Shown: in pieces, positions 1 to 55,810 of the stretch | How positions within the stretch are numbered: position 1 is the first letter of the stretch | How the letters are laid out: each line of letters starts with the position of its first letter | IMG/VR virus record: IMGVR_UViG_3300023184_005760 | Location: 1-55,810 of that record | Strand: one strand, 5' to 3' | Origin: a virus | DNA: 55,810 bases | Position numbers and translations under genes: made by a program | The notes under the pieces: model-generated | The model's database searches: none | Told to the model about the DNA's origin: nothing | Seen by the model: the letters and a program-made list of their open reading frames with translations, nothing else

Positions 1-1483
1 CCACAACAGGCACGTTGGTATTGGTAATGGTAGCCGTGGCGTTCCAAGCCAAGATACCATTGGGGATATTGCAATCAACCCACATGTAGTAGGTCTCGCT
101 GGCCGCCACAGTGAAACTCTGGGTGCTGTTGCCTGTAGGTACAGTCCAAGTGCTTTGGAATGACGTAGCAACATTAGATAAGGTATTACCATTGCCAAAG
201 AAATTAGCGGCTGTTACATTTCCAGTGGCACTAGCAACACCAGCAGTCAGTAGGTTACCCACTGTGACATTACCGCCTGCACTTATTAGTCCAGTGGTGT
301 TGAAATTTGAACCATATACAGTGCCAGTTGCAGATATATTTAGGGCCGCAAAGATATTACCGCCAGTTGACATTGTTGCGCTGGAAAATACGTTGCTGGC
401 AGTTATGTTACCGGCAGCTGAAACAAGTCCACCAGTTAAAATATTACCATGTATGGCATTACCAGTGCTTGATACAAGGCCTTGATTTAATATGTTACCT
501 GCTGTGGTTATATTACCTGTAGCACTAATTAATCCGCCAGTTATGATATTGCCACCTTGAACATTACCGGTAGCACTTACTGTTCCACCTGTTGATAAGT
601 TGGCACCGGTAATTGTACTAGAAGCACTCACGGCTCCAGCAGTTAAAATATTACCACCTCTTATGTTGCCAGTTGTTGATAACAGTCCAGCAGTTAAAAT
701 ATTACCACCGGTGATATTGCCAGTTACTGATATATTACCACCGGTAAGATTGCCTCTTGCGGCGCCACCCATGTAAGATAAATCTAAATTGCCGCCGGTT
801 ATGTTTCCTGTTGTTGATACAGGGTTAGAACCTAACGCAGCCAAATTGGCCACAACATTGGCGTTGCCATAAGTGCCGCCCAGGCTAACTGCTGTGCCAT
901 TGGCATAGTTAACAGCAAAGGCATTGTTTGGTAGCGTTAAGTTGCCGTTGGCACCAAATGTCCACTGTGCTGTATTACCAGTGCCGTCATTGCTGTTGAT
1001 CACAACGTTGCCGGTGTTGGCCAACTTGACATATAAATTATCACTACCCAAGAACAACTCAGTTTGATACAAGTTGCCACTGGCCAGGTGTATGTGGTCG
1101 CCATCATTGGCTGTTGGGTATACCAACAACTTTTGACCAGTGGTAATACCGGAACCTGCTGGTTGAAGAGTGATTGTATTTCCTGGAGAGCCGCTGGGCG
1201 TGTATGGATTACCGTAAATGATTCCGCCACCGGGCAATCCTAAATTACCAGTGCTGTCAAATGTCCAAGACTGAGCATTGGCCACAACATTTATATTGGC
1301 ACTATTATTCAGGGTTGGAGAATTAATATTGGCGCCGGTGATGTTGCCCGTGCTACTGTTTACATAACTTTGTAAATTGGCCGCTGTCACAGTGTAGTTG
1401 GTACCGGCAGCGACCACAGGTACTATGGTGTTGGCTGTGATGTTGCCTAGGTTGGGCAGTTGACTAAATTTAACGTTGCTCAT
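1..1483 (-). CDS. Tail fibre-like virion protein, C-terminus beyond the left edge
   Basis: The frame is open from an ATG at 1483 to base 1, so at least 494 residues are present and the C-terminus is missing. The N-terminus begins MSNVKFSQLPNLGNIT and is followed by long runs of short repeats of the type GNITGGN, STGNI and TAGLLS, about 12-20 residues apart, as in beta-helical or triple-beta-spiral fibre shafts of myoviruses. Low charge and many Asn, Gly, Thr and Ser support an extracellular fibre. A GAGG Shine-Dalgarno sequence lies 8 bases before the ATG. It follows a 47-codon gene with 2 bases between stop and start. The repeats recur at DNA level, so this region may vary by recombination. 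The fibre class is inferred from composition; the receptor is unknown. Confidence 0.85.
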   Translation of the reverse strand, partial: MSNVKFSQLPNLGNITANTIVPVVAAGTNYTVTAANLQSYVNSSTGNITGANINSPTLNNSANINVVANAQSWTFDSTGNLGLPGGGIIYGNPYTPSGSPGNTITLQPAGSGITTGQKLLVYPTANDGDHIHLASGNLYQTELFLGSDNLYVKLANTGNVVINSNDGTGNTAQWTFGANGNLTLPNNAFAVNYANGTAVSLGGTYGNANVVANLAALGSNPVSTTGNITGGNLDLSYMGGAARGNLTGGNISVTGNITGGNILTAGLLSTTGNIRGGNILTAGAVSASSTITGANLSTGGTVSATGNVQGGNIITGGLISATGNITTAGNILNQGLVSSTGNAIHGNILTGGLVSAAGNITASNVFSSATMSTGGNIFAALNISATGTVYGSNFNTTGLISAGGNVTVGNLLTAGVASATGNVTAANFFGNGNTLSNVATSFQSTWTVPTGNSTQSFTVAASETYYMWVDCNIPNGILAWNATATITNTNVPVV

Positions 1484-1485
1484 TA

Positions 1486-1629
1486 CTATTCCTCGACAAA
1501 ACTGTCACCTGTTTCTGAGATCATTTGATTGTTGTCCTCTGTTATAAAAAACACAGAGAGATCTATGTCAACGCCGATGTAGACTCCGGTTTCAATGGTG
1601 ATTCCACCTTCTATTACAATTGTTGACAT
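1486..1629 (-). CDS. Small hypothetical protein (47 aa) upstream of the tail fibre
   Basis: This short frame begins MSTIVIEGGITIETGVYIGV and ends FVEE. Its stop codon is 2 bases before the fibre ATG, and its last codons contain the fibre's Shine-Dalgarno sequence, so translation of the two is probably coupled. It is acidic and beta-rich with no membrane segment. A minus-strand TAAATA box lies 19 bases before its ATG, which supports late expression with the fibre. I do not recognise the family. A role as a small virion or fibre-attachment protein is only a guess from position. Confidence 0.55.
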   Translation of the reverse strand: MSTIVIEGGITIETGVYIGVDIDLSVFFITEDNNQMISETGDSFVEE

Positions 1630-1648
1630 ATATTGGTATCCATTGGGG

Positions 1649-1654
1649 TATTTA
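1649..1654 (-). promoter_or_regulatory. T4-type late promoter box (TAAATA) for the tail-fibre unit
   Basis: On the minus strand the bases read AATAAATACC, 19 bases before the 47-codon gene. This matches the core of the T4 late promoter. There is no sigma-70 -35 box, which is normal for that class. Confidence 0.5.
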
Positions 1655-1701
1655 TTGTAGAGTTTGAACTCTCGAATGCGGTAATCAGAACTCGCCGGGT
1701 C

Positions 1702-1709
1702 AGTATTTA
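1702..1709 (-). promoter_or_regulatory. Second TAAATACT box upstream of the tail-fibre unit
   Basis: The minus strand reads CTAAATACTG, an exact copy of the TAAATACT form seen upstream of several plus-strand late genes in this window. It lies 72 bases before the 47-codon gene, so it may give a longer leader or be a spare start site. Confidence 0.4.
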
Positions 1710-1760
1710 GTGACCTGATCTGGCAAAAATAACACTAGGTTATCAGTTGCACACACACCG

Positions 1761-1766
1761 TAAATA
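1761..1766 (+). promoter_or_regulatory. TAAATA late-type box for phoH
   Basis: TAAATAGG lies 37 bases before the phoH start. A short hairpin, GTCC-GAAA-GGAC (1772-1783), follows it in the leader. The box matches other putative late promoters in the window. Confidence 0.4.
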
Positions 1767-1803
1767 GGCATGTCCGAAAGGACTTTTACCAGGAGAATAG
1801 CAC

Positions 1804-2541
1804 TTGAGTAGACAGCGATCAGCGAAAGCACAAAAAAGAATGAATCAGGCAGTAGAAAACACCATCAGCTTTAGTCCAGCACCTAGAACGGCACAGCGCC
1901 GCATAGACTTGATCCCTCGCACACGAAATCAAGAACGCTTGGTCATGGCACTACAAGACCCTGACGCCCACATAGTAGTTACAGTAGGTCCCGCAGGTAC
2001 GGGCAAAACTTATCTAGCCATGCAGGCGGCCGTTAAGGCACTGAAGGAAGGTGATTGTGACAGGATCGTAATGACACGCCCAGCAGTGGGTGTGGAGGGA
2101 GAAAGTCATGGTTTCCTCCCGGGCAACTTGGTTGCCAAAATGGAACCGTGGACTCGTCCTTTACTAGATGTCATGCGCGAATATTATCGTGCCCAGGACA
2201 TTGTAGCCCTTATAGAAGATCAGGTAATTGACATTTCGCCACTCTCAATGATGCGAGGTCGAACCTTTAAAAATTCATGGATTATTGCCGACGAAATGCA
2301 AAACGCAACCCCGGCACAGGCCAAGATGTTGATGACTCGAATAGGGACGAATAGTAAGATTGTAATGACCGGAGACGTAGAACAAACCGACATTAAACAT
2401 GGCAGTAATGCTCTTGTCGATTTGTGCGAAAGGTTACAGAAGGGAGGTGGTGTTGAAGGTCTTGTAGTTTGTCCGTTTGAAAATCGCGACATACAAAGAC
2501 ATCCAATTATTAGTAAAATATTGGAAATTTACAAAGATTGA
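1804..2541 (+). CDS. phoH: PhoH-like P-loop ATPase
   Basis: This 245-residue protein has the PhoH core: Walker A GPAGTGKT at 62-69, the TRPAVGVEGE segment at 91-100, Walker B ending DEMQN at 163-167, and MTGDVEQTD near 208. PhoH proteins are cytoplasmic ATPases with proposed RNA-linked roles. They are very common in marine and freshwater phages and are often called phosphate-starvation genes, although the phage function is unresolved. The length fits the short phage form without a PIN domain. The start is a TTG, chosen because AGGAG at 1791-1795 is 8 bases upstream; an in-frame ATG at residue 13 lacks such a site. The gene stands alone on the plus strand between a fibre unit and a minus-strand operon and ends at a strong hairpin terminator. 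Confidence 0.93.
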   Translation: MSRQRSAKAQKRMNQAVENTISFSPAPRTAQRRIDLIPRTRNQERLVMALQDPDAHIVVTVGPAGTGKTYLAMQAAVKALKEGDCDRIVMTRPAVGVEGESHGFLPGNLVAKMEPWTRPLLDVMREYYRAQDIVALIEDQVIDISPLSMMRGRTFKNSWIIADEMQNATPAQAKMLMTRIGTNSKIVMTGDVEQTDIKHGSNALVDLCERLQKGGGVEGLVVCPFENRDIQRHPIISKILEIYKD

Positions 2542-2631
2542 TAGCATACACTATTAATTAACTCGTCACGAGATATTGAACATTCTCTGCCGTTTAGGAG
2601 GTGATAATTTCGTAGATTTCCCGCCAATTTA

Positions 2632-2663
2632 GATAGAGCACTTATCAGTGCTCTATCTTTTTT
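2632..2663 (+). terminator. Rho-independent terminator after phoH
   Basis: A perfect 10-bp stem (2632-2641 with 2648-2657, sequence GATAGAGCAC) and 6-base loop are followed by TTTTTT on the plus strand. Confidence 0.9.
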
Positions 2664-3688
2664 AAATTGTTAGATAAGTCTGCCGAAACAGTTATTTTGT
2701 TTTGGTATTGATTTCGAACTTGTTGCAGACTCTGTAACACTTGATGATAGGTTTCGCTTGATCTATTCATCACATTGTTTTCACGCCACCAGATGGGCGT
2801 CCAATGTCCCCAGTCCAGTAGATTGCTGTAGTACACTGATGCGCTGTACTGATTGGCAAGTTCTGCAAACTGCACAATTTCATGCCAATTGTTTTTTTGT
2901 ACAACAAAGTTTAATTTCATTGGACGTTTCAGCGAGTGAATGTATTCCAATCCCTGCTGTAGTATTTGCCAGTCTGCGCCTCTAACTGTTCGATATGTGT
3001 CAGCACTGGCAGCATCAATGCTGATTGACCAGGATCCTATTAGATGTTTGATATGGTGAATGAGATCTTTGTTTTTTGCTATCAGTGTGCCGTTGGTGGT
3101 AAGTTTTAGTTGCAAATTCAAATGCGGGTAATCCCGCAAGGATTCCAAAAAATTTATTGCACTGTGACTGGCAAAGATTTCTCCGCTGGTCATCGGGGCA
3201 ATTTCAATTGGGTTATAGGGATTGGTCAGACCCCATTGGCGGATCTCTTGATACAACTCAATTTGTTTTTGTATTTTTTCTGAGTTCTTTTCAATGATCA
3301 CTGTTTCCCTGCAACTGGCACATTTGAGATTACAACTCAAGTCAAGATTCATGTGTATTGTCTTGGGGAACAGTTTTACTTGGGGTATTTTGGCTGGGCG
3401 ATTGGGCAGTGTAGATAATTTTGAACAGTCCCAACTACAGTAGGTAAAGTTGCCGTCGACCACAGCTTGCCTTACCAGGTCAGCTTGATGATTGAGCCAA
3501 ATGCTCTGTAGGGAATTTTCAAACACATTGCCAATGGTATACGGCATGTGCAATTGACAGTCACACAATTGCACATCGCCATCATTGTCGATTTGTAAAC
3601 TGCTAAATGGTGTTGAACAAAACTTGTCCTGGTAAATGGGTTTTTTAACAGGAACGTATTTGTAGAATTTCAGCGTGTCTGCATGCAT
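2645..3688 (-). CDS. Radical SAM protein with an N-terminal SPASM-like cysteine domain
   Basis: This 347-residue protein has two cysteine regions. Residues 24-88 hold C24, C42, C44, C84 and C88 around a stretch like SPASM/auxiliary Fe-S domains (CSTPFSSLQIDNDGDVQLC). The radical SAM core begins at residue 119 with C119-x3-C123-x2-C126, the ligands of the catalytic 4Fe-4S cluster. TTNGT (about 198) and SISIDAAS (about 221) fit later strands of the barrel. A cluster domain placed before the core, instead of after it, is unusual; two other genes in this window share this order. Such enzymes modify peptides, sugars or cofactors, but I cannot name the substrate. The gene is last in the minus operon, 3 bases after the HAD gene. 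Confidence 0.88.
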   Translation of the reverse strand: MHADTLKFYKYVPVKKPIYQDKFCSTPFSSLQIDNDGDVQLCDCQLHMPYTIGNVFENSLQSIWLNHQADLVRQAVVDGNFTYCSWDCSKLSTLPNRPAKIPQVKLFPKTIHMNLDLSCNLKCASCRETVIIEKNSEKIQKQIELYQEIRQWGLTNPYNPIEIAPMTSGEIFASHSAINFLESLRDYPHLNLQLKLTTNGTLIAKNKDLIHHIKHLIGSWSISIDAASADTYRTVRGADWQILQQGLEYIHSLKRPMKLNFVVQKNNWHEIVQFAELANQYSASVYYSNLLDWGHWTPIWWRENNVMNRSSETYHQVLQSLQQVRNQYQNKITVSADLSNNLKKIEH

Positions 3689-3691
3689 TCA

Positions 3692-4315
3692 TTACTTATT
3701 GTCTATTATTAATTGGTAGGCTTCCCGCCAATTTTTGACTACCGGAATTTGCTCGTTGGCATGACTCATATTATGACCATGTTCCATTAGGATACTTTTT
3801 AAACCAAGTTCGTGTCCAACTTCAGCATTTTCCGGTTTGTCTTCTACCCACCAGCATCCTGAGTCTCTGTAAGGCTCCAGTGCTTGATTCTTGTCAGCAC
3901 CAGTTTCCAAACAAACAATCAGTTCAAAAGCAGTCTTACCAAACAGTTTGGCGAGATTCATTTCACGCAGACGTTGTGCATTGACATCGGAACTTAGACT
4001 GGTAATACAGTGAAATACATAACCGTGTTCTTCATGCAGTCGTTTCACATAGTACATGGCATCACGCAAGGGCGGCAAGAAACCAATGGCAGCCGATTCG
4101 TTAAACAGTTTGATTAACTTACGACCTTGATCCTTTGATATGCCATAACGCTCACCAATATCGTACACAAAATCAGATCCGGGTTGTTTTTCGTGTCCGT
4201 GTTGCTCCATCCAGATGGCAAAGGCGTACTCCCAGTTCAATAATACGCCATCGGCATCAACTAGGATCAACTGGTTCGGGTTGTACTTGTGTTTTGGGTT
4301 CTTCTGGTTTGACAA
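3692..4315 (-). CDS. HAD-superfamily hydrolase, 5'-nucleotidase-like
   Basis: The protein (207 aa if the TTG at 4315 is used) carries HAD motif I DADGV near residue 20, motif II in ITS near 111, and a late acidic motif in WWVEDKP. These enzymes usually dephosphorylate nucleotides, sugars or phosphoproteins through an aspartyl-phosphate. Size and motif spacing resemble phage and bacterial 5'(3')-deoxyribonucleotidase-like HADs, but the substrate is not determined. The start is uncertain: TTG at 4315 overlaps the upstream gene by 59 bases, and TTG at 4270 would begin right before the first strand. Neither has a good Shine-Dalgarno sequence, so coupling to the upstream gene is likely. Confidence 0.8.
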   Translation of the reverse strand: MSNQKNPKHKYNPNQLILVDADGVLLNWEYAFAIWMEQHGHEKQPGSDFVYDIGERYGISKDQGRKLIKLFNESAAIGFLPPLRDAMYYVKRLHEEHGYVFHCITSLSSDVNAQRLREMNLAKLFGKTAFELIVCLETGADKNQALEPYRDSGCWWVEDKPENAEVGHELGLKSILMEHGHNMSHANEQIPVVKNWREAYQLIIDNK

Positions 4316-4568
4316 TTTCGTATCCGTTCTCTTTGAATAACCGTGTTATGGTCGATTCGTAGTGTTGGTGGTAGTATTCCACAATGCGGTTGAAGTCTCT
4401 AGGAACTGTTACTCCGCTCATGCTACATTTTAACACAGAGAGTGTTCGAAAGTCAAGTATTACATTTGCCGTTTGATGATCGCGACTCTTTAAACTTTTG
4501 GCCACAGCCATCACTTCGTCAATTTGGCCCGTGGCCTTTTGGTAGTAGGTTAGGATTAGGTATCTCAT
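4257..4568 (-). CDS. Conserved hypothetical phage protein (103 aa)
   Basis: The protein begins MRYLILTYYQKATGQIDEVM and ends in a Pro/Glu-rich tail (KPEEPKTQVQPEPVDPS). It looks soluble, with an N-terminal strand followed by helices, and has no catalytic motif that I recognise. I have the impression of similar small proteins in other T4-like phages but cannot assign a function. Its ATG overlaps the stop of the SGNH-like gene (TAATG), so it is translated as part of the same operon. The low-complexity acidic tail overlaps the possible HAD start. Confidence 0.75.
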   Translation of the reverse strand: MRYLILTYYQKATGQIDEVMAVAKSLKSRDHQTANVILDFRTLSVLKCSMSGVTVPRDFNRIVEYYHQHYESTITRLFKENGYEIVKPEEPKTQVQPEPVDPS

Positions 4569-5203
4569 TAGATGTTTCTTTTTAGTATAGAATATGCTAT
4601 CAATTTATGACTTTTGGGCCCGAATGTATTTTTATTTGCTTCAATACTTGAGTCAATGTGGTACTTGTTGTGTATCAAACACTCGGGCAAGTCTACTGGA
4701 TAACTGTTTTCATCCCAGTACAAAAAATCGTGCGGGGTTGATTTTAATACCTGCTGAATTTCTAAATTAAATCGATTGAATTCAGAAATCACAACATTGT
4801 TGGAATTGTTAAAATTCATATGATTGCCATTCCAAAAACGATTGAGATTGTTGATTTGAAAAATCACCCGTCGGGGTGTGATCACAGATAATATCTGTTT
4901 AAGTAGCAACAATTGATCTGCATTGGTATGACCATAGCAACCCCAGGAAAAGTTATAAACTTTGCATTTTAATATGTTGGCAATAATTCCAGCAAATGAC
5001 TGCTCTATTTCTAGTCCCAGCCCGAATGATATGGTATTACCTAGTATTATTATTGGACCATCACAATCATCAAATTCTATGTTTGATCGGTACCCTAAAC
5101 TGTTGAAATGATAATTGGTATTGTTTTTGTTATCGTAGCCAAATTTGGTCACAGTTTGGTTGCGCAAACAATACATGTGATCAGGAGCGACTGGCAATGG
5201 CAT
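4568..5203 (-). CDS. SGNH/GDSL hydrolase-like protein with altered nucleophile motif
   Basis: The 211-residue protein has the layout of an SGNH-fold esterase. Block I reads ILGNTISFGLGL where active enzymes have GDS, block III resembles FQINNLNR, and a C-terminal GPKSHK may hold the histidine. The usual Ser of GDS is replaced by Thr and the Asp before it by Asn, and the Asp of the DxxH pair is missing, so hydrolysis may be lost or changed. SGNH proteins normally remove or transfer acyl groups on sugars or lipids. The gene overlaps the ACP-like gene by 23 bases. A later ATG at 5176 is possible, but 5203 keeps a plausible PDHMYCL strand. Confidence 0.68.
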   Translation of the reverse strand: MPLPVAPDHMYCLRNQTVTKFGYDNKNNTNYHFNSLGYRSNIEFDDCDGPIIILGNTISFGLGLEIEQSFAGIIANILKCKVYNFSWGCYGHTNADQLLLLKQILSVITPRRVIFQINNLNRFWNGNHMNFNNSNNVVISEFNRFNLEIQQVLKSTPHDFLYWDENSYPVDLPECLIHNKYHIDSSIEANKNTFGPKSHKLIAYSILKRNI

Positions 5204-5390
5204 CTGTCAGATCTTTCACAGTTGCAAACCACACATCTGAAATATTAATATCAATATGGAATTGTTTGTTTACAAAATCCACGGTCATGGCCTCATCAAA
5301 TATGTCAAAATTTAAATTGCCAAAAACAGTTGCCAAAGTTAGATCACTGTTGGTATAATTTTTTAGCCAGTCTATTAGAATCTTTTCCAT
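5181..5390 (-). CDS. Acyl-carrier-protein-like protein lacking the prosthetic-group serine
   Basis: At 69 residues it is close to ACP length. Helix pattern and ending match an ACP: a core LNFDIFDEAMTVDFVNKQF followed by ISDVWFATVKDLTDAI, like the DSL...VELV...F...TV.D...I pattern. The serine that carries phosphopantetheine (DS in DSL) is Ile here (DI), so it could not be charged in the normal way. Carrier-like proteins without Ser can act as docking or structural partners. It sits between a sulfotransferase-like and an SGNH-like gene with overlapping ends, which suggests a shared pathway. The ACP call is from pattern alone. Confidence 0.62.
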   Translation of the reverse strand: MEKILIDWLKNYTNSDLTLATVFGNLNFDIFDEAMTVDFVNKQFHIDINISDVWFATVKDLTDAIASRS

Positions 5391-6079
5391 TGCTTGCTGT
5401 TGTAGGTGTCAATTAGTTCAGTGAATTTGTCTTGAGACATTGCGGTTATATTCAGATATCCGCACATGTTGGTATACACATTGAAATTTTTTTCTAGCAG
5501 TTTGTCTACTTCAACTTGATAAGGTGGTATTTTCATTTGTGCCGCCAACTGTTTCCAACTTATAACTTCGTGATTCAAGTTATTTACTAGTAACTTTCTT
5601 TTGATTCGATTATTAATCTTGACTGTGGTCGGGCTATTGATCAATTTGTTCAACTGTTGTTGATAAAATTTGTCACCCTGGGCTCGGTATACTTTTTCAT
5701 AGGCCCATCTTTCGGGCACGTATTTATTTGCGTGTGTGAGGTATAGTACTCGTAAATTTTCAATGAAAGAAAGTTTGTAGGCTATGTTTGGATGACATCT
5801 AAATAAGATCAGTTTATCATCCAACAAGGCTTGTTTGGTATTTTTAGGAATATAAGAATCCCAGTTTTCTTGGTCAACGTCCAATGAATTCCAATAATCG
5901 TGCAGGCCGTGAAACCAGTGCTCATTGTTTTCATGAGCAGTACTGTCACCAAATGATATTCGATCAAGCGGTTTGTATTGATTGACTTCGGGACTCAATG
6001 CCGCCAGTATGTAAATTAAACTTCCACAATATCCAGTTTTGTATGCAATGGCCACCAAATTGTTTTTGGGCAAAAACAT
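5375..6079 (-). CDS. Sulfotransferase-like hypothetical protein
   Basis: This 234-residue protein has an N-terminal strand-loop AIAYKTGYCGSLIYILAAL that resembles the PAPS-binding loop of sulfotransferases. A central segment, ILFRCHPNIA followed by RVLYLTHANKYVPERWAYEKVYR, is like the strand and arginine region that follows in that family. The exact P-loop RxxGTT is absent, so the call is tentative. If correct it would move a sulfo group from PAPS to a sugar or lipid. It overlaps the ACP-like gene by 16 bases and starts 8 bases after the clamp-loader stop, with no visible Shine-Dalgarno sequence. Confidence 0.55.
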   Translation of the reverse strand: MFLPKNNLVAIAYKTGYCGSLIYILAALSPEVNQYKPLDRISFGDSTAHENNEHWFHGLHDYWNSLDVDQENWDSYIPKNTKQALLDDKLILFRCHPNIAYKLSFIENLRVLYLTHANKYVPERWAYEKVYRAQGDKFYQQQLNKLINSPTTVKINNRIKRKLLVNNLNHEVISWKQLAAQMKIPPYQVEVDKLLEKNFNVYTNMCGYLNITAMSQDKFTELIDTYNSKQWKRF

Positions 6080-6087
6080 AATTTTGC

Positions 6088-7011
6088 CTAGTTGATTTGA
6101 CCTAATTCAATCAGGGTGGCACTCAAGTTGATTTCCTGATCAGCCACCAAGGGTATCTTGGCAATGCCATCACGTATGATCACAATGGCCTGATCCTGTT
6201 GTTCAGGTGTGCGGCCCCACAAGTCCAAGTTGTCGTACATCCAGGTGAATATTTCATTGGCTTCTTCGGGAGTGGCATTTTGACACATGAGTGTTCGAGC
6301 TTCTCTAACCCGTCCTTGTTTGAACAAGTCCACACAGTCCAGACGCCAGTCGCCCATGCTCTTGTCTGCCTCCGAAGGAGCAATCAATTGACCTGACTGA
6401 CTGTTGGGTTGCAACAGATTCAGGCACTTGCGCAGGTCTGGGTATGTGGCCTTAACATAGGTATCCAACACATCTAGGTCAAATTCCACACCTTCGCTCA
6501 CCAACACTGTGGCCGCCCGGGCGGTGAACTCGGTATGATCAGTTTTGTTGATTTGCAATTTTTGACAGCGTGAATGCAAGGGTGGAATTATCTTTGAAGG
6601 ATAGTTGCAGGTGAGAATAAATCTCACTGTTTGACTGTAGTCTTCCATCAAGTTGCGCAAGGCTGGTTGTACCGAGTTTGGGTTCATGTAGTCTGCTTCG
6701 TCAATCAGCACAATCTTTAACGTACCAAATGGCATGGTTTGACAAAAACTAATTAATTTATCCACCCACTCGACCTTGCGAGCCTCTTTGGAACCATTGG
6801 CATACATCACATCATACTCATCCACGTCCAGTTCCGAGATCAACATCTTGGCCAAGGTTGTTTTGCCTGTGCCTGCAGAACCCGAAAACATCAGGTGTGG
6901 AATTGATCCATCGCGGATCCATTGTGTCACTTGTTCACGTTGTGCGTTGTCCACAAACACATAACCGTCTACAGTTCGAGGACGGTACTTTTCTACCCAT
7001 AGTTCTTTCAT
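6088..7011 (-). CDS. 44: Sliding-clamp loader ATPase, large subunit (T4 gp44-like)
   Basis: This 307-residue AAA+ protein starts MKELWVEKYRPRTVDGYV, the typical opening of RFC-small/gp44 clamp-loader subunits. It has Walker A GSAGTGKT at 44-51, Walker B IDEAD at 103-107, sensor 1 at about 130-140, and the SRC arginine-finger motif at 147-149. In T4, gp44 tetramers with gp62 load the gp45 clamp on primed DNA. No gp62 or clamp gene is recognisable here. The ATG at 7011 overlaps the stop of the upstream 76-residue gene (ATGA). Earlier in-frame starts are rejected because they read through that gene in another frame. Confidence 0.93.
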   Translation of the reverse strand: MKELWVEKYRPRTVDGYVFVDNAQREQVTQWIRDGSIPHLMFSGSAGTGKTTLAKMLISELDVDEYDVMYANGSKEARKVEWVDKLISFCQTMPFGTLKIVLIDEADYMNPNSVQPALRNLMEDYSQTVRFILTCNYPSKIIPPLHSRCQKLQINKTDHTEFTARAATVLVSEGVEFDLDVLDTYVKATYPDLRKCLNLLQPNSQSGQLIAPSEADKSMGDWRLDCVDLFKQGRVREARTLMCQNATPEEANEIFTWMYDNLDLWGRTPEQQDQAIVIIRDGIAKIPLVADQEINLSATLIELGQIN

Positions 7012-7238
7012 TTTTGCAATGCCTTCCAGACTTTTTGTTTTTCCAATTGTTCCAACCATTCCTCTTCGCCGGCGAATCCCGAGGTGTTCTTCAACATCTC
7101 GTCCACAGCAAATTTTACACGATATAAGTCTTGTTTGCAAGGCCAGTTGTTCCAACCTGTCTCATATGGGTCTGTAGCTCCGTAGTACATTTTTTGACAT
7201 TCACCAATCACCCGGTCAACATTCCAGTCAATGATCAT
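7008..7238 (-). CDS. Hypothetical protein (76 aa) upstream of clamp loader
   Basis: The protein begins MIIDWNVDRVIGECQKMYYG and ends EEWLEQLEKQKVWKALQK, a Trp-rich helical sequence with a charged C-terminal helix. It overlaps the clamp-loader ATG by 4 bases and the GroES-like stop by 1 base, so it is firmly in the operon. Position next to gp44 invites comparison with gp62, but it is far shorter and I see no similarity. The function is unknown. Confidence 0.78.
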   Translation of the reverse strand: MIIDWNVDRVIGECQKMYYGATDPYETGWNNWPCKQDLYRVKFAVDEMLKNTSGFAGEEEWLEQLEKQKVWKALQK

Positions 7239-7609
7239 TAGGCCGGTACCGCATCTGAGAATGTCAAATCATCGGGCTGATCATCTGCTGACATTAGTAT
7301 GTCTTTGGGATCAACTCGGCGCAGGGTATGCTTGCCAGTTTCGTCTTCTACGTCAATACCACGTGTCCAACGTCCGTGTGCCACACAAACCCATTCACCC
7401 ACACGCACATCCTTTTGTTCAGGGCCCACTGCATACACCTGGCCCCAGCGAGGTCTAATACCTTCACTCTTGCCGTTGTCATTGAGCAACACAATGCCAC
7501 TCTTGGTAAAGCGTTGATCAAAGATCATTTCGCCCACAATCACCACATCATTGAGTGGTCGGATTTGATCACGAGTGAACCGGTGTGCTTCAAACGCTGA
7601 TTTGGTCAT
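7238..7609 (-). CDS. GroES/gp31-like co-chaperonin
   Basis: The 123-residue protein keeps the GroES barrel pattern: IRPLNDVVIVGEM, then SGIVLLND as roof/loop edge, WGQVYAVGPEQKDVRVGEWVCV for the central strands, and a final DILMSAD. GroES-type rings cap GroEL and help fold proteins. T4 gp31 replaces host GroES to fold the major capsid protein, and this gene may do the same. The mobile-loop region (FDQRFTKSG) is present. A 16-residue acidic C-terminal tail beyond the barrel is unlike host GroES. It overlaps the downstream and upstream genes by 1-4 bases. Confidence 0.85.
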   Translation of the reverse strand: MTKSAFEAHRFTRDQIRPLNDVVIVGEMIFDQRFTKSGIVLLNDNGKSEGIRPRWGQVYAVGPEQKDVRVGEWVCVAHGRWTRGIDVEDETGKHTLRRVDPKDILMSADDQPDDLTFSDAVPA

Positions 7610-7836
7610 ATATCACCCTGGTTGATTGAGCCGGGACGTGGTGTAGTAACCTGGCGTTTGTACTCTGATTTAACTTGTTCGTTTCTGGTACGAATTACTT
7701 CATTGGCATCATTGATCACATCGCCGCGAGCATTCACACGCATGTTGCCTACTGCGCGAACTTGTTCATTTTGCAGTCGTAATGCACCCATGTCCACGGC
7801 TTTGCCATTGGCTGATCTATATACTTCATTTGTCAT
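7606..7836 (-). CDS. Conserved hypothetical phage protein (76 aa)
   Basis: The sequence starts MTNEVYRSANGKAVDMGALR and carries VGNMRVNARGDVI, then a basic C-terminal half. I recall this pattern from other T4-like phage genomes but no function. It may be a small virion or DNA-associated protein. AAGGAG lies 6 bases before the ATG, and a TAAATA box lies about 20 bases further upstream, so it may be expressed separately late in infection as well as in the operon. It overlaps the GroES-like gene by 4 bases. Confidence 0.78.
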   Translation of the reverse strand: MTNEVYRSANGKAVDMGALRLQNEQVRAVGNMRVNARGDVINDANEVIRTRNEQVKSEYKRQVTTPRPGSINQGDI

Positions 7837-7856
7837 TGCTGTCTCCTTAAAAATAA

Positions 7857-7862
7857 TATTTA
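7857..7862 (-). promoter_or_regulatory. TAAATA late-type box upstream of the 76-aa gene/GroES-like pair
   Basis: The minus strand reads TTAAATATTA just before the leader of the 7836 gene. It overlaps the stop codon of the DnaE-like gene. If active, it gives the co-chaperonin a late promoter. Confidence 0.35.
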
Positions 7863-8378
7863 ACGCAAAAACTCTTCTGCGTCTAAATCATAATACATTG
7901 AATCTATTCGGTGTACTCCCAATAGATATAACACATAACTGGCCACACTGGATCCACGGCCCACACCCCAAATCACACAATTGTCACACATGACATCCAC
8001 AAGATATTTCAAGTAACGTAGCAAATCAAACAGACCACGTTCTTGATATAGCAACAGTTCTTGGCCCACACGCTGTAGTTTTTCTGGTGTGTCACACATG
8101 GCAACCACATGTTCAGCAATGTCCAATGTTTGATACTGCTGGGGCATGTGCCAGCGGCGTTGTTGCAGGCTGTCCCAGTCAGGTACACCGATGTCACTGT
8201 TATGGGGGAATGTCCATAGCACCAACTGCCCGGGATCTTCCAGCAGTTTAATTGCTGATTCGATGTTGACCGAATGATCAATTACACACGTCATCTGCGT
8301 GAGATCTCGACCCTGCATGATCAAATCACACAGGTCAGTTTCATCCAGTATTATTTCTCCGTATTGATTATTTTTCAT
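7860..8378 (-). CDS. Truncated C-family DNA polymerase (DnaE)-like protein without catalytic aspartates
   Basis: This 172-residue protein ends with VIWGVGRGSSVASYVLYLLG (136-155) and then HRIDSMYYDLDAEEFLR. That matches the bacterial Pol III alpha segment containing GRGSGAGSLVAY...L..FERFL, part of the palm/fingers and nucleotide-binding region. In DnaE the next residues hold the catalytic PDFDxDF motif, but here the protein stops just before it. The N-terminal part, with LDIAEHVV and VGQELLLYQERGL, also follows the DnaE helices. It is therefore probably a non-catalytic binding relic or a partner. The ATG at 8378 overlaps the upstream gene by 11 bases; a TTG at 8420 is also in frame but less likely. 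Confidence 0.75.
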   Translation of the reverse strand: MKNNQYGEIILDETDLCDLIMQGRDLTQMTCVIDHSVNIESAIKLLEDPGQLVLWTFPHNSDIGVPDWDSLQQRRWHMPQQYQTLDIAEHVVAMCDTPEKLQRVGQELLLYQERGLFDLLRYLKYLVDVMCDNCVIWGVGRGSSVASYVLYLLGVHRIDSMYYDLDAEEFLR

Positions 8379-8967
8379 TTCGTGGAAAATTTGCAAACAC
8401 CACTGTGTTGTCGCTGGCAAGTGCAGTGTTCTCGGGCCACTCTAGATTCAATTCGTACCAGCCAGTTGACATTACTTTGACAATGTTGCCAGGTGCAGAC
8501 TCATGCTCTACACTTTCATGTTGCATACTGGCTTGATGCCACCAACCTTCCCCTGCAAACGGGCCCGACAGGTCTTCTTCATCGTGCTGATACCAAACTG
8601 AGTCACCCAGTGTGCTGGAAAGGTCTAGACTGGTCACTACCATACGCTCTTCCATCACAGCATTGAGTTTGTAGTATAACATCATGCCAATGATCTGGTC
8701 AACTGGTTCTTCGGGCAAGGTGGTAACACGGATACCCATCAACTGCATCATCTCGGCCCGTTCCTGATTGGCCTGATTTATAAAAACTGAACTTTCCAGT
8801 GCGCCATGCACAAATGCCTTGGCTCGATCCAGGGCAATATTGGTGCTGGCTGAGTCTTTGGTTTTGGTCAACAAGTTAAGGCTCACAGTATATCTGTTCA
8901 TTTGCAGTTGATCTTCGTAGTAGACTCCTGCAAGAAAGTCTAGGTCGTATTGTAGTCTAACGTTCAT
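8368..8967 (-). CDS. Conserved hypothetical phage protein (199 aa)
   Basis: The protein begins MNVRLQYDLDFLAGVYYEDQ and contains VSLNLLTKTKDSASTNIALD, a mixed alpha/beta soluble sequence with an acidic central region. It lies between a coiled-coil gene and the DnaE-like gene and overlaps both by 4-11 bases, so it probably belongs to a replication-associated operon. I recognise no catalytic motif. The strong conservation-like pattern of aromatic and acidic residues suggests a folded enzyme or subunit, but no function can be assigned. Confidence 0.78.
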   Translation of the reverse strand: MNVRLQYDLDFLAGVYYEDQLQMNRYTVSLNLLTKTKDSASTNIALDRAKAFVHGALESSVFINQANQERAEMMQLMGIRVTTLPEEPVDQIIGMMLYYKLNAVMEERMVVTSLDLSSTLGDSVWYQHDEEDLSGPFAGEGWWHQASMQHESVEHESAPGNIVKVMSTGWYELNLEWPENTALASDNTVVFANFPRNEK

Positions 8968-9206
8968 TTGATATTGATTTTGTCGTCAAAGTTGATGTGA
9001 TTGATTTCTTCTTGTTTTTTGTAGGATTCTCGCAATCGGTCTTGATACTTGTTGCGAAAAGTTTCCAGGGCCATTCTGATTTGATCGCACAAATGAGCAT
9101 TACCCATGCTGGTGGCTATATTGAGTTTGTTGGAAAGTTCGCTGACTCGAGCACTGAGTTCATCAATGGTCAAGTCGTTTATATCACCGATTAAAGGATG
9201 TTCCAT
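8964..9206 (-). CDS. Hypothetical coiled-coil protein (80 aa), first gene of the operon
   Basis: The sequence MEHPLIGDINDLTIDELSAR followed by VSELSNKLNIATSMGN and a long charged helix predicts two helices, the second likely a coiled coil. The C-terminus is Asn/Lys rich. It is the first gene of the 9.2-2.6 kb operon. A TTGACA-17-TTACAC promoter ends 7 bases before its ATG and no Shine-Dalgarno is visible, so the mRNA may be leaderless. The function is unknown. Confidence 0.75.
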   Translation of the reverse strand: MEHPLIGDINDLTIDELSARVSELSNKLNIATSMGNAHLCDQIRMALETFRNKYQDRLRESYKKQEEINHINFDDKINIK

Positions 9207-9213
9207 GTTGTTA

Positions 9214-9242
9214 GTGTAACACTATAACATGAGGGTTGTCAA
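9214..9242 (-). promoter_or_regulatory. Sigma-70-type promoter for the replication/radical SAM operon
   Basis: TTGACA (9237-9242), 17-bp spacer, TTACAC (9214-9219). The -10 is weaker than in the other units. The start codon follows after 7 bases. Confidence 0.6.
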
Positions 9243-9248
9243 GTGTTT

Positions 9249-10112
9249 TTAAGCAAATGTGCAACCGTTGTTGCCAATACCGTACCATTTGCTGTTGATG
9301 TATTGCAATGTGCAACCGGTTCCGTATGTGGTTGATGGAAAGGTTATGGTACCAGTTCCTGAACTTTTCCAACCAGCATTGGTCACAGTTAACACCATGG
9401 CAGTGGTGCTGGCAGTTTGCACAAACGTTTTGATTTGCCCCCCAGTGCCTGCGGCCAACGTGGCAGTTCCGTTTGTGGTAAAGTAACTGGTGGTCACAGC
9501 CAAATTGGCAGCACCAGCAGAAGCCAACGATTCACTGCTGTTGTTGAGAGGTTGAATTTGTTTGTTGTTTTCAGTAATGGTAATTGTGCTGCCACCATCG
9601 CTGGAGCCAAAGTTGAACTCATAGACACCTGCGGCAGCAAAGGTAATTACGTTTGATGCGTAACCCTGTATACCCACAGCATTTACACTCACTGCTGAAG
9701 GCAATGTCACAGTGTGTGCGGCATTACCGACAGTTATTCTCAAACAGACTGAACCATAATACCCACTAGCCGGGAAATTCGTAAAACTCAAACTGATAGA
9801 ACCTGTGGTGGTACCAATTGTTTGATATTGTCCTGAAGCATAGTTAACAGCAATGGCTCCAGTTGTTGTGGCAATGGCAATGCGATTGGTACTGACATCA
9901 TTCAAATTCACAGCATAGATGTCATAATTGTTCATGTTGTTGTCAACGTTGGTGAATACTCCATTATTTTGTAAATCGGTGATTTCGTTGGCCGCGTAGG
10001 TAAAGTTTGTTTTGGTGTTGGTGAAGTTGTCACGAAAACCTTGTGAATTGTTGTCTTGTCCAGCGACCGGATATGCTCCGTCGATGTCATTTGGGTTGAT
10101 TTGACTTGCCAT
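9249..10112 (-). CDS. T4-like virion structural protein with fibre-type repeats
   Basis: The 287-residue protein opens with ASQINPNDIDGAYPVAGQDN and SQGFRDNFTNTKTNF, an N-terminal pattern that I know from structural proteins of T4-like cyanophages and relatives. The rest is Ser/Thr/Gly-rich beta structure ending WYGIGNNGCTFA. Such N-termini probably form a trimerising or attachment segment on the virion, with the C-terminal part exposed. It is the last gene of a three-gene minus block with the 1476-residue protein, separated by 16 bases. The exact virion position is unknown. Confidence 0.82.
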   Translation of the reverse strand: MASQINPNDIDGAYPVAGQDNNSQGFRDNFTNTKTNFTYAANEITDLQNNGVFTNVDNNMNNYDIYAVNLNDVSTNRIAIATTTGAIAVNYASGQYQTIGTTTGSISLSFTNFPASGYYGSVCLRITVGNAAHTVTLPSAVSVNAVGIQGYASNVITFAAAGVYEFNFGSSDGGSTITITENNKQIQPLNNSSESLASAGAANLAVTTSYFTTNGTATLAAGTGGQIKTFVQTASTTAMVLTVTNAGWKSSGTGTITFPSTTYGTGCTLQYINSKWYGIGNNGCTFA

Positions 10113-10128
10113 TGTTTTTTTGTCCTAG

Positions 10129-13100
10129 TTATACCAATATATTGGCTTTGGGGAATACCAGATATTTATCATCCCGATTGGTGGGATCGTACATATCAAC
10201 AGGTGCTTCAAACGCCATGCTGGTACCATCAAATGTGGTTTCGGTTGAGTTTGATTGAGGCACAGGCAGCCAATTCACCAGAGTGTATCCAGGAGCAGGA
10301 CTGGTGGGGTAGTATACCTGTGCGCCGGCAAACCTGTGCCCGCGAACAACTTGAATATACTGTGTTTCAGCAGTGAGTTGTGTGGGAGTGAGTGATACCA
10401 ACTGAGTCGCAGTATCCACTGATATGGTATATATTGCCATGCGCTGATTTCCAAAGTTTGCAACCATGCTGCCTGAGGCCGTGGTCAATGTGGTGTTGGT
10501 TCCACCCTTGGTTGTACTCACAGCAAAGTATTGAGTATTCACTGTCATCACATCATAGACTTGTCCACTGCCTTGGGCGGCAGTTCCTGTGCCACTACCA
10601 TTACCGGTGGCAGTGAATGTGATACCCACAGTGTTTGCGCCGGCACCAATCAGCATAAAGTTTGTGGTGCCCACTGTGCTGATTGTGTAAGATTTTCCCA
10701 CAATAAAGTTGCCGGCTGTGACTGTGCCTGTTGCAGTGGCCACAAATTCTGTGCCAACAGTGTTGTCGCTTGCACCCAGTGCAGTAAAGTCTGTGGTTCC
10801 CACAGTTTTAATTTTGTACTTGTTACCCACCATGAGATCACCAGATGTCACGAAAGATGATGTATTCAACGAAACAAATGATCCTCCTGATGTCAAACTA
10901 ATCCTGAATGTGGTAGACGATACTTTGGTAACATAATATTGTTGAATTTCATTGCTGGAGGTAAATTCATTTATGCCACCAATGGCAGTTCCGGTGAACC
11001 ACACCACATCATTGTCGTTCAAGTAAGTGGCAGAATCACAAGTGATCAAGGTTCCTGATGTGATATAACAACCAGTATTGACCACCTCGGTCACATAGTA
11101 TATCTGTGCTAGGCCGTTATCACCGTTGGCATCTATTCCACCAAATATTGAACCGGTGAACCATATGGGATCATTCACATGCATTCCAGTGGTGCCCCCT
11201 GTGGCAGTTGCAGTTTTGATATAGTTGGTGCCAACATAGGTGTTGGTGCAATTGACGGTGTATCCACCGGGTATGGTATGACTTTCATCAAAATATTGAC
11301 CTGCAGTCTCGGGACTGTAATCATTGCCATAGAGATTGGTATAATCTTGCCAGGCAGCGGCAGGTGTGTCATAATTGGTATAGTATTCTTGCTTGACAAA
11401 AATTATTGTACTGCCATCAATATTGGCAACTGTTCCGTCTAGCCCACCCAAGGCAGCAATATTATCCAAAGTTTGTTGATTGACATCTGTGTAGGCTAAT
11501 TGTGTGGCCAGATCTACATAGCCAACAAATGGCAGTTGTCCTGAGCCATATCTATCAAATGTGGTAAGACTGGGTTTGGGGGTCCAATTCTGGGTTACAG
11601 TGTCCCAGTTGCGACTCATGGTACGATCTAACACATAACGATCCACCTTGAAGTCCACAGCATTTAAATGTCCTGCAAATTGTGTCTGTACATAATAAGC
11701 AATTTGTTGACTTCTGCCGGGTTTGGTATAGCACATGACCCAGGCCGGAGTAAATCCCAACACCTGTCCATTGGCTTGTTTGCTGGTCATCCACAGAGGC
11801 AACTTGGTAGATATTTGTCCCACCACATCAACCACTTGATCTCTCATGTCAACCAGACTGTTGGGATACACCTGTGTTATTTGCATGCCACTGTCAACAG
11901 GATAGGTTATAACGTAGGGAAGATTCACAATCTTGCTCACACTGGCTCCGGCCGCATTCACAAGGTCATCCACAATCTTGCTGTATACAACTTCGTAAAC
12001 CACTTGGCCTGTGACAGGATCCACGGCTTGTGCTGTTGAAATTTCTCCCAGCACTAGATTTTTCCAATAGTGATTTAGATACAAACTGCTGACATAGGTT
12101 TCCAGGGTATCAGGAGCCAATCCAAATGCATGTTGATATATCACTCGTGATGACTTGCCAAAATAAGGATCATCAATTCTGTAGATATATTCTGGAACAA
12201 ATATTTCTTGGTTATCTAGCAAACTTGCTATCATCACACGATCATTGGCCGGAGGCATGGCCTCTATTGATAAATTTTGATAGGGTTTATTGTACGCTCG
12301 TTTTATTTTTACAGAGAAGGTTTTGTTGACACTTACTACATCTCGTGTGCCGGTGGCTCTCATGACCGGTGTGAATACCGCGCCGCTGCCGCCATATCCC
12401 TGAGTGACTGTGAGAGTGGCAGGACTGGTATATCCGGCGCCGCCATCTGCCACTTCCACAACAGTTATGGCACCACCGGTCACTGTGATATTTCCTGTTG
12501 TGGCTTGCACTGCACTAGCACCTGTGGGTGTGTTGAATGTCAATACCGGTACTGCGCCCGGAGATGAACTGTAGCCAGAACCCCCATTGTCAACTGTTAT
12601 CGTGTTGACTTTGTAGAGTATTTGTTGAGTGTCTTGGGCATAGGCATTTACTGTGAATGTAAAGGTGCTGTCAAATGTGGTTTCTTGAATGGAAACGTTT
12701 CGTGTGATTGCCTGGGTGGCATCAAATGTTGTGGCACCCAGATCAACTGCAAATGTGTTAAAAGTCACTTGACCAGAAATTTCTCCAGACGGCAACAGTT
12801 GCAGTCCTTGTGGCAAAAGATTGTAAACTCCGGGCACATAAGGATATGGTAACTGTGTTGACCCTGCACCCGGTGCAAGACGATACTGTAGTGAGCGACC
12901 ACCTACATTTTCTGCCGCAATTACCAACATGCTGATGGCACCATTTTCAATTGTGCCAAGATCTCCGGGTGTGAGCCAAACCACTTCAGCATTGGCCGTG
13001 CCAGCAATGGTCAGTGTAAATGGATATGGGTCACTTGCCACAATCAAGTTGGCCGATAATGTGCCAGAGGCTGTGCTCAATGTTACAGGAGTGGTACTGC

Positions 13101-14559
13101 CAAGATTATTAGTTATGCTAAACTCAGTGTCACTTGTTACTGACAACACATAGTACACTTGAGTAGCCGACGCTGTGATTCCACCAAAACTGGTGCCAGT
13201 AAACACAATAGGTTGACCTGTGGCAATTTGGCTGGTGCTGTTGCAAGTGATAATATCTGTACCAAAAGTTGTAGCGGTACAGGTGATGGGCGTGCCTACA
13301 AAATCAGCCTGGTAGGTCACAACATTAAAACTGTATTCAACTTTGGTTACTCCTTGATCGGGAATATATCCATAGTACCAACCTGAATTGGGGTCAATGC
13401 TCAGCCCCGGTGGCAGGCCTGATCCCACATTGACACTGATTGCATATTTAAGGTCAGGTGTGTCATAGTCGTTGGCAATAAATTGATGTGCATAATAATT
13501 GTCGCCGCGTACAGTTCCCAGGTCTGACGGCAGGGAATTTACAATAAACGGTCTGCGCTCTTCACCTTCGTCTGTGGTAATGTTTGAATTGTCCGCAGTG
13601 ATCTGTGTGGTGCTGGCGTTGAGCGTAGCGCGGTTGTACACATAGAAACTAAAAGTTTTTAAATCAGTATTGACCCCATCAGTGACCTGTAGTGTGAATT
13701 GATAATTTTTGTTGATGGCACTGGTTAAAAAATCATAAGGATACAAGTCATCAGGAGTGAGGTCATATCCAGGTGGTTTGGTAACATCCACTGCTGGTTG
13801 AATATATCCAGATATCAATCCCGTGGTGCTGATTGAAACTTCGCCGGGCAAAGCACCTCCTACCAAGGTGACCACTACAGGTACATTAGGTCCTGCATTG
13901 TCAATGGCAATTTGTATGTTCAATCGGTCACCATCATAATAGGTGCCAAGATCACTGGGCGAAGCAAACACCGGCGCATTGGTGTTGATCACTGTGAGTG
14001 TGAATGTTCGATCTCTGATGCGATCCAATGCACCGGCGGCAGTTGTGGTGTAGGCTCGAATGGTAAATTTACTGACAACATCTCTATTGACATCAAACGG
14101 CACACCTTGTATGCTGGCCAGAGCCTGTGGTACACCTACAATTAATCCGTTGTCTGACACTTGAATGCCCGGAGGCAGTGAGCCTGCAATCAAGGTGTAG
14201 TAAACATGTTGCTTAAACTCAGTTGCCATTGTTCCAGTAGCAGTGGTCAGTGCCACAGGTATAGAACTGAATTCTGTGTCAGTGACGCGAAATTGTGTGG
14301 AGTTCGCAACATCTAACACAAAATATCTTACTGTGGAGTCAATGCCACCAAACGTGTTTCCGGAAAAAATAACATTGAGTCCAGCATACAATCCCGCAGT
14401 ACTGGTACAGGTAATCACATTGGTCTCTGCTGTGGTAGCAGTACAGGTGGGAGCGAATGGCAAAGCATCTGTAGTTACCAGCAAATTGTTTTGATAGAAC
14501 ACATTTTCAGGTATGGTTCCCAAACTACTAGCAGGAGTGATCCAAACAGGTTGACTCAT
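10129..14559 (-). CDS. Giant virion protein with Ig/cadherin-like repeats (1476 aa)
   Basis: The start, MSQPVWITPASSLGTIPENV, and the phrase SLPPGIQVSDNGLIVGVPQ are typical of bacterial/phage putative-Ig (He_PIG, cadherin-like) domains. The phrase pattern LPxGxxxxxxGxIxG recurs around residues 125, 235, 390 and 590. A second repeat, with VxFxGxxFGGI then YYVLxVxSxTxFxIT, occurs near residues 60, 460 and twice near 1170-1240. A third pair around 1260-1330 has YxIxTVGTTxF. Together these suggest a long multi-domain tail or baseplate fibre with cysteine-containing modules. It overlaps no neighbour and lies 8 bases after an 88-residue structural gene. A host-binding role is inferred. Confidence 0.85.
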   Translation of the reverse strand: MSQPVWITPASSLGTIPENVFYQNNLLVTTDALPFAPTCTATTAETNVITCTSTAGLYAGLNVIFSGNTFGGIDSTVRYFVLDVANSTQFRVTDTEFSSIPVALTTATGTMATEFKQHVYYTLIAGSLPPGIQVSDNGLIVGVPQALASIQGVPFDVNRDVVSKFTIRAYTTTAAGALDRIRDRTFTLTVINTNAPVFASPSDLGTYYDGDRLNIQIAIDNAGPNVPVVVTLVGGALPGEVSISTTGLISGYIQPAVDVTKPPGYDLTPDDLYPYDFLTSAINKNYQFTLQVTDGVNTDLKTFSFYVYNRATLNASTTQITADNSNITTDEGEERRPFIVNSLPSDLGTVRGDNYYAHQFIANDYDTPDLKYAISVNVGSGLPPGLSIDPNSGWYYGYIPDQGVTKVEYSFNVVTYQADFVGTPITCTATTFGTDIITCNSTSQIATGQPIVFTGTSFGGITASATQVYYVLSVTSDTEFSITNNLGSTTPVTLSTASGTLSANLIVASDPYPFTLTIAGTANAEVVWLTPGDLGTIENGAISMLVIAAENVGGRSLQYRLAPGAGSTQLPYPYVPGVYNLLPQGLQLLPSGEISGQVTFNTFAVDLGATTFDATQAITRNVSIQETTFDSTFTFTVNAYAQDTQQILYKVNTITVDNGGSGYSSSPGAVPVLTFNTPTGASAVQATTGNITVTGGAITVVEVADGGAGYTSPATLTVTQGYGGSGAVFTPVMRATGTRDVVSVNKTFSVKIKRAYNKPYQNLSIEAMPPANDRVMIASLLDNQEIFVPEYIYRIDDPYFGKSSRVIYQHAFGLAPDTLETYVSSLYLNHYWKNLVLGEISTAQAVDPVTGQVVYEVVYSKIVDDLVNAAGASVSKIVNLPYVITYPVDSGMQITQVYPNSLVDMRDQVVDVVGQISTKLPLWMTSKQANGQVLGFTPAWVMCYTKPGRSQQIAYYVQTQFAGHLNAVDFKVDRYVLDRTMSRNWDTVTQNWTPKPSLTTFDRYGSGQLPFVGYVDLATQLAYTDVNQQTLDNIAALGGLDGTVANIDGSTIIFVKQEYYTNYDTPAAAWQDYTNLYGNDYSPETAGQYFDESHTIPGGYTVNCTNTYVGTNYIKTATATGGTTGMHVNDPIWFTGSIFGGIDANGDNGLAQIYYVTEVVNTGCYITSGTLITCDSATYLNDNDVVWFTGTAIGGINEFTSSNEIQQYYVTKVSSTTFRISLTSGGSFVSLNTSSFVTSGDLMVGNKYKIKTVGTTDFTALGASDNTVGTEFVATATGTVTAGNFIVGKSYTISTVGTTNFMLIGAGANTVGITFTATGNGSGTGTAAQGSGQVYDVMTVNTQYFAVSTTKGGTNTTLTTASGSMVANFGNQRMAIYTISVDTATQLVSLTPTQLTAETQYIQVVRGHRFAGAQVYYPTSPAPGYTLVNWLPVPQSNSTETTFDGTSMAFEAPVDMYDPTNRDDKYLVFPKANILV

Positions 14560-14567
14560 GTTTTATT

Positions 14568-14834
14568 TTACCAAGGAGCAGTATCGAATGCTATACGATA
14601 CCAAATTATAGTAGTAGCATCGTATTCATACACGCATACATACAGATACTCTTGATCATATGCGATCATGCCTGGAACATCACCGGCTTGACCGCTAGAA
14701 GAAACAGGGGGTGTGGCTTGAACATTATTATAAAGTTCTGTGAAGTTACTGTTTATATACTGAAAAGCTGTGCGCAATGGAGTACCTTGCCCATCGTTGG
14801 CAACATTCCCCACATTGATTAATAGTTGTGTCAT
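14568..14834 (-). CDS. Small virion structural protein (88 aa)
   Basis: The N-terminus LLINVGNVANDGQGTPLRTA, followed by FQYINSNFTELY, is a recognisable opening of T4-like structural proteins. The short C-terminal part is Tyr/Trp-rich. It resembles an isolated fibre N-terminal attachment domain. It heads the block with the 1476-residue protein. AGGA lies 10 bases before the ATG and a TAAATAC box lies about 20 bases upstream, so it is probably a late gene. Confidence 0.78.
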   Translation of the reverse strand: MTQLLINVGNVANDGQGTPLRTAFQYINSNFTELYNNVQATPPVSSSGQAGDVPGMIAYDQEYLYVCVYEYDATTIIWYRIAFDTAPW

Positions 14835-14855
14835 AAATTTGCAGTCCTAGTGCTG

Positions 14856-14861
14856 TATTTA
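14856..14861 (-). promoter_or_regulatory. TAAATAC late-type promoter for the minus-strand fibre block
   Basis: The minus strand reads GGTAAATACA, 21 bases before the 88-residue gene. It is back to back with the plus-strand box at 14901, giving a divergent late promoter pair. Confidence 0.5.
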
Positions 14862-14900
14862 CCAAACTTTGTGTTCGGGCTTGCGAACCCGATCTATCGC

Positions 14901-14906
14901 TAAATA
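14901..14906 (+). promoter_or_regulatory. TAAATAC late-type promoter for the plus-strand fibre genes
   Basis: CTAAATACAC lies 19 bases before the ATG at 14926, with GGAG between them. It is divergent from the box at 14856. Confidence 0.5.
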
Positions 14907-14925
14907 CACGGACTCGGAGTTATCA

Positions 14926-16596
14926 ATGTCATATATTATCAACAACAGCCGTGGAAATGTAATTGCAATCGTTGCAGATGGTACTGTTAATACCACTGCA
15001 ACAGACCTGGCCCTGGTGGGTCGTGCTCTAACAGATTACGGCACCTACGAAAACGAAAACTATGTATATTTGTTGGAAAATTTTGCCAACTCAACTGCAC
15101 CATTGCAACCAATTTTAGGACAACTTTGGTACAACAGCGCCACTGATGTTATTTCCTCATACAGCACTGCCGATACCTGGACGGCACTGGCCACTCAAGA
15201 CTACGTCCAAACACAAAAAGCTAGCCCTGCATTTACTGGGACGCCCACAGCGCCCACTGCCGCAGCCGGAACATCAAACACACAAATTGCTACCACTGCA
15301 TTTGTAAGCCAAAGCCCACAATTTACTGGCACGCCTACCGCACCCACAGCCGCACAAGGAACTGCCACTACACAATTGGCAACCACGGCATTTGTTACAA
15401 ATAGTCCTGCTTTTGCTGGCACGCCTACCGCACCCACAGCCGCACAAGGAACTGCCACTACACAATTGGCAACCACACAATTTGTCACTGTCAGTCCACA
15501 ATTCACAGGCACGCCCATTGCACCTACTGCTACCTATAATGATAATTCTGTTCAGGTGGCCACCACGGCATTTGTGCAAGGTGAAAAAGCAAGCCCAAAC
15601 TTTACAGGTGCACCCACAGCAAACAGTGCTGTTTACAATGATAGTTCAACTAGAATTGCTACCACAGCATTTGTGCAAGGTGAAAAGTTCAGTCCGGTAT
15701 TTACTGGAACACCGTTAGCACCTACTGCTGCCATTTCAGTAAGCAGTACACAAATTGCTACCACACAATTTGTGACCAACTGGACCAATGCCTTACCGAC
15801 CATGAGTCAGCAGAATGCCAATGCAGTTGCTATTACTGGTGGCACAATCATAGGAATCACCGACTTGGCCATAGACGACGGAGGCACAGGCGCCAGCACA
15901 GCCGCCGGTGCCAGAACAAATTTACAATTGGGTAATATTGCTGTGATGAACACCGGCAATGTAGCATTCACCGGCGGCACAATGAATAATGTGTTTATTA
16001 CTGGTGGCGAAATCACTGGACTTATTGTTCCATTGGCTGTGGCCGATGGTGGTACTGGTGGGAATACTCAATCATCTGCTAGAACAGGTCTAGGACTTGG
16101 AACATCATCAACTCAAAATGCCAACAACGTAGCCATCACTGGTGGATCAATTACTGGTCTAAGTTCAGCAATTGCTGTGTCTGACGGCGGAACAGGTGCC
16201 AACACTGCCGCTGATGCTAGAACAAATCTTGGTCTAGGATCTATTGCAACACAAAATTCAAACGCAGTGGCCATCACCGGTGGCTCAGTAACTGGGTTAG
16301 GAAACTTTGGCGCCAGTAATGCGACCATCACTGGTGGAATAATAACTGGAATAACTGATTTAACAGTAGCAGATGGTGGTACTGGTGCCAGCACTGCCGC
16401 TGATGCTAGAACAAATCTTGGCGCGGCAGATGCGGCAACTATAATTATTGCCGGTGGCGGGTTGAGTGGTGGAGGTGCATTAACTGCTAATGTAACGTTG
16501 GCCATTGCCACCAACTCCAATGGATATGGCACGAGATATGTTAGTACAGCGGCCCCAACTGGCGGCAGTGATGGCGATATTTGGTATCAAATTTAA
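14926..16596 (+). CDS. Long tail fibre protein with tandem shaft repeats (556 aa)
   Basis: The N-terminal 90 residues form an attachment domain (SYIINNSRGNVIAIVADGTV). Residues about 100-280 are tandem repeats of about 30 residues of the type FTGTPTAPTAAxGTxTTQLATTAFV. Residues about 290-530 are repeats with AITGGxITG and VADGGTGASTAADARTNLG, as in many phage fibres and side-tail fibres. The tip ends GGSDGDIWYQI. The ATG at 14926 is chosen because GGAG is 8 bases before it; an upstream TTG frame has no ribosome site. Two repeat units are identical over 61 bases at DNA level, so copy number may change. The receptor is unknown. Confidence 0.88.
   Translation: MSYIINNSRGNVIAIVADGTVNTTATDLALVGRALTDYGTYENENYVYLLENFANSTAPLQPILGQLWYNSATDVISSYSTADTWTALATQDYVQTQKASPAFTGTPTAPTAAAGTSNTQIATTAFVSQSPQFTGTPTAPTAAQGTATTQLATTAFVTNSPAFAGTPTAPTAAQGTATTQLATTQFVTVSPQFTGTPIAPTATYNDNSVQVATTAFVQGEKASPNFTGAPTANSAVYNDSSTRIATTAFVQGEKFSPVFTGTPLAPTAAISVSSTQIATTQFVTNWTNALPTMSQQNANAVAITGGTIIGITDLAIDDGGTGASTAAGARTNLQLGNIAVMNTGNVAFTGGTMNNVFITGGEITGLIVPLAVADGGTGGNTQSSARTGLGLGTSSTQNANNVAITGGSITGLSSAIAVSDGGTGANTAADARTNLGLGSIATQNSNAVAITGGSVTGLGNFGASNATITGGIITGITDLTVADGGTGASTAADARTNLGAADAATIIIAGGGLSGGGALTANVTLAIATNSNGYGTRYVSTAAPTGGSDGDIWYQI
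15326..15386. repeat. 61-bp perfect direct repeat, copy 1
   Basis: It is identical to 15416-15476, 90 bases apart, inside the fibre shaft. It encodes one TPTAPTAAQGTATTQLATT unit. Such repeats favour slippage or recombination. Confidence 0.9.
15416..15476. repeat. 61-bp perfect direct repeat, copy 2
   Basis: This is the second copy of the repeat at 15326-15386. A 30-bp perfect repeat, 16203-16232 and 16392-16421, is present in the same gene. Confidence 0.9.
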
Positions 16597-16605
16597 AAGC
16601 ACAAC

Positions 16606-17925
16606 ATGGCATCAGTAATACGAGCAATTGGCTTTAGCAACAGCCTACAACAATTGATTTGGCCAACAACCACAAGCCAAATCATTGCCTACGTTTGGGG
16701 CGGGGGTGGAGGAGGTGGGGGCAATGACAGCAATCCTGGCGGTTCTGGTGGCGGCGGTGGTTTTGCTCGCAAAACATTTACTATAACCAATGGCGATATA
16801 TTGCAAGTTGCTGTGGCCGGAGCAGGCGGCGCAGGCCGAGGCGGATCGGGTGCGCCAGGTGGCGGCGGCGGTGCCAGTTACACAGCCAGCACAGTTTGGA
16901 CCAGTCTAGAACTACTGAGTAATCCTATCAATCAACGTGTTACGGATAGTGCTTATGTGGGGTTTTTGAATCAATACGGGGTTTGGAACTATACTCCCAG
17001 TGCCACATACTTTGATCAAACTGTCACAGTGAACTTTCCATCAACTGGGTATTACAACATTACTGGCAGTTGTGATAATTATGCCACAGTCTACATTGAT
17101 GGCGTCAATGTGTTGTATATCCCTGGGTTTCGGGCAACTTATTCAAGTTCAGTTTTGGTCACTGCCGGCAATCACAGCGTGAGATTGTATGGAGTCAACA
17201 CCGGCGGCCCAGGATCATTTGGAGTAACCATCACTGGTGGTGCCAGTTTTGGAGGTGGCCGCGGCGGCAACTCAGGAGGTGCTGGTAGTTCCGGGGCAGG
17301 TGGAGGTGCCGGGGGAGCCAGTGTTGTTTTCTTAAACGGCTCTCCAATTGCCATAGCCGGTGGTGGTGGTGGCGGTGGTGGTGGAGGCAACTCAGGATCT
17401 GCTACAGGGCAGTCGGCCCCAGGCAGTTCTGGTCAAACATCAGTAGGAATCTATTCAGGGCAAAATGGTCAAGACAAAGGCGGCGACGGTGGAGGTGGTG
17501 GCGCTGGTGGTGGCGGATATGCCGGTGGCAATGGCGGCGCCACACCTGGTGGTGATCAGGGTGGGTATGCAGGATACTTTGGATCAAGTTTAGGAGATAT
17601 TGTGATCAATCCTAGTGGACGTACTCCGGGTGGAATCGGACAGCCGTATTATTCAGGGTCAGCAGGATACGGTGGTACAAACACTCAAGTCGGCGCAGGT
17701 GGTTATGTGGTACTTGACATGAATGTAGGTGGTGGCAGTGTAAAATACAACGGAAACTGGGAATCGGTACAAAAGACCTATGTAAAGAATGCTGGTACCT
17801 GGAAAGCAGTTCAAGCCACCTATGTTAAAAACGGTGGTACCTGGTCACCCATCAATGGATCATTTGCTCCTGTGTTTACCACAGTGAATGGATCCTGGGG
17901 CACTGATCCTAGAGCGTTCTCTTAA
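16606..17925 (+). CDS. Glycine-rich tail-tip adhesin (439 aa)
   Basis: Residues about 30-85 and 205-340 are glycine-rich (up to eight Gly in a row, [18 protein letters not shown]). The pattern recalls polyglycine-sandwich domains of T-even gp38-type adhesins. Between them, at about 90-200, is a beta-rich segment with [20 protein letters not shown] that looks like an inserted carbohydrate-binding jelly roll of PA14 type. The C-terminus has two repeats TYVKNxGTWxxVQ/PI and a WGTDPRAFS end. It starts 9 bases after the fibre gene and is probably its receptor-binding tip or adhesin. It overlaps the convergent Fe-S carrier stop by 4 bases. Confidence 0.82.
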
Positions 17926-18242
17926 ACAGAAAAACTGCTGCCGCAACCACAAGTGGTTTGTGCCTGTGGATTGTTGATCACAAAACTGGCACCCATCAGG
18001 TCTTCTTGATAGTCAATCGAAGCACCTTGAAGATATTGCATGCTCATTGAATCTACCACAACCCGGACATCTTCATAGGCAAAGTCAAAGTCATCTTCGT
18101 TTTGAATTTCTTCAAATGTAAAGCCATAACTCATGCCCGAGCAGCCGCCGCCCTGCACAAACACACGTAGCATGAGATTGGGATTGCCTTCTTCGGCAAC
18201 CAAGTCACGCAATTTAGCCACCGCACCAGATTCTAATATCAT
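17922..18242 (-). CDS. A-type iron-sulfur cluster carrier (IscA/ErpA family)
   Basis: The 106-residue protein has the full A-type signature: C34 in [11 protein letters not shown], and C98 and C100 in [10 protein letters not shown], the three cysteines that bind an iron or 2Fe-2S/4Fe-4S cluster. Length equals bacterial IscA/ErpA. These proteins receive clusters from a scaffold and pass them to apo-enzymes in the cytoplasm. The ATG at 18242 overlaps the SOD stop (TAATG). The phage has at least four radical SAM proteins that each need a 4Fe-4S cluster, so supply of clusters to them is a reasonable inferred role. A-type carriers are known in some cyanophages. Confidence 0.93.
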
Positions 18243-18790
18243 TATAGTCTTTCGTTGCAAACGTCCCAGTCAATGATCTTCCAGATATTGTCCAGGTATC
18301 GTTCTTTGTCCCATTGGTAGTCCAGGCTCCAGGCATGTTCCCACCAGTCCACCAGCACACAGATGTCTGTGCGTACTGCATGATTGGCAATGGTCTTAAT
18401 GTCACCGCCGGTGCTCAAGTACACCCAACCTGATCCTTGGATCTTCATTGCAGTTTCCTTAAATGCTTCCTTGAAGTCTTCCCAAGTTTTGAACTTTTCT
18501 TCAATCAGTGCAAGTACTGCACCGCGTGGTCGGTTGGCACCCTTGGGAGCCCGAAGCTGAGGGAAAAATTTATTGTGTAGAAAACTGCCAGCACGATTAA
18601 AATCCGCATTGCCTTCTCCTGCGTTGTAACGCTTGGCATAACCTTTGGCCAAATGCTCAAAATGATAGTTGATAGTTTCCTTACTCATTACAGGTTCAAG
18701 GTCTTTTTCGCCGTAAGGGAGAGGGGTGGTTTCCAGTTTTGCTGGACGGGTGCTTGCTTCTACAAGATTGATGTGGTCACGTAATTCCAT
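18242..18790 (-). CDS. Fe/Mn superoxide dismutase-like protein with one metal ligand missing
   Basis: The 182-residue protein aligns along the whole Fe/Mn-SOD family: [36 protein letters not shown], and [13 protein letters not shown]. Metal ligands H72, D148 and H152 are present. The first ligand His, found in PHxS of active enzymes (E. coli H26), is Val34 here (EPVMS). A three-ligand site may still bind metal weakly, or the protein may have another role. The ATG at 18790 follows TAAATACAAC with no Shine-Dalgarno, which predicts a leaderless late transcript beside read-through from the upstream operon. It lies 7 bases after IF-1. Confidence 0.88.
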
Positions 18791-18794
18791 GTTG

Positions 18795-18800
18795 TATTTA
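18795..18800 (-). promoter_or_regulatory. TAAATA box 4 bases before the SOD start (leaderless)
   Basis: The minus strand reads TAAATA-CAAC-ATG. The box contains the IF-1 stop codon. It is one of five TAAATA-N4-ATG arrangements in the window. Confidence 0.5.
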
Positions 18801-19016
18801 TTTGCGACGAGTAATACGTGCCTTGGTGAGATCGTAAGGGCTAAATTCCATTTCCACACGATCTCCTAGTAGCACTTTGATGTTGTTCTTACGCATACGT
18901 CCAGACAAGTGTGCTAGTACCACGTTGTTGATGTTGTCTATTTTTACCCGGAACATGGCGGCTGGTAGTACTTCTTCTACCCGACCCTCCATGTTTATAA
19001 TATCTTCTTTTGCCAT
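18798..19016 (-). CDS. infA: Translation initiation factor IF-1
   Basis: The 72-residue OB-fold protein begins [18 protein letters not shown] and has [28 protein letters not shown] and [13 protein letters not shown], collinear with bacterial IF-1 from end to end. IF-1 binds the 30S A site and aids IF-2 and IF-3 in start-codon selection. A phage copy is rare. It may bias ribosomes toward phage messages, including the leaderless ones predicted here. It sits in an operon led by a perfect-consensus promoter at 20526-20554, 10 bases after the DUF2693-like gene and before SOD. The Shine-Dalgarno is weak. Confidence 0.95.
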
Positions 19017-19026
19017 TGAATATTAC

Positions 19027-19419
19027 TTATTGGAAATCCAAGGTGGCTGTGACCTTTCGGAGTCTATCAAAACGGAAACTGCGCCACTCTTGTTTTTCCA
19101 AATCAAAAACCCGGATACTGTGAGGATCAGGTTCTTTCCGGGGCTTCTTACTTTCACGCACAATGCCATCCACCGGTGCAGTAGTTGATACCGGCTTTGT
19201 CACACTAACTGGAATTCTACTGTGATCCAAAGTACACAGCATGTCACGGTCAGTGCCGTCTGCTTTGGTGAACGTCACATTGATTTCACTATTTTTCAGC
19301 AGACCTTTGACCCATTCACGTATCTGTTCTTTGATCTGATCATCACCTTCTTGATACTGAGTACCTGGCACACCCTTGAGCAAGCGTACCACTTCATCTT
19401 TTTCCCACATACCACCCAT
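19027..19419 (-). CDS. DUF2693/WYL_2-like Sm-fold phage protein
   Basis: The C-terminal 30 residues read IRVFDLEKQEWRSFRFDRLR. The middle holds INVTFTKADGTDRDMLCTLD, the signature of DUF2693 (WYL_2, an SH3/Sm-like barrel) proteins of T4-like phages. The family is thought to bind nucleic acid or ligand, but the function is not established. The ATG at 19419 has GGGAG 8 bases upstream. An ATG at 19461 overlapping the previous stop (ATGA) is also possible and would add 14 residues. Confidence 0.75.
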   Translation of the reverse strand: MGGMWEKDEVVRLLKGVPGTQYQEGDDQIKEQIREWVKGLLKNSEINVTFTKADGTDRDMLCTLDHSRIPVSVTKPVSTTAPVDGIVRESKKPRKEPDPHSIRVFDLEKQEWRSFRFDRLRKVTATLDFQ

Positions 19420-19457
19420 TACAAAATCTCCCTTATAGGTTAATAAACGTTTTTTAA

Positions 19458-19721
19458 TCATGACCACTTCAGTAAAAATACCATGTACTTCTGCTCATCC
19501 AAAATGTTGACTCCACGCTGGAATCCAAATATGGTATCATCCGAGGGTAGCAGTTGTATACCCCAAGTGTCTCTAAACCATGTGATTGTGTCTGCGCCTG
19601 TGGTACAGTTTTTTTGACCTTCTTCGGACATTCTGCACCGTTGCATCTGTGCCCAAAAAGAGACCTCACCTAGTATGGTATCCAGTCTGGCTTCGGGTGT
19701 GGAGTACAAATCTTTATCCAC
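19458..19721 (-). CDS. Hypothetical protein (87 aa)
   Basis: The protein begins MDKDLYSTPEARLDTILGEV and has TWFRDTWGIQLLPSDDTIFG in its second half, a soluble mixed fold without a clear motif. Its start overlaps the upstream gene by 8 bases and its stop lies in ATGA with a possible downstream start. It belongs to the 20.5-17.9 kb operon. The function is unknown. Confidence 0.75.
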   Translation of the reverse strand: MDKDLYSTPEARLDTILGEVSFWAQMQRCRMSEEGQKNCTTGADTITWFRDTWGIQLLPSDDTIFGFQRGVNILDEQKYMVFLLKWS

Positions 19722-20103
19722 GACGCATTCTTGAAATCTCTACTGCTTCTTCGTCTGAGAACACAGGAACCGCGTTTGACTTGTGCATGGTAGCGATACC
19801 TTTGACCTTGGTACCTGTGTACACTTTGTAGACAGGTGCTGTTGATCCACCCGGAGTCGACAGGCTGGGAATGTGTGCGGTGCTACGACCGGCAGGAGTG
19901 GTCAATTTGTATGTGAGTGGCTCAGCCTTCATTGCTCGTTTGCGACGCTTTTCTTCTGCGTCCACTTCCCACTTTTTTTGCAGTTCTTTCCACGAGGCAT
20001 CCAGTTCACGTGCCTTGCGAGCCTCGTCTGCATTACGAAACTTGACCTTGCCCCGCTTCTTGCCATTGAGACTAAGACTGGGGTGGTGTAGATGCATGCT
20101 CAT
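19714..20103 (-). CDS. Conserved hypothetical phage protein (129 aa)
   Basis: A basic N-terminal half (GKKRGKVKFRNADEARKAREL, then EEKRRKRAMKAE) is followed by a C-terminal motif VKGIATMHKSNAVPVFSDEE and SRMRR. I have seen the motif IATMHKSNAVPVF in many unrelated phage genomes, usually without a function. The many Lys and Arg suggest nucleic-acid contact. It overlaps the Cys-rich gene upstream by 32 bases and the 87-residue gene downstream by 8. Confidence 0.8.
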   Translation of the reverse strand: MSMHLHHPSLSLNGKKRGKVKFRNADEARKARELDASWKELQKKWEVDAEEKRRKRAMKAEPLTYKLTTPAGRSTAHIPSLSTPGGSTAPVYKVYTGTKVKGIATMHKSNAVPVFSDEEAVEISRMRRG

Positions 20104-20293
20104 TGGGTGCGTCCTTTGCTAGTAGTTCAAAACAAAAATACTCGTCACAGAGACTACCAGGATCTTCTGCTCGCTTGTGCAAGCGGCAATAGCCGTTGCC
20201 AGTGTAGGCGCCGCTCTCATCTCCGTTGAACTGGAAATAGGCACAGTGATCACAGCACAAGGCTCGCTCATCGCAGTTGGGGCACAGTCTCAT
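20072..20293 (-). CDS. Cysteine-rich small protein, probable zinc-binding (73 aa)
   Basis: The first 50 residues hold CPNCDERALCCDHCAYF, then C and H in YCRLHKRAEDPGSLCDEYFC: eight or nine Cys with a CxxC...CxxC pattern that would bind one or two zinc ions. The C-terminus is short and disordered. It starts in ATGA overlap with the previous gene. It could be a small zinc-ribbon nucleic-acid-binding or host-polymerase-binding protein, but no function can be shown. Confidence 0.75.
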   Translation of the reverse strand: MRLCPNCDERALCCDHCAYFQFNGDESGAYTGNGYCRLHKRAEDPGSLCDEYFCFELLAKDAPNEHASTPPQS

Positions 20294-20520
20294 TTTTTCA
20301 ATAACTCCATGGTGTATTCAGTATCGCGCATGTGAGCCACGGGTTTGAGCCAACCGTTGCTAATGCACTCAGCAATGATCAATCGATATTCGCGTGGGCA
20401 TTCTACACTGACCTCAAAACTTGCTCTAGGAACCAGTTTGATGCCATCAGGCGAGAATGAGAAATCTGCGTCTTTGGAACGTAGAGTTTTGTGTGGGCGA
20501 CCTGTTGAAATCTTAATCAT
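20290..20520 (-). CDS. Hypothetical protein (76 aa), first gene of the IF-1 operon
   Basis: The protein begins MIKISTGRPHKTLRSKDADF and contains ASFEVSVECPREYRLIIAEC and ISNGWLKPVAHM, a compact alpha/beta sequence. I have the impression that it is conserved among T4-like phages, with no known role. The start codon is 5 bases after a perfect TATAAT and no Shine-Dalgarno is present, so the mRNA is predicted to begin at or next to the ATG. Translation of the whole operon would then depend on a leaderless start. Confidence 0.78.
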   Translation of the reverse strand: MIKISTGRPHKTLRSKDADFSFSPDGIKLVPRASFEVSVECPREYRLIIAECISNGWLKPVAHMRDTEYTMELLKK

Positions 20521-20525
20521 GCTTT

Positions 20526-20554
20526 ATTATAGCATATTCAGGATTATTTGTCAA
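20526..20554 (-). promoter_or_regulatory. Perfect-consensus sigma-70 promoter (IF-1/SOD/IscA operon), leaderless
   Basis: TTGACA (20549-20554), 17-bp spacer, TATAAT (20526-20531), then 5 bases to the ATG. The -35 abuts a shared AGTACTACTT element. Confidence 0.93.
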
Positions 20555-20564
20555 GTAGTACTTT

Positions 20565-20879
20565 TTACTTAAACAGGATCAAGGCCATGAACCCGGCTTG
20601 CAGTATAAATCCAAACCCAATTGTGATGATGTTCAGCATGTCTTTTAGTACCACTGCTCGCATGAACAGCAGGACCAGACCGCTCCACAAGAACAAGATG
20701 ATGTCCAGACTTGGAGTTCGGTCGCTGAGTCCGGTCATGAGTGCCAGGAAACTGGGCAGGGTTGCACAATGCAACACAATGGCCGCTAACCAACCTAGTG
20801 TGTCTGCTGAAAGTCTTGCTAGGCTGTTGGTGATATAATCACGAACAGCAACAATTGCAACAGGAAAATTAAAAGGCAT
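20565..20879 (-). CDS. Small integral membrane protein (104 aa)
   Basis: The protein has three or four hydrophobic segments, including LGWLAAIVLHCATLPSFLAL, IILFLWSGLVLLFM and IITIGFGFILQAGFMALIL. The start MPFNFPVAIVAVRDYI at 20879 has GGAG 7 bases upstream. Lengths and topology resemble small phage or plasmid inner-membrane proteins, including some holins or superinfection-exclusion proteins, but I cannot choose. It is transcribed alone from its own TTGACG-17-TATAAT promoter and ends just upstream of the IF-1 operon promoter. Confidence 0.82.
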   Translation of the reverse strand: MPFNFPVAIVAVRDYITNSLARLSADTLGWLAAIVLHCATLPSFLALMTGLSDRTPSLDIILFLWSGLVLLFMRAVVLKDMLNIITIGFGFILQAGFMALILFK

Positions 20880-20907
20880 TACGTTCTCCGTAAAAGATAC
20901 AAAATAG

Positions 20908-20936
20908 ATTATACAAGAATTAGATGATTGCGTCAA
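20908..20936 (-). promoter_or_regulatory. Sigma-70 promoter for the small membrane protein gene
   Basis: TTGACG (20931-20936), 17-bp spacer, TATAAT (20908-20913), with a 28-base leader carrying GGAG. Confidence 0.88.
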
Positions 20937-20946
20937 GCAGGATGGA

Positions 20947-21666
20947 TTACTTGCGTGTTAATTTATCGATTTTTGCCAGTGCGTCTGGACTGGCTTCGGG
21001 CAATACACCCTTGGGCCCAAGTCTGCCTTTGTTTGCTTGAATGCTACCTTTAAGTTGATTAGCATAGCCGCCTCCGATTGTGCCTTTGCGACCTGTTCTA
21101 TCTGTTTTACGCAAATCATCTGGACCAGGTGGTTTTCTATCACGCAGTCTGTCAAAGTTAGGTGCTCGACCGCCATGATCACCGCCACCACCTCTTAATG
21201 CTCGCATTGCATCGCCCATGTTCTTGAAGGTACCTTTAACTTCATCGTCATATTCGCCATGATAGTCAACAGTGACTTCACCAGTTTTCAAATTGTGTTC
21301 AATGCTTCCACCGGCATAGAAACCACCTTCACCATCATCCCATTCAAATTTTTCTATATTAGGGTTACGGGATTTGACTTGATGCCAGCCACTCCAATTA
21401 CCACTTAGTGTATCAAGTGCTTTGCCCAAGTTACCTTCACCTTCCGCCACACCTTGTTCTTTTAACTTGTCTTGAATCTTTTTATAGCGTTGGAAGTTGG
21501 CATCTTTATCCGCATCAGTTTTACCAAACTTTCCAGCATCCATCTTTCGATCAATTTCACGCTTGGCATGCCCAGGAACAACCTTGCGTAGAGTCTGTGG
21601 CAAGCCTTCCGCCACACCTTGCTGGGCAGTTTCTATTAAGTTAATGTAATCTCTAAATGTTTTCAT
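20947..21666 (-). CDS. Putative head-internal protein with capsid-targeting N-terminus and QGVAEG motifs (239 aa)
   Basis: The N-terminus MKTFRDYINLIETAQQGVAE resembles the capsid-targeting peptide of T4 internal proteins (MKTYQEFIAE), which prohead protease cuts after a hydrophobic-x-Glu site. LIE at 10-12, VAE at 18-20 and a second QGVAEG at 71-76 are candidate sites. The rest is basic and Gly-rich, with KTGEVTVDYHGEYDDEVKGT and a Lys/Arg/Gly C-terminus ending KLTRK, which suits DNA packing. I infer a protein packed in the head and injected with the genome. AAGGA lies 8 bases before the ATG, and two TAAATA boxes lie upstream, fitting late expression. Confidence 0.72.
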   Translation of the reverse strand: MKTFRDYINLIETAQQGVAEGLPQTLRKVVPGHAKREIDRKMDAGKFGKTDADKDANFQRYKKIQDKLKEQGVAEGEGNLGKALDTLSGNWSGWHQVKSRNPNIEKFEWDDGEGGFYAGGSIEHNLKTGEVTVDYHGEYDDEVKGTFKNMGDAMRALRGGGGDHGGRAPNFDRLRDRKPPGPDDLRKTDRTGRKGTIGGGYANQLKGSIQANKGRLGPKGVLPEASPDALAKIDKLTRK

Positions 21667-21682
21667 AATGAGTCCTTTTTAC

Positions 21683-21697
21683 TATTTACCCTATTTA
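21683..21697 (-). promoter_or_regulatory. Two TAAATA boxes for the head-internal protein gene
   Basis: Minus-strand TAAATAGG (21692-21697) and TAAATAGT (21683-21688) lie 16-30 bases before the ATG at 21666. Confidence 0.5.
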
Positions 21698-21708
21698 CGT
21701 TAAAATAG

Positions 21709-21716
21709 TATAAATA
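21709..21716 (+). promoter_or_regulatory. Full TATAAATA late promoter for the homing endonuclease gene
   Basis: GTATAAATATAG matches the complete T4 late consensus and lies 60 bases before the ATG at 21777, back to back with the minus boxes. Confidence 0.65.
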
Positions 21717-21721
21717 TAGGT

Positions 21722-21751
21722 GTAGTTCGCGGAACGGGAATTCCCAACTAC
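21722..21751 (+). promoter_or_regulatory. Hairpin in the homing-endonuclease leader
   Basis: GTAGTT (21722-21727) pairs with AACTAC (21746-21751), and GGGAATTCCC (21736-21745) is a perfect palindrome inside. It lies between the late promoter and the Shine-Dalgarno AGGAG and may delay or limit translation, as known for T4 homing endonuclease genes. Confidence 0.4.
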
Positions 21752-21776
21752 TCTAACGCTTGAAGGAGCAATCAGC

Positions 21777-22457
21777 ATGAATATTTACTATGTTTACGCA
21801 TATCTGCGTAGCAAAGACTCAGAAACTGCAAAAGCAGGAACTCCATACTATATCGGTAAAGGCAAAGGCGACCGTGCTATACGCAGACATCCGGGCGTTA
21901 GTGTCCCAACCGACAGATCCAAAATAGTTTTCATCGAGCAAAATTTAACCAATGTGGGTGCTTGTGCTATCGAACGCAGATTGATTCGTTGGTATGGTCG
22001 CAAAGACTTAGGAACAGGCATTTTACTCAATAAAACTCATGGTGCAGATGGTGGCAAAGGCGGAAGTCCAAAAGGTAGAGTGTTTTCGGAAAAAATGCGA
22101 AAAAAGTTGTCCGAAGCAGGCACAAAAAGAGTGCAGTCTGAGGGAACTAAACAAAAAATTCGAATTGCAAAAACGGGCAAGAAAAGACCGCCATTTAGCA
22201 AGGAGTGGTTAGATAATCTATCAAAGTCTCATACTGGTAAGAATAAAAACCCAATGAGTGAATCTCAAAAACAACATCTTAGAGATTTAAATAGCAAGCC
22301 GATATATTGTGTGACTAACAATACTTGGTACAAATCTAAGAGAGCCGCTGCCTCTCTGTTAGGGTTAAAACCAGGTAATATAACACACTGCCTATTAGGT
22401 TATCAAAAATCAACCGGAGGTTTTACTTTTGCTCGTAAAAAATGTGATGACCAATAG
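21777..22457 (+). CDS. GIY-YIG homing endonuclease, free-standing (226 aa)
   Basis: The N-terminal catalytic domain shows [11 protein letters not shown], then [13 protein letters not shown], the GIY-YIG pair with the conserved Arg, and a later Glu in the nuclease fold. The middle contains NUMOD3-type DNA-binding repeats ([30 protein letters not shown]). The C-terminus [20 protein letters not shown] with [11 protein letters not shown] looks like a NUMOD1/helix-turn-helix segment. Such enzymes cut homologous sites in related phages and copy themselves. It is on the plus strand between two minus genes and overlaps the 3' end of the hydrolase gene by 35 bases, a typical insertion between genes. 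Confidence 0.93.
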
Positions 22458-23007
22458 TAGTGACTCGATTCAATCTTTTGGACCAGCCCGGATCTGATAT
22501 ATAGTCGGCGTGGTAAAATAACGCATTTTTGATACCGGGCAATCTAAAGTTTTCTAACAGAACTTTTTTGGCCACCAATTCCGATTCGGCCCATAGGGGT
22601 TGATGTATTGGACGAGTTTTATGGGTGCTTTCGCACACCCAACTGAACTGGCAGATTACTCGTTCGTAGAATACGTTTTTCTGATAGATCACACCGCATA
22701 CTGAATCGCCAAAGCGTCCCGATGCCAGTCTATTCATTGTGACTTGGGCCACAGCAACTTTGCCTTCAAAAGGCTCTGATGCGGCTTCCCAGTAGATGTT
22801 ACGTGTCAAACAATCCAAGGATTGAATTTTTTCTTGGGCTGTGACATAACCGGCGGGCATGGATTCAATGCCTGCGCGGAGATTGGTTAGTTTGTGATTG
22901 CTCACAGCGATCACAGCGAGAGCAATGATCCAAAGTCCTGCGACTCGGAACGCTCTCAAACTCCAAATTGCGATTTGATCGCTGATATGGTTTACTTGTG
23001 CTTTCAT
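22423..23007 (-). CDS. Membrane-anchored SleB/CwlJ-type cell-wall hydrolase (probable endolysin)
   Basis: Residues about 14-35 ([18 protein letters not shown]) form one membrane segment. It is followed by a hydrolase_2 domain: [40 protein letters not shown], and QFSWVCE, with the likely catalytic Glu in YWEAA. These enzymes cut peptidoglycan as lytic transglycosylases. A single N-terminal anchor suggests a signal-anchor-release endolysin that is exported by the Sec system. Length is 194 residues. No holin or spanin is adjacent; the small membrane proteins elsewhere in the window are candidates. The Shine-Dalgarno is weak. Confidence 0.9.
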
Positions 23008-23063
23008 GGTAGTTTTACTTACTCAGTTGATTGCAGAACCGGCAAAGACCGGGCCAAAATGAT

Positions 23064-23083
23064 GCCGTTTTGTAGTAAACGGC
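23064..23083 (-). terminator. Possible weak terminator after nadE
   Basis: A 7-bp stem (GCCGTTT with AAACGGC) directly after the nadE stop is followed on the minus strand by ATCATTTTGG. The U-run is poor, so read-through is likely. Confidence 0.4.
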
Positions 23084-23088
23084 GCGGT

Positions 23089-23865
23089 TTACTCAGGGAT
23101 TCGGCACACAGGAATTGGTTCCATCTTGTGCAGGTTTCTGGCTCGAATTGCTCGATACCGCTTGAGGTTGGCTTTTTCAGTCGCGGTCATGGTTTGATCT
23201 CCAGACTGGTCCAGCCACATGGCACGTTCCAGATCAGGGTAACTCATGCCCAGTTGCCCTTCGTCTGTACGTCCGTCATCCCAGAGCCCGTCGGTGGGTT
23301 CTGCGTCAATTATTTCTTGTGGCAAACCAAACTCACGGCCCATGTCCCACACGTCTGTTTTCATGCAGTCGCCAATGGGGCTAATATCCACGCCACCGTC
23401 ACCATACTTGGTAAAAAAGCCCACACCAAAGTCTTCCACGCGGTTGCCTGTGCCCACCACAATACCGCCATAACTTTGAGCAATTTGATACAGGGTCATC
23501 ATGCGCAGTCTAGCACGTGAGTTGGCAAATGCCAGAGTTATGTCTGTGCTGTCTCTGCAAATGGGTTCCAGTTTCTTTTCAAATGCTGTGAACACTGAGG
23601 TCATGTCCATGCTCACATAGGTGACATTTTTGTAACGCTCCAGCAACCAGTCGGCCTGCATACTACTGCGATTGTCCAGTTTGCGATTTTGGCGTATGGG
23701 CATCTGCACCACAATGGTTTGGAGCCCTGTTTCGGCGCATAAAGCGGATACCACTGAGGAGTCAATGCCTCCTGAAATACCCACCACCAAAGTGTCGATT
23801 TTGGCACTCCGGGCATAGGACTTGATCCACTTGACGATGTGTTTGATTCTTTGTTTGTGTGTCAT
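23089..23865 (-). CDS. nadE: NAD+ synthetase (NadE)
   Basis: The 258-residue enzyme has the N-type ATP pyrophosphatase loop SGGIDSS at 31-37, VVQMPIRQ, and SRARLRMMTLYQIAQSYGG. GTGNRVEDFGVGFFTKYGDG is the family's most conserved block and is followed by DISPIGDCMKTDVW. It makes NAD+ from nicotinate adenine dinucleotide, ATP and ammonia; the size equals the ammonia-dependent form without a glutaminase domain. The ATG at 23865 overlaps the stop of the upstream structural gene (ATGA). A longer reading from 23928 is rejected because it would overlap that gene by 67 bases. It could raise NAD+ during infection or counter NAD-depleting defence. Confidence 0.95.
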   Translation of the reverse strand: MTHKQRIKHIVKWIKSYARSAKIDTLVVGISGGIDSSVVSALCAETGLQTIVVQMPIRQNRKLDNRSSMQADWLLERYKNVTYVSMDMTSVFTAFEKKLEPICRDSTDITLAFANSRARLRMMTLYQIAQSYGGIVVGTGNRVEDFGVGFFTKYGDGGVDISPIGDCMKTDVWDMGREFGLPQEIIDAEPTDGLWDDGRTDEGQLGMSYPDLERAMWLDQSGDQTMTATEKANLKRYRAIRARNLHKMEPIPVCRIPE

Positions 23866-24386
23866 ATGTTTAAATTTGGTTTGGGCATGCTTTTTAATTG
23901 CTTCCACATGTTTGCTTTTTCTTGGCATTTTTTCTCTAACTTACGATATCTCTCTCCTAACTTACGCAATTGATCCCATTCTTTTTCAAGGTCGGGATTG
24001 GGTGTCAAGATGTTGAGACGTTCTTCAACCTTCTCCATCCAGGTCTTGAGACTTTTATCATTGATCAAGAGATCAGCATTCTCACCTTTGATATGGACTG
24101 TGTTGTTGGGCTGGATGTTTTGTCCAGCAAAACTGTAACTGCCAGCAGTGGTATTGTTGGTCCAAATAGGGCTACTAATATTGATACCGGTGGCACTCAT
24201 TGTACCGCCACCAATTGTGACATTGGGCACAGCACCGTAAAAAGGATGACTAGTTCCAGTACCACCACTACTAACGGTGAGTGGCTCAATAGTATCGGCA
24301 GTCCACTTGAAGTGAGTATCTTCTAAAGATTTTGTGTTGAGTTGTTCGAGCAACTCGCTAATGTCTTTGATTTCTGTAACAGCCAT
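23862..24386 (-). CDS. Phage structural-type protein with C-terminal coiled coil (174 aa)
   Basis: An N-terminal helix (MAVTEIKDISELLEQLNTKS) and a Gly/Ser/Thr-rich beta region (VSSGGTGTSHPFYGAVPNV) precede the C-terminal pattern SLKTWMEKVEERLNILTPNP and DLEKEWDQLRKLGERYRKLE. That C-terminal pattern of the form NPxLExxWxxLxxLxxxY is widespread in phage proteins. The mixture suggests a virion-associated or baseplate-linked protein, but the function is unknown. The ATG at 24386 is chosen over an upstream GTG because it gives the conserved helix; it overlaps the 65-residue gene by 64 bases. Confidence 0.72.
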   Translation of the reverse strand: MAVTEIKDISELLEQLNTKSLEDTHFKWTADTIEPLTVSSGGTGTSHPFYGAVPNVTIGGGTMSATGINISSPIWTNNTTAGSYSFAGQNIQPNNTVHIKGENADLLINDKSLKTWMEKVEERLNILTPNPDLEKEWDQLRKLGERYRKLEKKCQEKANMWKQLKSMPKPNLNI

Positions 24387-24520
24387 GAGCCGTCCTTTTG
24401 ATCTATCCATTGCACTGTGTCGCCTACTTTCCATCCGATTTCAGCACACAGTTCAAGACCCAAATCCAACAAGAGTTCTCCAGGATTGTCAGGGTCTTCT
24501 ACCACTTGAACCGTCGGCAT
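24323..24520 (-). CDS. Small AbrB-like conserved phage protein (65 aa)
   Basis: The sequence MPTVQVVEDPDNPGELLLDL and GLELCAEIGWKVGDTVQWID followed by GSWLLQK matches the swapped-hairpin pattern of AbrB/MazE-like small proteins (a strand, then GWKxGDxxxW). It begins 1 base after the histone-like gene stop (TAATG). Such proteins can bind DNA, but many phage copies have no known role. Confidence 0.7.
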   Translation of the reverse strand: MPTVQVVEDPDNPGELLLDLGLELCAEIGWKVGDTVQWIDQKDGSWLLQKSKTLASCSNNSTQNL

Positions 24521-24705
24521 TACTTGGCTGCCAAGGCTTCTTTTTCTGTGGTGATTTCTTTGCGGCGCTCTTTGATGCCCTTGCTCATTTCTTGCAGGGC
24601 TTTTCTAGCACGAGCGGCAGCGGCTTTGACGCCTTTTTCGGTGAACTTGGCATTCTCGGCCAAATAGGTTTCATAAGCGGCTACGATTTGTTCGTGTTGT
24701 GTCAT
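24520..24705 (-). CDS. Histone H1-like small basic protein (61 aa)
   Basis: The protein MTQHEQIVAAYETYLAENAK, then KGVKAAAARARKALQEMSKG and IKERRKEI, is an Ala/Lys/Arg-rich single long helix. The GVKAAAxRARKAL pattern is common in small phage and proteobacterial proteins and looks like a nucleoid or H1-like protein. It probably binds DNA or RNA. It has its own consensus promoter, and AAGGAG lies 6 bases before the ATG. Confidence 0.8.
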   Translation of the reverse strand: MTQHEQIVAAYETYLAENAKFTEKGVKAAAARARKALQEMSKGIKERRKEITTEKEALAAK

Positions 24706-24732
24706 TTGTTTCTCCTTGTAACGACAATGTTA

Positions 24733-24761
24733 ATTATACAGCGGCTAGAAGGGGTTGTCAA
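24733..24761 (-). promoter_or_regulatory. Sigma-70 promoter (TTGACA-17-TATAAT) for the 24.7-23.1 kb unit
   Basis: The perfect-consensus hexamers at 24756-24761 and 24733-24738 have 17-bp spacing. The leader is 27 bases with AAGGAG. Genes downstream include the H1-like gene, the AbrB-like gene and probably nadE. Confidence 0.93.
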
Positions 24762-24776
24762 TAACTTGATGTTCTT

Positions 24777-25025
24777 TTAGTCTAGATAAATGTGTCTCTT
24801 GAGCCAGGTGTCCCATACTGTGACAGAGGCAAAGTTATGCGACCAAGTCACACGAAACTGCTCGAATGCACGTTGATCATGAAGCATCATTCGGTTGCCC
24901 GAGATGTTGGCGTGTTCAATTCGATTCTCTTTGATCCAGGTTCGAAATAACGATTCTGCTTGATTGTTGTTGCGCAAGATCACAATGTACAGTGGTTCCA
25001 CTGCACGATAATTGGGTATAGACAT
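24777..25025 (-). CDS. Hypothetical protein (82 aa)
   Basis: The protein starts MSIPNYRAVEPLYIVILRNN and has AESLFRTWIKENRIEHANIS and FRVTWSHNFASVTVWDTWLK, a small alpha/beta fold rich in Trp and Arg. The ATG overlaps the stop of the upstream gene (TAATG). The pattern of a strand, a helix and WxxxxxH recalls other tiny T4-like early proteins, but I cannot assign a function. Confidence 0.75.
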   Translation of the reverse strand: MSIPNYRAVEPLYIVILRNNNQAESLFRTWIKENRIEHANISGNRMMLHDQRAFEQFRVTWSHNFASVTVWDTWLKRHIYLD

Positions 25026-25276
25026 TAATGGATGGTAGCGTCCCGGGGGACTTGTTGTGGTGTGCTTTTATTTAATTCCCGAAGCATGGCACCAAACTTT
25101 TCATCCAGTTCCAGCATCTCATTGTCATGCTCGGCGGCCTTGGCATCTGGCACTCCCAACAATCTCATCATGGCACCCATGTGTACCAAGGTTATGTTGT
25201 TGCCATACAGCACACCCATGACTTCAAGCATGACCGTTTGGATGCGCTCGTGTAAGTATTCATCTGGTTCAAGCAT
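25025..25276 (-). CDS. Hypothetical helical protein (83 aa)
   Basis: From the ATG at 25276 the protein reads MLEPDEYLHERIQTVMLEVM, then GVLYGNNITLVHMGAMMRLL and a charged C-terminal helix DNEMLELDEKFGAMLRELNK. It is all-helical and acidic and was probably taken from the early expressed set. A longer frame from 25342 would run through the terminator hairpin and is rejected. No Shine-Dalgarno is evident. No function is recognised. Confidence 0.68.
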   Translation of the reverse strand: MLEPDEYLHERIQTVMLEVMGVLYGNNITLVHMGAMMRLLGVPDAKAAEHDNEMLELDEKFGAMLRELNKSTPQQVPRDATIH

Positions 25277-25309
25277 AGTATTAATTACCAACACCAACCA
25301 AAAAGCCAC

Positions 25310-25337
25310 AAAAAAGCGGCCCGAAAGCCGCTTTTTT
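25310..25337 (-). terminator. Strong bidirectional terminator
   Basis: AAAAAAGCGGC and GCCGCTTTTTT form an 11-bp stem around CCGAAA, with a T-run on either strand. It separates the 25353-25688 gene from the unit below it. Confidence 0.88.
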
Positions 25338-25352
25338 GGCACTCCGGCCTGC

Positions 25353-25688
25353 TTATGCTTCTTGAGCAGTCTTGGTAGTTGCTTTAGGTGCAGAAGCCCT
25401 CACAGCCTTGACCTTAACTTCGCCTTTCTTGGCGATCTTTGACTTCTCAGCCAACTTGTTGGCTACAGCATAGCCAGCGTCGCCGTCTGTGATGCCCTGT
25501 TCAGTCAAGAACTGAAGAGCCTCTAACTTGGTCATTGCACGTGGCAATTCTACCAAGTTGATGTTGGTACATTTAGCCTTGTTAAGGATCTTGATGCGGG
25601 CTACCAAGTCGTTCGCAAAGCGAGCCTTAGTAGTACCATCGGAATTTGTAGCGGTACCTGCTACTGTAAAGAGTTTGTCTGCTGACAT
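25353..25688 (-). CDS. Conserved hypothetical protein (111 aa)
   Basis: The sequence MSADKLFTVAGTATNSDGTT, then KARFANDLVARIKILNKAKC and KLEALQFLTEQGITDGDAGY, ends in a Lys/Ala-rich tail (KAVRASAPKATTKTAQEA). The folded N-terminal 80 residues and basic tail suggest nucleic-acid binding. Similar proteins occur in other tailed phages as far as I recall, without known function. It is a single-gene transcript with its own TTGACC-17-TATAAT promoter and a strong terminator. The leader is about 65 bases. Confidence 0.8.
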   Translation of the reverse strand: MSADKLFTVAGTATNSDGTTKARFANDLVARIKILNKAKCTNINLVELPRAMTKLEALQFLTEQGITDGDAGYAVANKLAEKSKIAKKGEVKVKAVRASAPKATTKTAQEA

Positions 25689-25756
25689 GATAGGTTGCCT
25701 TTCAAAGTTGCCTAAAGTTTAAAAAAATGCTTTGCATTACTGCTCAACATACCTAA

Positions 25757-25785
25757 ATTATAACAAAAGATGTGATATTGGTCAA
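25757..25785 (-). promoter_or_regulatory. Sigma-70 promoter for the 111-aa gene
   Basis: TTGACC (25780-25785), 17-bp spacer, TATAAT (25757-25762). Confidence 0.88.
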
Positions 25786-25822
25786 CCACTTTTGCAATAA
25801 TTTTTGGTTCTATTTGCCCGTT

Positions 25823-25951
25823 TTACTGGGCCAGTTCCTTGCTGGTTTGCTGGATGGTATGGACACCTTTGTCAAACATACGTGCCAATCCGGAGAAGCC
25901 CACTGTGGCAATCACCAAACCAAAAATAATACCAAGTACGAAGTTACGCAT
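25823..25951 (-). CDS. Small single-pass membrane protein (42 aa)
   Basis: The protein begins MRNFVLGIIFGLVIATVGFS and continues GLARMFDKGVHTIQQTSKEL, one transmembrane helix at about 3-20 followed by an amphipathic cytoplasmic or periplasmic helix. AAGGA lies 6 bases before the ATG. It starts 9 bases after the OB-like gene and is in the same transcript. Single-pass proteins of this size can act as holin-like, inhibitor or anchoring peptides. The promoter of the next unit lies just beyond its stop. Confidence 0.72.
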   Translation of the reverse strand: MRNFVLGIIFGLVIATVGFSGLARMFDKGVHTIQQTSKELAQ

Positions 25952-25960
25952 AAAATTTCC

Positions 25961-26740
25961 TTAGATAATGCTCACACGGTTGAGTTGAGTAGAGCCGTCT
26001 CTGTGAGCCTTGACGGTTCCGGTAATAGTGTGTTTGGCACCCTTGGCCAGTTCTTGGCGGTATGCAAAAAACACAGCAGAGTTGTCTTGGGTAACGCCAG
26101 TGGCATACCAGGTATTCCATTGCTGACTGTAGTTGGATTTCACAATCTCAACTGCCAGAGTGACTTTGTCGCCAGGGGTGCCGATCACGGCGCCTGATGT
26201 TTGGCGCACTCGTTCTTGAACAGCCTGACGCTCTAAACTGCGAGCATGACTTTGTGGGAGACATGCAACCACAGCCAATTCCAATTTGTGTTTCACAGTA
26301 TCAAAGTCATCTTCAACTGCCAGCACCTTGCTAACAGAGCCATCAAACTCTGTGAGTTTGTTTTTAAGAGCACGGAAGGTAATGTCGTTTTGCAGGAACT
26401 TGCGGCACTCCTGTCCTTGTGCAATATCTTCTACAGTGAGCACAGCAGGATTAGCCAAAATGTCAAGCATGATATCGCGGTTGCGACGTTTGTCTATCAC
26501 AGTATTGCTGGACATTTCTGGATCAACCTTGTACATGGTCTCTTTCACATAAGAACCATTCATGCGTTGTGCCGCCACTGCCGCACCCCAAACATTGTCC
26601 ACCGAATGCTTGACACCTGCGGGCTTGGCCCGGGGTTTCCAAGTTTGGCGGGGCTGATATGTTTCATCGGCGTCAGCCGCATGATCCATCATGCGAATTT
26701 CACGGGCTGTCATGTTTGATACGTCTACAAATCCTGGCAT
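25961..26740 (-). CDS. Conserved phage protein with C-terminal OB-like domain (259 aa)
   Basis: The N-terminal half is charged and helical (TAREIRMMDHAADADETYQP). The last 75 residues form a beta-barrel-like segment, with GDKVTLAVEIVKSNYSQQWN, DNSAVFFAYRQEL, and ITGTVKAHRDGSTQLNRV, that resembles an OB fold. I recall the same block in other phage proteins. A single-strand DNA or RNA-binding role is possible but unproved. AGGAG lies 9 bases before the ATG. It shares its promoter with the small membrane protein downstream. Confidence 0.78.
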   Translation of the reverse strand: MPGFVDVSNMTAREIRMMDHAADADETYQPRQTWKPRAKPAGVKHSVDNVWGAAVAAQRMNGSYVKETMYKVDPEMSSNTVIDKRRNRDIMLDILANPAVLTVEDIAQGQECRKFLQNDITFRALKNKLTEFDGSVSKVLAVEDDFDTVKHKLELAVVACLPQSHARSLERQAVQERVRQTSGAVIGTPGDKVTLAVEIVKSNYSQQWNTWYATGVTQDNSAVFFAYRQELAKGAKHTITGTVKAHRDGSTQLNRVSII

Positions 26741-26770
26741 ACTGGCTCCTAGTTGTGTTAATATGTGTAT

Positions 26771-26799
26771 ATTATAGCAGTTCGGCGATTATTGGTCAA
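26771..26799 (-). promoter_or_regulatory. Sigma-70 promoter for the OB-like gene
   Basis: TTGACC (26794-26799), 17-bp spacer, TATAAT (26771-26776), 30-base leader with AGGAG. Confidence 0.9.
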
Positions 26800-27259
26800 C
26801 CGTTTCCACGGCTTGCATGGCTTCTGCAAGTGGTGTTAACCGATTACTTAATTCAGTAGAGTCGTAAGTATCACCCACATACCATACACCATCTTTCATC
26901 ACATAGTAAAACTCAGCACCGCAACCTTTGGCACGGTCCAGGAAGTCTTTAAACGTGTGATCTACTGACCAAGTGCATTCTGTTTCGCCGCGATCACGAT
27001 CGTAAAAGGTACACATGTTGCCATAGCGTTCTTCATAGTCGCTACCAGCATCAGCATCTAAACAAGAGAAAGGATGCTTTACACCAATCTCAGGACGCAG
27101 GCTTGACAAGTCGCCCAGGGCTACCAGTTGGTTGGCCTTAGAGGAGTCATAGTGCTCTTGCAATATAGCGCCATTGTGTTCCAAATAGCCATCCCAATGG
27201 CAGTAAACTGATTTGCAAACTTCACCGTGCATAACTGCAATACGACTACGTGTTCCCAT
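26789..27259 (-). CDS. Conserved MGTRSRI-family protein (156 aa)
   Basis: The N-terminus MGTRSRIAVMHGEVCKSVYC with HWDGYLEHNGAILQEHY matches a family common in phages and bacteria that opens MGTRSxI and has SxYCHWDGY. The later part, with YYVMKDGVWYVGD, is beta-rich. Members are cytoplasmic and lack a known function. The gene ends inside the -35 region of the next promoter, which shows how tightly units are packed. AAGGAG precedes the ATG. Confidence 0.85.
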   Translation of the reverse strand: MGTRSRIAVMHGEVCKSVYCHWDGYLEHNGAILQEHYDSSKANQLVALGDLSSLRPEIGVKHPFSCLDADAGSDYEERYGNMCTFYDRDRGETECTWSVDHTFKDFLDRAKGCGAEFYYVMKDGVWYVGDTYDSTELSNRLTPLAEAMQAVETVDQ

Positions 27260-27289
27260 TCTGGACTCCTTTTTAGTTTCTATACAAGT

Positions 27290-27318
27290 ATTATAGCAAA
27301 AAGGGAATATTCGGTCAA
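27290..27318 (-). promoter_or_regulatory. Sigma-70 promoter for the MGTRSRI-family gene
   Basis: TTGACC (27313-27318), 17-bp spacer, TATAAT (27290-27295). The -35 abuts the terminator of the upstream unit. Confidence 0.9.
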
Positions 27319-27326
27319 CCAAAAGA

Positions 27327-27351
27327 AAAACCCACATTTCTGTAGGGTTTC
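27327..27351 (-). terminator. Terminator after the 27367 gene
   Basis: The minus strand has AAACCC(T)ACA-GAAA-TGTGGGTTT followed by TTCTTTT. The stem is 9 bp with one bulge. Confidence 0.75.
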
Positions 27352-27366
27352 GGTAGCACTAAAGTA

Positions 27367-27678
27367 TTACCTTATTTGTACTACTTTTAGGTGGCGTTCT
27401 GCTACTAGTTCTTGCACGAATCCCAGTAACTGGTCAGGAGTCCAGTCATTGTCTAGCCACTCGGTTTCCCACTCATCTACTTTCCACAGCATGTCTCTAT
27501 TTTGAATTTTGATGATGTTTTCTAATCGTTTGATGTGTGTACTCGTGCCTTCAAACAGGTATGAAAAACGTGCTACACCTCCCCAGGCGCCGGTGTAGTC
27601 TTTTTCTCGACGTTCGTGGTCACCAGTAATGCCAAATCCTGTTCGGAATGGCCCGGGAAGGATGTAGAAGTAACTCAT
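27367..27678 (-). CDS. GIY-YIG/Mug113-like small protein (103 aa)
   Basis: The protein opens MSYFYILPGPFRTGFGITGD, with HERREKDYTGAWGGVARFSY and THIKRLENIIK. This is a short version of the GIY-YIG-like pattern (FYI ... GFGITGD ... R ... E). The first motif is YFYI and the second GFGITG; Arg and Glu follow in order. Whether it cuts DNA is uncertain because part of the fold seems reduced. It overlaps the ParB-like gene by 4 bases (ATGA) and ends the transcript at a hairpin. Confidence 0.65.
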   Translation of the reverse strand: MSYFYILPGPFRTGFGITGDHERREKDYTGAWGGVARFSYLFEGTSTHIKRLENIIKIQNRDMLWKVDEWETEWLDNDWTPDQLLGFVQELVAERHLKVVQIR

Positions 27679-28808
27679 GCTGTTTCAACTTCTTCGTAGA
27701 GTGCTTTGATGTCATCTGCCACAAAGTCAAGTATCTTTTCAAATCGATCCAACAAGGGTTTTGGAATGCGCTGGGTACCACCTAGTCGTTGATACAGTAA
27801 TACTAAAACTGCCGCAATGGCCTCATCCTGCCAAGATACTTCATAGCCATATGTATGCTCGCCCCATTGACGATGTGCATGATGTACAGCCTCGTGAAAG
27901 CCTGCAAGTCCTGCAAAGTAGCCTTGCAGAATTCCAGCAAGTTCGCCTAGGAACTTGTCTGTGATTTTGATCTTGGCAGCCTTGAATGCCTTGAACAAAT
28001 CTTCCATCATAAACCATAGTGAACCATTGATCTCATCATAGTGGAAATAGTCGTTGTGAAATTTACAGGCCATTTCCAAAATTTCATTGTCAAGACTCAG
28101 TGCTTGCATATGAGTAAACGTACCGGGCAAACCTATAAAATCACTTTCTTTGTCTACTGGGTAGCAATCGTATTTTTCGCAAATTTCTTGCTTTGTTAAT
28201 GCTTCTTGGTCGTCGTCGTCATTGCTTTGATCAATTCGAGCACTCATCACTTTGGTTCGATGTTCGTACCACGCACTAATTTTCTTTTTGCCTTTGCCGT
28301 TGATAAGTGCAAATGCTTTACGAGCAAATGCCTTGCTATTGGTTTCCATATACAGCACAGGCATTTCTATTTCACGCCAATCTGTTTCGTCGGTAAACAC
28401 CCCAGCATCAATCAAGGCCGCAACCAGTGTGGCAGTATGTTGAGCATCAACTGAATGGTATTCTTCTTTGCCCGGTATTTTAACGCAATAAAACACCTGC
28501 AGGTACATTGGGTTGAAATTACCAATACCTGCGATGCTGGTACAATGTTTGGCATCTAGTGCTCGTTGAATGTCTTCGTCAATGAACAACAATTTCAACT
28601 TGACCATCTTGATCAATGGTCGTAATTTAGGATCAATTTGAATGCCTTGTTTTTGATATTCAGCAATCAATCGTTGCCAACCTTTGTATGTTTGCAGTTG
28701 TGCCACACGATCTGCCAACGCTACAATCCGACTGGTTTTTTGTTTAAGCGGGTTTCTGTTTTTCATGACGTTTGGCTTACGCACAACATCTTCGTATGCA
28801 GGAATCAT
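27675..28808 (-). CDS. ParB/DndB-like phage protein (377 aa)
   Basis: Residues 80-140 read LFIDEDIQRALDAKHCTSIA, then YHSVDAQHTATLVAALI. They resemble the ParB-N/DndB-like domain in which a partner protein name is followed by a D-x-QHR/T site. The N-terminal 60 residues are basic. The C-terminal 200 are helical with FHEAVHHAHRQWGEHT. Such domains bind or hydrolyse nucleotides and DNA. The function in phages is unclear; regulation or DNA modification are options. The ATG at 28808 with GGAG 6 bases upstream is preferred over the TTG codon before it. Confidence 0.7.
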   Translation of the reverse strand: MIPAYEDVVRKPNVMKNRNPLKQKTSRIVALADRVAQLQTYKGWQRLIAEYQKQGIQIDPKLRPLIKMVKLKLLFIDEDIQRALDAKHCTSIAGIGNFNPMYLQVFYCVKIPGKEEYHSVDAQHTATLVAALIDAGVFTDETDWREIEMPVLYMETNSKAFARKAFALINGKGKKKISAWYEHRTKVMSARIDQSNDDDDQEALTKQEICEKYDCYPVDKESDFIGLPGTFTHMQALSLDNEILEMACKFHNDYFHYDEINGSLWFMMEDLFKAFKAAKIKITDKFLGELAGILQGYFAGLAGFHEAVHHAHRQWGEHTYGYEVSWQDEAIAAVLVLLYQRLGGTQRIPKPLLDRFEKILDFVADDIKALYEEVETA

Positions 28809-28836
28809 CAAAGGCTCCAGTAGTTAATATGTGTAT

Positions 28837-28865
28837 ATTATAGTAGATTTATTGAATTTGGTCAA
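28837..28865 (-). promoter_or_regulatory. Sigma-70 promoter for the ParB-like gene
   Basis: TTGACC (28860-28865), 17-bp spacer, TATAAT (28837-28842). An AGTACTACT element lies just upstream of it. Confidence 0.9.
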
Positions 28866-29736
28866 CCGCGGGCTGAGTAGTACTTTTGTTTGCTTTTTTT
28901 AGCAACCTATCCCGTTTCCAACCATCTCGCAGTTTTTGACGTTTGGCCAGTTCAACGGCATCAGGTGTGCTAGGAACAGGATCCGGTAACTCTTCCACCT
29001 CAGCCAGGGTGGGAACAAAAGCATCATATGCATGGGTGTTGAGTTCAAAACCCACAAACTTACGACCCCAACGTAGTGCTGTTCTGCCCGTGGTCAAGCC
29101 ACCACCAAAACAATCCAGTACCGTGTCTCCTCGGTTGCTGGAGTACATGACGAACTTCTCAATAAAGTCTTCACTCAATTGATTCTTGTTTTTGACTTGT
29201 CCGGGCTTGTAGTCCCTAGGCATGTCTTGCACACTCAACCTATCGTGATAACTATCTTTTTGGTCTGTGTACTTGTAGTTGGAGTTGAATGTGCGTTTCT
29301 TGCTACCTCGATCGGGCTTGGACCAAAATAGCACATGGTAGTGACTGCTCACAAACTTGTTCTTGGTACTGACACCAAAACTGTATTTGGCAATGATGTG
29401 ATTGATCTCTTCCAGACCAGTGGCATGTAGGGCATTGAGAATGTGGTGCAGGTTAGTGTACCCACTCACAATGTACATACTGCCGCCCGGACGTAGCACA
29501 CGCTCACATTCCCGGATCCAGTCCAGACTAAATTTAGCATACTCGTTGAGTGGTACATCAACGTAACCTGGCACTACCTTGCTTTCGTCTCTGTGGTAAT
29601 GCACATCCAATTCATCACCTTTGATGCCATAAGGAGGATCAGTAAAGATTAGATCAATGCTGTTGTCAGCCACATGCTCACGCATGCCTTCAATGCAGGA
29701 TTGATTATAGACCTGATAAAGATTCTTTGATTGCAT
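28849..29736 (-). CDS. DNA methyltransferase, class beta (N6-adenine or N4-cytosine)
   Basis: The 295-residue enzyme has motif IV TDPPYG at 32-37 near the N-terminus and the SAM-binding motif I DCFGGGLTTGRTAL in the last third, followed by GRKFVGFEL. This order is that of class-beta amino-methyltransferases. DPPY fits adenine-N6 or cytosine-N4. It overlaps the 3' end of the nuclease gene by 32 bases, and together they look like a type II restriction-modification pair. It is the last gene of a four-gene unit driven by the promoter at 30855. The recognition site is unknown. Confidence 0.92.
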   Translation of the reverse strand: MQSKNLYQVYNQSCIEGMREHVADNSIDLIFTDPPYGIKGDELDVHYHRDESKVVPGYVDVPLNEYAKFSLDWIRECERVLRPGGSMYIVSGYTNLHHILNALHATGLEEINHIIAKYSFGVSTKNKFVSSHYHVLFWSKPDRGSKKRTFNSNYKYTDQKDSYHDRLSVQDMPRDYKPGQVKNKNQLSEDFIEKFVMYSSNRGDTVLDCFGGGLTTGRTALRWGRKFVGFELNTHAYDAFVPTLAEVEELPDPVPSTPDAVELAKRQKLRDGWKRDRLLKKANKSTTQPAVDQIQ

Positions 29737-30259
29737 TTTTGACCGCCGTTGATATGTTAGTGTTGTACTTATTTTTTCTAAGGATGCGTCCAGATAATTC
29801 AACAATGTCTGACTTGTTTGGTTTCAATTCCCATCCATCACCAAGATGTTTTGCTTTGGCTATTACAATATCTTTTGACACGGCATAGGCTCCATCTCGA
29901 TGCACTGCTATCAACACATCGGCAATGTTGTCGGAGTCTAGCGAGGATTTGTTGGTTCCCATGCTGTTGTTAAGACGTATGCCAGGCAAAGATTTGACGT
30001 TGCCTTTGGCATCGTACATACTCTGGCTGAATATGGTCTTTAACTCAACATCAATGTCATGTTTAGGCCATTCATAGTCACGATGTTTCTCGCCAATATA
30101 AGTGAGATCACCATCACCAAATGCTTCCACCGCCTGTTCCACAGCCAGACCTTTGATAAATCGTAATTGTGCATCATTCAAGTCACCAAGACTATTGCCG
30201 TAGTCAATGATTTTTTGCCAATCAAAACCTTTGAGGTCGGTGATAATTTCTGGAGTCAT
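29705..30259 (-). CDS. Putative type II restriction endonuclease (PD-(D/E)xK)
   Basis: The 184-residue protein contains EWPKHDIDVELKT, a PD-(D/E)xK-type segment with E72-x-K74 and acidic residues just before. It is followed by LNNSMGTNKSSLDSDNIADV and LIAVHRDGAYAVSKDIVIAK, strands like those seen in small restriction enzymes. The DNA methyltransferase gene starts inside its 3' end, the common arrangement of type II systems. A phage might use it to cut competing DNA or host DNA. The call rests on the motif and the neighbour; no family name is certain. It starts in TAATG overlap with the upstream gene. Confidence 0.68.
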   Translation of the reverse strand: MTPEIITDLKGFDWQKIIDYGNSLGDLNDAQLRFIKGLAVEQAVEAFGDGDLTYIGEKHRDYEWPKHDIDVELKTIFSQSMYDAKGNVKSLPGIRLNNSMGTNKSSLDSDNIADVLIAVHRDGAYAVSKDIVIAKAKHLGDGWELKPNKSDIVELSGRILRKNKYNTNISTAVKNAIKESLSGL

Positions 30260-30591
30260 TATCGTATTACCACACGGTCTTCTTGCACTCGGTCACTAAA
30301 GTAACAGTGACCAAGTCTGCGGATTGTGTCCGCGGCTGTTTGAGGACTGGCCGCAAACATGTCTCGTATGTCATCGGCGGTGATGCCATCAGTGGCTTGA
30401 ATTTGATAGATCTCATAGTGTCGCTGTGGATTGTATCTAGCACGAAGTATCATGTGATTGAGGTTGGGCAAACTACTGCCAATAGGCTTGCCTTTCAGCG
30501 CCGACCAACTACGTTTCGTTTCGTCCGCAGTGATGTCGCCTATGTACTCCAGGCCAGTGTTGTCCCACATGACAACAAAGTGGTGGTTCAC
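30259..30591 (-). CDS. Conserved hypothetical phage protein (110 aa)
   Basis: The protein starts at a GTG overlapping the upstream stop (GTGA) and reads MNHHFVVMWDNTGLEYIGDI, then MILRARYNPQRHYEIYQIQA and ADDIRDMFAASPQTAADTIR. I recall the phrase MWDNTGLE...A RYNPQRHYEIY in T4-like phages, but not with a known function. The fold seems a small alpha/beta domain. It is the second gene of the restriction-modification unit. Confidence 0.78.
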   Translation of the reverse strand: MNHHFVVMWDNTGLEYIGDITADETKRSWSALKGKPIGSSLPNLNHMILRARYNPQRHYEIYQIQATDGITADDIRDMFAASPQTAADTIRRLGHCYFSDRVQEDRVVIR

Positions 30592-30824
30592 AGCATGAAC
30601 TTTTTCAAGTAAGATTTGATATCAGTGTAGCCATCGCTGACTTCTTCCAACATCTCATCCATGGTCTCAAGGATGATCATGCGTTGCAGTACATCTGCCA
30701 TTTCTTGGTCTCGAGCGTCCAGCAAGTGATACCATGTCAAGTATTCTTCTGCTGATTCACATGCCCACATGGCATCCAGCATTTCCACCTGCTCAGCAGT
30801 TAAGTTTTTTATTTCTATACTCAC
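30588..30824 (-). CDS. Hypothetical helical protein (78 aa)
   Basis: The protein begins MSIEIKNLTAEQVEMLDAMW and has ESAEEYLTWYHLLDARDQEM and LETMDEMLEEVSDGY, an acidic all-helical chain. Acidic proteins of this size in phages are often DNA mimics or host-enzyme inhibitors, which is a guess here. It is the first gene of the restriction-modification unit, downstream of a TTGACA-17-TATAAT promoter. AGGTG lies before the ATG. Confidence 0.78.
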   Translation of the reverse strand: MSIEIKNLTAEQVEMLDAMWACESAEEYLTWYHLLDARDQEMADVLQRMIILETMDEMLEEVSDGYTDIKSYLKKFML

Positions 30825-30854
30825 ATTGACACCTATTAAAGTTGCTATGTGTTG

Positions 30855-30883
30855 ATTATACAGGGATCGGGGTTAGTTGTCAA
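30855..30883 (-). promoter_or_regulatory. Perfect sigma-70 promoter for the restriction-modification unit
   Basis: TTGACA (30878-30883), 17-bp spacer, TATAAT (30855-30860). An inverted AGTACT pair lies directly upstream. Confidence 0.93.
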
Positions 30884-30904
30884 GTACTACCTAAGTACTA
30901 GTTT

Positions 30905-31144
30905 TTACTGCCAGTACAGTGTGAAAGCAAAGTAATCACGCTCAGAATCAAAGTAGAAAATGTAGCGACCAGGGCGTTTGTCTGTGCTGACATCTATCAG
31001 TTGCCAGCGCCATTCGCCTACGAGTTCAGTCTTGCACCAGGCCAACACACGATCCAGTTCACCAAAAGGTTTGTGGATTTCTCGGGCATGACGAAAACTA
31101 TCGCCTAGACGAATTTCAAACGGCGTATCATTTGTGTGTTTCAT
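30905..31144 (-). CDS. Small conserved phage protein, paralogue family member 1 (79 aa)
   Basis: The sequence MKHTNDTPFEIRLGDSFRHA ends with RPGRYIFYFDSERDYFAFTL YWQ. A Trp-rich middle is followed by a strand, FYF, then SExD and a final hydrophobic strand. The next two upstream genes share this ending pattern (F-F-R-x...D...F-L). It is probably one of three tandem paralogues. The function is unknown. It is last in a minus transcript before the 30855 promoter. Confidence 0.72.
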   Translation of the reverse strand: MKHTNDTPFEIRLGDSFRHAREIHKPFGELDRVLAWCKTELVGEWRWQLIDVSTDKRPGRYIFYFDSERDYFAFTLYWQ

Positions 31145-31156
31145 CAGCAGTACTTA

Positions 31157-31375
31157 TTATTGCGCCCATTTCAACTGATAAAATGTGGCCATGGCAGGAT
31201 CCAGGAATCGAAATTCTGCGTGTTTTTGTCGAGTCCATCCTGTGAATTGATCATAGTCAGCCGTGATCCAGGCCCACTCAAAGTCCTGATCTAAAACTAG
31301 GCCCGCTGTGATCAATTGATTCTTTAGGTCAATCGCATCAAAGACTTCTATTCTGTCAACTCTAACTGTGTGCAT
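31157..31375 (-). CDS. Small conserved phage protein, paralogue family member 2 (72 aa)
   Basis: The protein MHTVRVDRIEVFDAIDLKNQ ends WTRQKHAEFRFLDPAMATFY and QLKWAQ. It has the same arrangement as the neighbours: a helix, a WAWITxD strand, then an FRF strand followed by an acidic residue and a hydrophobic end. It overlaps member 3 by 28 bases. No function is known. Confidence 0.72.
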   Translation of the reverse strand: MHTVRVDRIEVFDAIDLKNQLITAGLVLDQDFEWAWITADYDQFTGWTRQKHAEFRFLDPAMATFYQLKWAQ

Positions 31376-31539
31376 CGAGCCTGTCCGTTGCGTAGTACAA
31401 ACAGCAGTCGATCATGTTCAGATCGAAACCACCAGGTCATGTCATTGACATTTATGTCAGTTATGTAGCGTTCACCTGGGAGGCCAAACGTTTCAAATCC
31501 CCACATGGCCACGTCATCCCATTGTGCCTGGGTGTCCAT
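31348..31539 (-). CDS. Small conserved phage protein, paralogue family member 3 (63 aa)
   Basis: From the ATG at 31539 it reads MDTQAQWDDVAMWGFETFGL, then ERYITDINVNDMTWWFRSEH and DRLLFVLRNGQA. The WWFRSEHDRLLF segment matches YIFYFDSERDYFAF in member 1. A TTG at 31590 would add 17 residues and would overlap the stop of the upstream gene; it is the alternative start. The function is unknown. Confidence 0.65.
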   Translation of the reverse strand: MDTQAQWDDVAMWGFETFGLPGERYITDINVNDMTWWFRSEHDRLLFVLRNGQARCTQLELTE

Positions 31540-31576
31540 GCGATATCCCCAGTCGATCTGGGCACCATATGGAAAT

Positions 31577-31831
31577 TTAGGATCTTGCAAGCCACTCTCG
31601 CTGAATAACTGTGTCGCACACCAACCAGTTGCGCTCAAAGAAGATTCTGTGATCTGTGATGCCAAAATAGTTGCAGAAACTTTGTCCATAACGTAGATCA
31701 TGCAAGGCGTCCCAGGTGTACTGTTTCTTCCACTGCTCATAGTCGCTACGGGGTATGGAGTTGGGAGTGAATTCTACACCCAAGTTTTCATGGTAGGTCA
31801 TCATGTCTCTTATCATGTGTCTAAATGTCAT
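31577..31831 (-). CDS. Conserved hypothetical phage protein (84 aa)
   Basis: The protein starts MTFRHMIRDMMTYHENLGVE and contains WKKQYTWDALHDLRYGQSFC and NYFGITDHRIFFERN. The phrase W...LHDLRYGQSFCNYFGI is typical of small T4-like phage proteins that I have seen without function. The ATG overlaps the stop of the SPASM-like gene by 11 bases, so it is in the radical SAM transcript. Confidence 0.75.
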   Translation of the reverse strand: MTFRHMIRDMMTYHENLGVEFTPNSIPRSDYEQWKKQYTWDALHDLRYGQSFCNYFGITDHRIFFERNWLVCDTVIQREWLARS

Positions 31832-32135
31832 TTTGATACTTTGTTGTCATTAAATCGTCAGTACAACCAGTGCAGGTCTTTTGTTGGCACATGGTATCAG
31901 TCTTGGGGGACCAATCAGATAATACATTGCCAAGATAGGTGTTCTTGCATTCACCGGCCCAGATATCAAAGTTTTTGTCAATGTAAAATCTGGTGCGGCC
32001 AACATCACAACGATATCCGTGCCAGGCAGTCAATCCTTGATTGTGCATCCAGTTGGCATACACAAGATGTTCCTGGCCTTGCTCATCAGTGGCCCGGCAA
32101 TTGTAATTTTGATGTTTAATTAGATTCGATGACAT
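31821..32135 (-). CDS. SPASM-like C-terminal domain of a split radical SAM protein (104 aa)
   Basis: The protein has cysteines spaced like a C-terminal auxiliary cluster domain: YRCDVGRTRFYIDKNFDIW, GECKNTYLGNVLSDW, then CQQKTCTGCTD. That is the expected continuation of the radical SAM core encoded by the overlapping gene 32116-32682. The two reading frames overlap by 20 bases, and the second has its own ATG at 32135 but no strong Shine-Dalgarno. It may be made by re-initiation or by +1 frameshift, or the split may be a mutation. Confidence 0.7.
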   Translation of the reverse strand: MSSNLIKHQNYNCRATDEQGQEHLVYANWMHNQGLTAWHGYRCDVGRTRFYIDKNFDIWAGECKNTYLGNVLSDWSPKTDTMCQQKTCTGCTDDLMTTKYQNDI

Positions 32136-32682
32136 TGATACTGTGGCTCACTTGATGTTGTTGGAAAATTTGTGTGTATTTGTCAAAGTTGACCCGATTC
32201 CATGGCTCGTCCATGAGGTTCACATGACAACTTTTTTCGGGACGAGCCATGACTTGGTTTACTGCCAGAACAGTTTCAAAAAATTTGTCTTCATTCCAGA
32301 ATTCTGAATGCACACTAAAACTAATTGCATCTACCAATTGGGCCAGACGCAGATAATAGTCAGTGCTGGCACTGCCATTGGTGGTGACTAAAATTTGTCC
32401 TAGGTCAACATCGCTGTTGCGTAAAAATTCAATCAAGGGCAAGAAACTCCGATTGGCAGTGACTTCGCCCCCAGTGAATGTGATTTTGTAAGGCAAGCCC
32501 ATGTGCTTTGTTTTGTGATAGAAACTGGACCAGACCTGTTTGAGACGGTCAAGATCAGGGTGAGCACTTGTGTCATCATGCAGTTCTGGTGGACAATAAG
32601 AACAGGCATAGTTACAACGTGATCCAATCATCCAGGTCATGCTCACCATTGGTACTATGGGTTCTACCCGAATAATTTTCAT
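32116..32682 (-). CDS. Radical SAM protein, core domain (188 aa)
   Basis: The core begins with C23-x3-C27-x2-C30 in GSRCNYACSYCPPE. TFTGGEVTANRSF (about 70), LVTTNGSASTDYY and AISFSVHSEFWNE are typical later strands, including the GGE motif that binds SAM. The barrel stops after about 185 residues, and the next gene supplies a SPASM-like end. Of the four radical SAM proteins in the window this is the only one with the standard order of core then SPASM. The ATG overlaps the stop of the upstream gene. The substrate is unknown. Confidence 0.9.
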   Translation of the reverse strand: MKIIRVEPIVPMVSMTWMIGSRCNYACSYCPPELHDDTSAHPDLDRLKQVWSSFYHKTKHMGLPYKITFTGGEVTANRSFLPLIEFLRNSDVDLGQILVTTNGSASTDYYLRLAQLVDAISFSVHSEFWNEDKFFETVLAVNQVMARPEKSCHVNLMDEPWNRVNFDKYTQIFQQHQVSHSINVIESN

Positions 32683-33395
32683 CAGTCCCAGAGTGCTTGA
32701 TAATACTTGCCAAAAAGTCGAAATCCGTTTTGTATACGTGCTTCAACAACTTTCATACCTTCGTAATCACACTTGTATGTGTTGTTAGGGCCATCTTTCA
32801 TTTGATAATGCTTGTGTTCACCTTTAGGCACTTCGTTGCCGTCCGCATCCACAGGCACCCACAGCATGTCATGCTCACCTGAACGGAAAGCATCTTCCCA
32901 GGAGTCATCTGTTTTGCACTCAAACGCAAAGATCATTTCGTCCATGGCCCAATCCCAACGCAGGAAGTGATTGGCATCTGTGTCCCACTTGTTTTCTTTG
33001 GCCGGCGCGGCTGTGGATTTCAAATGATCAGGCACATCTTCATCATCCACAAAAGGAGCACCGTGCTTGGCCGCTTTGAGTTGCTTGAGCATGGGCAGGA
33101 TAATAGGACTCAAGGTATGATCCATGCTCCAGGTGTCCCAGTAGTCAATCTTCACATAGTCAATCTTTGGATGCACACGATCCAGTACCCATTGAATTGC
33201 TTTGCTAACAGGGTTCAGGTAGTCGCTCCAGCGGTCACACCACTCTGGACGTTCAATATATTGGCTTTCTTCTTCCAGGGTAAGAATGCCTTTTTTGCGA
33301 GCACACTTTGACCAGTCAGTCCAGAAGAACGCATAGTCCAACATGGTGTAAGGTGAGATCCAGTGATCTCGATATTTTGAAATGTATACTTTCAT
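32682..33395 (-). CDS. Conserved T4-like phage protein of unknown function (237 aa)
   Basis: The sequence opens MKVYISKYRDHWISPYTMLD and contains KIDYVKIDYWDTWSMDHTLS, IILPMLKQLKAAKHGAPFVD and DEDVPDHLKST. I recall this family from many T4-like and jumbo phages, always without function. The fold looks mixed with many Trp and Tyr and an acidic surface. AAAGGA lies 8 bases before the ATG. It directly precedes the radical SAM pair, with a stop/start overlap. Confidence 0.82.
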   Translation of the reverse strand: MKVYISKYRDHWISPYTMLDYAFFWTDWSKCARKKGILTLEEESQYIERPEWCDRWSDYLNPVSKAIQWVLDRVHPKIDYVKIDYWDTWSMDHTLSPIILPMLKQLKAAKHGAPFVDDEDVPDHLKSTAAPAKENKWDTDANHFLRWDWAMDEMIFAFECKTDDSWEDAFRSGEHDMLWVPVDADGNEVPKGEHKHYQMKDGPNNTYKCDYEGMKVVEARIQNGFRLFGKYYQALWD

Positions 33396-33405
33396 GTTTT
33401 ATCCT

Positions 33406-33678
33406 TTAAGTGTGTGACTGAGTGTACCACCAGGTGGCCCAGGCTACCAATGCTGAGACAATTACCACGGCTTCTACTATATCCCAACGATGTTTTGTTT
33501 TTTGTTTTTGTTCATTGAGGTTGTTGTTGATTGTGTTGGCACACAATGCAATCACTTCACGAGTGTTAGCGGCCCGCAATAGATCAGCAAATGTTTCCAA
33601 TGGCTGTAGTACTGTATCTGGTAATTCATCAAGGACAAAGCCTGCCTGTTCCGCTAGTTGTTTAGTCTGTTTGTTCAT
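33406..33678 (-). CDS. C-terminally membrane-anchored small protein (90 aa)
   Basis: The first 65 residues are soluble and helical (TKQLAEQAGFVLDELPDTVL), followed by a basic KQKTKHRWD and one transmembrane helix, IVEAVVIVSALVAWATWWY, at the C-terminus. It is probably tail-anchored in the inner membrane with the N-terminal domain in the cytoplasm. It overlaps the 50-residue gene by 17 bases. The function is unknown. Confidence 0.75.
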   Translation of the reverse strand: MNKQTKQLAEQAGFVLDELPDTVLQPLETFADLLRAANTREVIALCANTINNNLNEQKQKTKHRWDIVEAVVIVSALVAWATWWYTQSHT

Positions 33679-33814
33679 ATCTTATTAAGTATCCACTTGA
33701 GTTTCGTATCCGATCCAGTGCCGCACGTTCACGGTCTTCACCCATTTCAGAGTTATTGATGTAAGACAACAAGATTAGCACAGCAATTACAATCCACTCC
33801 GCATGGGCTTGCAT
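33662..33814 (-). CDS. Small single-pass membrane protein (50 aa)
   Basis: The ATG at 33814 overlaps the stop of the previous gene (TAATG). The protein reads MQAHAEWIVIAVLILLSYIN, then NSEMGEDRERAALDRIRNSS and a short tail: one N-terminal transmembrane helix and a charged cytoplasmic part. The length and neighbours fit a chain of tiny coupled genes. The function is unknown. Confidence 0.68.
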   Translation of the reverse strand: MQAHAEWIVIAVLILLSYINNSEMGEDRERAALDRIRNSSGYLIRYEQTD

Positions 33815-34020
33815 TACCAATCACCATTGTCAACCCAACCACGTATGGTCAAGAACAACCAACTCACTGACCAGGTGCGTTCATTGGGACTGGGCCATCC
33901 ATCGTTGGGCTCACGTCTAGCACGTGGCGTCAATCTCCAATGCAGTGGATTCAGTGTAAAGATAACACTGATCCCACTGTACCGGAACCAATTCAAATAT
34001 CTACTGTTTTCAGTTTCCAT
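33814..34020 (-). CDS. Conserved small phage protein (68 aa)
   Basis: The protein METENSRYLNWFRYSGISVI, then FTLNPLHWRLTPRARREPND and GWPSPNERTWSVSWLFLTIR, ends GWVDNGDW. It is rich in Trp and Arg and has a conserved-looking GWPSPNERTWSVSWLF block that I recall from T4-like phages. Despite aromatic residues it lacks a clear membrane segment. It overlaps the phosphoesterase 3' end by 28 bases. The function is unknown. Confidence 0.72.
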   Translation of the reverse strand: METENSRYLNWFRYSGISVIFTLNPLHWRLTPRARREPNDGWPSPNERTWSVSWLFLTIRGWVDNGDW

Positions 34021-34847
34021 TGTTCCGCCTGTTGTTCATAGCCATCATAGCCACGTGGGTTGCACATCACACGGCATGAGCCGATCATGTAGTCAAACTC
34101 GTGATGAGTATGTCCATGTGTCCACAATTTGATTTGTGGACGATCAAGAATAAACTGGTCCAGGTCTGAACTGTAAGCACCATTCACCATGGTTTGATCT
34201 GCGTACTGCGGGTGAGTTGATGCTTTGCTAGGCGAGTGATGACCAACTACCACGTACTTAGCAGTGGGGTTGGCCGCAATCGACTCTTCAACAAATTTCA
34301 ACATGGCCCGGTGTTCTTCCACACTGGCTTCGGGACTGAATCGGCCCTCACGTGTGTGGCGCTTGCCTTCCGAGTCTTTGTAATGCACAGGATAGCGACT
34401 GTCCCGGATGATTCTAAAATCATTCATGTAACTGCGAATGCGATACAAGGTATCTGGATCTTCGCGATTCATGTCAGTCCATAGCGTACCACACAAGAAC
34501 GTGGTGTCACCAATAGTGATTGATTCTTTTTCTAGAATGTGCAAATTGGGCAAGTAGCCCAGCACATCTTTTAGGTGTGCAAAGGCAGTGGCAAAGTCGC
34601 CATTGTAGTATTCATGATTGCCCACAATGTAGATCACGTGTGGAAAACGATCATGACAGCGTTGGAAGAATTCGTGAAAGCGATTGCTACGATATTCTGG
34701 ACCCATCACACCATAGGGATCACGTTGGGCCAGGTCATAGGCCACACAGATATCGCCGCCCAAGATCAGTACTTGGGCACCTTGATCATTTTCAAAATCA
34801 AGGTCTCCGAATTCAAGATGCACGTCCGATACTAGAGAAATTTTCAC
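33993..34847 (-). CDS. Calcineurin-like metallophosphoesterase (284 aa)
   Basis: All five metal-binding motifs are present: SDVHLEFG (8-14), GGDI (about 30), GNHEYY (about 95), GHHSPS (about 204) and GHTHHEF (about 252). These enzymes use two metals to cleave phosphomonoesters or diesters, such as cyclic nucleotides or nucleic-acid ends. The substrate is not clear. The gene overlaps the 121-residue membrane gene by 35 bases, and a sigma-70 promoter lies inside that gene to drive it. Confidence 0.92.
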   Translation of the reverse strand: MKISLVSDVHLEFGDLDFENDQGAQVLILGGDICVAYDLAQRDPYGVMGPEYRSNRFHEFFQRCHDRFPHVIYIVGNHEYYNGDFATAFAHLKDVLGYLPNLHILEKESITIGDTTFLCGTLWTDMNREDPDTLYRIRSYMNDFRIIRDSRYPVHYKDSEGKRHTREGRFSPEASVEEHRAMLKFVEESIAANPTAKYVVVGHHSPSKASTHPQYADQTMVNGAYSSDLDQFILDRPQIKLWTHGHTHHEFDYMIGSCRVMCNPRGYDGYEQQAEQWKLKTVDI

Positions 34848-35178
34848 CGAGTTCTTTCAATTGACTTTTAAGGGTACGCACCGCAGTCTCATCACCATCA
34901 TAGATAGCGGCAGACTTGTCGGGATAGCGTAGTCGAAAACGTTCCACAATTTCCTTCAAATTGTGACCTTGGCATACAAATGCTTTGGTAATACTATTAT
35001 AGCAGAAATACTGATCCAAGTCAACCTCTACCGTGAGTGGGATCAGGCGTTCCTGATCAAGGTCTCGCACTACCGAACCAATTTGGTTCTCTAAGTAACG
35101 GCTCACTGCCCAGGTAAAAACAAACCAGGACACAATGCCCAACAGCACAAGATCTAATATAAAACTTAGCAATTCCAT
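34813..35178 (-). CDS. N-terminally anchored membrane protein (121 aa)
   Basis: The ATG at 35178 gives MELLSFILDLVLLGIVSWFV, one transmembrane helix at the N-terminus, then a soluble 95-residue domain with QIGSVVRDLDQERLIPLTVE and IVERFRLRYPDKSAA. TAAATACACT directly precedes this ATG (4 bases between box and ATG) and there is no Shine-Dalgarno, so a leaderless late mRNA is likely. A longer frame from 35265 is rejected. The function is unknown. Confidence 0.72.
   Translation of the reverse strand: MELLSFILDLVLLGIVSWFVFTWAVSRYLENQIGSVVRDLDQERLIPLTVEVDLDQYFCYNSITKAFVCQGHNLKEIVERFRLRYPDKSAAIYDGDETAVRTLKSQLKELGENFSSIGRAS
34996..35024 (-). promoter_or_regulatory. Intragenic sigma-70 promoter for the metallophosphoesterase
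   Basis: TTGACT (35019-35024), 17-bp spacer, TATAAT (34996-35001), lying inside the 121-residue coding region and 149 bases before the phosphoesterase start. Confidence 0.75.
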
Positions 35179-35182
35179 AGTG

Positions 35183-35188
35183 TATTTA
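35183..35188 (-). promoter_or_regulatory. TAAATA box 4 bases before the 121-aa gene (leaderless)
   Basis: The minus strand reads TAAATA-CACT-ATG with no Shine-Dalgarno sequence. Confidence 0.5.
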
Positions 35189-35191
35189 CTT

Positions 35192-35644
35192 TCATAATGT
35201 CCGGCGTTGTGCCAGGTATTGTTCCCATTGTACCCACTTATTCCGGACCAAGAAACCCCAATCACGTTGTTTGATTCCGGGCATGAACAAGGTCCAACAA
35301 GTCACATCTGGATCCAATTCCACTCTGTGATACTGACTGGCCTTGGCCCAACGGAAACTTCCTGGGCCACACCAACGGGCTATTTCGACCGTCTTACGAC
35401 CTTGAGCATCAAACTGCGGTGTCCACTCCCAGTAGCCACCTCGTAGAATCACAGTAAGGAACGGCCAGGGATGGTCATGCACATCTTCAGTATCCGATTT
35501 CAAAAACTTGTGTACAAACACATTGAACGGAAACCATTTGCGATCTCGAAGAAACACATAGTAGCGTTCCAAGTATGGTTGATTATCCACCCGGTCCATA
35601 ATAATACGGTACCTACCCAAATGTTCAAAGAGTTTTTTAAGCAT
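35192..35644 (-). CDS. Cupin-fold protein (150 aa)
   Basis: The beta-barrel core has HDHPWPFLTVILRGGYWEW and then WCGPGSFRWAKASQYHRVEL followed by TLFMPG. These are the two cupin motifs with HxH and a later His as metal ligands. The family includes sugar epimerases, dioxygenases and binding proteins; the size fits a single small cupin. The ATG at 35644 is 6 bases after a TATAAT and lacks a Shine-Dalgarno, which predicts a leaderless message. A longer frame with an ATG at 35659 lies over the promoter. Confidence 0.8.
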   Translation of the reverse strand: MLKKLFEHLGRYRIIMDRVDNQPYLERYYVFLRDRKWFPFNVFVHKFLKSDTEDVHDHPWPFLTVILRGGYWEWTPQFDAQGRKTVEIARWCGPGSFRWAKASQYHRVELDPDVTCWTLFMPGIKQRDWGFLVRNKWVQWEQYLAQRRTL

Positions 35645-35650
35645 ATGATT

Positions 35651-35679
35651 ATTATACAAGATTAGGAATATTCAGTCAA
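35651..35679 (-). promoter_or_regulatory. Sigma-70 promoter for the cupin gene, leaderless
   Basis: TTGACT (35674-35679), 17-bp spacer, TATAAT (35651-35656), then 6 bases to the ATG. The terminator of the next unit abuts the -35. Confidence 0.9.
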
Positions 35680-35680
35680 G

Positions 35681-35709
35681 AAAAAACCCTACCGTGGGCA
35701 GGGTTTTTT
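35681..35709 (-). terminator. Terminator after the 35747 gene
   Basis: AAAAAACCCT (35681-35690) pairs with AGGGTTTTTT (35700-35709), a 10-bp stem with a T-run on the minus strand, ending directly at the next promoter. Confidence 0.85.
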
Positions 35710-35746
35710 GTATAGTGTCCCGTGTGATTAGGACAGCGAGTTTGGA

Positions 35747-36016
35747 TTAGGCTACGATGCCCATTGCAAGTGCCTTGTAACCAGCGGCTACAATTTTGCG
35801 GCTTGGCTTACCGATTACATATTCTGTAACCTTGACACCATTACCAGCAGTGCGGCTGTTTGAGTAAACAGCAAAACCGGCAGCACGGATGCGGCTGGCT
35901 TCGGCACTCAAGTTGCCCACGCCAAAACGCTTCTTTGCTTCCGATGGAGTCAAAGTTTCGCCGTTGTAAAGTGCATTGAAGACTTTGTAAGTCTTGGTCT
36001 CTGGATTAAAACGCAT
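35747..36016 (-). CDS. Small basic protein, possible winged-helix regulator (89 aa)
   Basis: The protein reads MRFNPETKTYKVFNALYNGE, then LTPSEAKKRFGVGNLSAEAS, RIRAAGFAVYSNSRTAGNGV and TEYVIGKPSRK. The order of helix, turn, recognition helix (SEAKKRFG...AEASRIR) and beta wing (NGVKVTEYVIG) fits a small winged-helix DNA-binding protein. It would be an early regulator if so. It is a single-gene unit with its own promoter and terminator. The ATG at 36016 has AAAGG 9 bases upstream. Confidence 0.75.
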   Translation of the reverse strand: MRFNPETKTYKVFNALYNGETLTPSEAKKRFGVGNLSAEASRIRAAGFAVYSNSRTAGNGVKVTEYVIGKPSRKIVAAGYKALAMGIVA

Positions 36017-36062
36017 AATTTTTACCTTTCTTAAGTTTAGCCGTTGCGTACAGCATCTAAGT

Positions 36063-36091
36063 ATTATATGACAGTTGTAACACAATCGCAA
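36063..36091 (-). promoter_or_regulatory. Sigma-70 promoter for the winged-helix-like gene
   Basis: TTGCGA (36086-36091), 17-bp spacer, TATAAT (36063-36068). Confidence 0.75.
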
Positions 36092-36196
36092 CATGTTTTG
36101 GCAACATTGCCAAACTGTGTCAACCTTTCTCAGGGCTATGGCGTTGTATATACAGCAAGAGAAATTCTTGCTAGTTTCAAATCAAAGGAGATTACT

Positions 36197-36397
36197 ATGA
36201 AACAATTTATCGCTCTCATCGCTACCGTGTTTGCTGTTTCTGCATTTGCCGCAGACGCACCCAAGAAAGAAGAAAAGAAAGTAGAAGCCAAGCCTGCTGT
36301 TACTGCGCCTGCTCCGGCAGCCAGTACACCTGCCAAGGTGGATGCCAAAAGCGCACCTACCGCGCCTGCCGCCAAAGCCGAAACTACTAAGAAGTAA
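36197..36397 (+). CDS. Exported Lys/Ala/Pro-rich small protein (66 aa)
   Basis: The N-terminus MKQFIALIATVFAVSAFAA is a clear Sec signal peptide with a cut after AFA. The mature part is low complexity, rich in Lys, Ala, Pro and Glu (APKKEEKKVEAKPAVTAPAP). Bacterial genomes carry similar small periplasmic proteins, so the gene may have been taken from a host. AAAGGAG lies 7 bases before the ATG. The function is unknown; the sequence is unlikely to fold as an enzyme. Confidence 0.82.
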   Translation: MKQFIALIATVFAVSAFAADAPKKEEKKVEAKPAVTAPAPAASTPAKVDAKSAPTAPAAKAETTKK

Positions 36398-36611
36398 TCC
36401 CAACAGATTTACATCAATCCGGTTACAGGGTACCAACCCATATGATGCACCGGATGATGAATTCCTGTGTTCTAGTCAGGCACGTAAGCCTCGAGTTCCG
36501 CAGTTTCAACCAGACCTGGATGATGATAAAGAACTAAGTGACTATGTGAAGACTAGATTACTCATAGCCAGGATACGGGCTTTGGAAAAGTATCGAGAAA
36601 TACAGGGCTGA
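36342..36611 (+). CDS. Hypothetical acidic phage protein with unclear start
   Basis: The convincing part is the last 60 residues: NPYDAPDDEFLCSSQARKPR, then QFQPDLDDDKELSDYVKTRL and IARIRALEKYREIQG. The helix LLIARIRALEKYREI recalls the C-terminal end of several T4-like hypothetical proteins. No ATG, GTG or TTG lies in frame between that part and 36342, where an ATG sits inside the previous gene in another frame. So the gene either starts at 36342 with a 56-base overlap or has lost its start. It ends at a terminator hairpin. Confidence 0.5.
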   Translation: MPKAHLPRLPPKPKLLRSNPNRFTSIRLQGTNPYDAPDDEFLCSSQARKPRVPQFQPDLDDDKELSDYVKTRLLIARIRALEKYREIQG

Positions 36612-36630
36612 AAGGCCCTGTTTTCTTTTT
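36602..36630 (+). terminator. Terminator after the 36.2-36.6 kb genes
   Basis: ACAGGGC (36602-36608) and GCCCTGT (36615-36621) form a 7-bp stem, followed by TTTCTTTTT. It overlaps the stop codon. Confidence 0.85.
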
Positions 36631-36644
36631 CTACGTACCTTTGA

Positions 36645-36650
36645 TAAATA
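36645..36650 (+). promoter_or_regulatory. TAAATA late-type box for the GNAT-like gene
   Basis: GATAAATAGG lies 27 bases before the ATG at 36678, right after the preceding terminator. Confidence 0.45.
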
Positions 36651-36677
36651 GGTTTGCAAGCATATAAAGAGCGTATT

Positions 36678-37109
36678 ATGTTACACACCATCACAAGTAT
36701 TACTGAAGAAATTGTTAATCTCCTAAAGGACGACCCAGTGCGCCCTGAGATACCGGCTGACCAACGAGTCAATTCCAACAGTCGAATATACATGCTCAAA
36801 GATGGAGACCAAACTCGTGCAATCACCTGTGTGAAGTTTTTGGATGTGATTCCAGCCGCAGTGGATGACTTGGTGGGCTTGGTGGGCAGTGCCAAAACTG
36901 CGGTATTTTATACAATTTGGTCATATGCATCTGGGGCAGGGCGTGAACTGATTGTTCGGGCCCAAGAATCAATCAAAGCGGAGTTTCCCAACATTGATAC
37001 CTATGTAACTTTGAGTCCCAAGACCGAGATGGCCAAGCGTTTCCATTTGAAGAATGGTGCCGGCATCTACCGCGAAAATTCTGACACCGTCAATTACATC
37101 TATAAGTAA
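36678..37109 (+). CDS. GNAT-like acetyltransferase-fold phage protein (143 aa)
   Basis: The C-terminal 75 residues, with VFYTIWSYASGAGRELIVRA, VTLSPKTEMAKRFHLKNGAG and ENSDTVNYIYK, match a group of small phage and bacterial proteins with a GNAT-like layout: a strand, a loop GxGxxL, a helix, then the LSPxTExAxxFHxKNG block. The N-terminal part is helical and variable. It probably acetylates a protein or small molecule, but the substrate is unknown. The ATG at 36678 has AAGAG upstream; a TTG at 36654 is rejected because it is within the leader. Confidence 0.72.
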   Translation: MLHTITSITEEIVNLLKDDPVRPEIPADQRVNSNSRIYMLKDGDQTRAITCVKFLDVIPAAVDDLVGLVGSAKTAVFYTIWSYASGAGRELIVRAQESIKAEFPNIDTYVTLSPKTEMAKRFHLKNGAGIYRENSDTVNYIYK

Positions 37110-37180
37110 CACGCTCGTGTAGCAATCTTGTCCTGCAAGGGGCGGGACTAGATAACACACACATTACACAGGAGAATAAC

Positions 37181-37408
37181 ATGAGCAAAACACCTTACGA
37201 GATCCGTCTCGAACTTCTCAAAATGGCCAACGAAATCCTCGTGACGCCAGTCTTCCAACAACGTCAAGCACTAACTGATGAGTATCACTCTAAGTTAACT
37301 GACGCCAACCGAGGAACGCATCCGTTTCCAACTTTACCAGATTTTCCGTCTAGCACAGATATTGTGAGCAAGGCAGAAGAACTCAAGAAGTTTGTAGACC
37401 AAGCGTAA
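37181..37408 (+). CDS. Conserved hypothetical T4-like phage protein (75 aa)
   Basis: The protein MSKTPYEIRLELLKMANEIL, then FQQRQALTDEYHSKLTDANR and ADIVSKAEELKKF, is helical and soluble. The opening KTPYEIRxELLKMA is a phrase I recall from cyanophage and other T4-like genomes, near virion genes but with no role assigned. AGGAG lies 8 bases before the ATG. A strong terminator follows. Confidence 0.8.
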   Translation: MSKTPYEIRLELLKMANEILVTPVFQQRQALTDEYHSKLTDANRGTHPFPTLPDFPSSTDIVSKAEELKKFVDQA

Positions 37409-37413
37409 AAAAT

Positions 37414-37435
37414 GAAAGCCCCGTAAGGGGCTTTC
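37414..37435. terminator. Bidirectional terminator between convergent genes
   Basis: A perfect 9-bp stem GAAAGCCCC with GGGGCTTTC around GTAA. TTTCTT follows on the plus strand and CATTTTTT on the minus strand. Confidence 0.92.
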
Positions 37436-37452
37436 TTGTGAGTGTATTTGAA

Positions 37453-37749
37453 TTACCGGTGCCACTGTCCTTCAAAGCAATGGCGTATTTCGTGACCCAC
37501 TATGGCCATGTCAGTGACCGGTCCAGTGTAGATGGTACAAGTGTGATTGTTGTATTCTGAGCAGGCCAGGATGCGTTGGTTGCTCAGTGCTGGCATCTTG
37601 CCTTGGCAAAATGAACTTACATTTTCTAACACCACCCAGCGTATGGTCTTTTCGGGCAGATTGGAACGGGCTTCAAATTGAATGTTGTAACTTTGAGCCG
37701 AGACTGTTGCACTCAGCGTCAATAACGCAACGGCCAAAAAGGATTTCAT
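37453..37749 (-). CDS. Exported HExxH-motif mini-protein (98 aa)
   Basis: A Sec signal peptide, MKSFLAVALLTLSATVSA, is followed by an 80-residue mature part with four Cys. Near its end is MAIVGHEIRHCFEGQWH, an HEIRH zinc-protease motif. The mature protein is very short for a protease; small bacterial proteins with the same VGHExRHCF ending exist. It may be a periplasmic metallopeptidase fragment or zinc-binding inhibitor. It overlaps the SWIM gene by 4 bases (ATGA), as the second gene of a pair. Confidence 0.75.
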   Translation of the reverse strand: MKSFLAVALLTLSATVSAQSYNIQFEARSNLPEKTIRWVVLENVSSFCQGKMPALSNQRILACSEYNNHTCTIYTGPVTDMAIVGHEIRHCFEGQWHR

Positions 37750-38093
37750 GACAACTCCTTGATATGTTTACACTCGCCTCTAAATTTAAACCCTGAACAG
37801 GTGCATGACCATGAGCCACGCACTTCGTTCACGGTGTACTGGTCACCTTTAGATCCAGTTACTGTGAACACACGACCTTCGGGTTCTTCTTCCTTTAGTT
37901 TGGTCTTGAACTGCACAGAGTTCACTGCAAACTTGCGACCACGGGTATCAATGCGTATAGGATTCTTGAACACTTTGATCTCACCTGTACCAAATGGCCG
38001 GAAAGCATACATCTTGCTCTTGCCATCATCCAGCAAGTACACACCATTGGGGGTGGTATCCTTGTAGTCAGTAGTTTCAGCAAACCATTTCAT
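37746..38093 (-). CDS. SWIM zinc-finger protein (115 aa)
   Basis: The C-terminus WSCTCSGFKFRGECKHIKEL is a SWIM motif (CxCx(n)CxH), a zinc-binding module that contacts DNA or proteins. The first 85 residues are beta-rich (NGVYLLDDGKSKMYAFRPFG). It may be a small DNA-binding or recruitment protein. The start overlaps the stop of the 50-residue gene by 4 bases, so it belongs to the unit from the 38556 promoter. Confidence 0.85.
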   Translation of the reverse strand: MKWFAETTDYKDTTPNGVYLLDDGKSKMYAFRPFGTGEIKVFKNPIRIDTRGRKFAVNSVQFKTKLKEEEPEGRVFTVTGSKGDQYTVNEVRGSWSCTCSGFKFRGECKHIKELS

Positions 38094-38242
38094 TTGGCCA
38101 TGATCCTTGCTATGACTTCACGTGCCTCAGCAAAGTCTACAATTTCGGGTTCCTTGTATTCTGCTGGCTTGACCACAGGCTTGGGCCAACTCGTATAAGG
38201 TTGTGTCCAACTCATTTTAAACCAGTAGTCTTTGTCTTGCAT
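38090..38242 (-). CDS. Hypothetical protein (50 aa)
   Basis: From the ATG at 38242 (TAATG overlap with the previous stop) it reads MQDKDYWFKMSWTQPYTSWP, then KPVVKPAEYKEPEIVDFAEA and REVIARIMAK, Trp/Pro-rich and then helical. A longer frame starting at 38278 is rejected. The function is unknown. Confidence 0.65.
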   Translation of the reverse strand: MQDKDYWFKMSWTQPYTSWPKPVVKPAEYKEPEIVDFAEAREVIARIMAK

Positions 38243-38526
38243 TACATTGTCCAAAAAAGTTCTGAGGAGGGTGAGCAAGAGCGAGGAGTATTCACATCCT
38301 CTTGATATTCTTGGCCAGTCATAAGATTTGTACGGGTGACCATCTTGGGTTTGTAACTTTTGGTATCTATGATAGCAAGTTCAGATATGTTCCAACCTGA
38401 CTTGCGGCAAAGACGAGTACGGGTGGCCATTGCCGCGCCAAAAGTTTTGTATGCACGAGTTTTGTTTGGGCCGTCGTTGACAATAAGACCTGAACCTTTG
38501 CTAACAACATAATAACTATGACTCAT
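38242..38526 (-). CDS. Hypothetical protein (94 aa)
   Basis: The protein MSHSYYVVSKGSGLIVNDGP, then NKTRAYKTFGAAMATRTRLC and SELAIIDTKSYKPKMVTRTN, is a small basic alpha/beta domain. YKTFGAAxATRTRL resembles short early phage proteins. Its neighbour at 38591 has a related layout. AAAGGAG precedes the ATG. No function is known. Confidence 0.78.
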   Translation of the reverse strand: MSHSYYVVSKGSGLIVNDGPNKTRAYKTFGAAMATRTRLCRKSGWNISELAIIDTKSYKPKMVTRTNLMTGQEYQEDVNTPRSCSPSSELFWTM

Positions 38527-38555
38527 TGCGGGCTCCTTTTAGTTTCTATACAAGT

Positions 38556-38584
38556 ATTATAACAAATCGGGAAATTCTGGTCAA
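38556..38584 (-). promoter_or_regulatory. Sigma-70 promoter for the 38.5-37.4 kb unit
   Basis: TTGACC (38579-38584), 17-bp spacer, TATAAT (38556-38561), 29-base leader with AAAGGAG. Confidence 0.9.
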
Positions 38585-38590
38585 CCAGGA

Positions 38591-38842
38591 TCAATTGGCC
38601 ATCAAGGTGATTTGAACGTCGATGCCTTCGTGGGTAATGCCAACACCCACTGGGCGACCTTCTCCCCGAAAACTACTGTGTCTGCGATCGTAAGCCAATT
38701 TTTGGATTGCAAGGCGCAGAGCCGCACCATGACTCGCTGTGGCTGTTTTTGTGTAGATATCGTTGATGGTACCGTACATGCCAAAACCGTTGACGATAAA
38801 ACGAATTTTGGTGCTGTTACTAAATCCTGCTACGTGGCGCAT
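38591..38842 (-). CDS. Hypothetical protein (83 aa)
   Basis: The protein MRHVAGFSNSTKIRFIVNGF, then YGTINDIYTKTATASHGAAL and RLAIQKLAYDRRHSSFRGEG, ends GVDVQITLMAN-like. It resembles the 94-residue neighbour in size, basic charge and the TATAS/AxR region, so the two may be paralogues. CAGGAG precedes the ATG. The function is unknown. Confidence 0.78.
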   Translation of the reverse strand: MRHVAGFSNSTKIRFIVNGFGMYGTINDIYTKTATASHGAALRLAIQKLAYDRRHSSFRGEGRPVGVGITHEGIDVQITLMAN

Positions 38843-38874
38843 TTTGGGCTCCTGTTTTGTTACTCTATGTCTAT

Positions 38875-38903
38875 ATTATAGCAAAATGGGAAATATTGGT
38901 CAA
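38875..38903 (-). promoter_or_regulatory. Sigma-70 promoter for the 83-aa gene
   Basis: TTGACC (38898-38903), 17-bp spacer, TATAAT (38875-38880). The shared AGTAGTACTTTTT element lies 9 bases beyond the -35. Confidence 0.9.
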
Positions 38904-38927
38904 CCGGCAAAAAGTAGTACTTTTTGT

Positions 38928-38945
38928 GTAATACTCTAGTATTAC
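38928..38945 (-). terminator. Hairpin GTAATAC-TAGA-GTATTAC at the end of the glycosyltransferase gene
   Basis: A 7-bp perfect stem covers the stop codon. A near-identical hairpin occurs at 47800-47817. The T-run on the minus strand is short, so termination may be partial. Confidence 0.55.
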
Positions 38946-40015
38946 TTTATCAAGCCCTGCGAGTGTAGTAATTGCGCAACACAATCTGCTGATCGTTCCC
39001 AACTGAATGCATCACGTATGATAGAACTGTTGGCAAAGGCCCGAGTCTGTAGTTCAGGATAATTGTCTCTGGCAATTCTTAGTGCTTGTCTTATGCTGTC
39101 AACTCTAGGTTGTGCCCACTCTCCCCAGTTGCCATCTTCGGTGGGATAGAAAAACTGATACTCTTGGCAGGTAATGGGAGCCATGTCAAACTCCACAGGA
39201 ATTACACTAGATTGAATCGGTTGTAAAAATTCAGTCTGACCACTATGCATGGTTGTGATGATGGGCAGGCCCGCTGCCGCGGCTTCGATCAAGGGCAGGC
39301 CCCATCCTTCACCCTTGGAGGGCAACACAAACACATGACTCTGTTGATATAAATCAACCAAATCAGACTCTGGCACCGGTCCCCATAACACCCGAACATT
39401 ATTGATCCCTGTGGTTTCTAGCCAGCTAGAAATCTCGTTGTATTTTTCTGTTTGATTTGCAAAATGATCGCTCTTGACCACCAACTCCACGCCAGGGTCA
39501 TTGCCAAACTCTTGAATCCAAGCATATATGGTTTCTATAATGCTTTTTCTCAGTTCATACTTGCCGGCAATGAGATAACTCATGATAGGTGACTCCACTC
39601 GGGGTGCATACGGATGATATTTGGCACTGTTGACCCCTTCTGGAACCACGCGGCATCGATCAGGGTTGGCACCGTTGTCGATCAGGATCTTTCGCCCCCA
39701 CTCACTGGGCACCCACACTTGATCGGCTGCCAACATGGTACTCATTATCGTGGGAGGAACTCGAGTGCTTTCAAACACCACCCACTGTATGTTGGTGCCT
39801 TGATAGTGGTCCTGTATTGGCATGCTCACAAACGAGATGTTGATGTCTTCCGGGCGACTGCGTTCGACCCCAGCCCACAACTCATCTTGGTTATCGCAAT
39901 TGACTTCTTCTACTAGATCACCCAAATAACTCATGCGTCTGAGTGCATCAGCAAAATGGCTGTAATGTACACCTATTCCCAGGGTGTTTCTGTGCCCGAT
40001 CAATCTAATTTTCAT
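38942..40015 (-). CDS. Glycosyltransferase, GT4-type (357 aa)
   Basis: The C-terminal domain has HVFVLPSKGEGWGLPLIEAA and AAGLPIITTMHSGQTEF, the GT4 donor-binding region with the E-x7-E motif. The N-terminal domain starts with KIRLIGHRNTLGIGVHYSHF and has a Rossmann-like pattern with QVWVPSEWGR. Enzymes of this group use nucleotide sugars as donor with retention. The target might be host O-antigen, phage DNA or a lipid. The gene is alone on the minus strand with a divergent set of mini-genes; no Shine-Dalgarno is visible. Confidence 0.88.
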   Translation of the reverse strand: MKIRLIGHRNTLGIGVHYSHFADALRRMSYLGDLVEEVNCDNQDELWAGVERSRPEDINISFVSMPIQDHYQGTNIQWVVFESTRVPPTIMSTMLAADQVWVPSEWGRKILIDNGANPDRCRVVPEGVNSAKYHPYAPRVESPIMSYLIAGKYELRKSIIETIYAWIQEFGNDPGVELVVKSDHFANQTEKYNEISSWLETTGINNVRVLWGPVPESDLVDLYQQSHVFVLPSKGEGWGLPLIEAAAAGLPIITTMHSGQTEFLQPIQSSVIPVEFDMAPITCQEYQFFYPTEDGNWGEWAQPRVDSIRQALRIARDNYPELQTRAFANSSIIRDAFSWERSADCVAQLLHSQGLIK

Positions 40016-40061
40016 TGTTTAAAATCTCATGGTTTTTACTGACTATTTGTGACACTCATGG

Positions 40062-40069
40062 TAAATACT
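40062..40069 (+). promoter_or_regulatory. TAAATACT late promoter for the mini-gene cluster
   Basis: GGTAAATACTG lies 15 bases before the ATG at 40085, with AAGGAG between them. Confidence 0.55.
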
Positions 40070-40084
40070 GAGAAGGAGAAAAAA

Positions 40085-40255
40085 ATGTCACAAATGTTTA
40101 TTCAATTCATCGAACGTCTAGCCGAGATGTTCCCCAAGCAAAATTATCAATCCCGCTTGGAACAGTATTTAAGCACCAAATGCATAACCAGCGCATCAGA
40201 CGTGGAATACTGGCAACGTCAATATGACAAACAATCAGAAAGAAATTTTGCATGA
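40085..40255 (+). CDS. Hypothetical protein (56 aa), DUF3563-like layout
   Basis: From the ATG at 40085 (AAGGAG 6 bases upstream) it reads MSQMFIQFIERLAEMFPKQN, then RLEQYLSTKCITSASDVEYW and QRQYDKQSERNFA. An N-terminal amphipathic helix is followed by a YLSxxxxxxDVEYWxRxYD motif that resembles the small bacterial DUF3563 proteins. It overlaps the next mini-gene by 4 bases. The function is unknown. Confidence 0.72.
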   Translation: MSQMFIQFIERLAEMFPKQNYQSRLEQYLSTKCITSASDVEYWQRQYDKQSERNFA

Positions 40256-40347
40256 AACAAGTTCTAAAAGCAGTTTGGCGATTCTTTGAAGTTATTGGCG
40301 AGCATCGCTATCAACTGGCCAAGCGTCGCGGCCACGGAATGTACTAG
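40252..40347 (+). CDS. Mini-gene (31 aa), basic
   Basis: The ATG overlaps the previous stop (ATGA). It reads MKQVLKAVWRFFEVIGEHRY followed by QLAKRRGHGMY, a short amphipathic helix and a basic end. It is too short for a search by eye, but overlap, bias and length suggest a translated peptide. The function is unknown. Confidence 0.6.
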   Translation: MKQVLKAVWRFFEVIGEHRYQLAKRRGHGMY

Positions 40348-40348
40348 C

Positions 40349-40411
40349 ATGATCGACGCCCTGGTAACATTGTTCCGCTGGGCACGTGAGGGCTGGGAAG
40401 TTCATCCGTAA
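40349..40411 (+). CDS. Mini-gene (20 aa)
   Basis: The frame begins 1 base after the previous stop and encodes MIDALVTLFRWAREGWEVHP. The amphipathic helix and Trp/Arg pairs resemble the 31-residue neighbour. No Shine-Dalgarno is present, so translation would need coupling. It runs into the 3' end of the convergent gene by 10 bases. This is the least certain of the three. Confidence 0.35.
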   Translation: MIDALVTLFRWAREGWEVHP

Positions 40412-40821
40412 ATCCAACCAAAATTTTTAATTTTGTGTATCCAGGTGAACACCGGCACTGAAAATTCCAGGCGATAAACGCCATTCCAGCCCAGGTATCC
40501 CTGTCCTGGCAGTGGAGATGTCCGGTTGGAATAATGAGCAGGATATTCCGGATAATACATTCCGGCCCAGACAAACTTGGAATCTGAGATCCCAAAGAAA
40601 CTGATCGATTTTACAATCACTGCGGTGTCAGGATCATGATCCTGTTTTTCAAAATGTTCCACTGAAAGATACCCACTGTCTACGGCATCAAACTCAAAAC
40701 TAAAGTCAGTTTCTGTGATCAGTTTCAGCAGTTGTCCTTGTCCGTTGGCGTCTATGATCACCCAAGGTTGCCCCACAGGCTCAAGAGTCACACGCATTTT
40801 CACCGGGTATTCAGTAGGCAT
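40402..40821 (-). CDS. Hypothetical beta-rich protein paired with a radical SAM gene (139 aa)
   Basis: The protein [20 protein letters not shown], then IIDANGQGQLLKLITETDFS, AVIVKSISFFGISDSKFVWA and GMYYPEYPAHYSNR, looks like a jelly-roll or carbohydrate-binding sandwich. It overlaps the 3' end of the radical SAM gene by 11 bases, so the two are probably made together. It might be the substrate or partner of the enzyme. I do not recognise the family. Confidence 0.7.
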   Translation of the reverse strand: MPTEYPVKMRVTLEPVGQPWVIIDANGQGQLLKLITETDFSFEFDAVDSGYLSVEHFEKQDHDPDTAVIVKSISFFGISDSKFVWAGMYYPEYPAHYSNRTSPLPGQGYLGWNGVYRLEFSVPVFTWIHKIKNFGWIYG

Positions 40822-42112
40822 ACTGTGTCCATATTTGAGTTAGTTCAGGATATAATGATCTAGCATCATATCCATAAACCTGATCCCACTTGCGACAGTG
40901 TTCCACCATGAGTTTCAATTGTGCATCTGCATCTGGTGGTTGATCAGTTGACAACAACTGCAAACACATTTCGGCCTGACGTTTGATTGCCACTTGAAAA
41001 TTGTGAGGGTCATTGGCATTGAAATCATCTGTGGCATTGATTGAATTCAATTGATCAATCAACTGCTGGTATTCAACAGCATACTGCTGTTTGACTGCTG
41101 ACGGCAGATTCACAGCATATAAAAATTTTGGATCGTAGCACAAATTGGATCTAACCAATAACTCATGCTCCAGAGCATACTTCAACAGTGTGTGGTAGTA
41201 GCCTATTGACAGCAAACTGGGTGCCGAACGCAGGGTCACTGTGATATTGGACTTGTTGCACAAATCTCGATAACTTTGGATATTTTTTAATACCTGGGCT
41301 GTGTTGGTGCCTTGCCTTTGATATGCGTTATGATCTGTAACAGTTTCAATGCTGATTTCAATTCCAACCCGTTTGAATTGTTTCAACTTGTGGATCAGGT
41401 CAGGTCGGAACACTGTGCCATTGGTCACAAAACTAAAACACAAATCAAACTTTTTGTGTGCAATCATGGTGTCCACCAAGTTTTCAAGGCGATCGGTCAA
41501 CAGGGTTTCACCACCCATGAAGTGAATGTTGTTTAAATTTTGAATAGTCAATATCTGTTGAACAAAATTGTTCCAGACTCGAGGATCACGAGTCCAATCC
41601 ACTCCCAGATATTTTTTGCTTTCTGTGATTCCCCATTGTACCTGTTGCGACGCAATGGTACTGCTGGCATTGGGCTGACACATTTTGCAGGCTAGATTAC
41701 AAAAATTGCCAAGATTGACGTGCAAGTCAATAGGCATGGTATCAGTAACACCGTTATTGCTGTACTCAAAGTGCTTGCGACTGGGACTTTGCAGATAACT
41801 TTGATCAAAGGCCTGTGCAAAAATCACACTCTTTTGATTTTCCTTGATGCGTTTGCTGTAACTTCCGTGTTGCTCTTCTAGATAACAAACCTTGCAAGGA
41901 GATATTTTTTGTATGCCTTGGATGCCTTGTCTAAACTCACGCACAGGTTCACTGTTGTACCATTGCTCAATGGTCATGTTGGAGATGTTGTACTGCCGAT
42001 CAGTGGCCGGATACAGCCGATGGTCCTCGCTACAACATATACCAAAACTACCGTCCCAGTATATTTGTAGACCGTACCAAGGTACATTGCAAAAAATATT
42101 TTGATTAGGCAC
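40811..42112 (-). CDS. Radical SAM protein with N-terminal SPASM-like domain (433 aa)
   Basis: An N-terminal cysteine domain has C8, C26, C27, C73 and C76 ([20 protein letters not shown], then [10 protein letters not shown]). The radical SAM core begins at C138-x3-C142-x2-C145 ([15 protein letters not shown]), with HFMGGETLL (about 196), FVTNGTVF (about 233) and GIEISIETV (about 254). This is the same auxiliary-cluster-first order as in the 2645 gene. The last 90 residues are helical. The substrate is unknown. It overlaps the ClpP stop by 8 bases on one side and the 139-residue gene on the other. Confidence 0.9.
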
Positions 42113-42698
42113 GTCGATCGAGTATTTTATCCACTAGTCCATAATCCAAGGCTTCTTGAGCTGACATAAAGAAATCACGTTCCATGTCTGCTGATAATTG
42201 CTCAAAGGTCTTGCCCTTGCTGTTGTGCTTGACATAGATCGTGGTCAGATACTCTTTCATCTTTTGGATTTCTCTTGCTTGGATTTGGATGTCTGTGGCT
42301 TGTCCATGAGCACCGCCCGATGGTTGGTGAATCATGTGTCGGGCATGGGGCAGGATCATGCGCTTGCCCGCGGCTCCTGCTGTACTTAGCAGACTTCCCA
42401 TGGAGCAGGCCTGTCCCATCACAATGGTCTGCACATCACACTTGATAAACTGCATGGTATCATAGATAGCCATGCCTGCTGTTACTGATCCACCCGGGCT
42501 GTTAATATATAGACTGATATCTTTGTCTGGATTATCACTTTCCAAAAACAACATTTGTGCTACCAGCAAACTGGCTGTGTGTTCCGATACTTCTGTGTCC
42601 AGCATGATCACACGGTCTTTGAGCAATCGGCTGTAGATGTCATAACTGCGTTCACCTTTTGAGGTTTGTTCAAGCACAATTGGCACTAGATTTGGCAT
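42105..42698 (-). CDS. clpP: ATP-dependent Clp protease proteolytic subunit (ClpP)
   Basis: The 197-residue protein is canonical Clp[38 protein letters not shown], the catalytic Ser99 in GQACSMGS, His124 in [10 protein letters not shown] and Asp171 in [13 protein letters not shown]. It forms a 14-mer chamber and needs a ClpA/ClpX partner, probably from the host. AAGGAG lies 6 bases before the ATG at 42698. An upstream promoter TTGCTT-17-TATACT overlaps the divergent head-internal gene start. It could process phage or host proteins; a second, divergent ClpP-like gene is at 44762. Confidence 0.95.
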
Positions 42699-42721
42699 GG
42701 GGTCTCCTTGTTGAAAGCATA

Positions 42722-42750
42722 AGTATAACAATATTCTTGGAAAAAAGCAA
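42722..42750 (-). promoter_or_regulatory. Sigma-70-like promoter for clpP
   Basis: TTGCTT (42745-42750), 17-bp spacer, TATACT (42722-42727). It overlaps the start of the divergent 42750 gene. Confidence 0.6.
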
Positions 42751-44357
42751 TGCGTGACCTACTCAATTTACTCGACAATGTACTAACTGAAGAAAAACTT
42801 GCCTTCAAGGAACTGGGTCCTAAAAAGATGTCTTCTGTTGTGAACCCAAAAACCAAAAAACCATTTACTCGTGCTGAATTATTTTTGTACAAAGTCAAGA
42901 ACAATTTGCCTTTTGAACTGGTTGCTGGTGGCACCGTTGTCATTAACCCCAAAGAAGCGCGAAATGTCGCGGCATGGTTGGCCACTGGCCCCACAGGAAC
43001 CATAGAGATGAGTACTGCAGATGGCGGCACAGTAAAAAATACCGGCCTACAAAAGACCGTGGAGTTTGGCAGCAAAGAAGCCGAAAATATCAAAATCAAG
43101 CCCAGTGATATTTTCCAAACAGACCCCGAAACTGAAATTGCCGATCTAGGCAACAATATTGATACCCTGTTACAAGCCGGAGGATTTCCAGCCTCAGAGA
43201 TGTATAACAAGATTGCCAACAACCCTGCCTTAGTAAACATGGGACAAATAGGTGATGCGGTGATCTACATGGCCAATCAAGCCAATCATGGACAGATTCC
43301 AAAGTTTCCAGACAATCTCAACCAAGATCAAATCAAGGCAATTGAATTATACGCCAGTGAATATCTTGGTGCCCTGGGCTTGGTCAGTGGTGCAGTACCA
43401 TTCATGCGTGGCAGTCGAGAAGAGTTTGAAGGATTCGTGGGCGGCGATCTCAAAGACATGATCATGTTTTTCCCCAAGGCATCCAACAATCCCCTGGCAG
43501 ATAGTTTTAGTGTTGTGAATGATCAAACTGGTCATGCTGTCAAAATTTCCAGCAAGGCCGCTGGCAAAGGTGCCCCACCAAGCCTGGGCAGTATGAAGTT
43601 TCCAGATGATGTTCGGGAAAAATATCCCGAAGCCACTGCTTTCTTGGACCGAGCACAAGACTCATCATTGAGTGCATTTACACAACCATTTGAATTGATG
43701 AACTATTTGTATGAAATCAATCCTAACAAAATTCCCAAAGCCTATCGCAGTCTCATGCCGTTTACTCCAGAGTTACAAGCCAGGCTTGAAAGCAATTTCA
43801 AAGGTGGCAAGCCCGTTCCGCAAACAATCATGGACAAATTTAAAAAACAGTTGGGTGAAAAAGTTCGCAATGGTGATGCCACAGATGGTGGCAAAGCATG
43901 GTATGCTGTGATTCAAGACATGATGCGAGCCGTTAACACTGATCGCGCTGTGCCTGAACTACGTGCCGCATTGATTGAGAGCCTGGGTTACAACTTTGTT
44001 CAGTTGTACTCCAACGTCAAGGGTGACCGACTGGTAACCGAAGCGTTTTGGCCTGCAAAGATTAGTGGACAGGTCAAACTCAAATCAAAAGGATCCGCTG
44101 GTGAACTCAAAGGCAAGATGAGTGTGGAAATATCGCCCGGTGGTGAGGACTTGTATAACCCTTATGACCTTGGAGACAAACGTGGTGACCTTGGCAGTAT
44201 TGATGACGGCGATGCGGCCGACATGGATACTGATGATTATGACAAAATCACCAACGCACCAAGGCTGAAAGGGCCCGGAGCCAAGGCAGCCAGACAAGCC
44301 CAACAGCCAGACTTTGATGAAAAAACTCTAGGACGCAAGAAAAAAGGCGGTGGTTAA
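42750..44357 (+). CDS. Putative head-internal/virion protein with targeting N-terminus (535 aa)
   Basis: The N-terminus [20 protein letters not shown] resembles a capsid-targeting peptide with a possible prohead-protease site after LTE (12-14). The body is soluble and Asn/Pro-rich ([40 protein letters not shown]), ending in an acidic then basic tail ([14 protein letters not shown] ... GRKKKGGG). I do not recognise the fold. Size and N-terminus suggest an internal head protein that is injected with the DNA, like T4 Alt or internal proteins. The Shine-Dalgarno is weak. It is convergent with the 44354 gene, overlapping its stop. Confidence 0.65.
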
Positions 44358-44740
44358 TCTGTATTGTCGTTAGCGGCCACGTATGCCGCATGTACAAAAT
44401 CTTCTGTGTCTGGGTGTGTGCCACCTATTTTCCAATCCTGGCCAGGAATACCGTCGCGGTCGGGATATATGGTAGCAATAAGTCCATTACCAAATTCCAA
44501 AGTCCATGTGTTATTTTCGCCACATGGGCCAAATGCAAATTCCAACTGCTTCGTAGGTGCTCTCAATGAGCCTTGAAGTGATGTGCGATTTCCTTTTGTT
44601 CCGGGATCGTCACTAATATTCATCACATCAGTTACGTCAAATTTGGGTAGATAGCGTTTATCGCGTTGTAGTCTGCCAAGCATTCCATCTTCTGCTTCCT
44701 TGATAATATCAATGTAGTTTCTTAATAAATCTGTGCTCAT
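44354..44740 (-). CDS. Putative head-internal protein with targeting N-terminus (128 aa)
   Basis: The start MSTDLLRNYIDIIKEAEDGM matches the same N-terminal style as the genes at 20947 and 42750, with an IKE site (13-15) before EAED. The folded part has SLRAPTKQLEFAFGPCGENN, WTLEFGNGLIATIYPDRDG and DFVHAAYVAAND, a beta-rich domain. GGAG lies 7 bases before the ATG and TAAATA is 23 bases upstream. I infer packing into the head, but no function is visible. Confidence 0.62.
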   Translation of the reverse strand: MSTDLLRNYIDIIKEAEDGMLGRLQRDKRYLPKFDVTDVMNISDDPGTKGNRTSLQGSLRAPTKQLEFAFGPCGENNTWTLEFGNGLIATIYPDRDGIPGQDWKIGGTHPDTEDFVHAAYVAANDNTD

Positions 44741-44761
44741 AGTATCTCCAAACGATTGTTT

Positions 44762-45349
44762 TTATTTACCATGACTCATTACACTAATATCATCGCAGAT
44801 GCCCAGTGCTAGGGCTTCTGATGCACTCAGCCAAACGTCTTGTGGTGGCAACAAGTTGTTGCGTATTTCTTCCCGGCCCAGTCCTGTACACAATTCATAG
44901 TGTGCAATCATTCGAGCCTGGGTGAGTTCAAACTCACGCATGGTAGCAAACAACTCATGTGCCTTGCCTTCATTGTACCAGGAGAATTGATGGCTTAGAA
45001 TTGAAGTATTGGGTGTGAGCACTCGGCGTCCGTGAGTGCCAGAAATAAAGATCAACAATCCTGCTGATGCAATGGTTCCCAACCCCACAGTTTTAACTGG
45101 AATCTGCGAACTCATCATCACATCAATCAAGGCAAATGCTGAACCCATGTCTCCACCATTGGAGCAGATCATCAGCAACAATTCTTTTTTCTTTTTTTTG
45201 GTCACATAGTTTTCGTAAAGTAACCATTCCACAACTGGTTTGATACTTTCATCATCCACGTCGCCCATGAAAACATACATGCCAGTGTCGGCAAGTGCTT
45301 GGGCGTGAGTTTGTTCTGTTTGGGTAGTTTCAATTATTGGCATGATCAT
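44762..45349 (-). CDS. Divergent ClpP-like serine protease (195 aa)
   Basis: The ClpP/crotonase-like fold is shown by MYVFMGDVDDESIKPVVEWL, MICSNGGDMGSAFALID, the nucleophile region GLGTIASAGLLIFISGTHGR and the histidine region ILSHQFSWYNEGKAHEL. The Ser in IASAG and the His in SHQFS are in place. It differs strongly from the other ClpP, so it may be an inactive partner subunit or a prohead-type protease. Two in-frame ATGs (45349, 45343) are possible. The leader has a hairpin and a full TATAAATA promoter and no good Shine-Dalgarno. Confidence 0.85.
   Translation of the reverse strand: MIMPIIETTQTEQTHAQALADTGMYVFMGDVDDESIKPVVEWLLYENYVTKKKKKELLLMICSNGGDMGSAFALIDVMMSSQIPVKTVGLGTIASAGLLIFISGTHGRRVLTPNTSILSHQFSWYNEGKAHELFATMREFELTQARMIAHYELCTGLGREEIRNNLLPPQDVWLSASEALALGICDDISVMSHGK
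44763..44768 (-). promoter_or_regulatory. TAAATA late-type box for the 44354 gene
   Basis: GGTAAATAAAAA on the minus strand, 22 bases before the ATG at 44740. It overlaps the stop codon of the ClpP-like gene. Confidence 0.45.
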
Positions 45350-45360
45350 AAAAGAGAAAA

Positions 45361-45382
45361 AGCGGTGTTTTTGGCACCGCTT
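45361..45382 (-). terminator. Terminator of the LPP20-like gene, inside the ClpP-like leader
   Basis: A 7-bp GC-rich stem, AGCGGTG with CACCGCT, is followed on the minus strand by TTTTTCTCTTTT. It sits downstream of the 45384 late promoter, so late transcripts must pass through it. Confidence 0.7.
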
Positions 45383-45383
45383 C

Positions 45384-45391
45384 TATTTATA
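45384..45391 (-). promoter_or_regulatory. Full TATAAATA late promoter for the divergent ClpP-like gene
   Basis: The minus strand reads GTATAAATAGAA, matching the T4 late consensus, 34-40 bases before the two possible ATGs. Confidence 0.65.
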
Positions 45392-45397
45392 CGCCGT

Positions 45398-46204
45398 TTA
45401 TCGTACGGTGGTTTGACCAATCACTGCGCCAGGCTTGGCCAGTGCTTCGTCCCGTTTTTGCTTGTATTCAGCATTGTCCACATCAAGTAACTTGACCTCA
45501 CCTGATGTTGTAGGCACAGTTACAGGGGTTACTCGACTTTGTGGAGTTAACCTACGCTCAAGTGCTGAATCGGCATCTTGCTCACGCTTGGAATCACGTG
45601 CTTCGTTGGCATCCATGCTTTGCTCTGCGGCACGACCACGAATCTCGGCTTCACGTTGCATGCGAGACTGATCCCTACGTGTTTGCATTACATTGTTGAC
45701 GCCGGTGGGCAAACGCAATAACACATAGACCTTGTAGTACTGACCATCATGTGTGGCTCGACTATCAACTCGTTGTGCGCCACTCAATTCACCATTGGCG
45801 TTTTTGCGAGTGACTTGTTGATAGTCTTCGATTGTGACTGATCCACGATCGGCTCGGTAACTGTTGGTCTGCGTTGTGATGCGGCTGTACATCTGCTCAA
45901 CCAGTTTGCGCTCTGCGGCCATACGTGCTTTGTCGTAAGCCATCTGCTCGTCTGTACTTGTTGCAGTGCCTACAGCAAACGTCATGTCTGGTGTATCTGG
46001 GGGCAAGTTTACATACCAAGCAGGTGCCTGCGGAACCACACGAGCCTGTGCCTGGGGCAAGGCATAAGGATGTGGGGGTGGTGCAATTTCAACCACTCGA
46101 GCAGCCGGAGCCGGAGTAGGTGCCACTGTTTCGGCTCGTTGTGTGCTGGCGCATGCCACAAGACTCACAGCCACAGCCACGGTTGATAAACGCTTAATTA
46201 ACAT
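45398..46204 (-). CDS. Lipoprotein, LPP20-like (268 aa)
   Basis: The signal peptide ends with the lipobox VSLVACAS, predicting an N-terminal lipid-modified Cys20 and outer or inner membrane location. A Pro/Ala-rich spacer is followed by WYVNLPPDTPDMTFAVGTAT and YDKARMAAERKLVEQMYSRI, the LPP20-like domain of bacterial lipoproteins. YYKVYVLLRLP matches its last strand. The C-terminal 100 residues are charged and helical. GGAAAGG lies before the ATG. It is probably active on the host surface, for example in receptor blocking, but this is inference. Confidence 0.88.
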   Translation of the reverse strand: MLIKRLSTVAVAVSLVACASTQRAETVAPTPAPAARVVEIAPPPHPYALPQAQARVVPQAPAWYVNLPPDTPDMTFAVGTATSTDEQMAYDKARMAAERKLVEQMYSRITTQTNSYRADRGSVTIEDYQQVTRKNANGELSGAQRVDSRATHDGQYYKVYVLLRLPTGVNNVMQTRRDQSRMQREAEIRGRAAEQSMDANEARDSKREQDADSALERRLTPQSRVTPVTVPTTSGEVKLLDVDNAEYKQKRDEALAKPGAVIGQTTVR

Positions 46205-46238
46205 ACATACCTTTCCGGGTTAGTTTTACGATAGTTCA

Positions 46239-46267
46239 ATTATACAGGATTGATCATATTTTGTCAA
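46239..46267 (-). promoter_or_regulatory. Perfect sigma-70 promoter for the LPP20-like lipoprotein
   Basis: TTGACA (46262-46267), 17-bp spacer, TATAAT (46239-46244). It overlaps the 3' end of the upstream exported gene. Confidence 0.93.
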
Positions 46268-46814
46268 CCACTACCCACTGATCCGTTTCCAATCTGCAGA
46301 TAATGCCTTGACGTGTTTGCACATCAGTTTGGGCCCACTCGGTATCCAAAAACCAACGGCACCGAGTACCATTGTGCCAAAACTCTTTAGGGTAATCTGG
46401 GTGTGGCCTAAATTGGTGCAAGCGTCCTTGTGTGCCTACTGCTGTTTTTCTCAGGGTGTCCATATTGGGGCGATCAGTACAGACCATTGTACTTTCTCCA
46501 CGTACACCGACTGGAGCCACGTGTGTTCTTACACTGGCATCTGCTCGGCTCATGGCCACAGCACAGGCTTCTGCGTCAGGTGCGTTGCCCGGCCAATCAT
46601 ACACGCCCTGGGCCAAGTACCACTGAGCACCAATTCTGGCTTTGTAACTCACTTGACATCTGCGATAACCAATGTTGGGGCTGGGCACAATGTCCTTGCG
46701 AACATCACTGCGTTCTTCAATTCTAACTGTGGCTGAAGTAGTAGTGCGGTCAGTCATCACACATTCAGCCTGTGCCAGTATAGGAATCAGGGCCGCTAGT
46801 AGTAATCGTTTCAT
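46254..46814 (-). CDS. Exported protein of unknown function (186 aa)
   Basis: A short signal peptide, MKRLLLAALIPILAQA, precedes a Cys-containing mature protein: CVMTDRTTTSATVRIEERSD, then YRRCQVSYKARIGAQWYLAQ, TMVCTDRPNMD, NGTRCRWFLDTEW and GIICRLETDQWVVVDKI. About seven Cys suggest disulfides in the periplasm. The ATG overlaps the stop of the lipoprotein gene upstream (ATGA). I do not recognise the family. Confidence 0.82.
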   Translation of the reverse strand: MKRLLLAALIPILAQAECVMTDRTTTSATVRIEERSDVRKDIVPSPNIGYRRCQVSYKARIGAQWYLAQGVYDWPGNAPDAEACAVAMSRADASVRTHVAPVGVRGESTMVCTDRPNMDTLRKTAVGTQGRLHQFRPHPDYPKEFWHNGTRCRWFLDTEWAQTDVQTRQGIICRLETDQWVVVDKI

Positions 46815-47137
46815 TGGCAGTAACTCAATTGGTTAAGGTGAAAGTCAATATACTTGTTGGGGTTGTTGTATGCAATATCATGATCCGGTGTCCAACTGAA
46901 CGGACGGAACGTGCTTCGCATACTAGAGGCAAATTGTTCATCACGTGATTGTCTCATGCTTTGCAACATGGCCACCTGCTGATTTTTAATTCTGCAATCA
47001 ACCTGAAAGTGATTGAGATCTCGGGTGCTCATGGGCACACGATTGGGATTGATTTGATTGGCACAACCACTAAACAGGGCGACACACATAACGCACATGC
47101 CAAATACGATGGCGGAACGATGCACGGCTGGTTTCAT
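46811..47137 (-). CDS. Small lipoprotein (108 aa)
   Basis: The signal peptide ends CVMCVALFSGCANQ, with the lipobox FSGC, after a positively charged MKPAVHRSA start. The mature part (PNRVPMSTRDLNHFQVDCRI; PFSWTPDHDIAYNNPNKYID) has two more Cys and probably forms a small periplasmic domain. It overlaps the 81-residue lipoprotein gene by 68 bases, so a later start near MCVMC is possible. The function is unknown. Confidence 0.82.
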   Translation of the reverse strand: MKPAVHRSAIVFGMCVMCVALFSGCANQINPNRVPMSTRDLNHFQVDCRIKNQQVAMLQSMRQSRDEQFASSMRSTFRPFSWTPDHDIAYNNPNKYIDFHLNQLSYCQ

Positions 47138-47315
47138 AGTCTTCTTGCCTTTCTAAGGGGTGACGTGGGACACGGGCCTGGGTTTCTAACCAATTGATCA
47201 TAGCCACTTGATTGGCACAATCGTTGGGCATGGCTGTAACACTGGCGGGAGGATTGTAGTTTACAGTTGATGCACAACCAGTCACTAACAATAGAGGTAA
47301 CAGTCGACGAATCAT
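47070..47315 (-). CDS. Small lipoprotein (81 aa)
   Basis: The ATG at 47315 overlaps the stop of the cyclotransferase gene (ATGA). MIRRLLPLLLVTGCASTVNY has a lipobox VTGC and Cys15 as the lipidation site. The mature part has two Cys (NDCANQVAMINWLETQ; WHVRYVCRPV), like the neighbour at 46811 (WxxDxC..KNQQVAML). The two may be related lipoproteins acting as a pair. The function is unknown. Confidence 0.82.
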   Translation of the reverse strand: MIRRLLPLLLVTGCASTVNYNPPASVTAMPNDCANQVAMINWLETQARVPRHPLERQEDYETSRASFRHRIWHVRYVCRPV

Positions 47316-47731
47316 GCCCATAACTCCAGAGCGTTGTACAACTGATCAGTAGGTACACCATGTTGGGTGTAACCTTCTAGCACTAGATCAAAATAACCTT
47401 GTCCGGGCAAGCCATCTGGCTGACCTGGATTCATAAAGTAAACAATGGCATCTTTTATTTCGCCGTCATGTTCCACAGACATCTCAATACGATTGTAGTA
47501 GTGTGGAAAGCCTTCTAGTGCATCCAGTTTCTGTAAACATTCTTCAGTGATTGACCACAGAACTCCGTCCACATAACAGTCAGGCACCACTACCACATCA
47601 GCATGAATGGCAAATCGAAACGCACTGTCTAGCAGTCGTGCCGGGCCAAGACTTTGTGCTTGAGGACACCGATACGCCATCTCATGCAAGTTGGTGTTCA
47701 TGCCGTAGCCAAAGTAAAGTTTTGTGTTCAT
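47312..47731 (-). CDS. Gamma-glutamylcyclotransferase/AIG2-fold protein (139 aa)
   Basis: The start MNTKLYFGYGMNTNLHEM is the family's YFxYGxN motif. The catalytic-type Glu is in LDALEGFPHYYNR, followed by AIVYFM. These enzymes release 5-oxoproline from gamma-glutamyl peptides or amines. No signal peptide is present, so it is cytoplasmic, unlike the exported genes after it. Its TATAAT is 6 bases before the ATG with no Shine-Dalgarno; the message is predicted to be leaderless. It heads a four-gene unit. Confidence 0.9.
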   Translation of the reverse strand: MNTKLYFGYGMNTNLHEMAYRCPQAQSLGPARLLDSAFRFAIHADVVVVPDCYVDGVLWSITEECLQKLDALEGFPHYYNRIEMSVEHDGEIKDAIVYFMNPGQPDGLPGQGYFDLVLEGYTQHGVPTDQLYNALELWA

Positions 47732-47737
47732 AGCCGT

Positions 47738-47766
47738 ATTATAGCAAATGATGAATTATCGGTCAA
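47738..47766 (-). promoter_or_regulatory. Sigma-70 promoter for the cyclotransferase/lipoprotein unit, leaderless
   Basis: TTGACC (47761-47766), 17-bp spacer, TATAAT (47738-47743), 6 bases to the ATG. Confidence 0.9.
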
Positions 47767-47772
47767 GAGAAA

Positions 47773-47817
47773 GCCCCAAATTTTGGGGCCTTGCAAAAGG
47801 TAATACTTGAGTATTAC
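47773..47817 (-). terminator. Tandem terminator hairpins after the phasin-like gene
   Basis: GTAATAC-TCAA-GTATTAC (47800-47817) covers the stop codon and is followed by TTTT. A second stem, GCCCCAA with TTGGGGC (47773-47789), is followed by TTTCTCTT and then the next -35. Confidence 0.82.
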
Positions 47818-48089
47818 TTTTTACTTGTTGCTGGCTTGAGCGCCTTGAAAAAATCTTCGTATGCTTTGGCATAGTCAAATTTGGAGGCTTCTTGAACTAC
47901 TTTGACTGCTTCGCTGGTCAATGTGGTCACTGTGTCCAGGCCAACCTTGGCGGCTCGTTTGGTGTAGTCTGCTTGTGCGTCAATGAACTTGATCATTGAT
48001 TCTTTGGCTGTTTCGTTAGTAACGAAAGTGTTAACGATAGTTTTTTTACCGGTTTGAACGGTGTCGATGATTGCATCTGCTGTAAACAT
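47814..48089 (-). CDS. Helical, phasin-like protein (91 aa)
   Basis: The protein MFTADAIIDTVQTGKKTIVN, then FVTNETAKESMIKFIDAQAD, YTKRAAKVGLDTVTTLTSEA and ASKFDYAKAYEDFFKAL, is a long amphipathic helical chain, Ala/Lys/Thr-rich. The pattern is like phasins (granule-associated proteins) or apolipoprotein-like coats. Binding to a membrane, granule or other hydrophobic surface is possible. It is a single-gene unit with its own promoter, a leader hairpin and tandem terminators. The phasin call is weak. AGGAG precedes the ATG. Confidence 0.7.
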   Translation of the reverse strand: MFTADAIIDTVQTGKKTIVNTFVTNETAKESMIKFIDAQADYTKRAAKVGLDTVTTLTSEAVKVVQEASKFDYAKAYEDFFKALKPATSKK

Positions 48090-48116
48090 TGGGTTCTCCT
48101 ATAAAGCGAGTTTACT

Positions 48117-48144
48117 ATAGGACCCGGCCTATCCAGCGTCCTAT
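48117..48144 (-). promoter_or_regulatory. Leader hairpin of the phasin-like gene
   Basis: ATAGGAC (48138-48144 on the minus strand) pairs with GTCCTAT (48117-48123). It lies between the promoter and the Shine-Dalgarno in a 60-base leader. It may stabilise the mRNA or regulate translation. Confidence 0.45.
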
Positions 48145-48149
48145 GTAGT

Positions 48150-48179
48150 ATTATATATGATTTCTTGACCGCAAATCAA
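48150..48179 (-). promoter_or_regulatory. Sigma-70 promoter for the phasin-like gene
   Basis: TTGATT (48174-48179), 18-bp spacer, TATAAT (48150-48155). Confidence 0.7.
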
Positions 48180-48210
48180 GCAATTTTCCTAGTGAGCGAT
48201 CACTAATCAA

Positions 48211-48216
48211 TAAATA
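48211..48216 (+). promoter_or_regulatory. TAAATA box 4 bases before the 48221 radical SAM gene (leaderless)
   Basis: The plus strand reads TAAATA-TTAT-ATG, with no Shine-Dalgarno sequence. Confidence 0.5.
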
Positions 48217-48220
48217 TTAT

Positions 48221-49738
48221 ATGACCACATCATTTTGCCACAAAATTCTTGTGTTGGGCAACAATTCACTAATCACTAATCAAGAAGTCGATACTTTGGC
48301 ATCACAGGATCAAACTTGTAATTTTGGTCTGATCACTGATCCAGAATTCATACCCGATTTGCCGGGCTATTATCATACTACCTGTGTGGACCTATCAGTG
48401 GGTGAGATTGCCAGGATGGCACAATATTATGACAGCATAGTGTTGTCCTCCCAGACCGCCGATCAATGGTCCCATCCCACATTATTTTCTGCCACTGTAA
48501 AATTGTTAGAAGATCTGCAGGATCTAGGCCATAATGTTATCATGCAAAGTGCATCAACATCATCAAGAGTGATTTTTAAAAAAATTCTAGAAACCAACAA
48601 GAGTTTTTGCATTTATCCTTTTATGAATTTACAAATTCGCGATGGTGAGAACATGTTGTTGTGCTCAAGATCTCTCACGCCAGTGACCAAAATTCATAAT
48701 CTTGGGAACTGGCAAACCAATGCAGATTATCAACATATTAGAAAACAAATGCTTGCAGGTAACAAATTGCCTAACTTTTGTGGCTTTTGTTACAACATTG
48801 AAAACAAAGGCGGCAAGCCTGCAAGAATATTTGACACTTTAGAATGGGCCCAGCGATTGAATTTACAAAGCCTTGAAGATGCTGAAAAAATCACATCACC
48901 AATGTACTACGCAATCAGGCCCAGCAACAAATGCAATTTGATGTGTAGGTCCTGTGTGCCAAGAGATAGTCATCTGATAGATCAAGAATTCAAACGCATC
49001 AAGATTAAATTGGACAAAGGTTCTCAAGCCGCCGATGGCTATACAGGATTTGAAATTGTAAATTTTGACAATTTAAAACGCTTGTATGTGGCAGGGGGTG
49101 AACCCACTGTGATGCCCGAGTTGTATGATTTTTTACGCAAGTGCATAAGTCAACAACACACGGATTTTGAATTCATGATCAACACCAATGCAGTAAAACT
49201 CAGCGATACCCTGTTGGATTTGTTCAGTCATTTTTCAAATCTAGGATTCAGTACAAGTCTAGATGGTGTGGAACTGGTAAACGATTACATTAGATATCCA
49301 TCAAAATTTGAAAGTGTAATTGACAATATCAAAAAACTCCAAGCAAACGGGCACAAGGTATCATTTATTTCAGTTGTATCTATTTATAATGTGGCCAGTT
49401 TACACAGTCTATTGGAATTCCAAGACAAAGAATTCCCCGGCTCACCGGTACAATTGAATTTTGACAGTTTTTGTAATGATATTCAATCTGCCTTTAATCA
49501 TCCCAACTGTCAGTTGGTACTAGATTCACTGGAGCGATGCAAAAAAACCAAAGTGTATTTCAACTACAGCCGGGGTACCAAAAGTATCATTGACCAATTG
49601 CACCAACACTACAGCAATGCTCCGGCAGTTAACATGCATAAACTCAAAGAATTTTTTGACTTTAATAGAAAACTAGATCAGTCTAGAAATCAAAAACTAG
49701 CCGATTACATTCCAGAATTGGCAGTTTTTGAATGCTAA
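48221..49738 (+). CDS. Radical SAM protein with N-terminal extension and SPASM-like domain (505 aa)
   Basis: The first 120 residues form an extra Rossmann-like domain (HKILVLGNNSLITNQEVDTL; GLITDPEFIPDLPGY; NVIMQSASTSSRVIFKKIL). Residues 130-190 hold C130, C148, C187 and C190 in a SPASM-like arrangement (FCIYPFMNLQIRDGENMLLC). The radical SAM core starts at C238-x3-C242-x2-C245, with YVAGGEPTV (about 291) and FMINTNAV. The auxiliary domain again lies before the core. The substrate is unknown. It starts the plus-strand late block and is probably translated from a leaderless mRNA. Confidence 0.9.
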   Translation: MTTSFCHKILVLGNNSLITNQEVDTLASQDQTCNFGLITDPEFIPDLPGYYHTTCVDLSVGEIARMAQYYDSIVLSSQTADQWSHPTLFSATVKLLEDLQDLGHNVIMQSASTSSRVIFKKILETNKSFCIYPFMNLQIRDGENMLLCSRSLTPVTKIHNLGNWQTNADYQHIRKQMLAGNKLPNFCGFCYNIENKGGKPARIFDTLEWAQRLNLQSLEDAEKITSPMYYAIRPSNKCNLMCRSCVPRDSHLIDQEFKRIKIKLDKGSQAADGYTGFEIVNFDNLKRLYVAGGEPTVMPELYDFLRKCISQQHTDFEFMINTNAVKLSDTLLDLFSHFSNLGFSTSLDGVELVNDYIRYPSKFESVIDNIKKLQANGHKVSFISVVSIYNVASLHSLLEFQDKEFPGSPVQLNFDSFCNDIQSAFNHPNCQLVLDSLERCKKTKVYFNYSRGTKSIIDQLHQHYSNAPAVNMHKLKEFFDFNRKLDQSRNQKLADYIPELAVFEC

Positions 49739-49752
49739 ATCACACAGTGAGT

Positions 49753-49758
49753 TAAATA
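49753..49758 (+). promoter_or_regulatory. TAAATAC late-type promoter for the transporter gene
   Basis: GTTAAATACAAC lies 17 bases before the ATG at 49776, with AAAGGAG between. Confidence 0.5.
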
Positions 49759-49775
49759 CAACAAAGGAGACACAG

Positions 49776-50396
49776 ATGTTTGATATTTTTAAAGGCGTAG
49801 ATCGGGTCATGATGGCCAAATTGGTTGCATTACATATCTTCGTGATCGTAATCAGCAATGCTCTAGTTTCAATTCCGGTTGAGATCATGGGTGTGAAATT
49901 GACATGGGCCGCATTTACCTATCCCCTGGTAATTTTGGCAACAGATTTGACAGTACGATTGATTGGTAAAGGCATTGCTCGAGCAACCATTGCGGCAGCC
50001 TATCCACTTGCCATCATTGGCAGTATTGCTGTTGTGCTGTTAGAAGGCGCACCACAAAGTGTAGCATTACGAATTGGTTTTGGATCCGCCACAGCATACC
50101 TAATCGGTTGTTTGCTGGACGTTTATGTGTTCCAATATGTTCGCGAAAAGTTCACACAACAATGGTGGGCAGCTCCGGCACTCAGCATGGTTGTTGCTAA
50201 CTTCATCGACAGTTACGTATTCTTCAGTATTGCTTTCCAAGGTGGTGCAAACGAGTACATGGCCGCTAACTGGCCTGAGATTGCACTGAGCCAAAGTCTA
50301 TTGAAGATTTTAGTTGGCTTTGTTGTGTTCTTGCCAGCATATGGGCTATTACTAAACTTTATGAAGAAGCGTTTGGGCAACACCGATCAGGGTTAA
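49776..50396 (+). CDS. yhhQ: YhhQ/VUT-family queuosine-precursor transporter
   Basis: This 206-residue protein has five or six membrane helices and the family's central phrase, FTYPLVILATDLTVRLIGKG, with a later DSYVFFSIAF that fits NFxDSxxF. YhhQ imports queuine precursors such as preQ0/preQ1 in bacteria and is found in some phages that modify their DNA with deazaguanine. No queC/D/E/F or transglycosylase gene is in this window. The ATG at 49776 has GGAGAC 5-8 bases upstream; a longer frame from 49728 is rejected because it lacks a ribosome site. Confidence 0.88.
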   Translation: MFDIFKGVDRVMMAKLVALHIFVIVISNALVSIPVEIMGVKLTWAAFTYPLVILATDLTVRLIGKGIARATIAAAYPLAIIGSIAVVLLEGAPQSVALRIGFGSATAYLIGCLLDVYVFQYVREKFTQQWWAAPALSMVVANFIDSYVFFSIAFQGGANEYMAANWPEIALSQSLLKILVGFVVFLPAYGLLLNFMKKRLGNTDQG

Positions 50397-50399
50397 ATA
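50394..50399 (+). promoter_or_regulatory. TAAATACT late promoter for the H1-like gene
   Basis: GGTTAAATACTC overlaps the transporter stop and lies 17 bases before the ATG at 50417, with AGGAG. Confidence 0.5.
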
Positions 50400-50416
50400 C
50401 TCTATAGGAGATCGTT

Positions 50417-50671
50417 ATGTTAAACAAAATCAAGGAATTCTTTCTTGGCAAGCCCAAAGCAGATGCACCTGAGGCACCTTACAAAGTTGAGGCGCCCAGC
50501 ACCGATTGGCCATTTCCCAAAGCAAGTGAAATTGCTCCGGAACCTGCTCCAGTGGTAGCAACTGCTCCTGCTAAAAAGCCAAGAGCACCGGCCAAGCCCA
50601 AGGCGGCACCTGCAGTAAAACCAGCAGTGGCAGCCCGAAAGCCCCGAGCAAAGAAGACCCCAGCAAACTAA
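50417..50671 (+). CDS. Histone H1-like Ala/Lys/Pro-rich protein (84 aa)
   Basis: A short folded start (MLNKIKEFFLGKPKADAPEA) is followed by a disordered tail, KKPRAPAKPKAAPAVKPAVA, ARKPRAKKTPAN, with the composition of bacterial H1-like and phage DNA-binding tails. It probably binds DNA or RNA non-specifically. It is a late gene judged by its TAAATACT promoter, so it might help condense DNA in the head. A terminator follows directly. Confidence 0.78.
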   Translation: MLNKIKEFFLGKPKADAPEAPYKVEAPSTDWPFPKASEIAPEPAPVVATAPAKKPRAPAKPKAAPAVKPAVAARKPRAKKTPAN

Positions 50672-50673
50672 TC

Positions 50674-50696
50674 AAGCCCCGCAAGGGGCTTTTTTA
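50674..50696 (+). terminator. Terminator after the H1-like gene
   Basis: AAGCCCC (50674-50680) pairs with GGGGCTT (50685-50691) around GCAA, followed by TTTTT. The next late promoter starts 9 bases later. Confidence 0.9.
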
Positions 50697-50704
50697 ATGA
50701 GCAA

Positions 50705-50712
50705 TAAATACT
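50705..50712 (+). promoter_or_regulatory. TAAATACT late promoter for the DUF4337-like gene
   Basis: AATAAATACTAC lies 15 bases before the ATG at 50728, with AAAGGAG. Confidence 0.55.
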
Positions 50713-50727
50713 ACAAAGGAGATAGTC

Positions 50728-51273
50728 ATGGCAGAACAAAAACAACTATCACGTAGTGAACGTGAAGCCGTTATCAAAGACAAAGCAGGATGGGTAATCG
50801 TTGTATTTGCCGCATTCTTGGCCATTAACACATACATGGGCAACGGCAACTCGGGTCGAATCTTAAACGACACAATCGAAGCCAACAACACCTGGGCATT
50901 TTATCAAGCAAAATCGATCAAAGGCACCTTGGCTGAAATGGCCTTGGATGATGCCATGGCTCGCAAGGATGTGAACAAGGTACATTCACTCAGCAAGAAG
51001 ATTGCCAGGTACGAATCAGATCCTGCCACAGGCGAAGGCAAGAAAGAACTAATGGCCAAGGCACGTGCATTAGAAGCAGATCGTGCTGTGGCAAAACAAC
51101 GTAGCCCTTGGTATACGTTTGCTGGCAGTCTATTCCAGATTGCCATTGTGTTATTATCGGCTAGTATATTGGCAGTTAACAATCGCTTGTACACAGCCAG
51201 TTTGTATGTTGGTGGCATCGCAATGGTACTGATGAGTCAGGCTATCTGGCTTTGGATCCCCACACTATTTTAA
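50728..51273 (+). CDS. DUF4337-like membrane protein (181 aa)
   Basis: One membrane helix at about 20-38 (KAGWVIVVFAAFLAINTYMG), a helical periplasmic or cytoplasmic part containing NNTWAFYQAKSIKGTLAEMA, which is the family signature, and two more helices at about 130-178 (IAIVLLSASILAVNNRLYTA; MVLMSQAIWLWI). DUF4337 proteins occur in bacteria and phages and have no established function. Late expression and topology would allow a role in the membrane at lysis or in the virion. GGAG is 6 bases before the ATG. Confidence 0.82.
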   Translation: MAEQKQLSRSEREAVIKDKAGWVIVVFAAFLAINTYMGNGNSGRILNDTIEANNTWAFYQAKSIKGTLAEMALDDAMARKDVNKVHSLSKKIARYESDPATGEGKKELMAKARALEADRAVAKQRSPWYTFAGSLFQIAIVLLSASILAVNNRLYTASLYVGGIAMVLMSQAIWLWIPTLF

Positions 51274-51302
51274 ACCCAGTTTAATCTAGAGCAAGACTCC
51301 TG

Positions 51303-51310
51303 TAAATACT
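51303..51310 (+). promoter_or_regulatory. TAAATACT late promoter for the 51342/51596 gene pair
   Basis: TGTAAATACTTC lies 31 bases before the ATG at 51342. Confidence 0.5.
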
Positions 51311-51341
51311 TCAAGCCCTGACCACAAGGGCATGAGGTATA

Positions 51342-51596
51342 ATGAAAAAATATGGAGCCATCTACCGAACCGTAATCTTAGTATTATTGCTAATACTATG
51401 TGCTTCTGCGATGGTATCAAGTTCACCCATGTACGGTGGCGATCGACCCAGTGTAGCACGAGAACTACCTGCTCGAGAACGAGAAGTCAGACTCAATCAC
51501 GGCGTTGCTGAATGTGTTAGAACGGCTTGGATAGGCAATGTCAACAACAGAACATTAATCTGTGTTGAGTATCGCTTGAAGAAAGAGGTCAAGTAA
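51342..51596 (+). CDS. Small exported or membrane-anchored protein (84 aa)
   Basis: A hydrophobic N-terminal helix, YRTVILVLLLILCASAMVSS, is followed by a soluble 55-residue domain with PAREREVRLNHGVAECVRTA and NRTLICVEYRLKKEVK. The Cys in LILCAS is a poor lipobox. Two other Cys could form a disulfide outside the cytoplasm. GAGG precedes the ATG. It overlaps the next gene by TAATG, so the two may form a complex, for instance a spanin-like pair, but that is not shown. Confidence 0.7.
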   Translation: MKKYGAIYRTVILVLLLILCASAMVSSSPMYGGDRPSVARELPAREREVRLNHGVAECVRTAWIGNVNNRTLICVEYRLKKEVK

Positions 51597-52375
51597 TGGA
51601 TCCCATAACCCTCTTTGCTCTAGCCAATGGCGCTGTGGCCGCTGTTAAAAAAGGCTGTCAACTATACAAAGACATCAAGGGTGCTGCCGGTGACGTCAAG
51701 GCTGTGCTCAAGGATCTCGACGAGCAGTTTCACGGTGCATACGAAGCCAAAGGTAAAACTGCCACTGTTGAACAACGCAATCAATTTGTAAAAGAAAAAA
51801 ATCGCATCATTGAACTGAACAAACGTGATGGCGAGACTGTGGGCATCTACACTGAACTAGGTGAGCACCTTGGCACCTACTACGACAACTACTACAAGTG
51901 CATGGCCATCTTTGAAGAAGAAGAAAAGCACAGCCAACACGAAATCTATGCGGGTGATGCCAGCCTGGGCAAACGTGCCTTGCAACGTGTGCTCATGCGC
52001 AAACAACTGGAACAGATGGGCACCGAACTGCGTGAAATCATGGTGTATCAAAGCCCTCCCGAACTGGGTGCGCTACACACCGAAGTTGAAGAAATGATGA
52101 AGGTCATGGGCAAGCAACAAAAAATTCTTGTTGCTCAGCAGATGAAGGAAGATCACATTCGGGCTATCAGGAAACGCCGACGCCTAGATGCCATATGGGC
52201 CAATGCCATATGGGGAGTGATGGGTATTATTATTGCGGCATCAATTGGTCTGATGTTTGCTTGGGTGATACAGGATAGAATTCAAAAGTATCCTCAACTG
52301 GGTACAGGTATAATACCCAAGTCAGAAGCACAACGAAGAGCCGAAGCAGAGCCTAAAAAGTATACAGGCAGATAA
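51596..52375 (+). CDS. T4-like phage membrane protein with coiled coil (259 aa)
   Basis: The start MDPITLFALANGAVAAVKKG, then CQLYKDIKGAAGDVKAVLKD, is a phrase I recall from T4-like cyanophage and jumbo phage proteins. A long charged coiled coil (NQFVKEKNRIIELNKRD; QLEQMGTELREIM; KMEDHIRAIRKRRR-like) leads to one transmembrane helix at about 197-222, NAIWGVMGIIIAASIGLMFA, and a short basic tail. It is probably an inner-membrane protein with a large cytoplasmic part. A role in assembly at the membrane or in lysis is possible. Confidence 0.78.
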   Translation: MDPITLFALANGAVAAVKKGCQLYKDIKGAAGDVKAVLKDLDEQFHGAYEAKGKTATVEQRNQFVKEKNRIIELNKRDGETVGIYTELGEHLGTYYDNYYKCMAIFEEEEKHSQHEIYAGDASLGKRALQRVLMRKQLEQMGTELREIMVYQSPPELGALHTEVEEMMKVMGKQQKILVAQQMKEDHIRAIRKRRRLDAIWANAIWGVMGIIIAASIGLMFAWVIQDRIQKYPQLGTGIIPKSEAQRRAEAEPKKYTGR

Positions 52376-52516
52376 TCAATGTCTGTGTGTTATCCAATAG
52401 GCAAATCCAAGAGCAACGGCTCCTGAAAATACCAAAATCAACAGAGTAACACCCAGCACCTTACCCACTGAGTTCTCTGCGATTAGGTCGTTTAGTTCTT
52501 CAAAGATACTGCTCAT
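52376..52516 (-). CDS. Small single-pass membrane protein (46 aa)
   Basis: From the ATG at 52516 the protein reads MSSIFEELNDLIAENSVGKV, then LGVTLLILVFSGAVALGFAY and WITHRH. It has an acidic N-terminal segment and one membrane helix with a basic end. A TAAATA box ends 6 bases before the ATG, again without Shine-Dalgarno. It is opposite in direction to the genes on either side. The function is unknown; a holin or antiholin is one option. Confidence 0.65.
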   Translation of the reverse strand: MSSIFEELNDLIAENSVGKVLGVTLLILVFSGAVALGFAYWITHRH

Positions 52517-52522
52517 AGAAAG

Positions 52523-52528
52523 TATTTA
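52523..52528 (-). promoter_or_regulatory. TAAATACT box 6 bases before the 46-aa membrane gene
   Basis: The minus strand reads TAAATA-CTTTCT-ATG, with no Shine-Dalgarno sequence. A divergent plus-strand box lies at 52566. Confidence 0.5.
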
Positions 52529-52565
52529 AAATGCCTTGTATAAAACAAAAGCACATACATATGAG

Positions 52566-52571
52566 TAAATA
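52566..52571 (+). promoter_or_regulatory. TAAATA box 4 bases before the desaturase gene (leaderless)
   Basis: The plus strand reads TAAATA-AACT-ATG, with no Shine-Dalgarno sequence. Confidence 0.5.
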
Positions 52572-52575
52572 AACT

Positions 52576-53286
52576 ATGACTGAACTAATTGCAACCCTGG
52601 TAATGACACACATTACTATCATTTGTGTCACGCTGTATTTGCATCGCGGCCAGGCCCACCGAGGCATTGAATTTCATCCTGTGCTAGAACACTTCATGAG
52701 ATTTTGGCTGTGGCTAACCACAGGCATGGTAACTAAACAGTGGGTGGCCATACACCGCAAGCATCACAGATTCAGTGACCAGGCGGGAGATCCACACTCA
52801 CCACATGTGTATGGAATTAAGAGAGTTTTCTTCAAAGGAGCATGGTTATATCATGCGGCATCAAAAGATTCGGTCATGGTTGACACATACGGTCGTGGTA
52901 CTCCTGCTGATTGGATGGAGCTTCACGTATACCAGCCTCACAGTAGACTTGGCATTGGCATTCTCTTTGTGCTCGACACCTTGATATTTGGTTGGTGGGG
53001 GCCTTTGATCTGGGGCATACAAATGATATGGATTCCGTTTTGGGCCGCAGGTGTTATTAATGGCGTAGGTCATTGGATAGGATATAGAAATGGACATACT
53101 AAAGATCATAGTCGTAATATTAGTCCTTGGGGCATTGTCATTGGTGGCGAAGAGTTGCATAACAACCACCACCTGGACCCAGCGAGTCCCAAACTCAGCA
53201 AGAATTGGTTTGAGTTTGATATAGGCTGGATGTGGCTGGGCTTGTTTAGGCTGCTAGGACTTGCCCGATTGCGTAATCAGGTGTAG
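52576..53286 (+). CDS. Fatty acid desaturase (delta-9 type, membrane di-iron)
   Basis: This 236-residue protein has the three histidine boxes of acyl-lipid/acyl-CoA desaturases: HRGQAH at 23-28, HRKHH at 60-64 and HNNHH at 195-199. Four membrane segments lie between them (THITIICVTLYL; FWLWLTTGM; GILFVLDTLIFGWWGPLIWG; IWIPFWAAGVI). The boxes bind two irons and introduce a double bond in an acyl chain, needing electron donors from the host. The order fits bacterial delta-9 desaturases, slightly short. It overlaps the convergent Mpo1-like gene stop by 10 bases. Confidence 0.92.
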   Translation: MTELIATLVMTHITIICVTLYLHRGQAHRGIEFHPVLEHFMRFWLWLTTGMVTKQWVAIHRKHHRFSDQAGDPHSPHVYGIKRVFFKGAWLYHAASKDSVMVDTYGRGTPADWMELHVYQPHSRLGIGILFVLDTLIFGWWGPLIWGIQMIWIPFWAAGVINGVGHWIGYRNGHTKDHSRNISPWGIVIGGEELHNNHHLDPASPKLSKNWFEFDIGWMWLGLFRLLGLARLRNQV

Positions 53287-53885
53287 TCTTGCTTTAGATC
53301 AGGATCAATCAACTGACCTTGCATCAAGTATATAGGGCTCTTGCGATAAATCCACACGTCATGGAATGGATCAGTCAATATCTTCAAACACCAAACCAAG
53401 GCAACTCGACGACTTTGTATAGCAGTGAGTTGAATCATTCTAAACACAACACCTGCCAAACCCAACCATAACCAGCCCATGCCCACACGATTCACAAATG
53501 TCATAGGATCGTTGTCGGGAATCAGCAGGTTCATCAACTCAGCATCAAAGAAGGCCAGCAAAGGCACAGCTACAAAACAGGCCATCAGCACTCGCTTGCG
53601 TTTGAGGTTGAATCCAATCTTGATTTTTTCCTTGTATTCAAACGTGGCATTGTTGTACTCGTCATAGCCGTGCGGCTCGAAGAAAAAGTGTCCGGCCTGA
53701 CGAGTGGTCATGGCAATCAACCAGGCCACATAGGCACTCACAACAGGATCAATGAACAAGTAAACATAAGCAATCAAAAAACTTGTGGCCGATATCAAGT
53801 GCAAAAATTGGTTGATTCTGCTGTGATGATAATAACGATGGTCGTCCCAGCGTTGTTCGCGTAGTGTTTCTAGTATGTCTTTCAT
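53277..53885 (-). CDS. Mpo1/DUF962-like membrane protein (202 aa)
   Basis: The protein has four or so hydrophobic segments and the pattern H20...N25...H29 (YYHHSRINQFLHLISATSF), then RQAGHFFFEPHG with H66 and E70. This is similar to DUF962/Mpo1 proteins, which have HxxxxNxxxH and GHxxFE motifs and use iron to oxidise 2-hydroxy fatty acids. If the call is right it would process acyl chains beside the desaturase. AAGGAAA lies 8 bases before the ATG. It follows the glycosyltransferase by 18 bases in the same direction. Confidence 0.65.
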   Translation of the reverse strand: MKDILETLREQRWDDHRYYHHSRINQFLHLISATSFLIAYVYLFIDPVVSAYVAWLIAMTTRQAGHFFFEPHGYDEYNNATFEYKEKIKIGFNLKRKRVLMACFVAVPLLAFFDAELMNLLIPDNDPMTFVNRVGMGWLWLGLAGVVFRMIQLTAIQSRRVALVWCLKILTDPFHDVWIYRKSPIYLMQGQLIDPDLKQDYT

Positions 53886-53903
53886 GATTTTCCTTTGGTT
53901 AAT

Positions 53904-54914
53904 TTATTTGGTCCACAAGTGGTTGGGAGTGAGGTTGTCTCGGAAGATTTCCCATGCTCTCTCCCAACTCCAACGTTGACTACCTTCCCATACTTTCTGT
54001 CTATTTAAAAATAAACAGTCAGTAACTGCCTGTTTTAGATCCGGATTCATACAGCCAGTGATGCCTTCATCAATCACATCTTCGGGCCCTTGAACAGGAT
54101 AAGCCGCCACTGGAGTTCCGCAGGCCATGGCTTCAATCATCACAATACCAAAGGTTTCCCATTCACTAGGAAACACAAACACTTCTGCGTTGGCATAATA
54201 ACGTGCTAGATCCTCGCCTGTTTTGAATCCTGTAAAATGCACATCAGGATATTTTTTTTGGTAGGTTTCTAGCATGGGACCATCGCCTACCATGACTTTG
54301 AGATAGCCAGGATAATCCATTTCAAAGAATGCTTCTAGATTCTTTTCTTTGCTTACTCTGCTCACACACAAGAGATATCTGCTGGTTGTTTTTACCCTGT
54401 GTCCTGGATGGAATACGTCACGGTCAACACCGCGGGTCCAGGGAATAACTTCTCCATTGAACCCATGTGCTTGCAATTCTCGAACCATGGAGTCTGTTGT
54501 GGTTAGAACCTTGCCACTATGTTTATGAAACCATCGTACAAAACGCCAGGTAAGAGACTCAGGTATTCCAAATAACTTTTTGAGCCCTTCAGGAAATTTA
54601 GTGTGATAAGCGGTATTGTGGCGAATATTACCCAGTGAAAGATATGCTCTAGCCCACAGACCCAAAGGACCTTCTGTGGCGATGTGGATATAATCCGGAG
54701 CAATCTCCTCAATCTTCGCGCCCAAGTTCCTGGGATAGGCAATCTTGACTTCGTGGTAGCGAGGGCAATTAATGTAGCGGAACCTCCCGGGATCAATATA
54801 ATCAACATGATAACCATCCAGTACCGCACAAGTCTCGATGTTCTTGTAAGTGGTGACCACCCCATTAATTTGATCCGGCAAGTTGTCTGTTATTATCAAT
54901 ATCTTCTTGGTCAT
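53904..54914 (-). CDS. agt: GT4 glycosyltransferase, Agt-like (glycolipid synthase)
   Basis: The 336-residue enzyme begins KKILIITDNLPDQINGVVTT, a hallmark of lipid-glycosyltransferases of the SqdX/MgtA/Agt group. It has HIATEGPLGLWARAYL, TAYHTKFPEGL, the donor-site VSRVSKEKNLEAF and FVFPSEWETFGIVMIEAMAC, with the E-x7-E pair. Agt adds glucose or glucuronate to diacylglycerol, making phosphorus-free glycolipids in phosphate-starved bacteria. The gene starts inside the 3' end of the PlcP-like gene (50-base overlap), the same pairing as the bacterial plcP-agt operon. The donor sugar cannot be read from the sequence. Confidence 0.85.
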   Translation of the reverse strand: MTKKILIITDNLPDQINGVVTTYKNIETCAVLDGYHVDYIDPGRFRYINCPRYHEVKIAYPRNLGAKIEEIAPDYIHIATEGPLGLWARAYLSLGNIRHNTAYHTKFPEGLKKLFGIPESLTWRFVRWFHKHSGKVLTTTDSMVRELQAHGFNGEVIPWTRGVDRDVFHPGHRVKTTSRYLLCVSRVSKEKNLEAFFEMDYPGYLKVMVGDGPMLETYQKKYPDVHFTGFKTGEDLARYYANAEVFVFPSEWETFGIVMIEAMACGTPVAAYPVQGPEDVIDEGITGCMNPDLKQAVTDCLFLNRQKVWEGSQRWSWERAWEIFRDNLTPNHLWTK

Positions 54915-55659
54915 TTTTTCGTGTCCATGTTACAATTTCCCAGCGTCCGTCATGATGTTCTACCAATGCCGTACACGATTCTACCCAGTCACCATCGTTC
55001 ATGTAGGTCACACCATCAATCTCTTTTATTTCTGCGTGATGGATGTGACCGCACACCACGCCATCAAATCCTCTTTTCTTGCAGTAGGCCGCAAGATTCC
55101 TTTCAAAGTGAAACATGAAGTCAATGGCTTTTTTGACCCTATGCTTAAGAAACTGGCTAAGACTCCAGTAACCAAAACCCATACGATGGCGGATCCAATT
55201 AAATCTACTATTAAGTCCCAAGATAAAGTCATATGCTCGGTCTCCCAAAAAACTCAGCCACGGTGCCAGTCGGGTGATGCCATCAAACAAGTCACCGTGT
55301 ACCACAAGGTAGTGTCGGCCGTCTGCACCTATATGTTCACATTGATTGCAAATTTCTACTGTGCCGAATGAGGCTGCATATGGTATCATCGGACGCAGGA
55401 ATTCGTCATGATTTCCAGCCACGTATACAACCCTAGTGCCACGTTTAGCGTGACCAAGAACGCGACGAACGACATTGGTGTGGCTTTGTTTCCAACGCCA
55501 CTTGTTTTGTTGTATCTTCCACGCATCAATGATATCACCAACTAGGTATAGGGTATCGCATGAGTTGTGCTTTAAAAAATTGTTTAGTTCTTCTGCCTTG
55601 CAGTCTCTTGTGCCAAGGTGCACATCACTGATAAAAATACTGCGATACGTTTTCTGCAT
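54865..55659 (-). CDS. plcP: PlcP-like metallophosphoesterase (phospholipase C type)
   Basis: The 264-residue protein has SDVHLG (D12, H14), VGDIIDAW (D42), GNHDEF (N83-D85), VVHGDLFD (H121) and GHIHHAEI (H205, H207). It ends YMNDGDWVESCTALVEHHDG followed by WEIVTW, which closely follows PlcP of Sinorhizobium meliloti and marine bacteria. PlcP cuts the head group of phosphatidylcholine and similar lipids to give diacylglycerol. It is often annotated as UDP-2,3-diacylglucosamine hydrolase (LpxH-like), but the WVESCTA end and the next gene favour PlcP. The ATG is 4 bases after TAAATA with no Shine-Dalgarno. Confidence 0.88.
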   Translation of the reverse strand: MQKTYRSIFISDVHLGTRDCKAEELNNFLKHNSCDTLYLVGDIIDAWKIQQNKWRWKQSHTNVVRRVLGHAKRGTRVVYVAGNHDEFLRPMIPYAASFGTVEICNQCEHIGADGRHYLVVHGDLFDGITRLAPWLSFLGDRAYDFILGLNSRFNWIRHRMGFGYWSLSQFLKHRVKKAIDFMFHFERNLAAYCKKRGFDGVVCGHIHHAEIKEIDGVTYMNDGDWVESCTALVEHHDGRWEIVTWTRKNDQEDIDNNRQLAGSN

Positions 55660-55663
55660 CTAG

Positions 55664-55669
55664 TATTTA
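55664..55669 (-). promoter_or_regulatory. TAAATACT box 4 bases before plcP (leaderless)
   Basis: The minus strand reads TAAATA-CTAG-ATG. It places the plcP-agt pair under late-type control. Confidence 0.5.
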
Positions 55670-55684
55670 GGCATATTTGTGTTA

Positions 55685-55810
55685 CTATTTTGTTACAAAC
55701 ATTTGATCCACAAAGTCTAACAATAGAGTATGATGTTGGCCTCTGTGATATCGACCACGCATCCATGAGTAACTGTCGTACCAGAATTGTTCACTTTCAG
55801 GATGACATCC
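55685..55810 (-). CDS. C-terminal end of a protein running off the right edge
   Basis: The open frame from base 55810 to a TAG at 55685 encodes GCHPESEQFWYDSYSWMRGR, then YHRGQHHTLLLDFVDQMFVT K. The Trp/Tyr/His-rich text looks like a real protein end, and the other frames contain stops or poor composition. The remainder is outside the window, so no function can be given. Confidence 0.6.
   Translation of the reverse strand, partial: GCHPESEQFWYDSYSWMRGRYHRGQHHTLLLDFVDQMFVTK

What the first reader, a model, noticed from the sequence alone, without database searches (positions are those of the whole stretch)
2645..6079. Radical SAM, ACP-like, SGNH-like and sulfotransferase-like genes in one operon
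Five overlapping genes encode a radical SAM enzyme, HAD phosphatase, a 103-residue unknown, an SGNH-like protein, a carrier-protein-like protein and a sulfotransferase-like protein. This resembles a small tailoring or biosynthesis cluster on a carrier, not usual phage functions. It shares a transcript with the clamp loader, so it is expressed with replication genes. A novel modification of a lipid, sugar or peptide is possible.
Basis: partly seen in the sequence, partly recalled or inferred. Interest (0 to 1): 0.75.

Follow-up and report, generated by a model that had tools for sequence, protein, structure and literature searches.

The report
Phage sulfotransferase-like, serine-less carrier cassette
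A large bacterial virus carries, wedged between its DNA-replication genes, a small mobile set of genes that pairs a sulfotransferase-shaped protein with a carrier-shaped protein that has lost the one residue carriers need, which suggests the virus uses the carrier fold as an adaptor and not as a chemical carrier.

Summary
The six genes at 2645-6079 are real, but they are three different things. (1) The 103-residue gene (u103) and the HAD gene are resident: gp44 - u103 - HAD - PhoH recurs in relatives, and gp44 and u103 abut in 15 of 25. (2) The radical SAM gene is a separate insert between HAD and PhoH; such genes are common in this block. (3) The unit of interest is the sulfotransferase-like + carrier-like pair, plus the SGNH-like gene. 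The same triplet, same order, sits in another phage between primase and helicase (L169); the pair without SGNH occurs in L179, L175 (contig ends there) and L176; in L177 the carrier-like domain is fused to an SGNH protein beside the sulfotransferase-like gene. All five relatives, each found through one member, have the partner. Models support a sulfotransferase fold and an ACP fold. But all six carrier-like proteins have Ile/Leu/Val where ACPs need the phosphopantetheine serine, and the SGNH-like protein has Thr for the catalytic Ser and no DxxH. 'Biosynthesis on a carrier' is therefore not supported. Best reading: a mobile cassette in which a non-acylated ACP-fold adaptor works with a sulfotransferase-fold enzyme; substrate unknown.

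The parts
5375..6079 (-). Sulfotransferase-fold P-loop protein (ST-like), 234 aa; core of the cassette
   Evidence: AF2 model pLDDT 85.5, pTM 0.84; best structural matches are sulfotransferases, Z 11.5; homologues in L179, L169, L175, L176, L177; no Pfam, PHROG or NCBIfam match
5181..5390 (-). ACP-fold protein without the phosphopantetheine serine (carrier-like), 69 aa; core of the cassette
   Evidence: AF2 model pLDDT 63 with only ACP/PCP top matches; profile matches ACP 1vku E 0.0018; Ser position is I/V/L/L/I/L in six homologues
4568..5203 (-). SGNH-like protein with GNT in place of GDS and without DxxH, 211 aa; optional third member
   Evidence: hhalign 98% with SGNH-type relatives over 70 columns; relatives in L169, L014, L137, L149; residues
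4257..4568 (-). u103, resident gene of unknown function; not part of the cassette
   Evidence: follows gp44 in 25 relatives, abutting it in 15
3692..4315 (-). HAD-family phosphatase-like gene (phrog_420), resident; not part of the cassette
   Evidence: tblastn 1355 phage records; synteny
2645..3688 (-). Radical SAM protein with N-terminal SPASM domain; separate insert between HAD and PhoH
   Evidence: Pfam, NF033640 69.7 bits below cut-off; HAD-PhoH distance about -4 to 15 bp in 18 of 20 relatives, 1150 bp here
6088..7011 (-). Clamp loader large subunit (gp44), left neighbour of the insertion site
   Evidence: phrog_168, 3e-77
1804..2541 (+). PhoH-like gene, convergent right neighbour
   Evidence: Pfam PhoH 8e-67
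2631..2658 (.). 12-bp-stem hairpin between the convergent rSAM and PhoH genes; terminator-like on the + strand
   Evidence: z -6.6

Best explanation
A mobile phage cassette whose core is a pair: a sulfotransferase-fold P-loop protein and a small ACP-fold protein that cannot be phosphopantetheinylated, with an SGNH-like third member in some phages. Shown by sequence: the two genes travel together, overlap by exactly 16 bp in five phages, are under purifying selection, and sit between replication genes at two different places. Inferred: the ACP-fold protein is a docking or activating adaptor that binds the sulfotransferase-like enzyme (and the SGNH partner, to which it is fused in L177) by protein contacts instead of carrying an acyl chain; the enzyme modifies a hydroxyl group of a host glycan, lipid or peptide, most likely by sulfation from host PAPS; in the window's version the SGNH-like protein binds substrate without hydrolysing it. 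The confidence refers to this mechanism; that the cassette exists as a unit I hold at about 0.9.
For: Same triplet in L169 at primase-helicase; ST + carrier-like pair in L179, L175, L176; SGNH::carrier-like fusion next to ST in L177. Each relative found through one member has the partner (L179 through ST; L169 through SGNH; L175-L177 through carrier-like); in ten whole records searched with both profiles six have both and four neither. Purifying selection. Folds. No Ppant serine in six homologues; no ACPS-family protein in 16 records. Precedent: Plasmodium mACP, Ser replaced by Phe, binds its partner through that Phe and is essential (PMC8547962).
Against: No binding data. The ACP model has modest confidence (pLDDT 63) and hhalign with four phage ACPs gives only 8% probability. 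PAPS use is not shown: the P-loop Lys is K/K/K/K/R/Q and the classical 3'-phosphate Arg...Ser is not visible. Only six members known, some found with motif-based scans.
Confidence: 0.4

Rival explanations
1. Host ACP mimic: the ACP-fold protein imitates host ACP to occupy an ACP-binding host protein (fatty-acid, lipid A or other enzyme), and the ST-fold and SGNH proteins act on the lipid or glycan pool reached in this way.
For: ACP fold kept without the prosthetic group; other phages of the wider group also carry ACP-like proteins with Glu or Asp at the Ser position (L102, L103).
Against: Fusion to an SGNH protein and strict pairing with the ST-like gene point to a partner inside the cassette.
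Confidence: 0.17
2. The P-loop protein has a sulfotransferase-like fold but is another nucleotide-dependent enzyme or a regulator (kinase-like or inactive), so no sulfation takes place.
For: Guanylate kinases follow at Z 9.5; P-loop Lys and 3'-phosphate residues not conserved.
Against: The best 24 rows of the structural list are all sulfotransferases and align to the C-terminal end of the model.
Confidence: 0.15
3. Chance neighbours: separately acquired accessory genes that share an insertion hot spot but no pathway.
For: The site collects unrelated cargo; SGNH-like is missing from L179 and L176 and occurs without ST in L137 and L149.
Against: Same pair at two loci, fixed 16-bp overlap, joint occurrence, and a fusion. 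This rival stays likely for the rSAM and possible for the SGNH-like gene.
Confidence: 0.1
4. One reading: a true biosynthetic carrier system, with an acyl or other intermediate tethered to the ACP, sulfated by the ST and released by the SGNH esterase, as in CurM and olefin synthase ACP-ST-TE modules.
For: Same three folds together; CurM and olefin-synthase ST domains are among the structural matches; related phages do carry canonical ACPs.
Against: No Ser for phosphopantetheine in six homologues, no catalytic Ser or DxxH in the SGNH-like protein, no PPTase in 16 records.
Confidence: 0.05

Closest known systems
ACP-sulfotransferase-thioesterase modules of CurM (curacin) and cyanobacterial olefin synthase
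   Same: Sulfotransferase fold next to an ACP fold and an esterase-type fold; their ST domains match the model (4gbm Z 9.6, 4gox Z 10.1)
   Different: Here free small proteins, carrier without Ser, SGNH-like instead of an alpha/beta thioesterase and without its triad; no polyketide synthase
Plasmodium mitochondrial ACP (divergent mACP), PMC8547962
   Same: ACP relative with a hydrophobic residue in place of the Ppant Ser, under selection
   Different: Partner there is Isd11-Nfs1 in Fe-S cluster assembly; here the neighbours are ST-like and SGNH-like proteins of a phage
Phage sulfotransferases of unknown role (e.g. OM43 and Synechococcus phages, PMC10580990)
   Same: Sulfotransferase-type gene carried by a phage
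   Different: The window's protein falls below all family models and comes with a fixed small partner
Mobile metabolic gene cassettes of T4-like cyanophages (PMC3037559)
   Same: Metabolic cargo at variable places between core genes
   Different: Other cargo; sites here are gp44-u103 and primase-helicase; movement by endonucleases not shown here

Membership tests
Acyl carrier protein (PF00550, PP-binding) | ACP four-helix fold | tested here: met
   Model with only ACP/PCP top matches, Z up to 7.6 over 68 residues, pLDDT 63; profile match to ACP 1vku E 0.0018. Moderate confidence
Acyl carrier protein (PF00550, PP-binding) | Serine for phosphopantetheine (DSL motif) | tested here: not met
   I/V/L/L/I/L at the position in six homologues
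Acyl carrier protein (PF00550, PP-binding) | Score over the Pfam cut-off | tested here: not met
   No PF00550 match in the window or any cassette record, while it rings in two other phages of the set
Sulfotransferase superfamily | Sulfotransferase alpha/beta P-loop fold | tested here: met
   pLDDT 85.5; NDST1 Z 11.5, 194 residues, 4.1 A; 24 best rows all sulfotransferases
Sulfotransferase superfamily | 5'-phosphosulfate loop with Lys/Arg | tested here: inconclusive
   Y-[KRQ]-x-[GA]-x-C-G-[SQ]-L; the basic residue is lost in L177
Sulfotransferase superfamily | 3'-phosphate Arg and Ser of PAPS site | tested here: inconclusive
   No clear Arg...Ser; invariant R94, H96, T115, R124-W125 instead
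Sulfotransferase superfamily | Sulfate transfer from PAPS | not testable with these tools
   Needs an assay
SGNH/GDSL hydrolase | Overall relation to SGNH proteins (block I to II region) | tested here: met
   hhalign 98.1%, E 8e-14 over 70 columns with GCS/GNS relatives, which are themselves assigned by motif; only two PDB chains in the profile search, both esterases of this kind but at E 0.8 and 1.6
SGNH/GDSL hydrolase | Catalytic Ser of block I (GDS) | tested here: not met
   GNT in window and L014 (found without this motif) and in L169, L137, L149 (found with it)
SGNH/GDSL hydrolase | Catalytic DxxH of block V | tested here: not met
   H position is T/L/T/P/V; only the later conserved His remains
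SGNH/GDSL hydrolase | Gly and Asn of blocks II and III | tested here: met
   G88, N118 and N119 invariant in five members
CurM/olefin-synthase type ACP-ST-TE module | Substrate tethered to ACP by phosphopantetheine | tested here: not met
   No Ser
Radical SAM/SPASM protein (2645-3688) | SPASM domain and CxxxCxxC radical SAM motif | tested here: met
   SPASM over cut-off, Radical_SAM 29.4 of 29.5 bits; CNLKCASC in the sequence
Twitch radical SAM subfamily NF033640 | Curated score cut-off | tested here: not met
   69.7 of 170 bits

The most novel reading that the evidence does not exclude
Phages carry a mobile two- to three-protein machine in which an ACP fold has been turned into a non-covalent adaptor for a sulfotransferase-fold enzyme, a use of the ACP fold not described in the papers searched, and use it to remodel a host molecule during infection.
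Probability: 0.33. Interest if true: 0.8.

Novelty: new variant of a known kind. Interest (0 to 1): 0.6.

Why it matters
The role of sulfotransferases in phage genomes is stated to be unclear (PMC10580990). This cassette gives that question a handle: a constant small partner whose one diagnostic residue is missing. It would also be a further case, after Plasmodium mACP, of an ACP fold kept without its prosthetic group, and it shows that phages place such cargo in the same junctions of their replication genes again and again.

Tried and rejected
Single-sequence searches for the ST-like, SGNH-like and rSAM proteins in annotated phages and IMG/VR found nothing, as did u103 in annotated phages. 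phmmer of the single ACP-like, SGNH-like and ST-like proteins against the PDB gave chance matches. Pattern-based scans of 84,980 bacterial and archaeal genomes with the SGNH-like and ACP-like profiles found no relative; this reaches near relatives only. The sulfotransferase-like neighbour in L014 was considered a homologue of the window's ST and dropped: hhalign 0.1%, though it matches Sulfotransfer_1 itself just under the cut-off (E 1.6e-4). hhalign of the ACP-like profile with four phage ACPs: sensible register but 8% probability, E 0.004. That the rSAM belongs to the cassette was dropped: some rSAM gene lies between gp44 and PhoH in 11 of 25 relatives, three of them near-identical records, and the window has other rSAM genes. 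No structure model was made of the SGNH-like protein (cap reached). Bias noted: the scans used GNT and LNFD[IL]FD motifs, so conservation of these positions counts only for members found otherwise (ACP-like: window, L179, L169; GNT: window, L014).
Full report
Observation. The window is a 55.8-kb virus record with T4-like replication genes (clamp loader phrog_168) and a PhoH gene. The six genes exist at 2645-6079 on the minus strand, packed with short overlaps or gaps directly after the clamp loader gene. Sharing a transcript with the clamp loader is likely from the packing; it was not tested. A strong hairpin lies between the converging rSAM and PhoH genes at 2631-2658.

What is resident and what is inserted. 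80 loci around related clamp loaders were fetched. In 24 of them, and in L179, the 103-residue gene (u103) lies after the clamp loader; in 15 of these 25 the two genes abut, in 10 there is about 0.75-1.4 kb of cargo between them. HAD follows u103, and PhoH lies convergent after HAD, with about -4 to 15 bp between them in 18 of 20 relatives; here the gap is 1150 bp and holds the rSAM. So u103 and HAD are resident, the ST - carrier-like - SGNH-like genes are one insert (gp44-u103) and the rSAM is another (HAD-PhoH). Cargo in relatives: several kinds of radical SAM protein (L002, L004, L005, L031, L035 at gp44-u103; L008, L011, L013 at u103-HAD), SGNH-like proteins (L048, L018), an SGNH-like plus another sulfotransferase-like protein on the opposite strand (L014), and an rSAM plus another gene at HAD-PhoH (L018). 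A nearby rSAM is therefore expected by chance.

The cassette. A scan for the unusual block I of the SGNH-like protein (GNT..FG.G) gave three new true relatives, L137, L149 and L169. L169 holds the whole triplet in the same order, but between a Toprim-domain primase and a DnaB-type helicase: ST 54%, carrier-like 52% and SGNH-like 53% identical to the window. Profile scans then gave L175 and L176 (primase - ST - carrier-like, followed by contig end or helicase), L179 (gp44 - ST - carrier-like - u103 - HAD - PhoH, the window's own site, without SGNH) and L177 (SGNH - SGNH::carrier-like fusion - ST). In window, L179, L169, L175 and L176 the ST and carrier-like genes overlap by exactly 16 bp (coordinates). 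Every relative found through one member has the partner: L179 was found through ST, L169 through SGNH, L175-L177 through the carrier-like protein. In ten whole records searched with both profiles six have both and four have neither; eight further records searched with one profile have no match. The pair is thus the core and SGNH a frequent third member. Codon comparison shows purifying selection: carrier-like dN 0.31-0.36 against dS 1.2-2.6 for the three pairs where dS could be estimated; for ST and SGNH-like dS is saturated.

Folds. ST-like: pLDDT 85.5, pTM 0.84; the best structural matches are sulfotransferases (NDST1 Z 11.5, 194 residues, 4.1 A; 3-OST, TPST, olefin synthase, CurM), with guanylate kinases behind at 9.5; in the viral library the best named matches are phage and giant-virus sulfotransferases, most others are unnamed. 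Carrier-like: pLDDT 63, helices 2-13, 30-44 and 54-67; the listed top matches are ACP or PCP domains or proteins that contain them, best Z 7.6 over 68 residues; the profile finds one significant PDB chain, the ACP 1vku, E 0.0018, with its DSI aligned to our DLF/DIF. Small helical bundles score middling Z by chance, so this stays moderate; sequence profile and fold search agree, and phrog_18343, the weak best PHROG match of the window protein, is also matched in the same part by a canonical phage ACP. SGNH-like: hhalign 98% over 70 columns with relatives that keep GCS or GNS and a D..H; those references are assigned by motif, since Pfam does not reach them.

What is missing. The phosphopantetheine Ser position is I/V/L/L/I/L. 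Three of these (window, L179, L169) were found without that motif. The SGNH-like family has GNT and lacks DxxH; Thr is fixed by the search in three of five members but not in window and L014. The SGNH domain fused to the carrier-like domain in L177 keeps GCS and D..H. No ACPS-family protein was found in 16 records, and PF00550 does not ring in cassette records although it rings in two other phages of that set.

Mechanism. Loading with phosphopantetheine is excluded for the carrier-like protein as far as sequence can exclude it. The pairing, the fixed overlap and the fusion call for a protein-protein role. A Ser-less ACP that works by inserting a hydrophobic side chain into a partner is known (Plasmodium mACP Phe113, PMC8547962). 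I therefore propose that the carrier-like protein is a non-covalent adaptor of the ST-fold enzyme, and that the SGNH-like protein supplies substrate binding. Substrate and PAPS use are inferred; the P-loop Lys varies (K/K/K/K/R/Q) and the usual 3'-phosphate motif is not visible.

Setting. The primase-helicase junction is a second cargo site: rSAM in L207 and L208, the cassette in L169, L175 and L176, and a GIY-YIG-type protein just upstream of the primase in L175 (just under the cut-off). Endonuclease-flanked mobile cassettes are known in T4-like cyanophages (PMC3037559); that this cassette moves in the same way is inference. rSAM gene cassettes in pelagimyophage host-recognition clusters are also reported (PMC7029224).

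Novelty. No annotated phage of 50,697 (tblastn with the window's ST-like and SGNH-like proteins and the L177 fusion and ST) and no genome of 84,980 (pattern search only) showed a relative; no Pfam, PHROG or NCBIfam model covers the three proteins. The folds and the habit of carrying metabolic cargo are known; a Ser-less ACP paired with a sulfotransferase-fold protein was not found in the papers searched.

Noticed in passing
L102:7727-7957 (-) and L103:7597-7821 (+): ACP-like proteins in more distant relatives with Glu or Asp at the phosphopantetheine Ser position (LDGDEID, LGADDFD), in lysis-type gene neighbourhoods; they match phrog_5934 'acyl carrier protein'. Loss of the Ser may have happened more than once in phages.
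   Followed up: partly
L104:8695-8937 (-): Canonical phage ACP (LGADSLD) lying between what look like ribonucleotide reductase subunit genes and a glutaredoxin gene.
   Followed up: no
L099:6300-8481 (-): A canonical ACP next to a fatty-acid-desaturase-like and a beta-ketoacyl-ACP-synthase-like gene in a 364-kb phage record of the same group.
   Followed up: no
L100:5568-11695 (-): Cluster in the same record with a sugar epimerase-like gene, two SGNH-like genes, two N-SPASM radical SAM genes and an oxygenase-like gene; SGNH and rSAM overlap by 4 bp.
   Followed up: no
window 38942-40015, 40811-42112, 42105-42731, 48221-50396, 52576-53286: Further cargo in the window: a group 1 glycosyltransferase, a second SPASM radical SAM gene overlapping ClpP, a third radical SAM gene followed by a Vut_1 transporter gene, and a fatty acid desaturase.
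   Followed up: partly
L175:3605-4264 (+); L210:737-1366 (-); L015:3971-4687 (+): GIY-YIG-type protein beside the primase in L175 and, by eye only, endonuclease-like ORFs at primase-helicase in L210 and at gp44-u103 in L015 (no Pfam match): the same junctions that collect metabolic cargo.
   Followed up: partly
L018:12611-14343 (-): Radical SAM gene plus a 248-aa P-loop-like gene between HAD and PhoH, antisense to HAD; the second site where the window has its rSAM.
   Followed up: partly
window 4257-4568: u103 is kept next to gp44 in 25 large-phage loci yet has no Pfam, PHROG or NCBIfam match and no hit in annotated phages.
   Followed up: partly

What the first reader, a model, noticed from the sequence alone, without database searches (positions are those of the whole stretch)
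53904..55659. Phage-borne plcP-agt pair: membrane lipid remodelling
The metallophosphoesterase and the GT4 enzyme match the two genes of the bacterial phosphate-starvation lipid pathway: PlcP removes phospholipid head groups and Agt turns the diacylglycerol into glycolipid. They are in the same order and overlap by 50 bases. In a virus this would free phosphate from host membrane for DNA synthesis and could change the envelope before lysis. I know of no described phage plcP-agt operon. The sequence shows the motifs and order; the activity is inferred.
Basis: partly seen in the sequence, partly recalled or inferred. Interest (0 to 1): 0.92.

Follow-up and report, generated by a model that had tools for sequence, protein, structure and literature searches.

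The report
Phage genes that remodel host membranes
This virus of bacteria carries two genes that in bacteria strip phosphorus from membrane lipids and put sugar in its place, behind what looks like a phosphate-starvation switch, so it may mine its host's membrane for phosphorus.

Summary
The window is a 55.8-kb IMG/VR virus record. The phosphoesterase is 57.8% identical to the Pseudomonas aeruginosa PlcP (PA3219) homologue and the transferase 40.4% to its operon partner Agt1 (PA3218), in the same order. Trees place them with PlcP and Agt, not LpxH or E. coli LPS-core enzymes. Of 78 assessable IMG/VR loci, 58 have the GT4 downstream and 20 an unrelated GT2; none has neither.

New: before phage plcP lies an 11-base-period repeat like a Pho box (72 of 105 plcP genes; about 3% of 805 control genes). 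A strict scan of 29 virus records finds it before plcP (8), pstS (2, the only two found) and another gene (4).

Caution: 22 of 24 phage transferases have Glu where 35 of 35 bacterial homologues have the catalytic Asp; in SAR11 GTcp that change cost over 90% of activity, so the sugar or reaction may differ. Eight literature searches listed no phage plcP-agt operon. Activity, regulation and host are untested.

The parts
54865..55659 (-). plcP-like metallophosphoesterase, 264 aa
   Evidence: 57.8% identity over 90% to the PA3219 homologue; tree; metal-binding motifs kept and LpxH signature absent
53904..54914 (-). agt-like GT4 glycosyltransferase, 336 aa
   Evidence: 40.4% identity over 95% to the PA3218 homologue; tree; catalytic-site Glu253 instead of Asp
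54865..54914 (-). 50-base overlap of the two genes
   Evidence: overlaps also in 39 of 56 GT4-paired loci of the phosphoesterase scan at the cut-off, 13 of them of about the same length
55681..55697 (-). Pho-box-like direct repeat TGTAACAAAATAGTAAC, 11 of 12 positions; its first half lies in the last codons of the upstream gene
   Evidence: statistics rest on relatives
55664..55669 (-). TAAATA promoter-like element, 11 bases after the repeat and 4 bases before the ATG
55685..55810 (-). 3' end of an amidotransferase-like gene (cut by the window end)
   Evidence: read from the sequence; same peptide ends L004 3313-3975, whose near copy in L007 matches PF09825/PF00117
53277..53885 (-). Mpo1-like membrane protein, 202 aa; possible accessory
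   Evidence: PF06127 20.1 bits, below the cut-off of 24; in 5 of 80 phosphoesterase-scan loci
52576..53286 (+). DesA-type fatty acid desaturase, 236 aa; possible accessory
   Evidence: NF049918 384.3 bits, just below the cut-off of 400; relatives in 18 of 29 plcP-bearing records

Best explanation
A phage-borne lipid-remodelling operon. PlcP removes the phosphorylated head group from host phospholipids and leaves diacylglycerol; the overlapping Agt-type GT4 adds a sugar from a UDP-sugar to give a phosphorus-free glycolipid, so the membrane survives while its phosphorus becomes available. Transcription most likely answers to the host's PhoB through a Pho-box-like repeat before plcP, so the module is switched on in phosphate-starved hosts. 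Shown: relationship to the two families, gene order, conservation, purifying selection, the repeat. Inferred: both activities, the sugar, PhoB binding, and phosphorus supply as the benefit.
For: Closest relatives of known function are homologues of the proven pair PA3219/PA3218, same order. Trees: 39 phage phosphoesterase rows form one clade (99) on the PlcP side, 15 LpxH rows another (100); 24 phage GT rows form one clade (100) inside the Agt-like rows, with L209 (88) and Agt1 (93). In 299 Pseudomonadota genomes 62 of 105 relatives of the phosphoesterase have a strong relative of the GT directly downstream. In viruses 78 of 78 assessable loci have a glycosyltransferase downstream. Pho-box-like repeat: 72 of 105 plcP upstreams at 11 of 12 or better against about 3% of 805 controls, with the peak at spacing 11 only; it also precedes 3 of 3 assessed PstS-like genes of the fetched loci and both pstS genes found in 29 records. 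In L004, whose phosphoesterase is 96% identical, pstS lies two genes upstream of agt's partner plcP, with one amidotransferase-like gene between pstS and plcP. Phage Mosig has a PlcP-like gene divergent from a putative phosphate ABC transporter gene.
Against: Glu instead of the catalytic Asp in 22 of 24 phage GTs; the same change in SAR11 GTcp cut activity by over 90%. 33 of 105 plcP upstreams lack the repeat at 11 of 12; the window's own repeat is imperfect and half inside coding sequence. The half-site was chosen after looking at these upstreams; the classical consensus gave only a small excess. The repeat scan gives only 9 of 12 in phage Mosig. pstS was found in only 2 of 29 records. 25 of 102 bacterial genomes with the phosphoesterase lack a strong GT relative, so plcP also works with other partners. 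No host is known, so neither a PhoB nor a fitting membrane is shown. No expression or lipid data exist.
Confidence: 0.72

Rival explanations
1. The phosphoesterase is a true LpxH and the pair builds or alters lipid A/LPS.
For: The best NCBIfam models are LpxH (49.3 and 37.8 bits); the ten best PDB matches of the predicted structure are LpxH chains (model pLDDT 73.7); public records annotate such genes as UDP-2,3-diacylglucosamine diphosphatase or hydrolase.
Against: Scores lie far below the cut-offs (134 and 190.35). In 60 genomes 14 hits score 198 bits or more and the other 16 score 50.4 or less; the PA3219 homologue scores 44.5. LpxH rows 15 of 15 have GNRDF, phage rows 39 of 39 GNHDE. The tree separates them. 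G038, G046, G085 and G089 carry both kinds.
Confidence: 0.05
2. PlcP works as stated, but the viral GT4 has changed donor or acceptor: it glycosylates diacylglycerol with another sugar (for example glucuronic acid), or another lipid.
For: 22 of 24 phage rows have Trp-Glu where 35 of 35 bacterial rows and Agt1 have Thr-Asp. The reference taken as Agt2, the glucuronosyl-lipid enzyme, has Glu there. In 20 of 78 loci a GT2 stands in the same place, so the second step is open to change.
Against: Positions matched to the DAG-contact residues His104, Arg163 and Trp320 of GTcp are kept in 24 of 24 phage rows (matched by motif, GTcp itself was not aligned). The tree keeps the phage clade near Agt1 and away from Agt2.
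Confidence: 0.45
3. The main benefit is not phosphorus but a changed envelope: exclusion of other phages, altered receptors or easier lysis.
For: Recalled and from titles or abstracts only: lipid composition affects phage attachment in other bacteria (abstract start of PMC9938194). The window also has a desaturase and an Mpo1-like gene beside the pair.
Against: The Pho-box-like repeat and its sharing with pstS tie the genes to phosphate starvation.
Confidence: 0.2
4. The repeat binds a phage regulator, not the host's PhoB.
For: Position and the TAAATA element are phage-like; the A-type half-site differs from the published consensus CTGTCATNNNNCTGTCAT; the gene also found behind it is not a known phosphate gene.
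Against: Same 11-base period as the published Pho box; pstS is preceded by it; some copies carry the C-type half-site, for example L009 and L052.
Confidence: 0.2

Closest known systems
plcP-agt1 operon of Pseudomonas aeruginosa (PA3219-PA3218)
   Same: Both enzymes, order and adjacency, and a Pho box reported upstream; 57.8% and 40.4% identity to its homologue on a plasmid record
   Different: Phage genes overlap by 50 bases and form their own clades; Agt1 keeps the catalytic Asp; the phage promoter has TAAATA close to the ATG
PlcP and GTcp/Agt of SAR11 HTCC7211 and other marine bacteria
   Same: plcP with an Agt-type GT downstream; GTcp makes glucosyl-, galactosyl- and glucuronosyl-diacylglycerol (passages of PMC4796936 and PMC8231724)
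   Different: Bacterial, not viral; GTcp needs Asp256, which is Glu in most phage rows; sequences not compared directly here
PlcP-like genes of Pelagibacter phage Mosig and Synechococcus phage S-SRM01
   Same: Phage-borne relatives, 48.1% and 35.6% identity; Mosig's lies beside a putative phosphate ABC transporter gene
   Different: No Agt-like gene was found in these records by the protein search; annotated as UDP-2,3-diacylglucosamine enzymes
Phage phosphorus genes under host PhoB (P-SSM2 pstS, S-PM2 genes)
   Same: Phage metabolic genes with Pho boxes (passages of PMC10976474)
   Different: Uptake or nucleotide genes, cyanobacterial box PyTTAAPyPyT/A, no lipid pathway
LpxH
   Same: Same superfamily and nearest solved fold
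   Different: GNRDF signature, separate clade, model scores far apart

Membership tests
PlcP | Groups with proven PlcP and apart from LpxH | tested here: met
   15 LpxH rows one clade (100); window among the PlcP-like rows with the PA3219 and S. meliloti homologues. Quick tree, SH-aLRT only, several long branches
PlcP | Metallophosphoesterase motifs complete | tested here: met
   the D-x-H, GD, GNH, H and GHxH residues invariant in 39 of 39 phage rows
PlcP | Releases diacylglycerol from phospholipids | not testable with these tools
   Needs an enzyme assay
LpxH | Scores over the LpxH model cut-off | tested here: not met
   37.8 against 190.35 and 49.3 against 134 bits
LpxH | GNRDF signature | tested here: not met
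   15 of 15 LpxH rows, 0 of 39 phage rows
Agt (GT4 diacylglycerol glycosyltransferase) | Groups with Agt1 rather than LPS-core enzymes | tested here: met
   phage clade (100) with L209 (88) and Agt1 (93); WaaG and WaaB far away on very long branches, their split from the rest weakly supported (76)
Agt (GT4 diacylglycerol glycosyltransferase) | Catalytic His and Asp dyad of GTcp | tested here: inconclusive
   His kept in 24 of 24 phage rows; Asp kept in 2 of 24, Glu in 22, window Glu. Whether Asp defines the whole family is not settled; the Agt2 reference has Glu
Agt (GT4 diacylglycerol glycosyltransferase) | Makes glycosyl-diacylglycerol | not testable with these tools
   Needs an assay or lipidomics
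Pho regulon member | Direct repeat of period 11 upstream | tested here: met
   window 11 of 12. A motif resemblance only, chosen post hoc
Pho regulon member | PhoB binding and induction by phosphate starvation | not testable with these tools
   Needs mobility shift and transcription assays
Virus-borne metabolic gene | Lies in records with viral hallmark genes | tested here: met
   Terminase in 14 of 29 plcP-bearing records; Gp23 capsid in 7 of 30, one a short piece, the window without; window clamp loader, tail fibre, endolysin. Records may be fragments

The most novel reading that the evidence does not exclude
Many bacterial viruses carry their own phosphate-starvation regulon, read by the host's PhoB, whose core is not phosphate uptake but membrane mining: PlcP plus one of two unrelated glycosyltransferases (GT4 or GT2), often with a desaturase, rebuilds the host membrane into a glycolipid that the altered viral GT4 (Trp-Glu for Thr-Asp) makes and the host's own Agt does not.
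Probability: 0.3. Interest if true: 0.9.

Novelty: new variant of a known kind. Interest (0 to 1): 0.8.

Why it matters
Phages need much phosphorus for DNA, and the phage phosphorus genes listed in the survey I checked (PMC10987575, passages) concern uptake, regulation or soluble and mineral phosphorus, not the host's membrane. A virus-borne lipid-remodelling operon would make the membrane itself a phosphorus reserve for virus production, could link infection to the non-phosphorus lipids measured in nature, and would show host PhoB steering a viral membrane pathway. The prediction is directly testable: glycolipids should appear during infection of phosphate-starved cells.

Tried and rejected
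LpxH membership of the phosphoesterase: rejected. LPS-core membership of the transferase: rejected. A search with the published consensus CTGTCATN4CTGTCAT gave only a small excess (11 of 14 or better in 9.4% of 106 upstreams against 2.2% of shuffles); the A-type half-site was then seen in the listed upstreams, so the motif is post hoc. Spacing controls, control genes, dereplication and recovery of pstS are the checks. The window alone would prove little: shuffles of the window give 0.15 such sites with TAAATA per strand. The T4 late promoter TATAAATA was not found (0 of 106). A TTTAAC/CTTAAC pair in phage Mosig was seen by eye and not tested; the formal scan gives 9 of 12 there. Bacterial plcP upstreams, meant as a positive control: 7 of 20 assessable (38 loci listed) reached 11 of 12, a weak control because start sites are uncertain. 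The genome-contig scan gave only 2 loci. The host was not determined; the nearest named clamp loaders are from Pseudomonas phage Callisto and relatives (49.7%), too distant to name a host. Structures: the ten best PDB matches of the phosphoesterase model are LpxH; the transferase model matches many GT-B enzymes, PimA at rank 43; neither separates the functions. The tools did not show the habitats of the IMG/VR records, so none is claimed.

Selection effects: phage rows were fetched by similarity to the window (best 80 per scan), so the single phage clades hold for near relatives only. Bacterial tree rows are the 30 best loci per search, 2 more loci of the genomes, and references. Before the trees, phage rows were dereplicated from 150 to 38 and from 130 to 23 and short ones dropped; the window makes 39 and 24. 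mixes loci of both scans (102 with room downstream); the unbiased figure is that. One search, with a higher score cut and a longer length limit, gave 56 GT4, 5 too short, 19 without GT4 for the same 80 loci.

Recalled, from no call: that CyaB is PA3217; that PA0842 lies beside plcR and plcH (the basis for taking L237's transferase as Agt2); that a PlcP-type enzyme releases a phosphorylated head group.

Full report
WHAT IS THERE. The window is an IMG/VR virus record of 55,810 bases. On the minus strand near its right end lie a 264-aa metallophosphoesterase (54865-55659) and a 336-aa GT4-type glycosyltransferase (53904-54914), overlapping by 50 bases. After them come an Mpo1-like protein (53277-53885, below Pfam's cut-off) and, convergent, a DesA-type desaturase (52576-53286, 384.3 bits, cut-off 400). 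The rest of the window is phage-like: PhoH, clamp loader, tail fibre, endolysin, GroES-like and head-maturation-protease matches, NAD synthase, superoxide dismutase, a radical SAM protein.

WHICH FAMILIES. The phosphoesterase is 57.8% identical over 90% of its length to a P. aeruginosa protein on plasmid pHOU1-1. Next to it there are a glycosyltransferase, CyaB and an Mpo1-like protein, which I read as the PA3219-PA3218 locus (that CyaB is PA3217 is recalled). The window's GT is 40.4% identical to that glycosyltransferase. PA3219 and PA3218 are characterised as PlcP and Agt1: the agt1 and plcP mutants make no MGDG under phosphate stress, and Agt1 suffices to make MGDG in E. coli; PA3219 itself is 47% identical to the PlcP of Phaeobacter MED193 (passages of PMC8528852). 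So the window's protein is closer to PA3219 than PA3219 is to another proven PlcP.

LpxH IS EXCLUDED ON SEQUENCE. LpxH models score 49.3 and 37.8 bits against cut-offs of 134 and 190.35. In 60 Pseudomonadota genomes the LpxH model splits cleanly: 14 hits of 198 bits or more and 16 of 50.4 or less; the PA3219 homologue scores 44.5. All 15 LpxH rows have GNRDF, all 39 phage rows GNHDE, with the metal-binding motifs kept. The tree (96 rows; quick search, SH-aLRT only) puts the 15 LpxH rows in one clade (100) and the 39 phage rows in another (99) on the PlcP side; phages Mosig and S-SRM01 and two bacterial rows are its nearest neighbours at lower support (84).

THE TRANSFERASE. In a 65-row tree the 24 phage rows form one clade (100) inside the Agt-like rows, next to L209 (88) and Agt1 (93), away from the Agt2 reference and MgtA and from E. 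coli WaaG and WaaB, whose branches are very long and whose split is weakly supported (76). GTcp of SAR11 HTCC7211 depends on His104, Arg163, Trp320 and Asp256, and its Asp256-to-Glu form lost over 90% of activity (passages of PMC8231724). GTcp itself was not aligned; positions were matched by its motifs. The window's His104, Arg161 and Trp317 are in 24 of 24 phage rows (Agt1 has Lys at the Arg). The position of the catalytic Asp is Glu in 22 of 24 phage rows, but Asp in 35 of 35 bacterial rows and in Agt1; the residue before it is Trp in 22 phage rows and Thr in all 35 bacterial rows. The two most divergent phage rows, L023 and L058, keep Asp. The reference I take as Agt2, which makes the glucuronic acid lipid, has Glu. 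So the phage enzyme is Agt-like with a derived active site, and the sugar cannot be read off the family.

A MODULE IN BACTERIA AND IN VIRUSES. Of 299 unnamed Pseudomonadota genomes, 102 have a relative of the phosphoesterase at E 1e-15 or better (105 places); 62 of the 105 have a strong relative of the GT (180 bits or more, my cut) directly downstream on the same strand; 77 genomes have both, 25 only the first, 7 only the second, 190 neither. Of the 80 phosphoesterase loci, 58 have the GT4 within 2.5 kb downstream, 20 a GT2-family transferase, 2 are too short; none has both or neither. The GT2 (L064 4907-5629, PF00535) belongs to another Pfam family, so the slot after plcP has been filled by two unrelated transferases. 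In about ten loci a RimK-like ATP-grasp gene lies between plcP and the GT4. Both genes show purifying selection. Of 29 plcP-bearing records tested, 14 carry a terminase; of 30 with the window, 7 carry a Gp23 capsid match. A relative of the desaturase is in 18 of the 29.

A PHO-BOX-LIKE SWITCH. Upstream of phage plcP lies TGT[AC]A[CT]-N5-TGT[AC]A[CT]. With 100 bases before each of 105 plcP genes, 72 reach 11 of 12 positions (69%) and 34% reach 12; in 805 other genes of the same loci the shares are 3% and 1%, in shuffles 0.3% and 0. At other spacings from 7 to 16 at most 9% of plcP upstreams reach 11 of 12. After removal of similar upstreams, 44 of 67 and 33 of 52 still do. In the 72, TAAATA follows the repeat by 11 bases in 25 and by 21-22 in 45, about one helical turn apart. 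TAAATA ends 2-8 bases before the ATG in 80 of 105 plcP genes against 70 of 805 controls, which suggests a leaderless message. The published consensus CTGTCATNNNNCTGTCAT has the same 11-base period, though a direct search with it gave only a small excess.

Two results support the name. Among the control genes the motif precedes 3 of 3 assessed members of a family that matches PBP_like_2 (PF12849) and that I read as PstS, and two families without a Pfam match (7 of 7 and 7 of 8). A strict pattern over 29 virus records gave 14 places in 13 records and none for the reversed pattern. Downstream lie plcP in 8, pstS in 2, and in 4 a short protein that shares by eye the KDDPVRP stretch of window 36654-37109, which matches part of malonyl-CoA decarboxylase. 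The two pstS genes are the only ones found in the 29 records. The window's repeat is TGTAACAAAATAGTAAC at 55697-55681, 11 of 12, with TAAATA 11 bases on; its first half lies in the last codons of the upstream gene. In the close relative L004 (phosphoesterase 96% identical) the order is pstS, amidotransferase-like gene, plcP, agt, Mpo1-like gene, then the desaturase convergent. The window ends before the place where pstS would lie.

HOW IT MOST LIKELY WORKS. In a phosphate-starved host, PhoB turns on the viral plcP-agt message. PlcP takes head groups off phospholipids; the GT caps the diacylglycerol with sugar and keeps the membrane intact; the released head-group phosphate would enter the pool for viral DNA after further steps, which the virus was not shown to encode. 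Families, order, conservation and the repeat are shown; activities, PhoB binding and benefit are inferred. Host PhoB control of phage genes has precedent: P-SSM2 pstS and some S-PM2 genes (passages of PMC10976474).

PRIOR WORK. Eight full-text searches listed no paper that by title or abstract start describes a phage plcP or plcP-agt operon; listings were capped and the library holds open-licence papers only. A survey of phage phosphorus genes (PMC10987575) has no 'plcP' or 'phospholipase' in its main text. A pelagimyophage survey (PMC7029224) mentions fabF and a desaturase, not plcP. A Lake Baikal virus study (PMC7678222) discusses a desaturase, not plcP. The S-SRM01 paper (PMC8557907) does not mention the enzyme; PMC8163748, opened for Mosig, does not mention that phage. 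PMC9804370 treats host lipid renovation and phage therapy; the eight passages shown name no phage-borne PlcP.

VERDICT.

Noticed in passing
L064 4907-5629 and 19 other phosphoesterase-scan loci: A GT2-family transferase takes the place of the GT4 after plcP in 20 of 78 assessable loci; its acceptor and sugar are unknown.
   Followed up: partly
window 36654-37109 (+); L259, L260, L265, L269: A short protein matching part of malonyl-CoA decarboxylase (PF05292); proteins that look alike lie behind the Pho-box-like repeat in four virus records. The window copy has a TAAATA element but no repeat at 11 of 12.
   Followed up: partly
L104 5064-5711, L010 5772-6125 and relatives: Two families without a Pfam match lie near plcP behind the Pho-box-like repeat in 7 of 8 and 7 of 7 assessed cases: candidate new phosphate-starvation genes of phages.
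   Followed up: partly
window 55660-55669 and 80 of 105 plcP upstreams: TAAATA ends 2-8 bases before the start codon, leaving no room for a ribosome-binding site: possibly a leaderless message.
   Followed up: partly
L095 3105-4004 and relatives: A RimK-type ATP-grasp ligase sits between plcP and the GT4 in about ten loci.
   Followed up: no
L131 3290-3940, L156 2819-3457: Endonuclease-like ORFs lie between plcP and the GT4 (the class was judged by eye, no family search was run).
   Followed up: no
window 52576-53286 (+): A DesA-type desaturase with relatives in 18 of 29 plcP-bearing virus records but no match at 1e-5 among 50,697 deposited phage records.
   Followed up: partly
window 48221-50396 (+): A twitch-domain radical SAM protein followed by a queuosine-precursor transporter-like gene.
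   Followed up: no
window 42105-42731 (-) and 44762-45349 (-): Two ClpP-like, head-maturation-protease-like genes lie about 2 kb apart.
   Followed up: no
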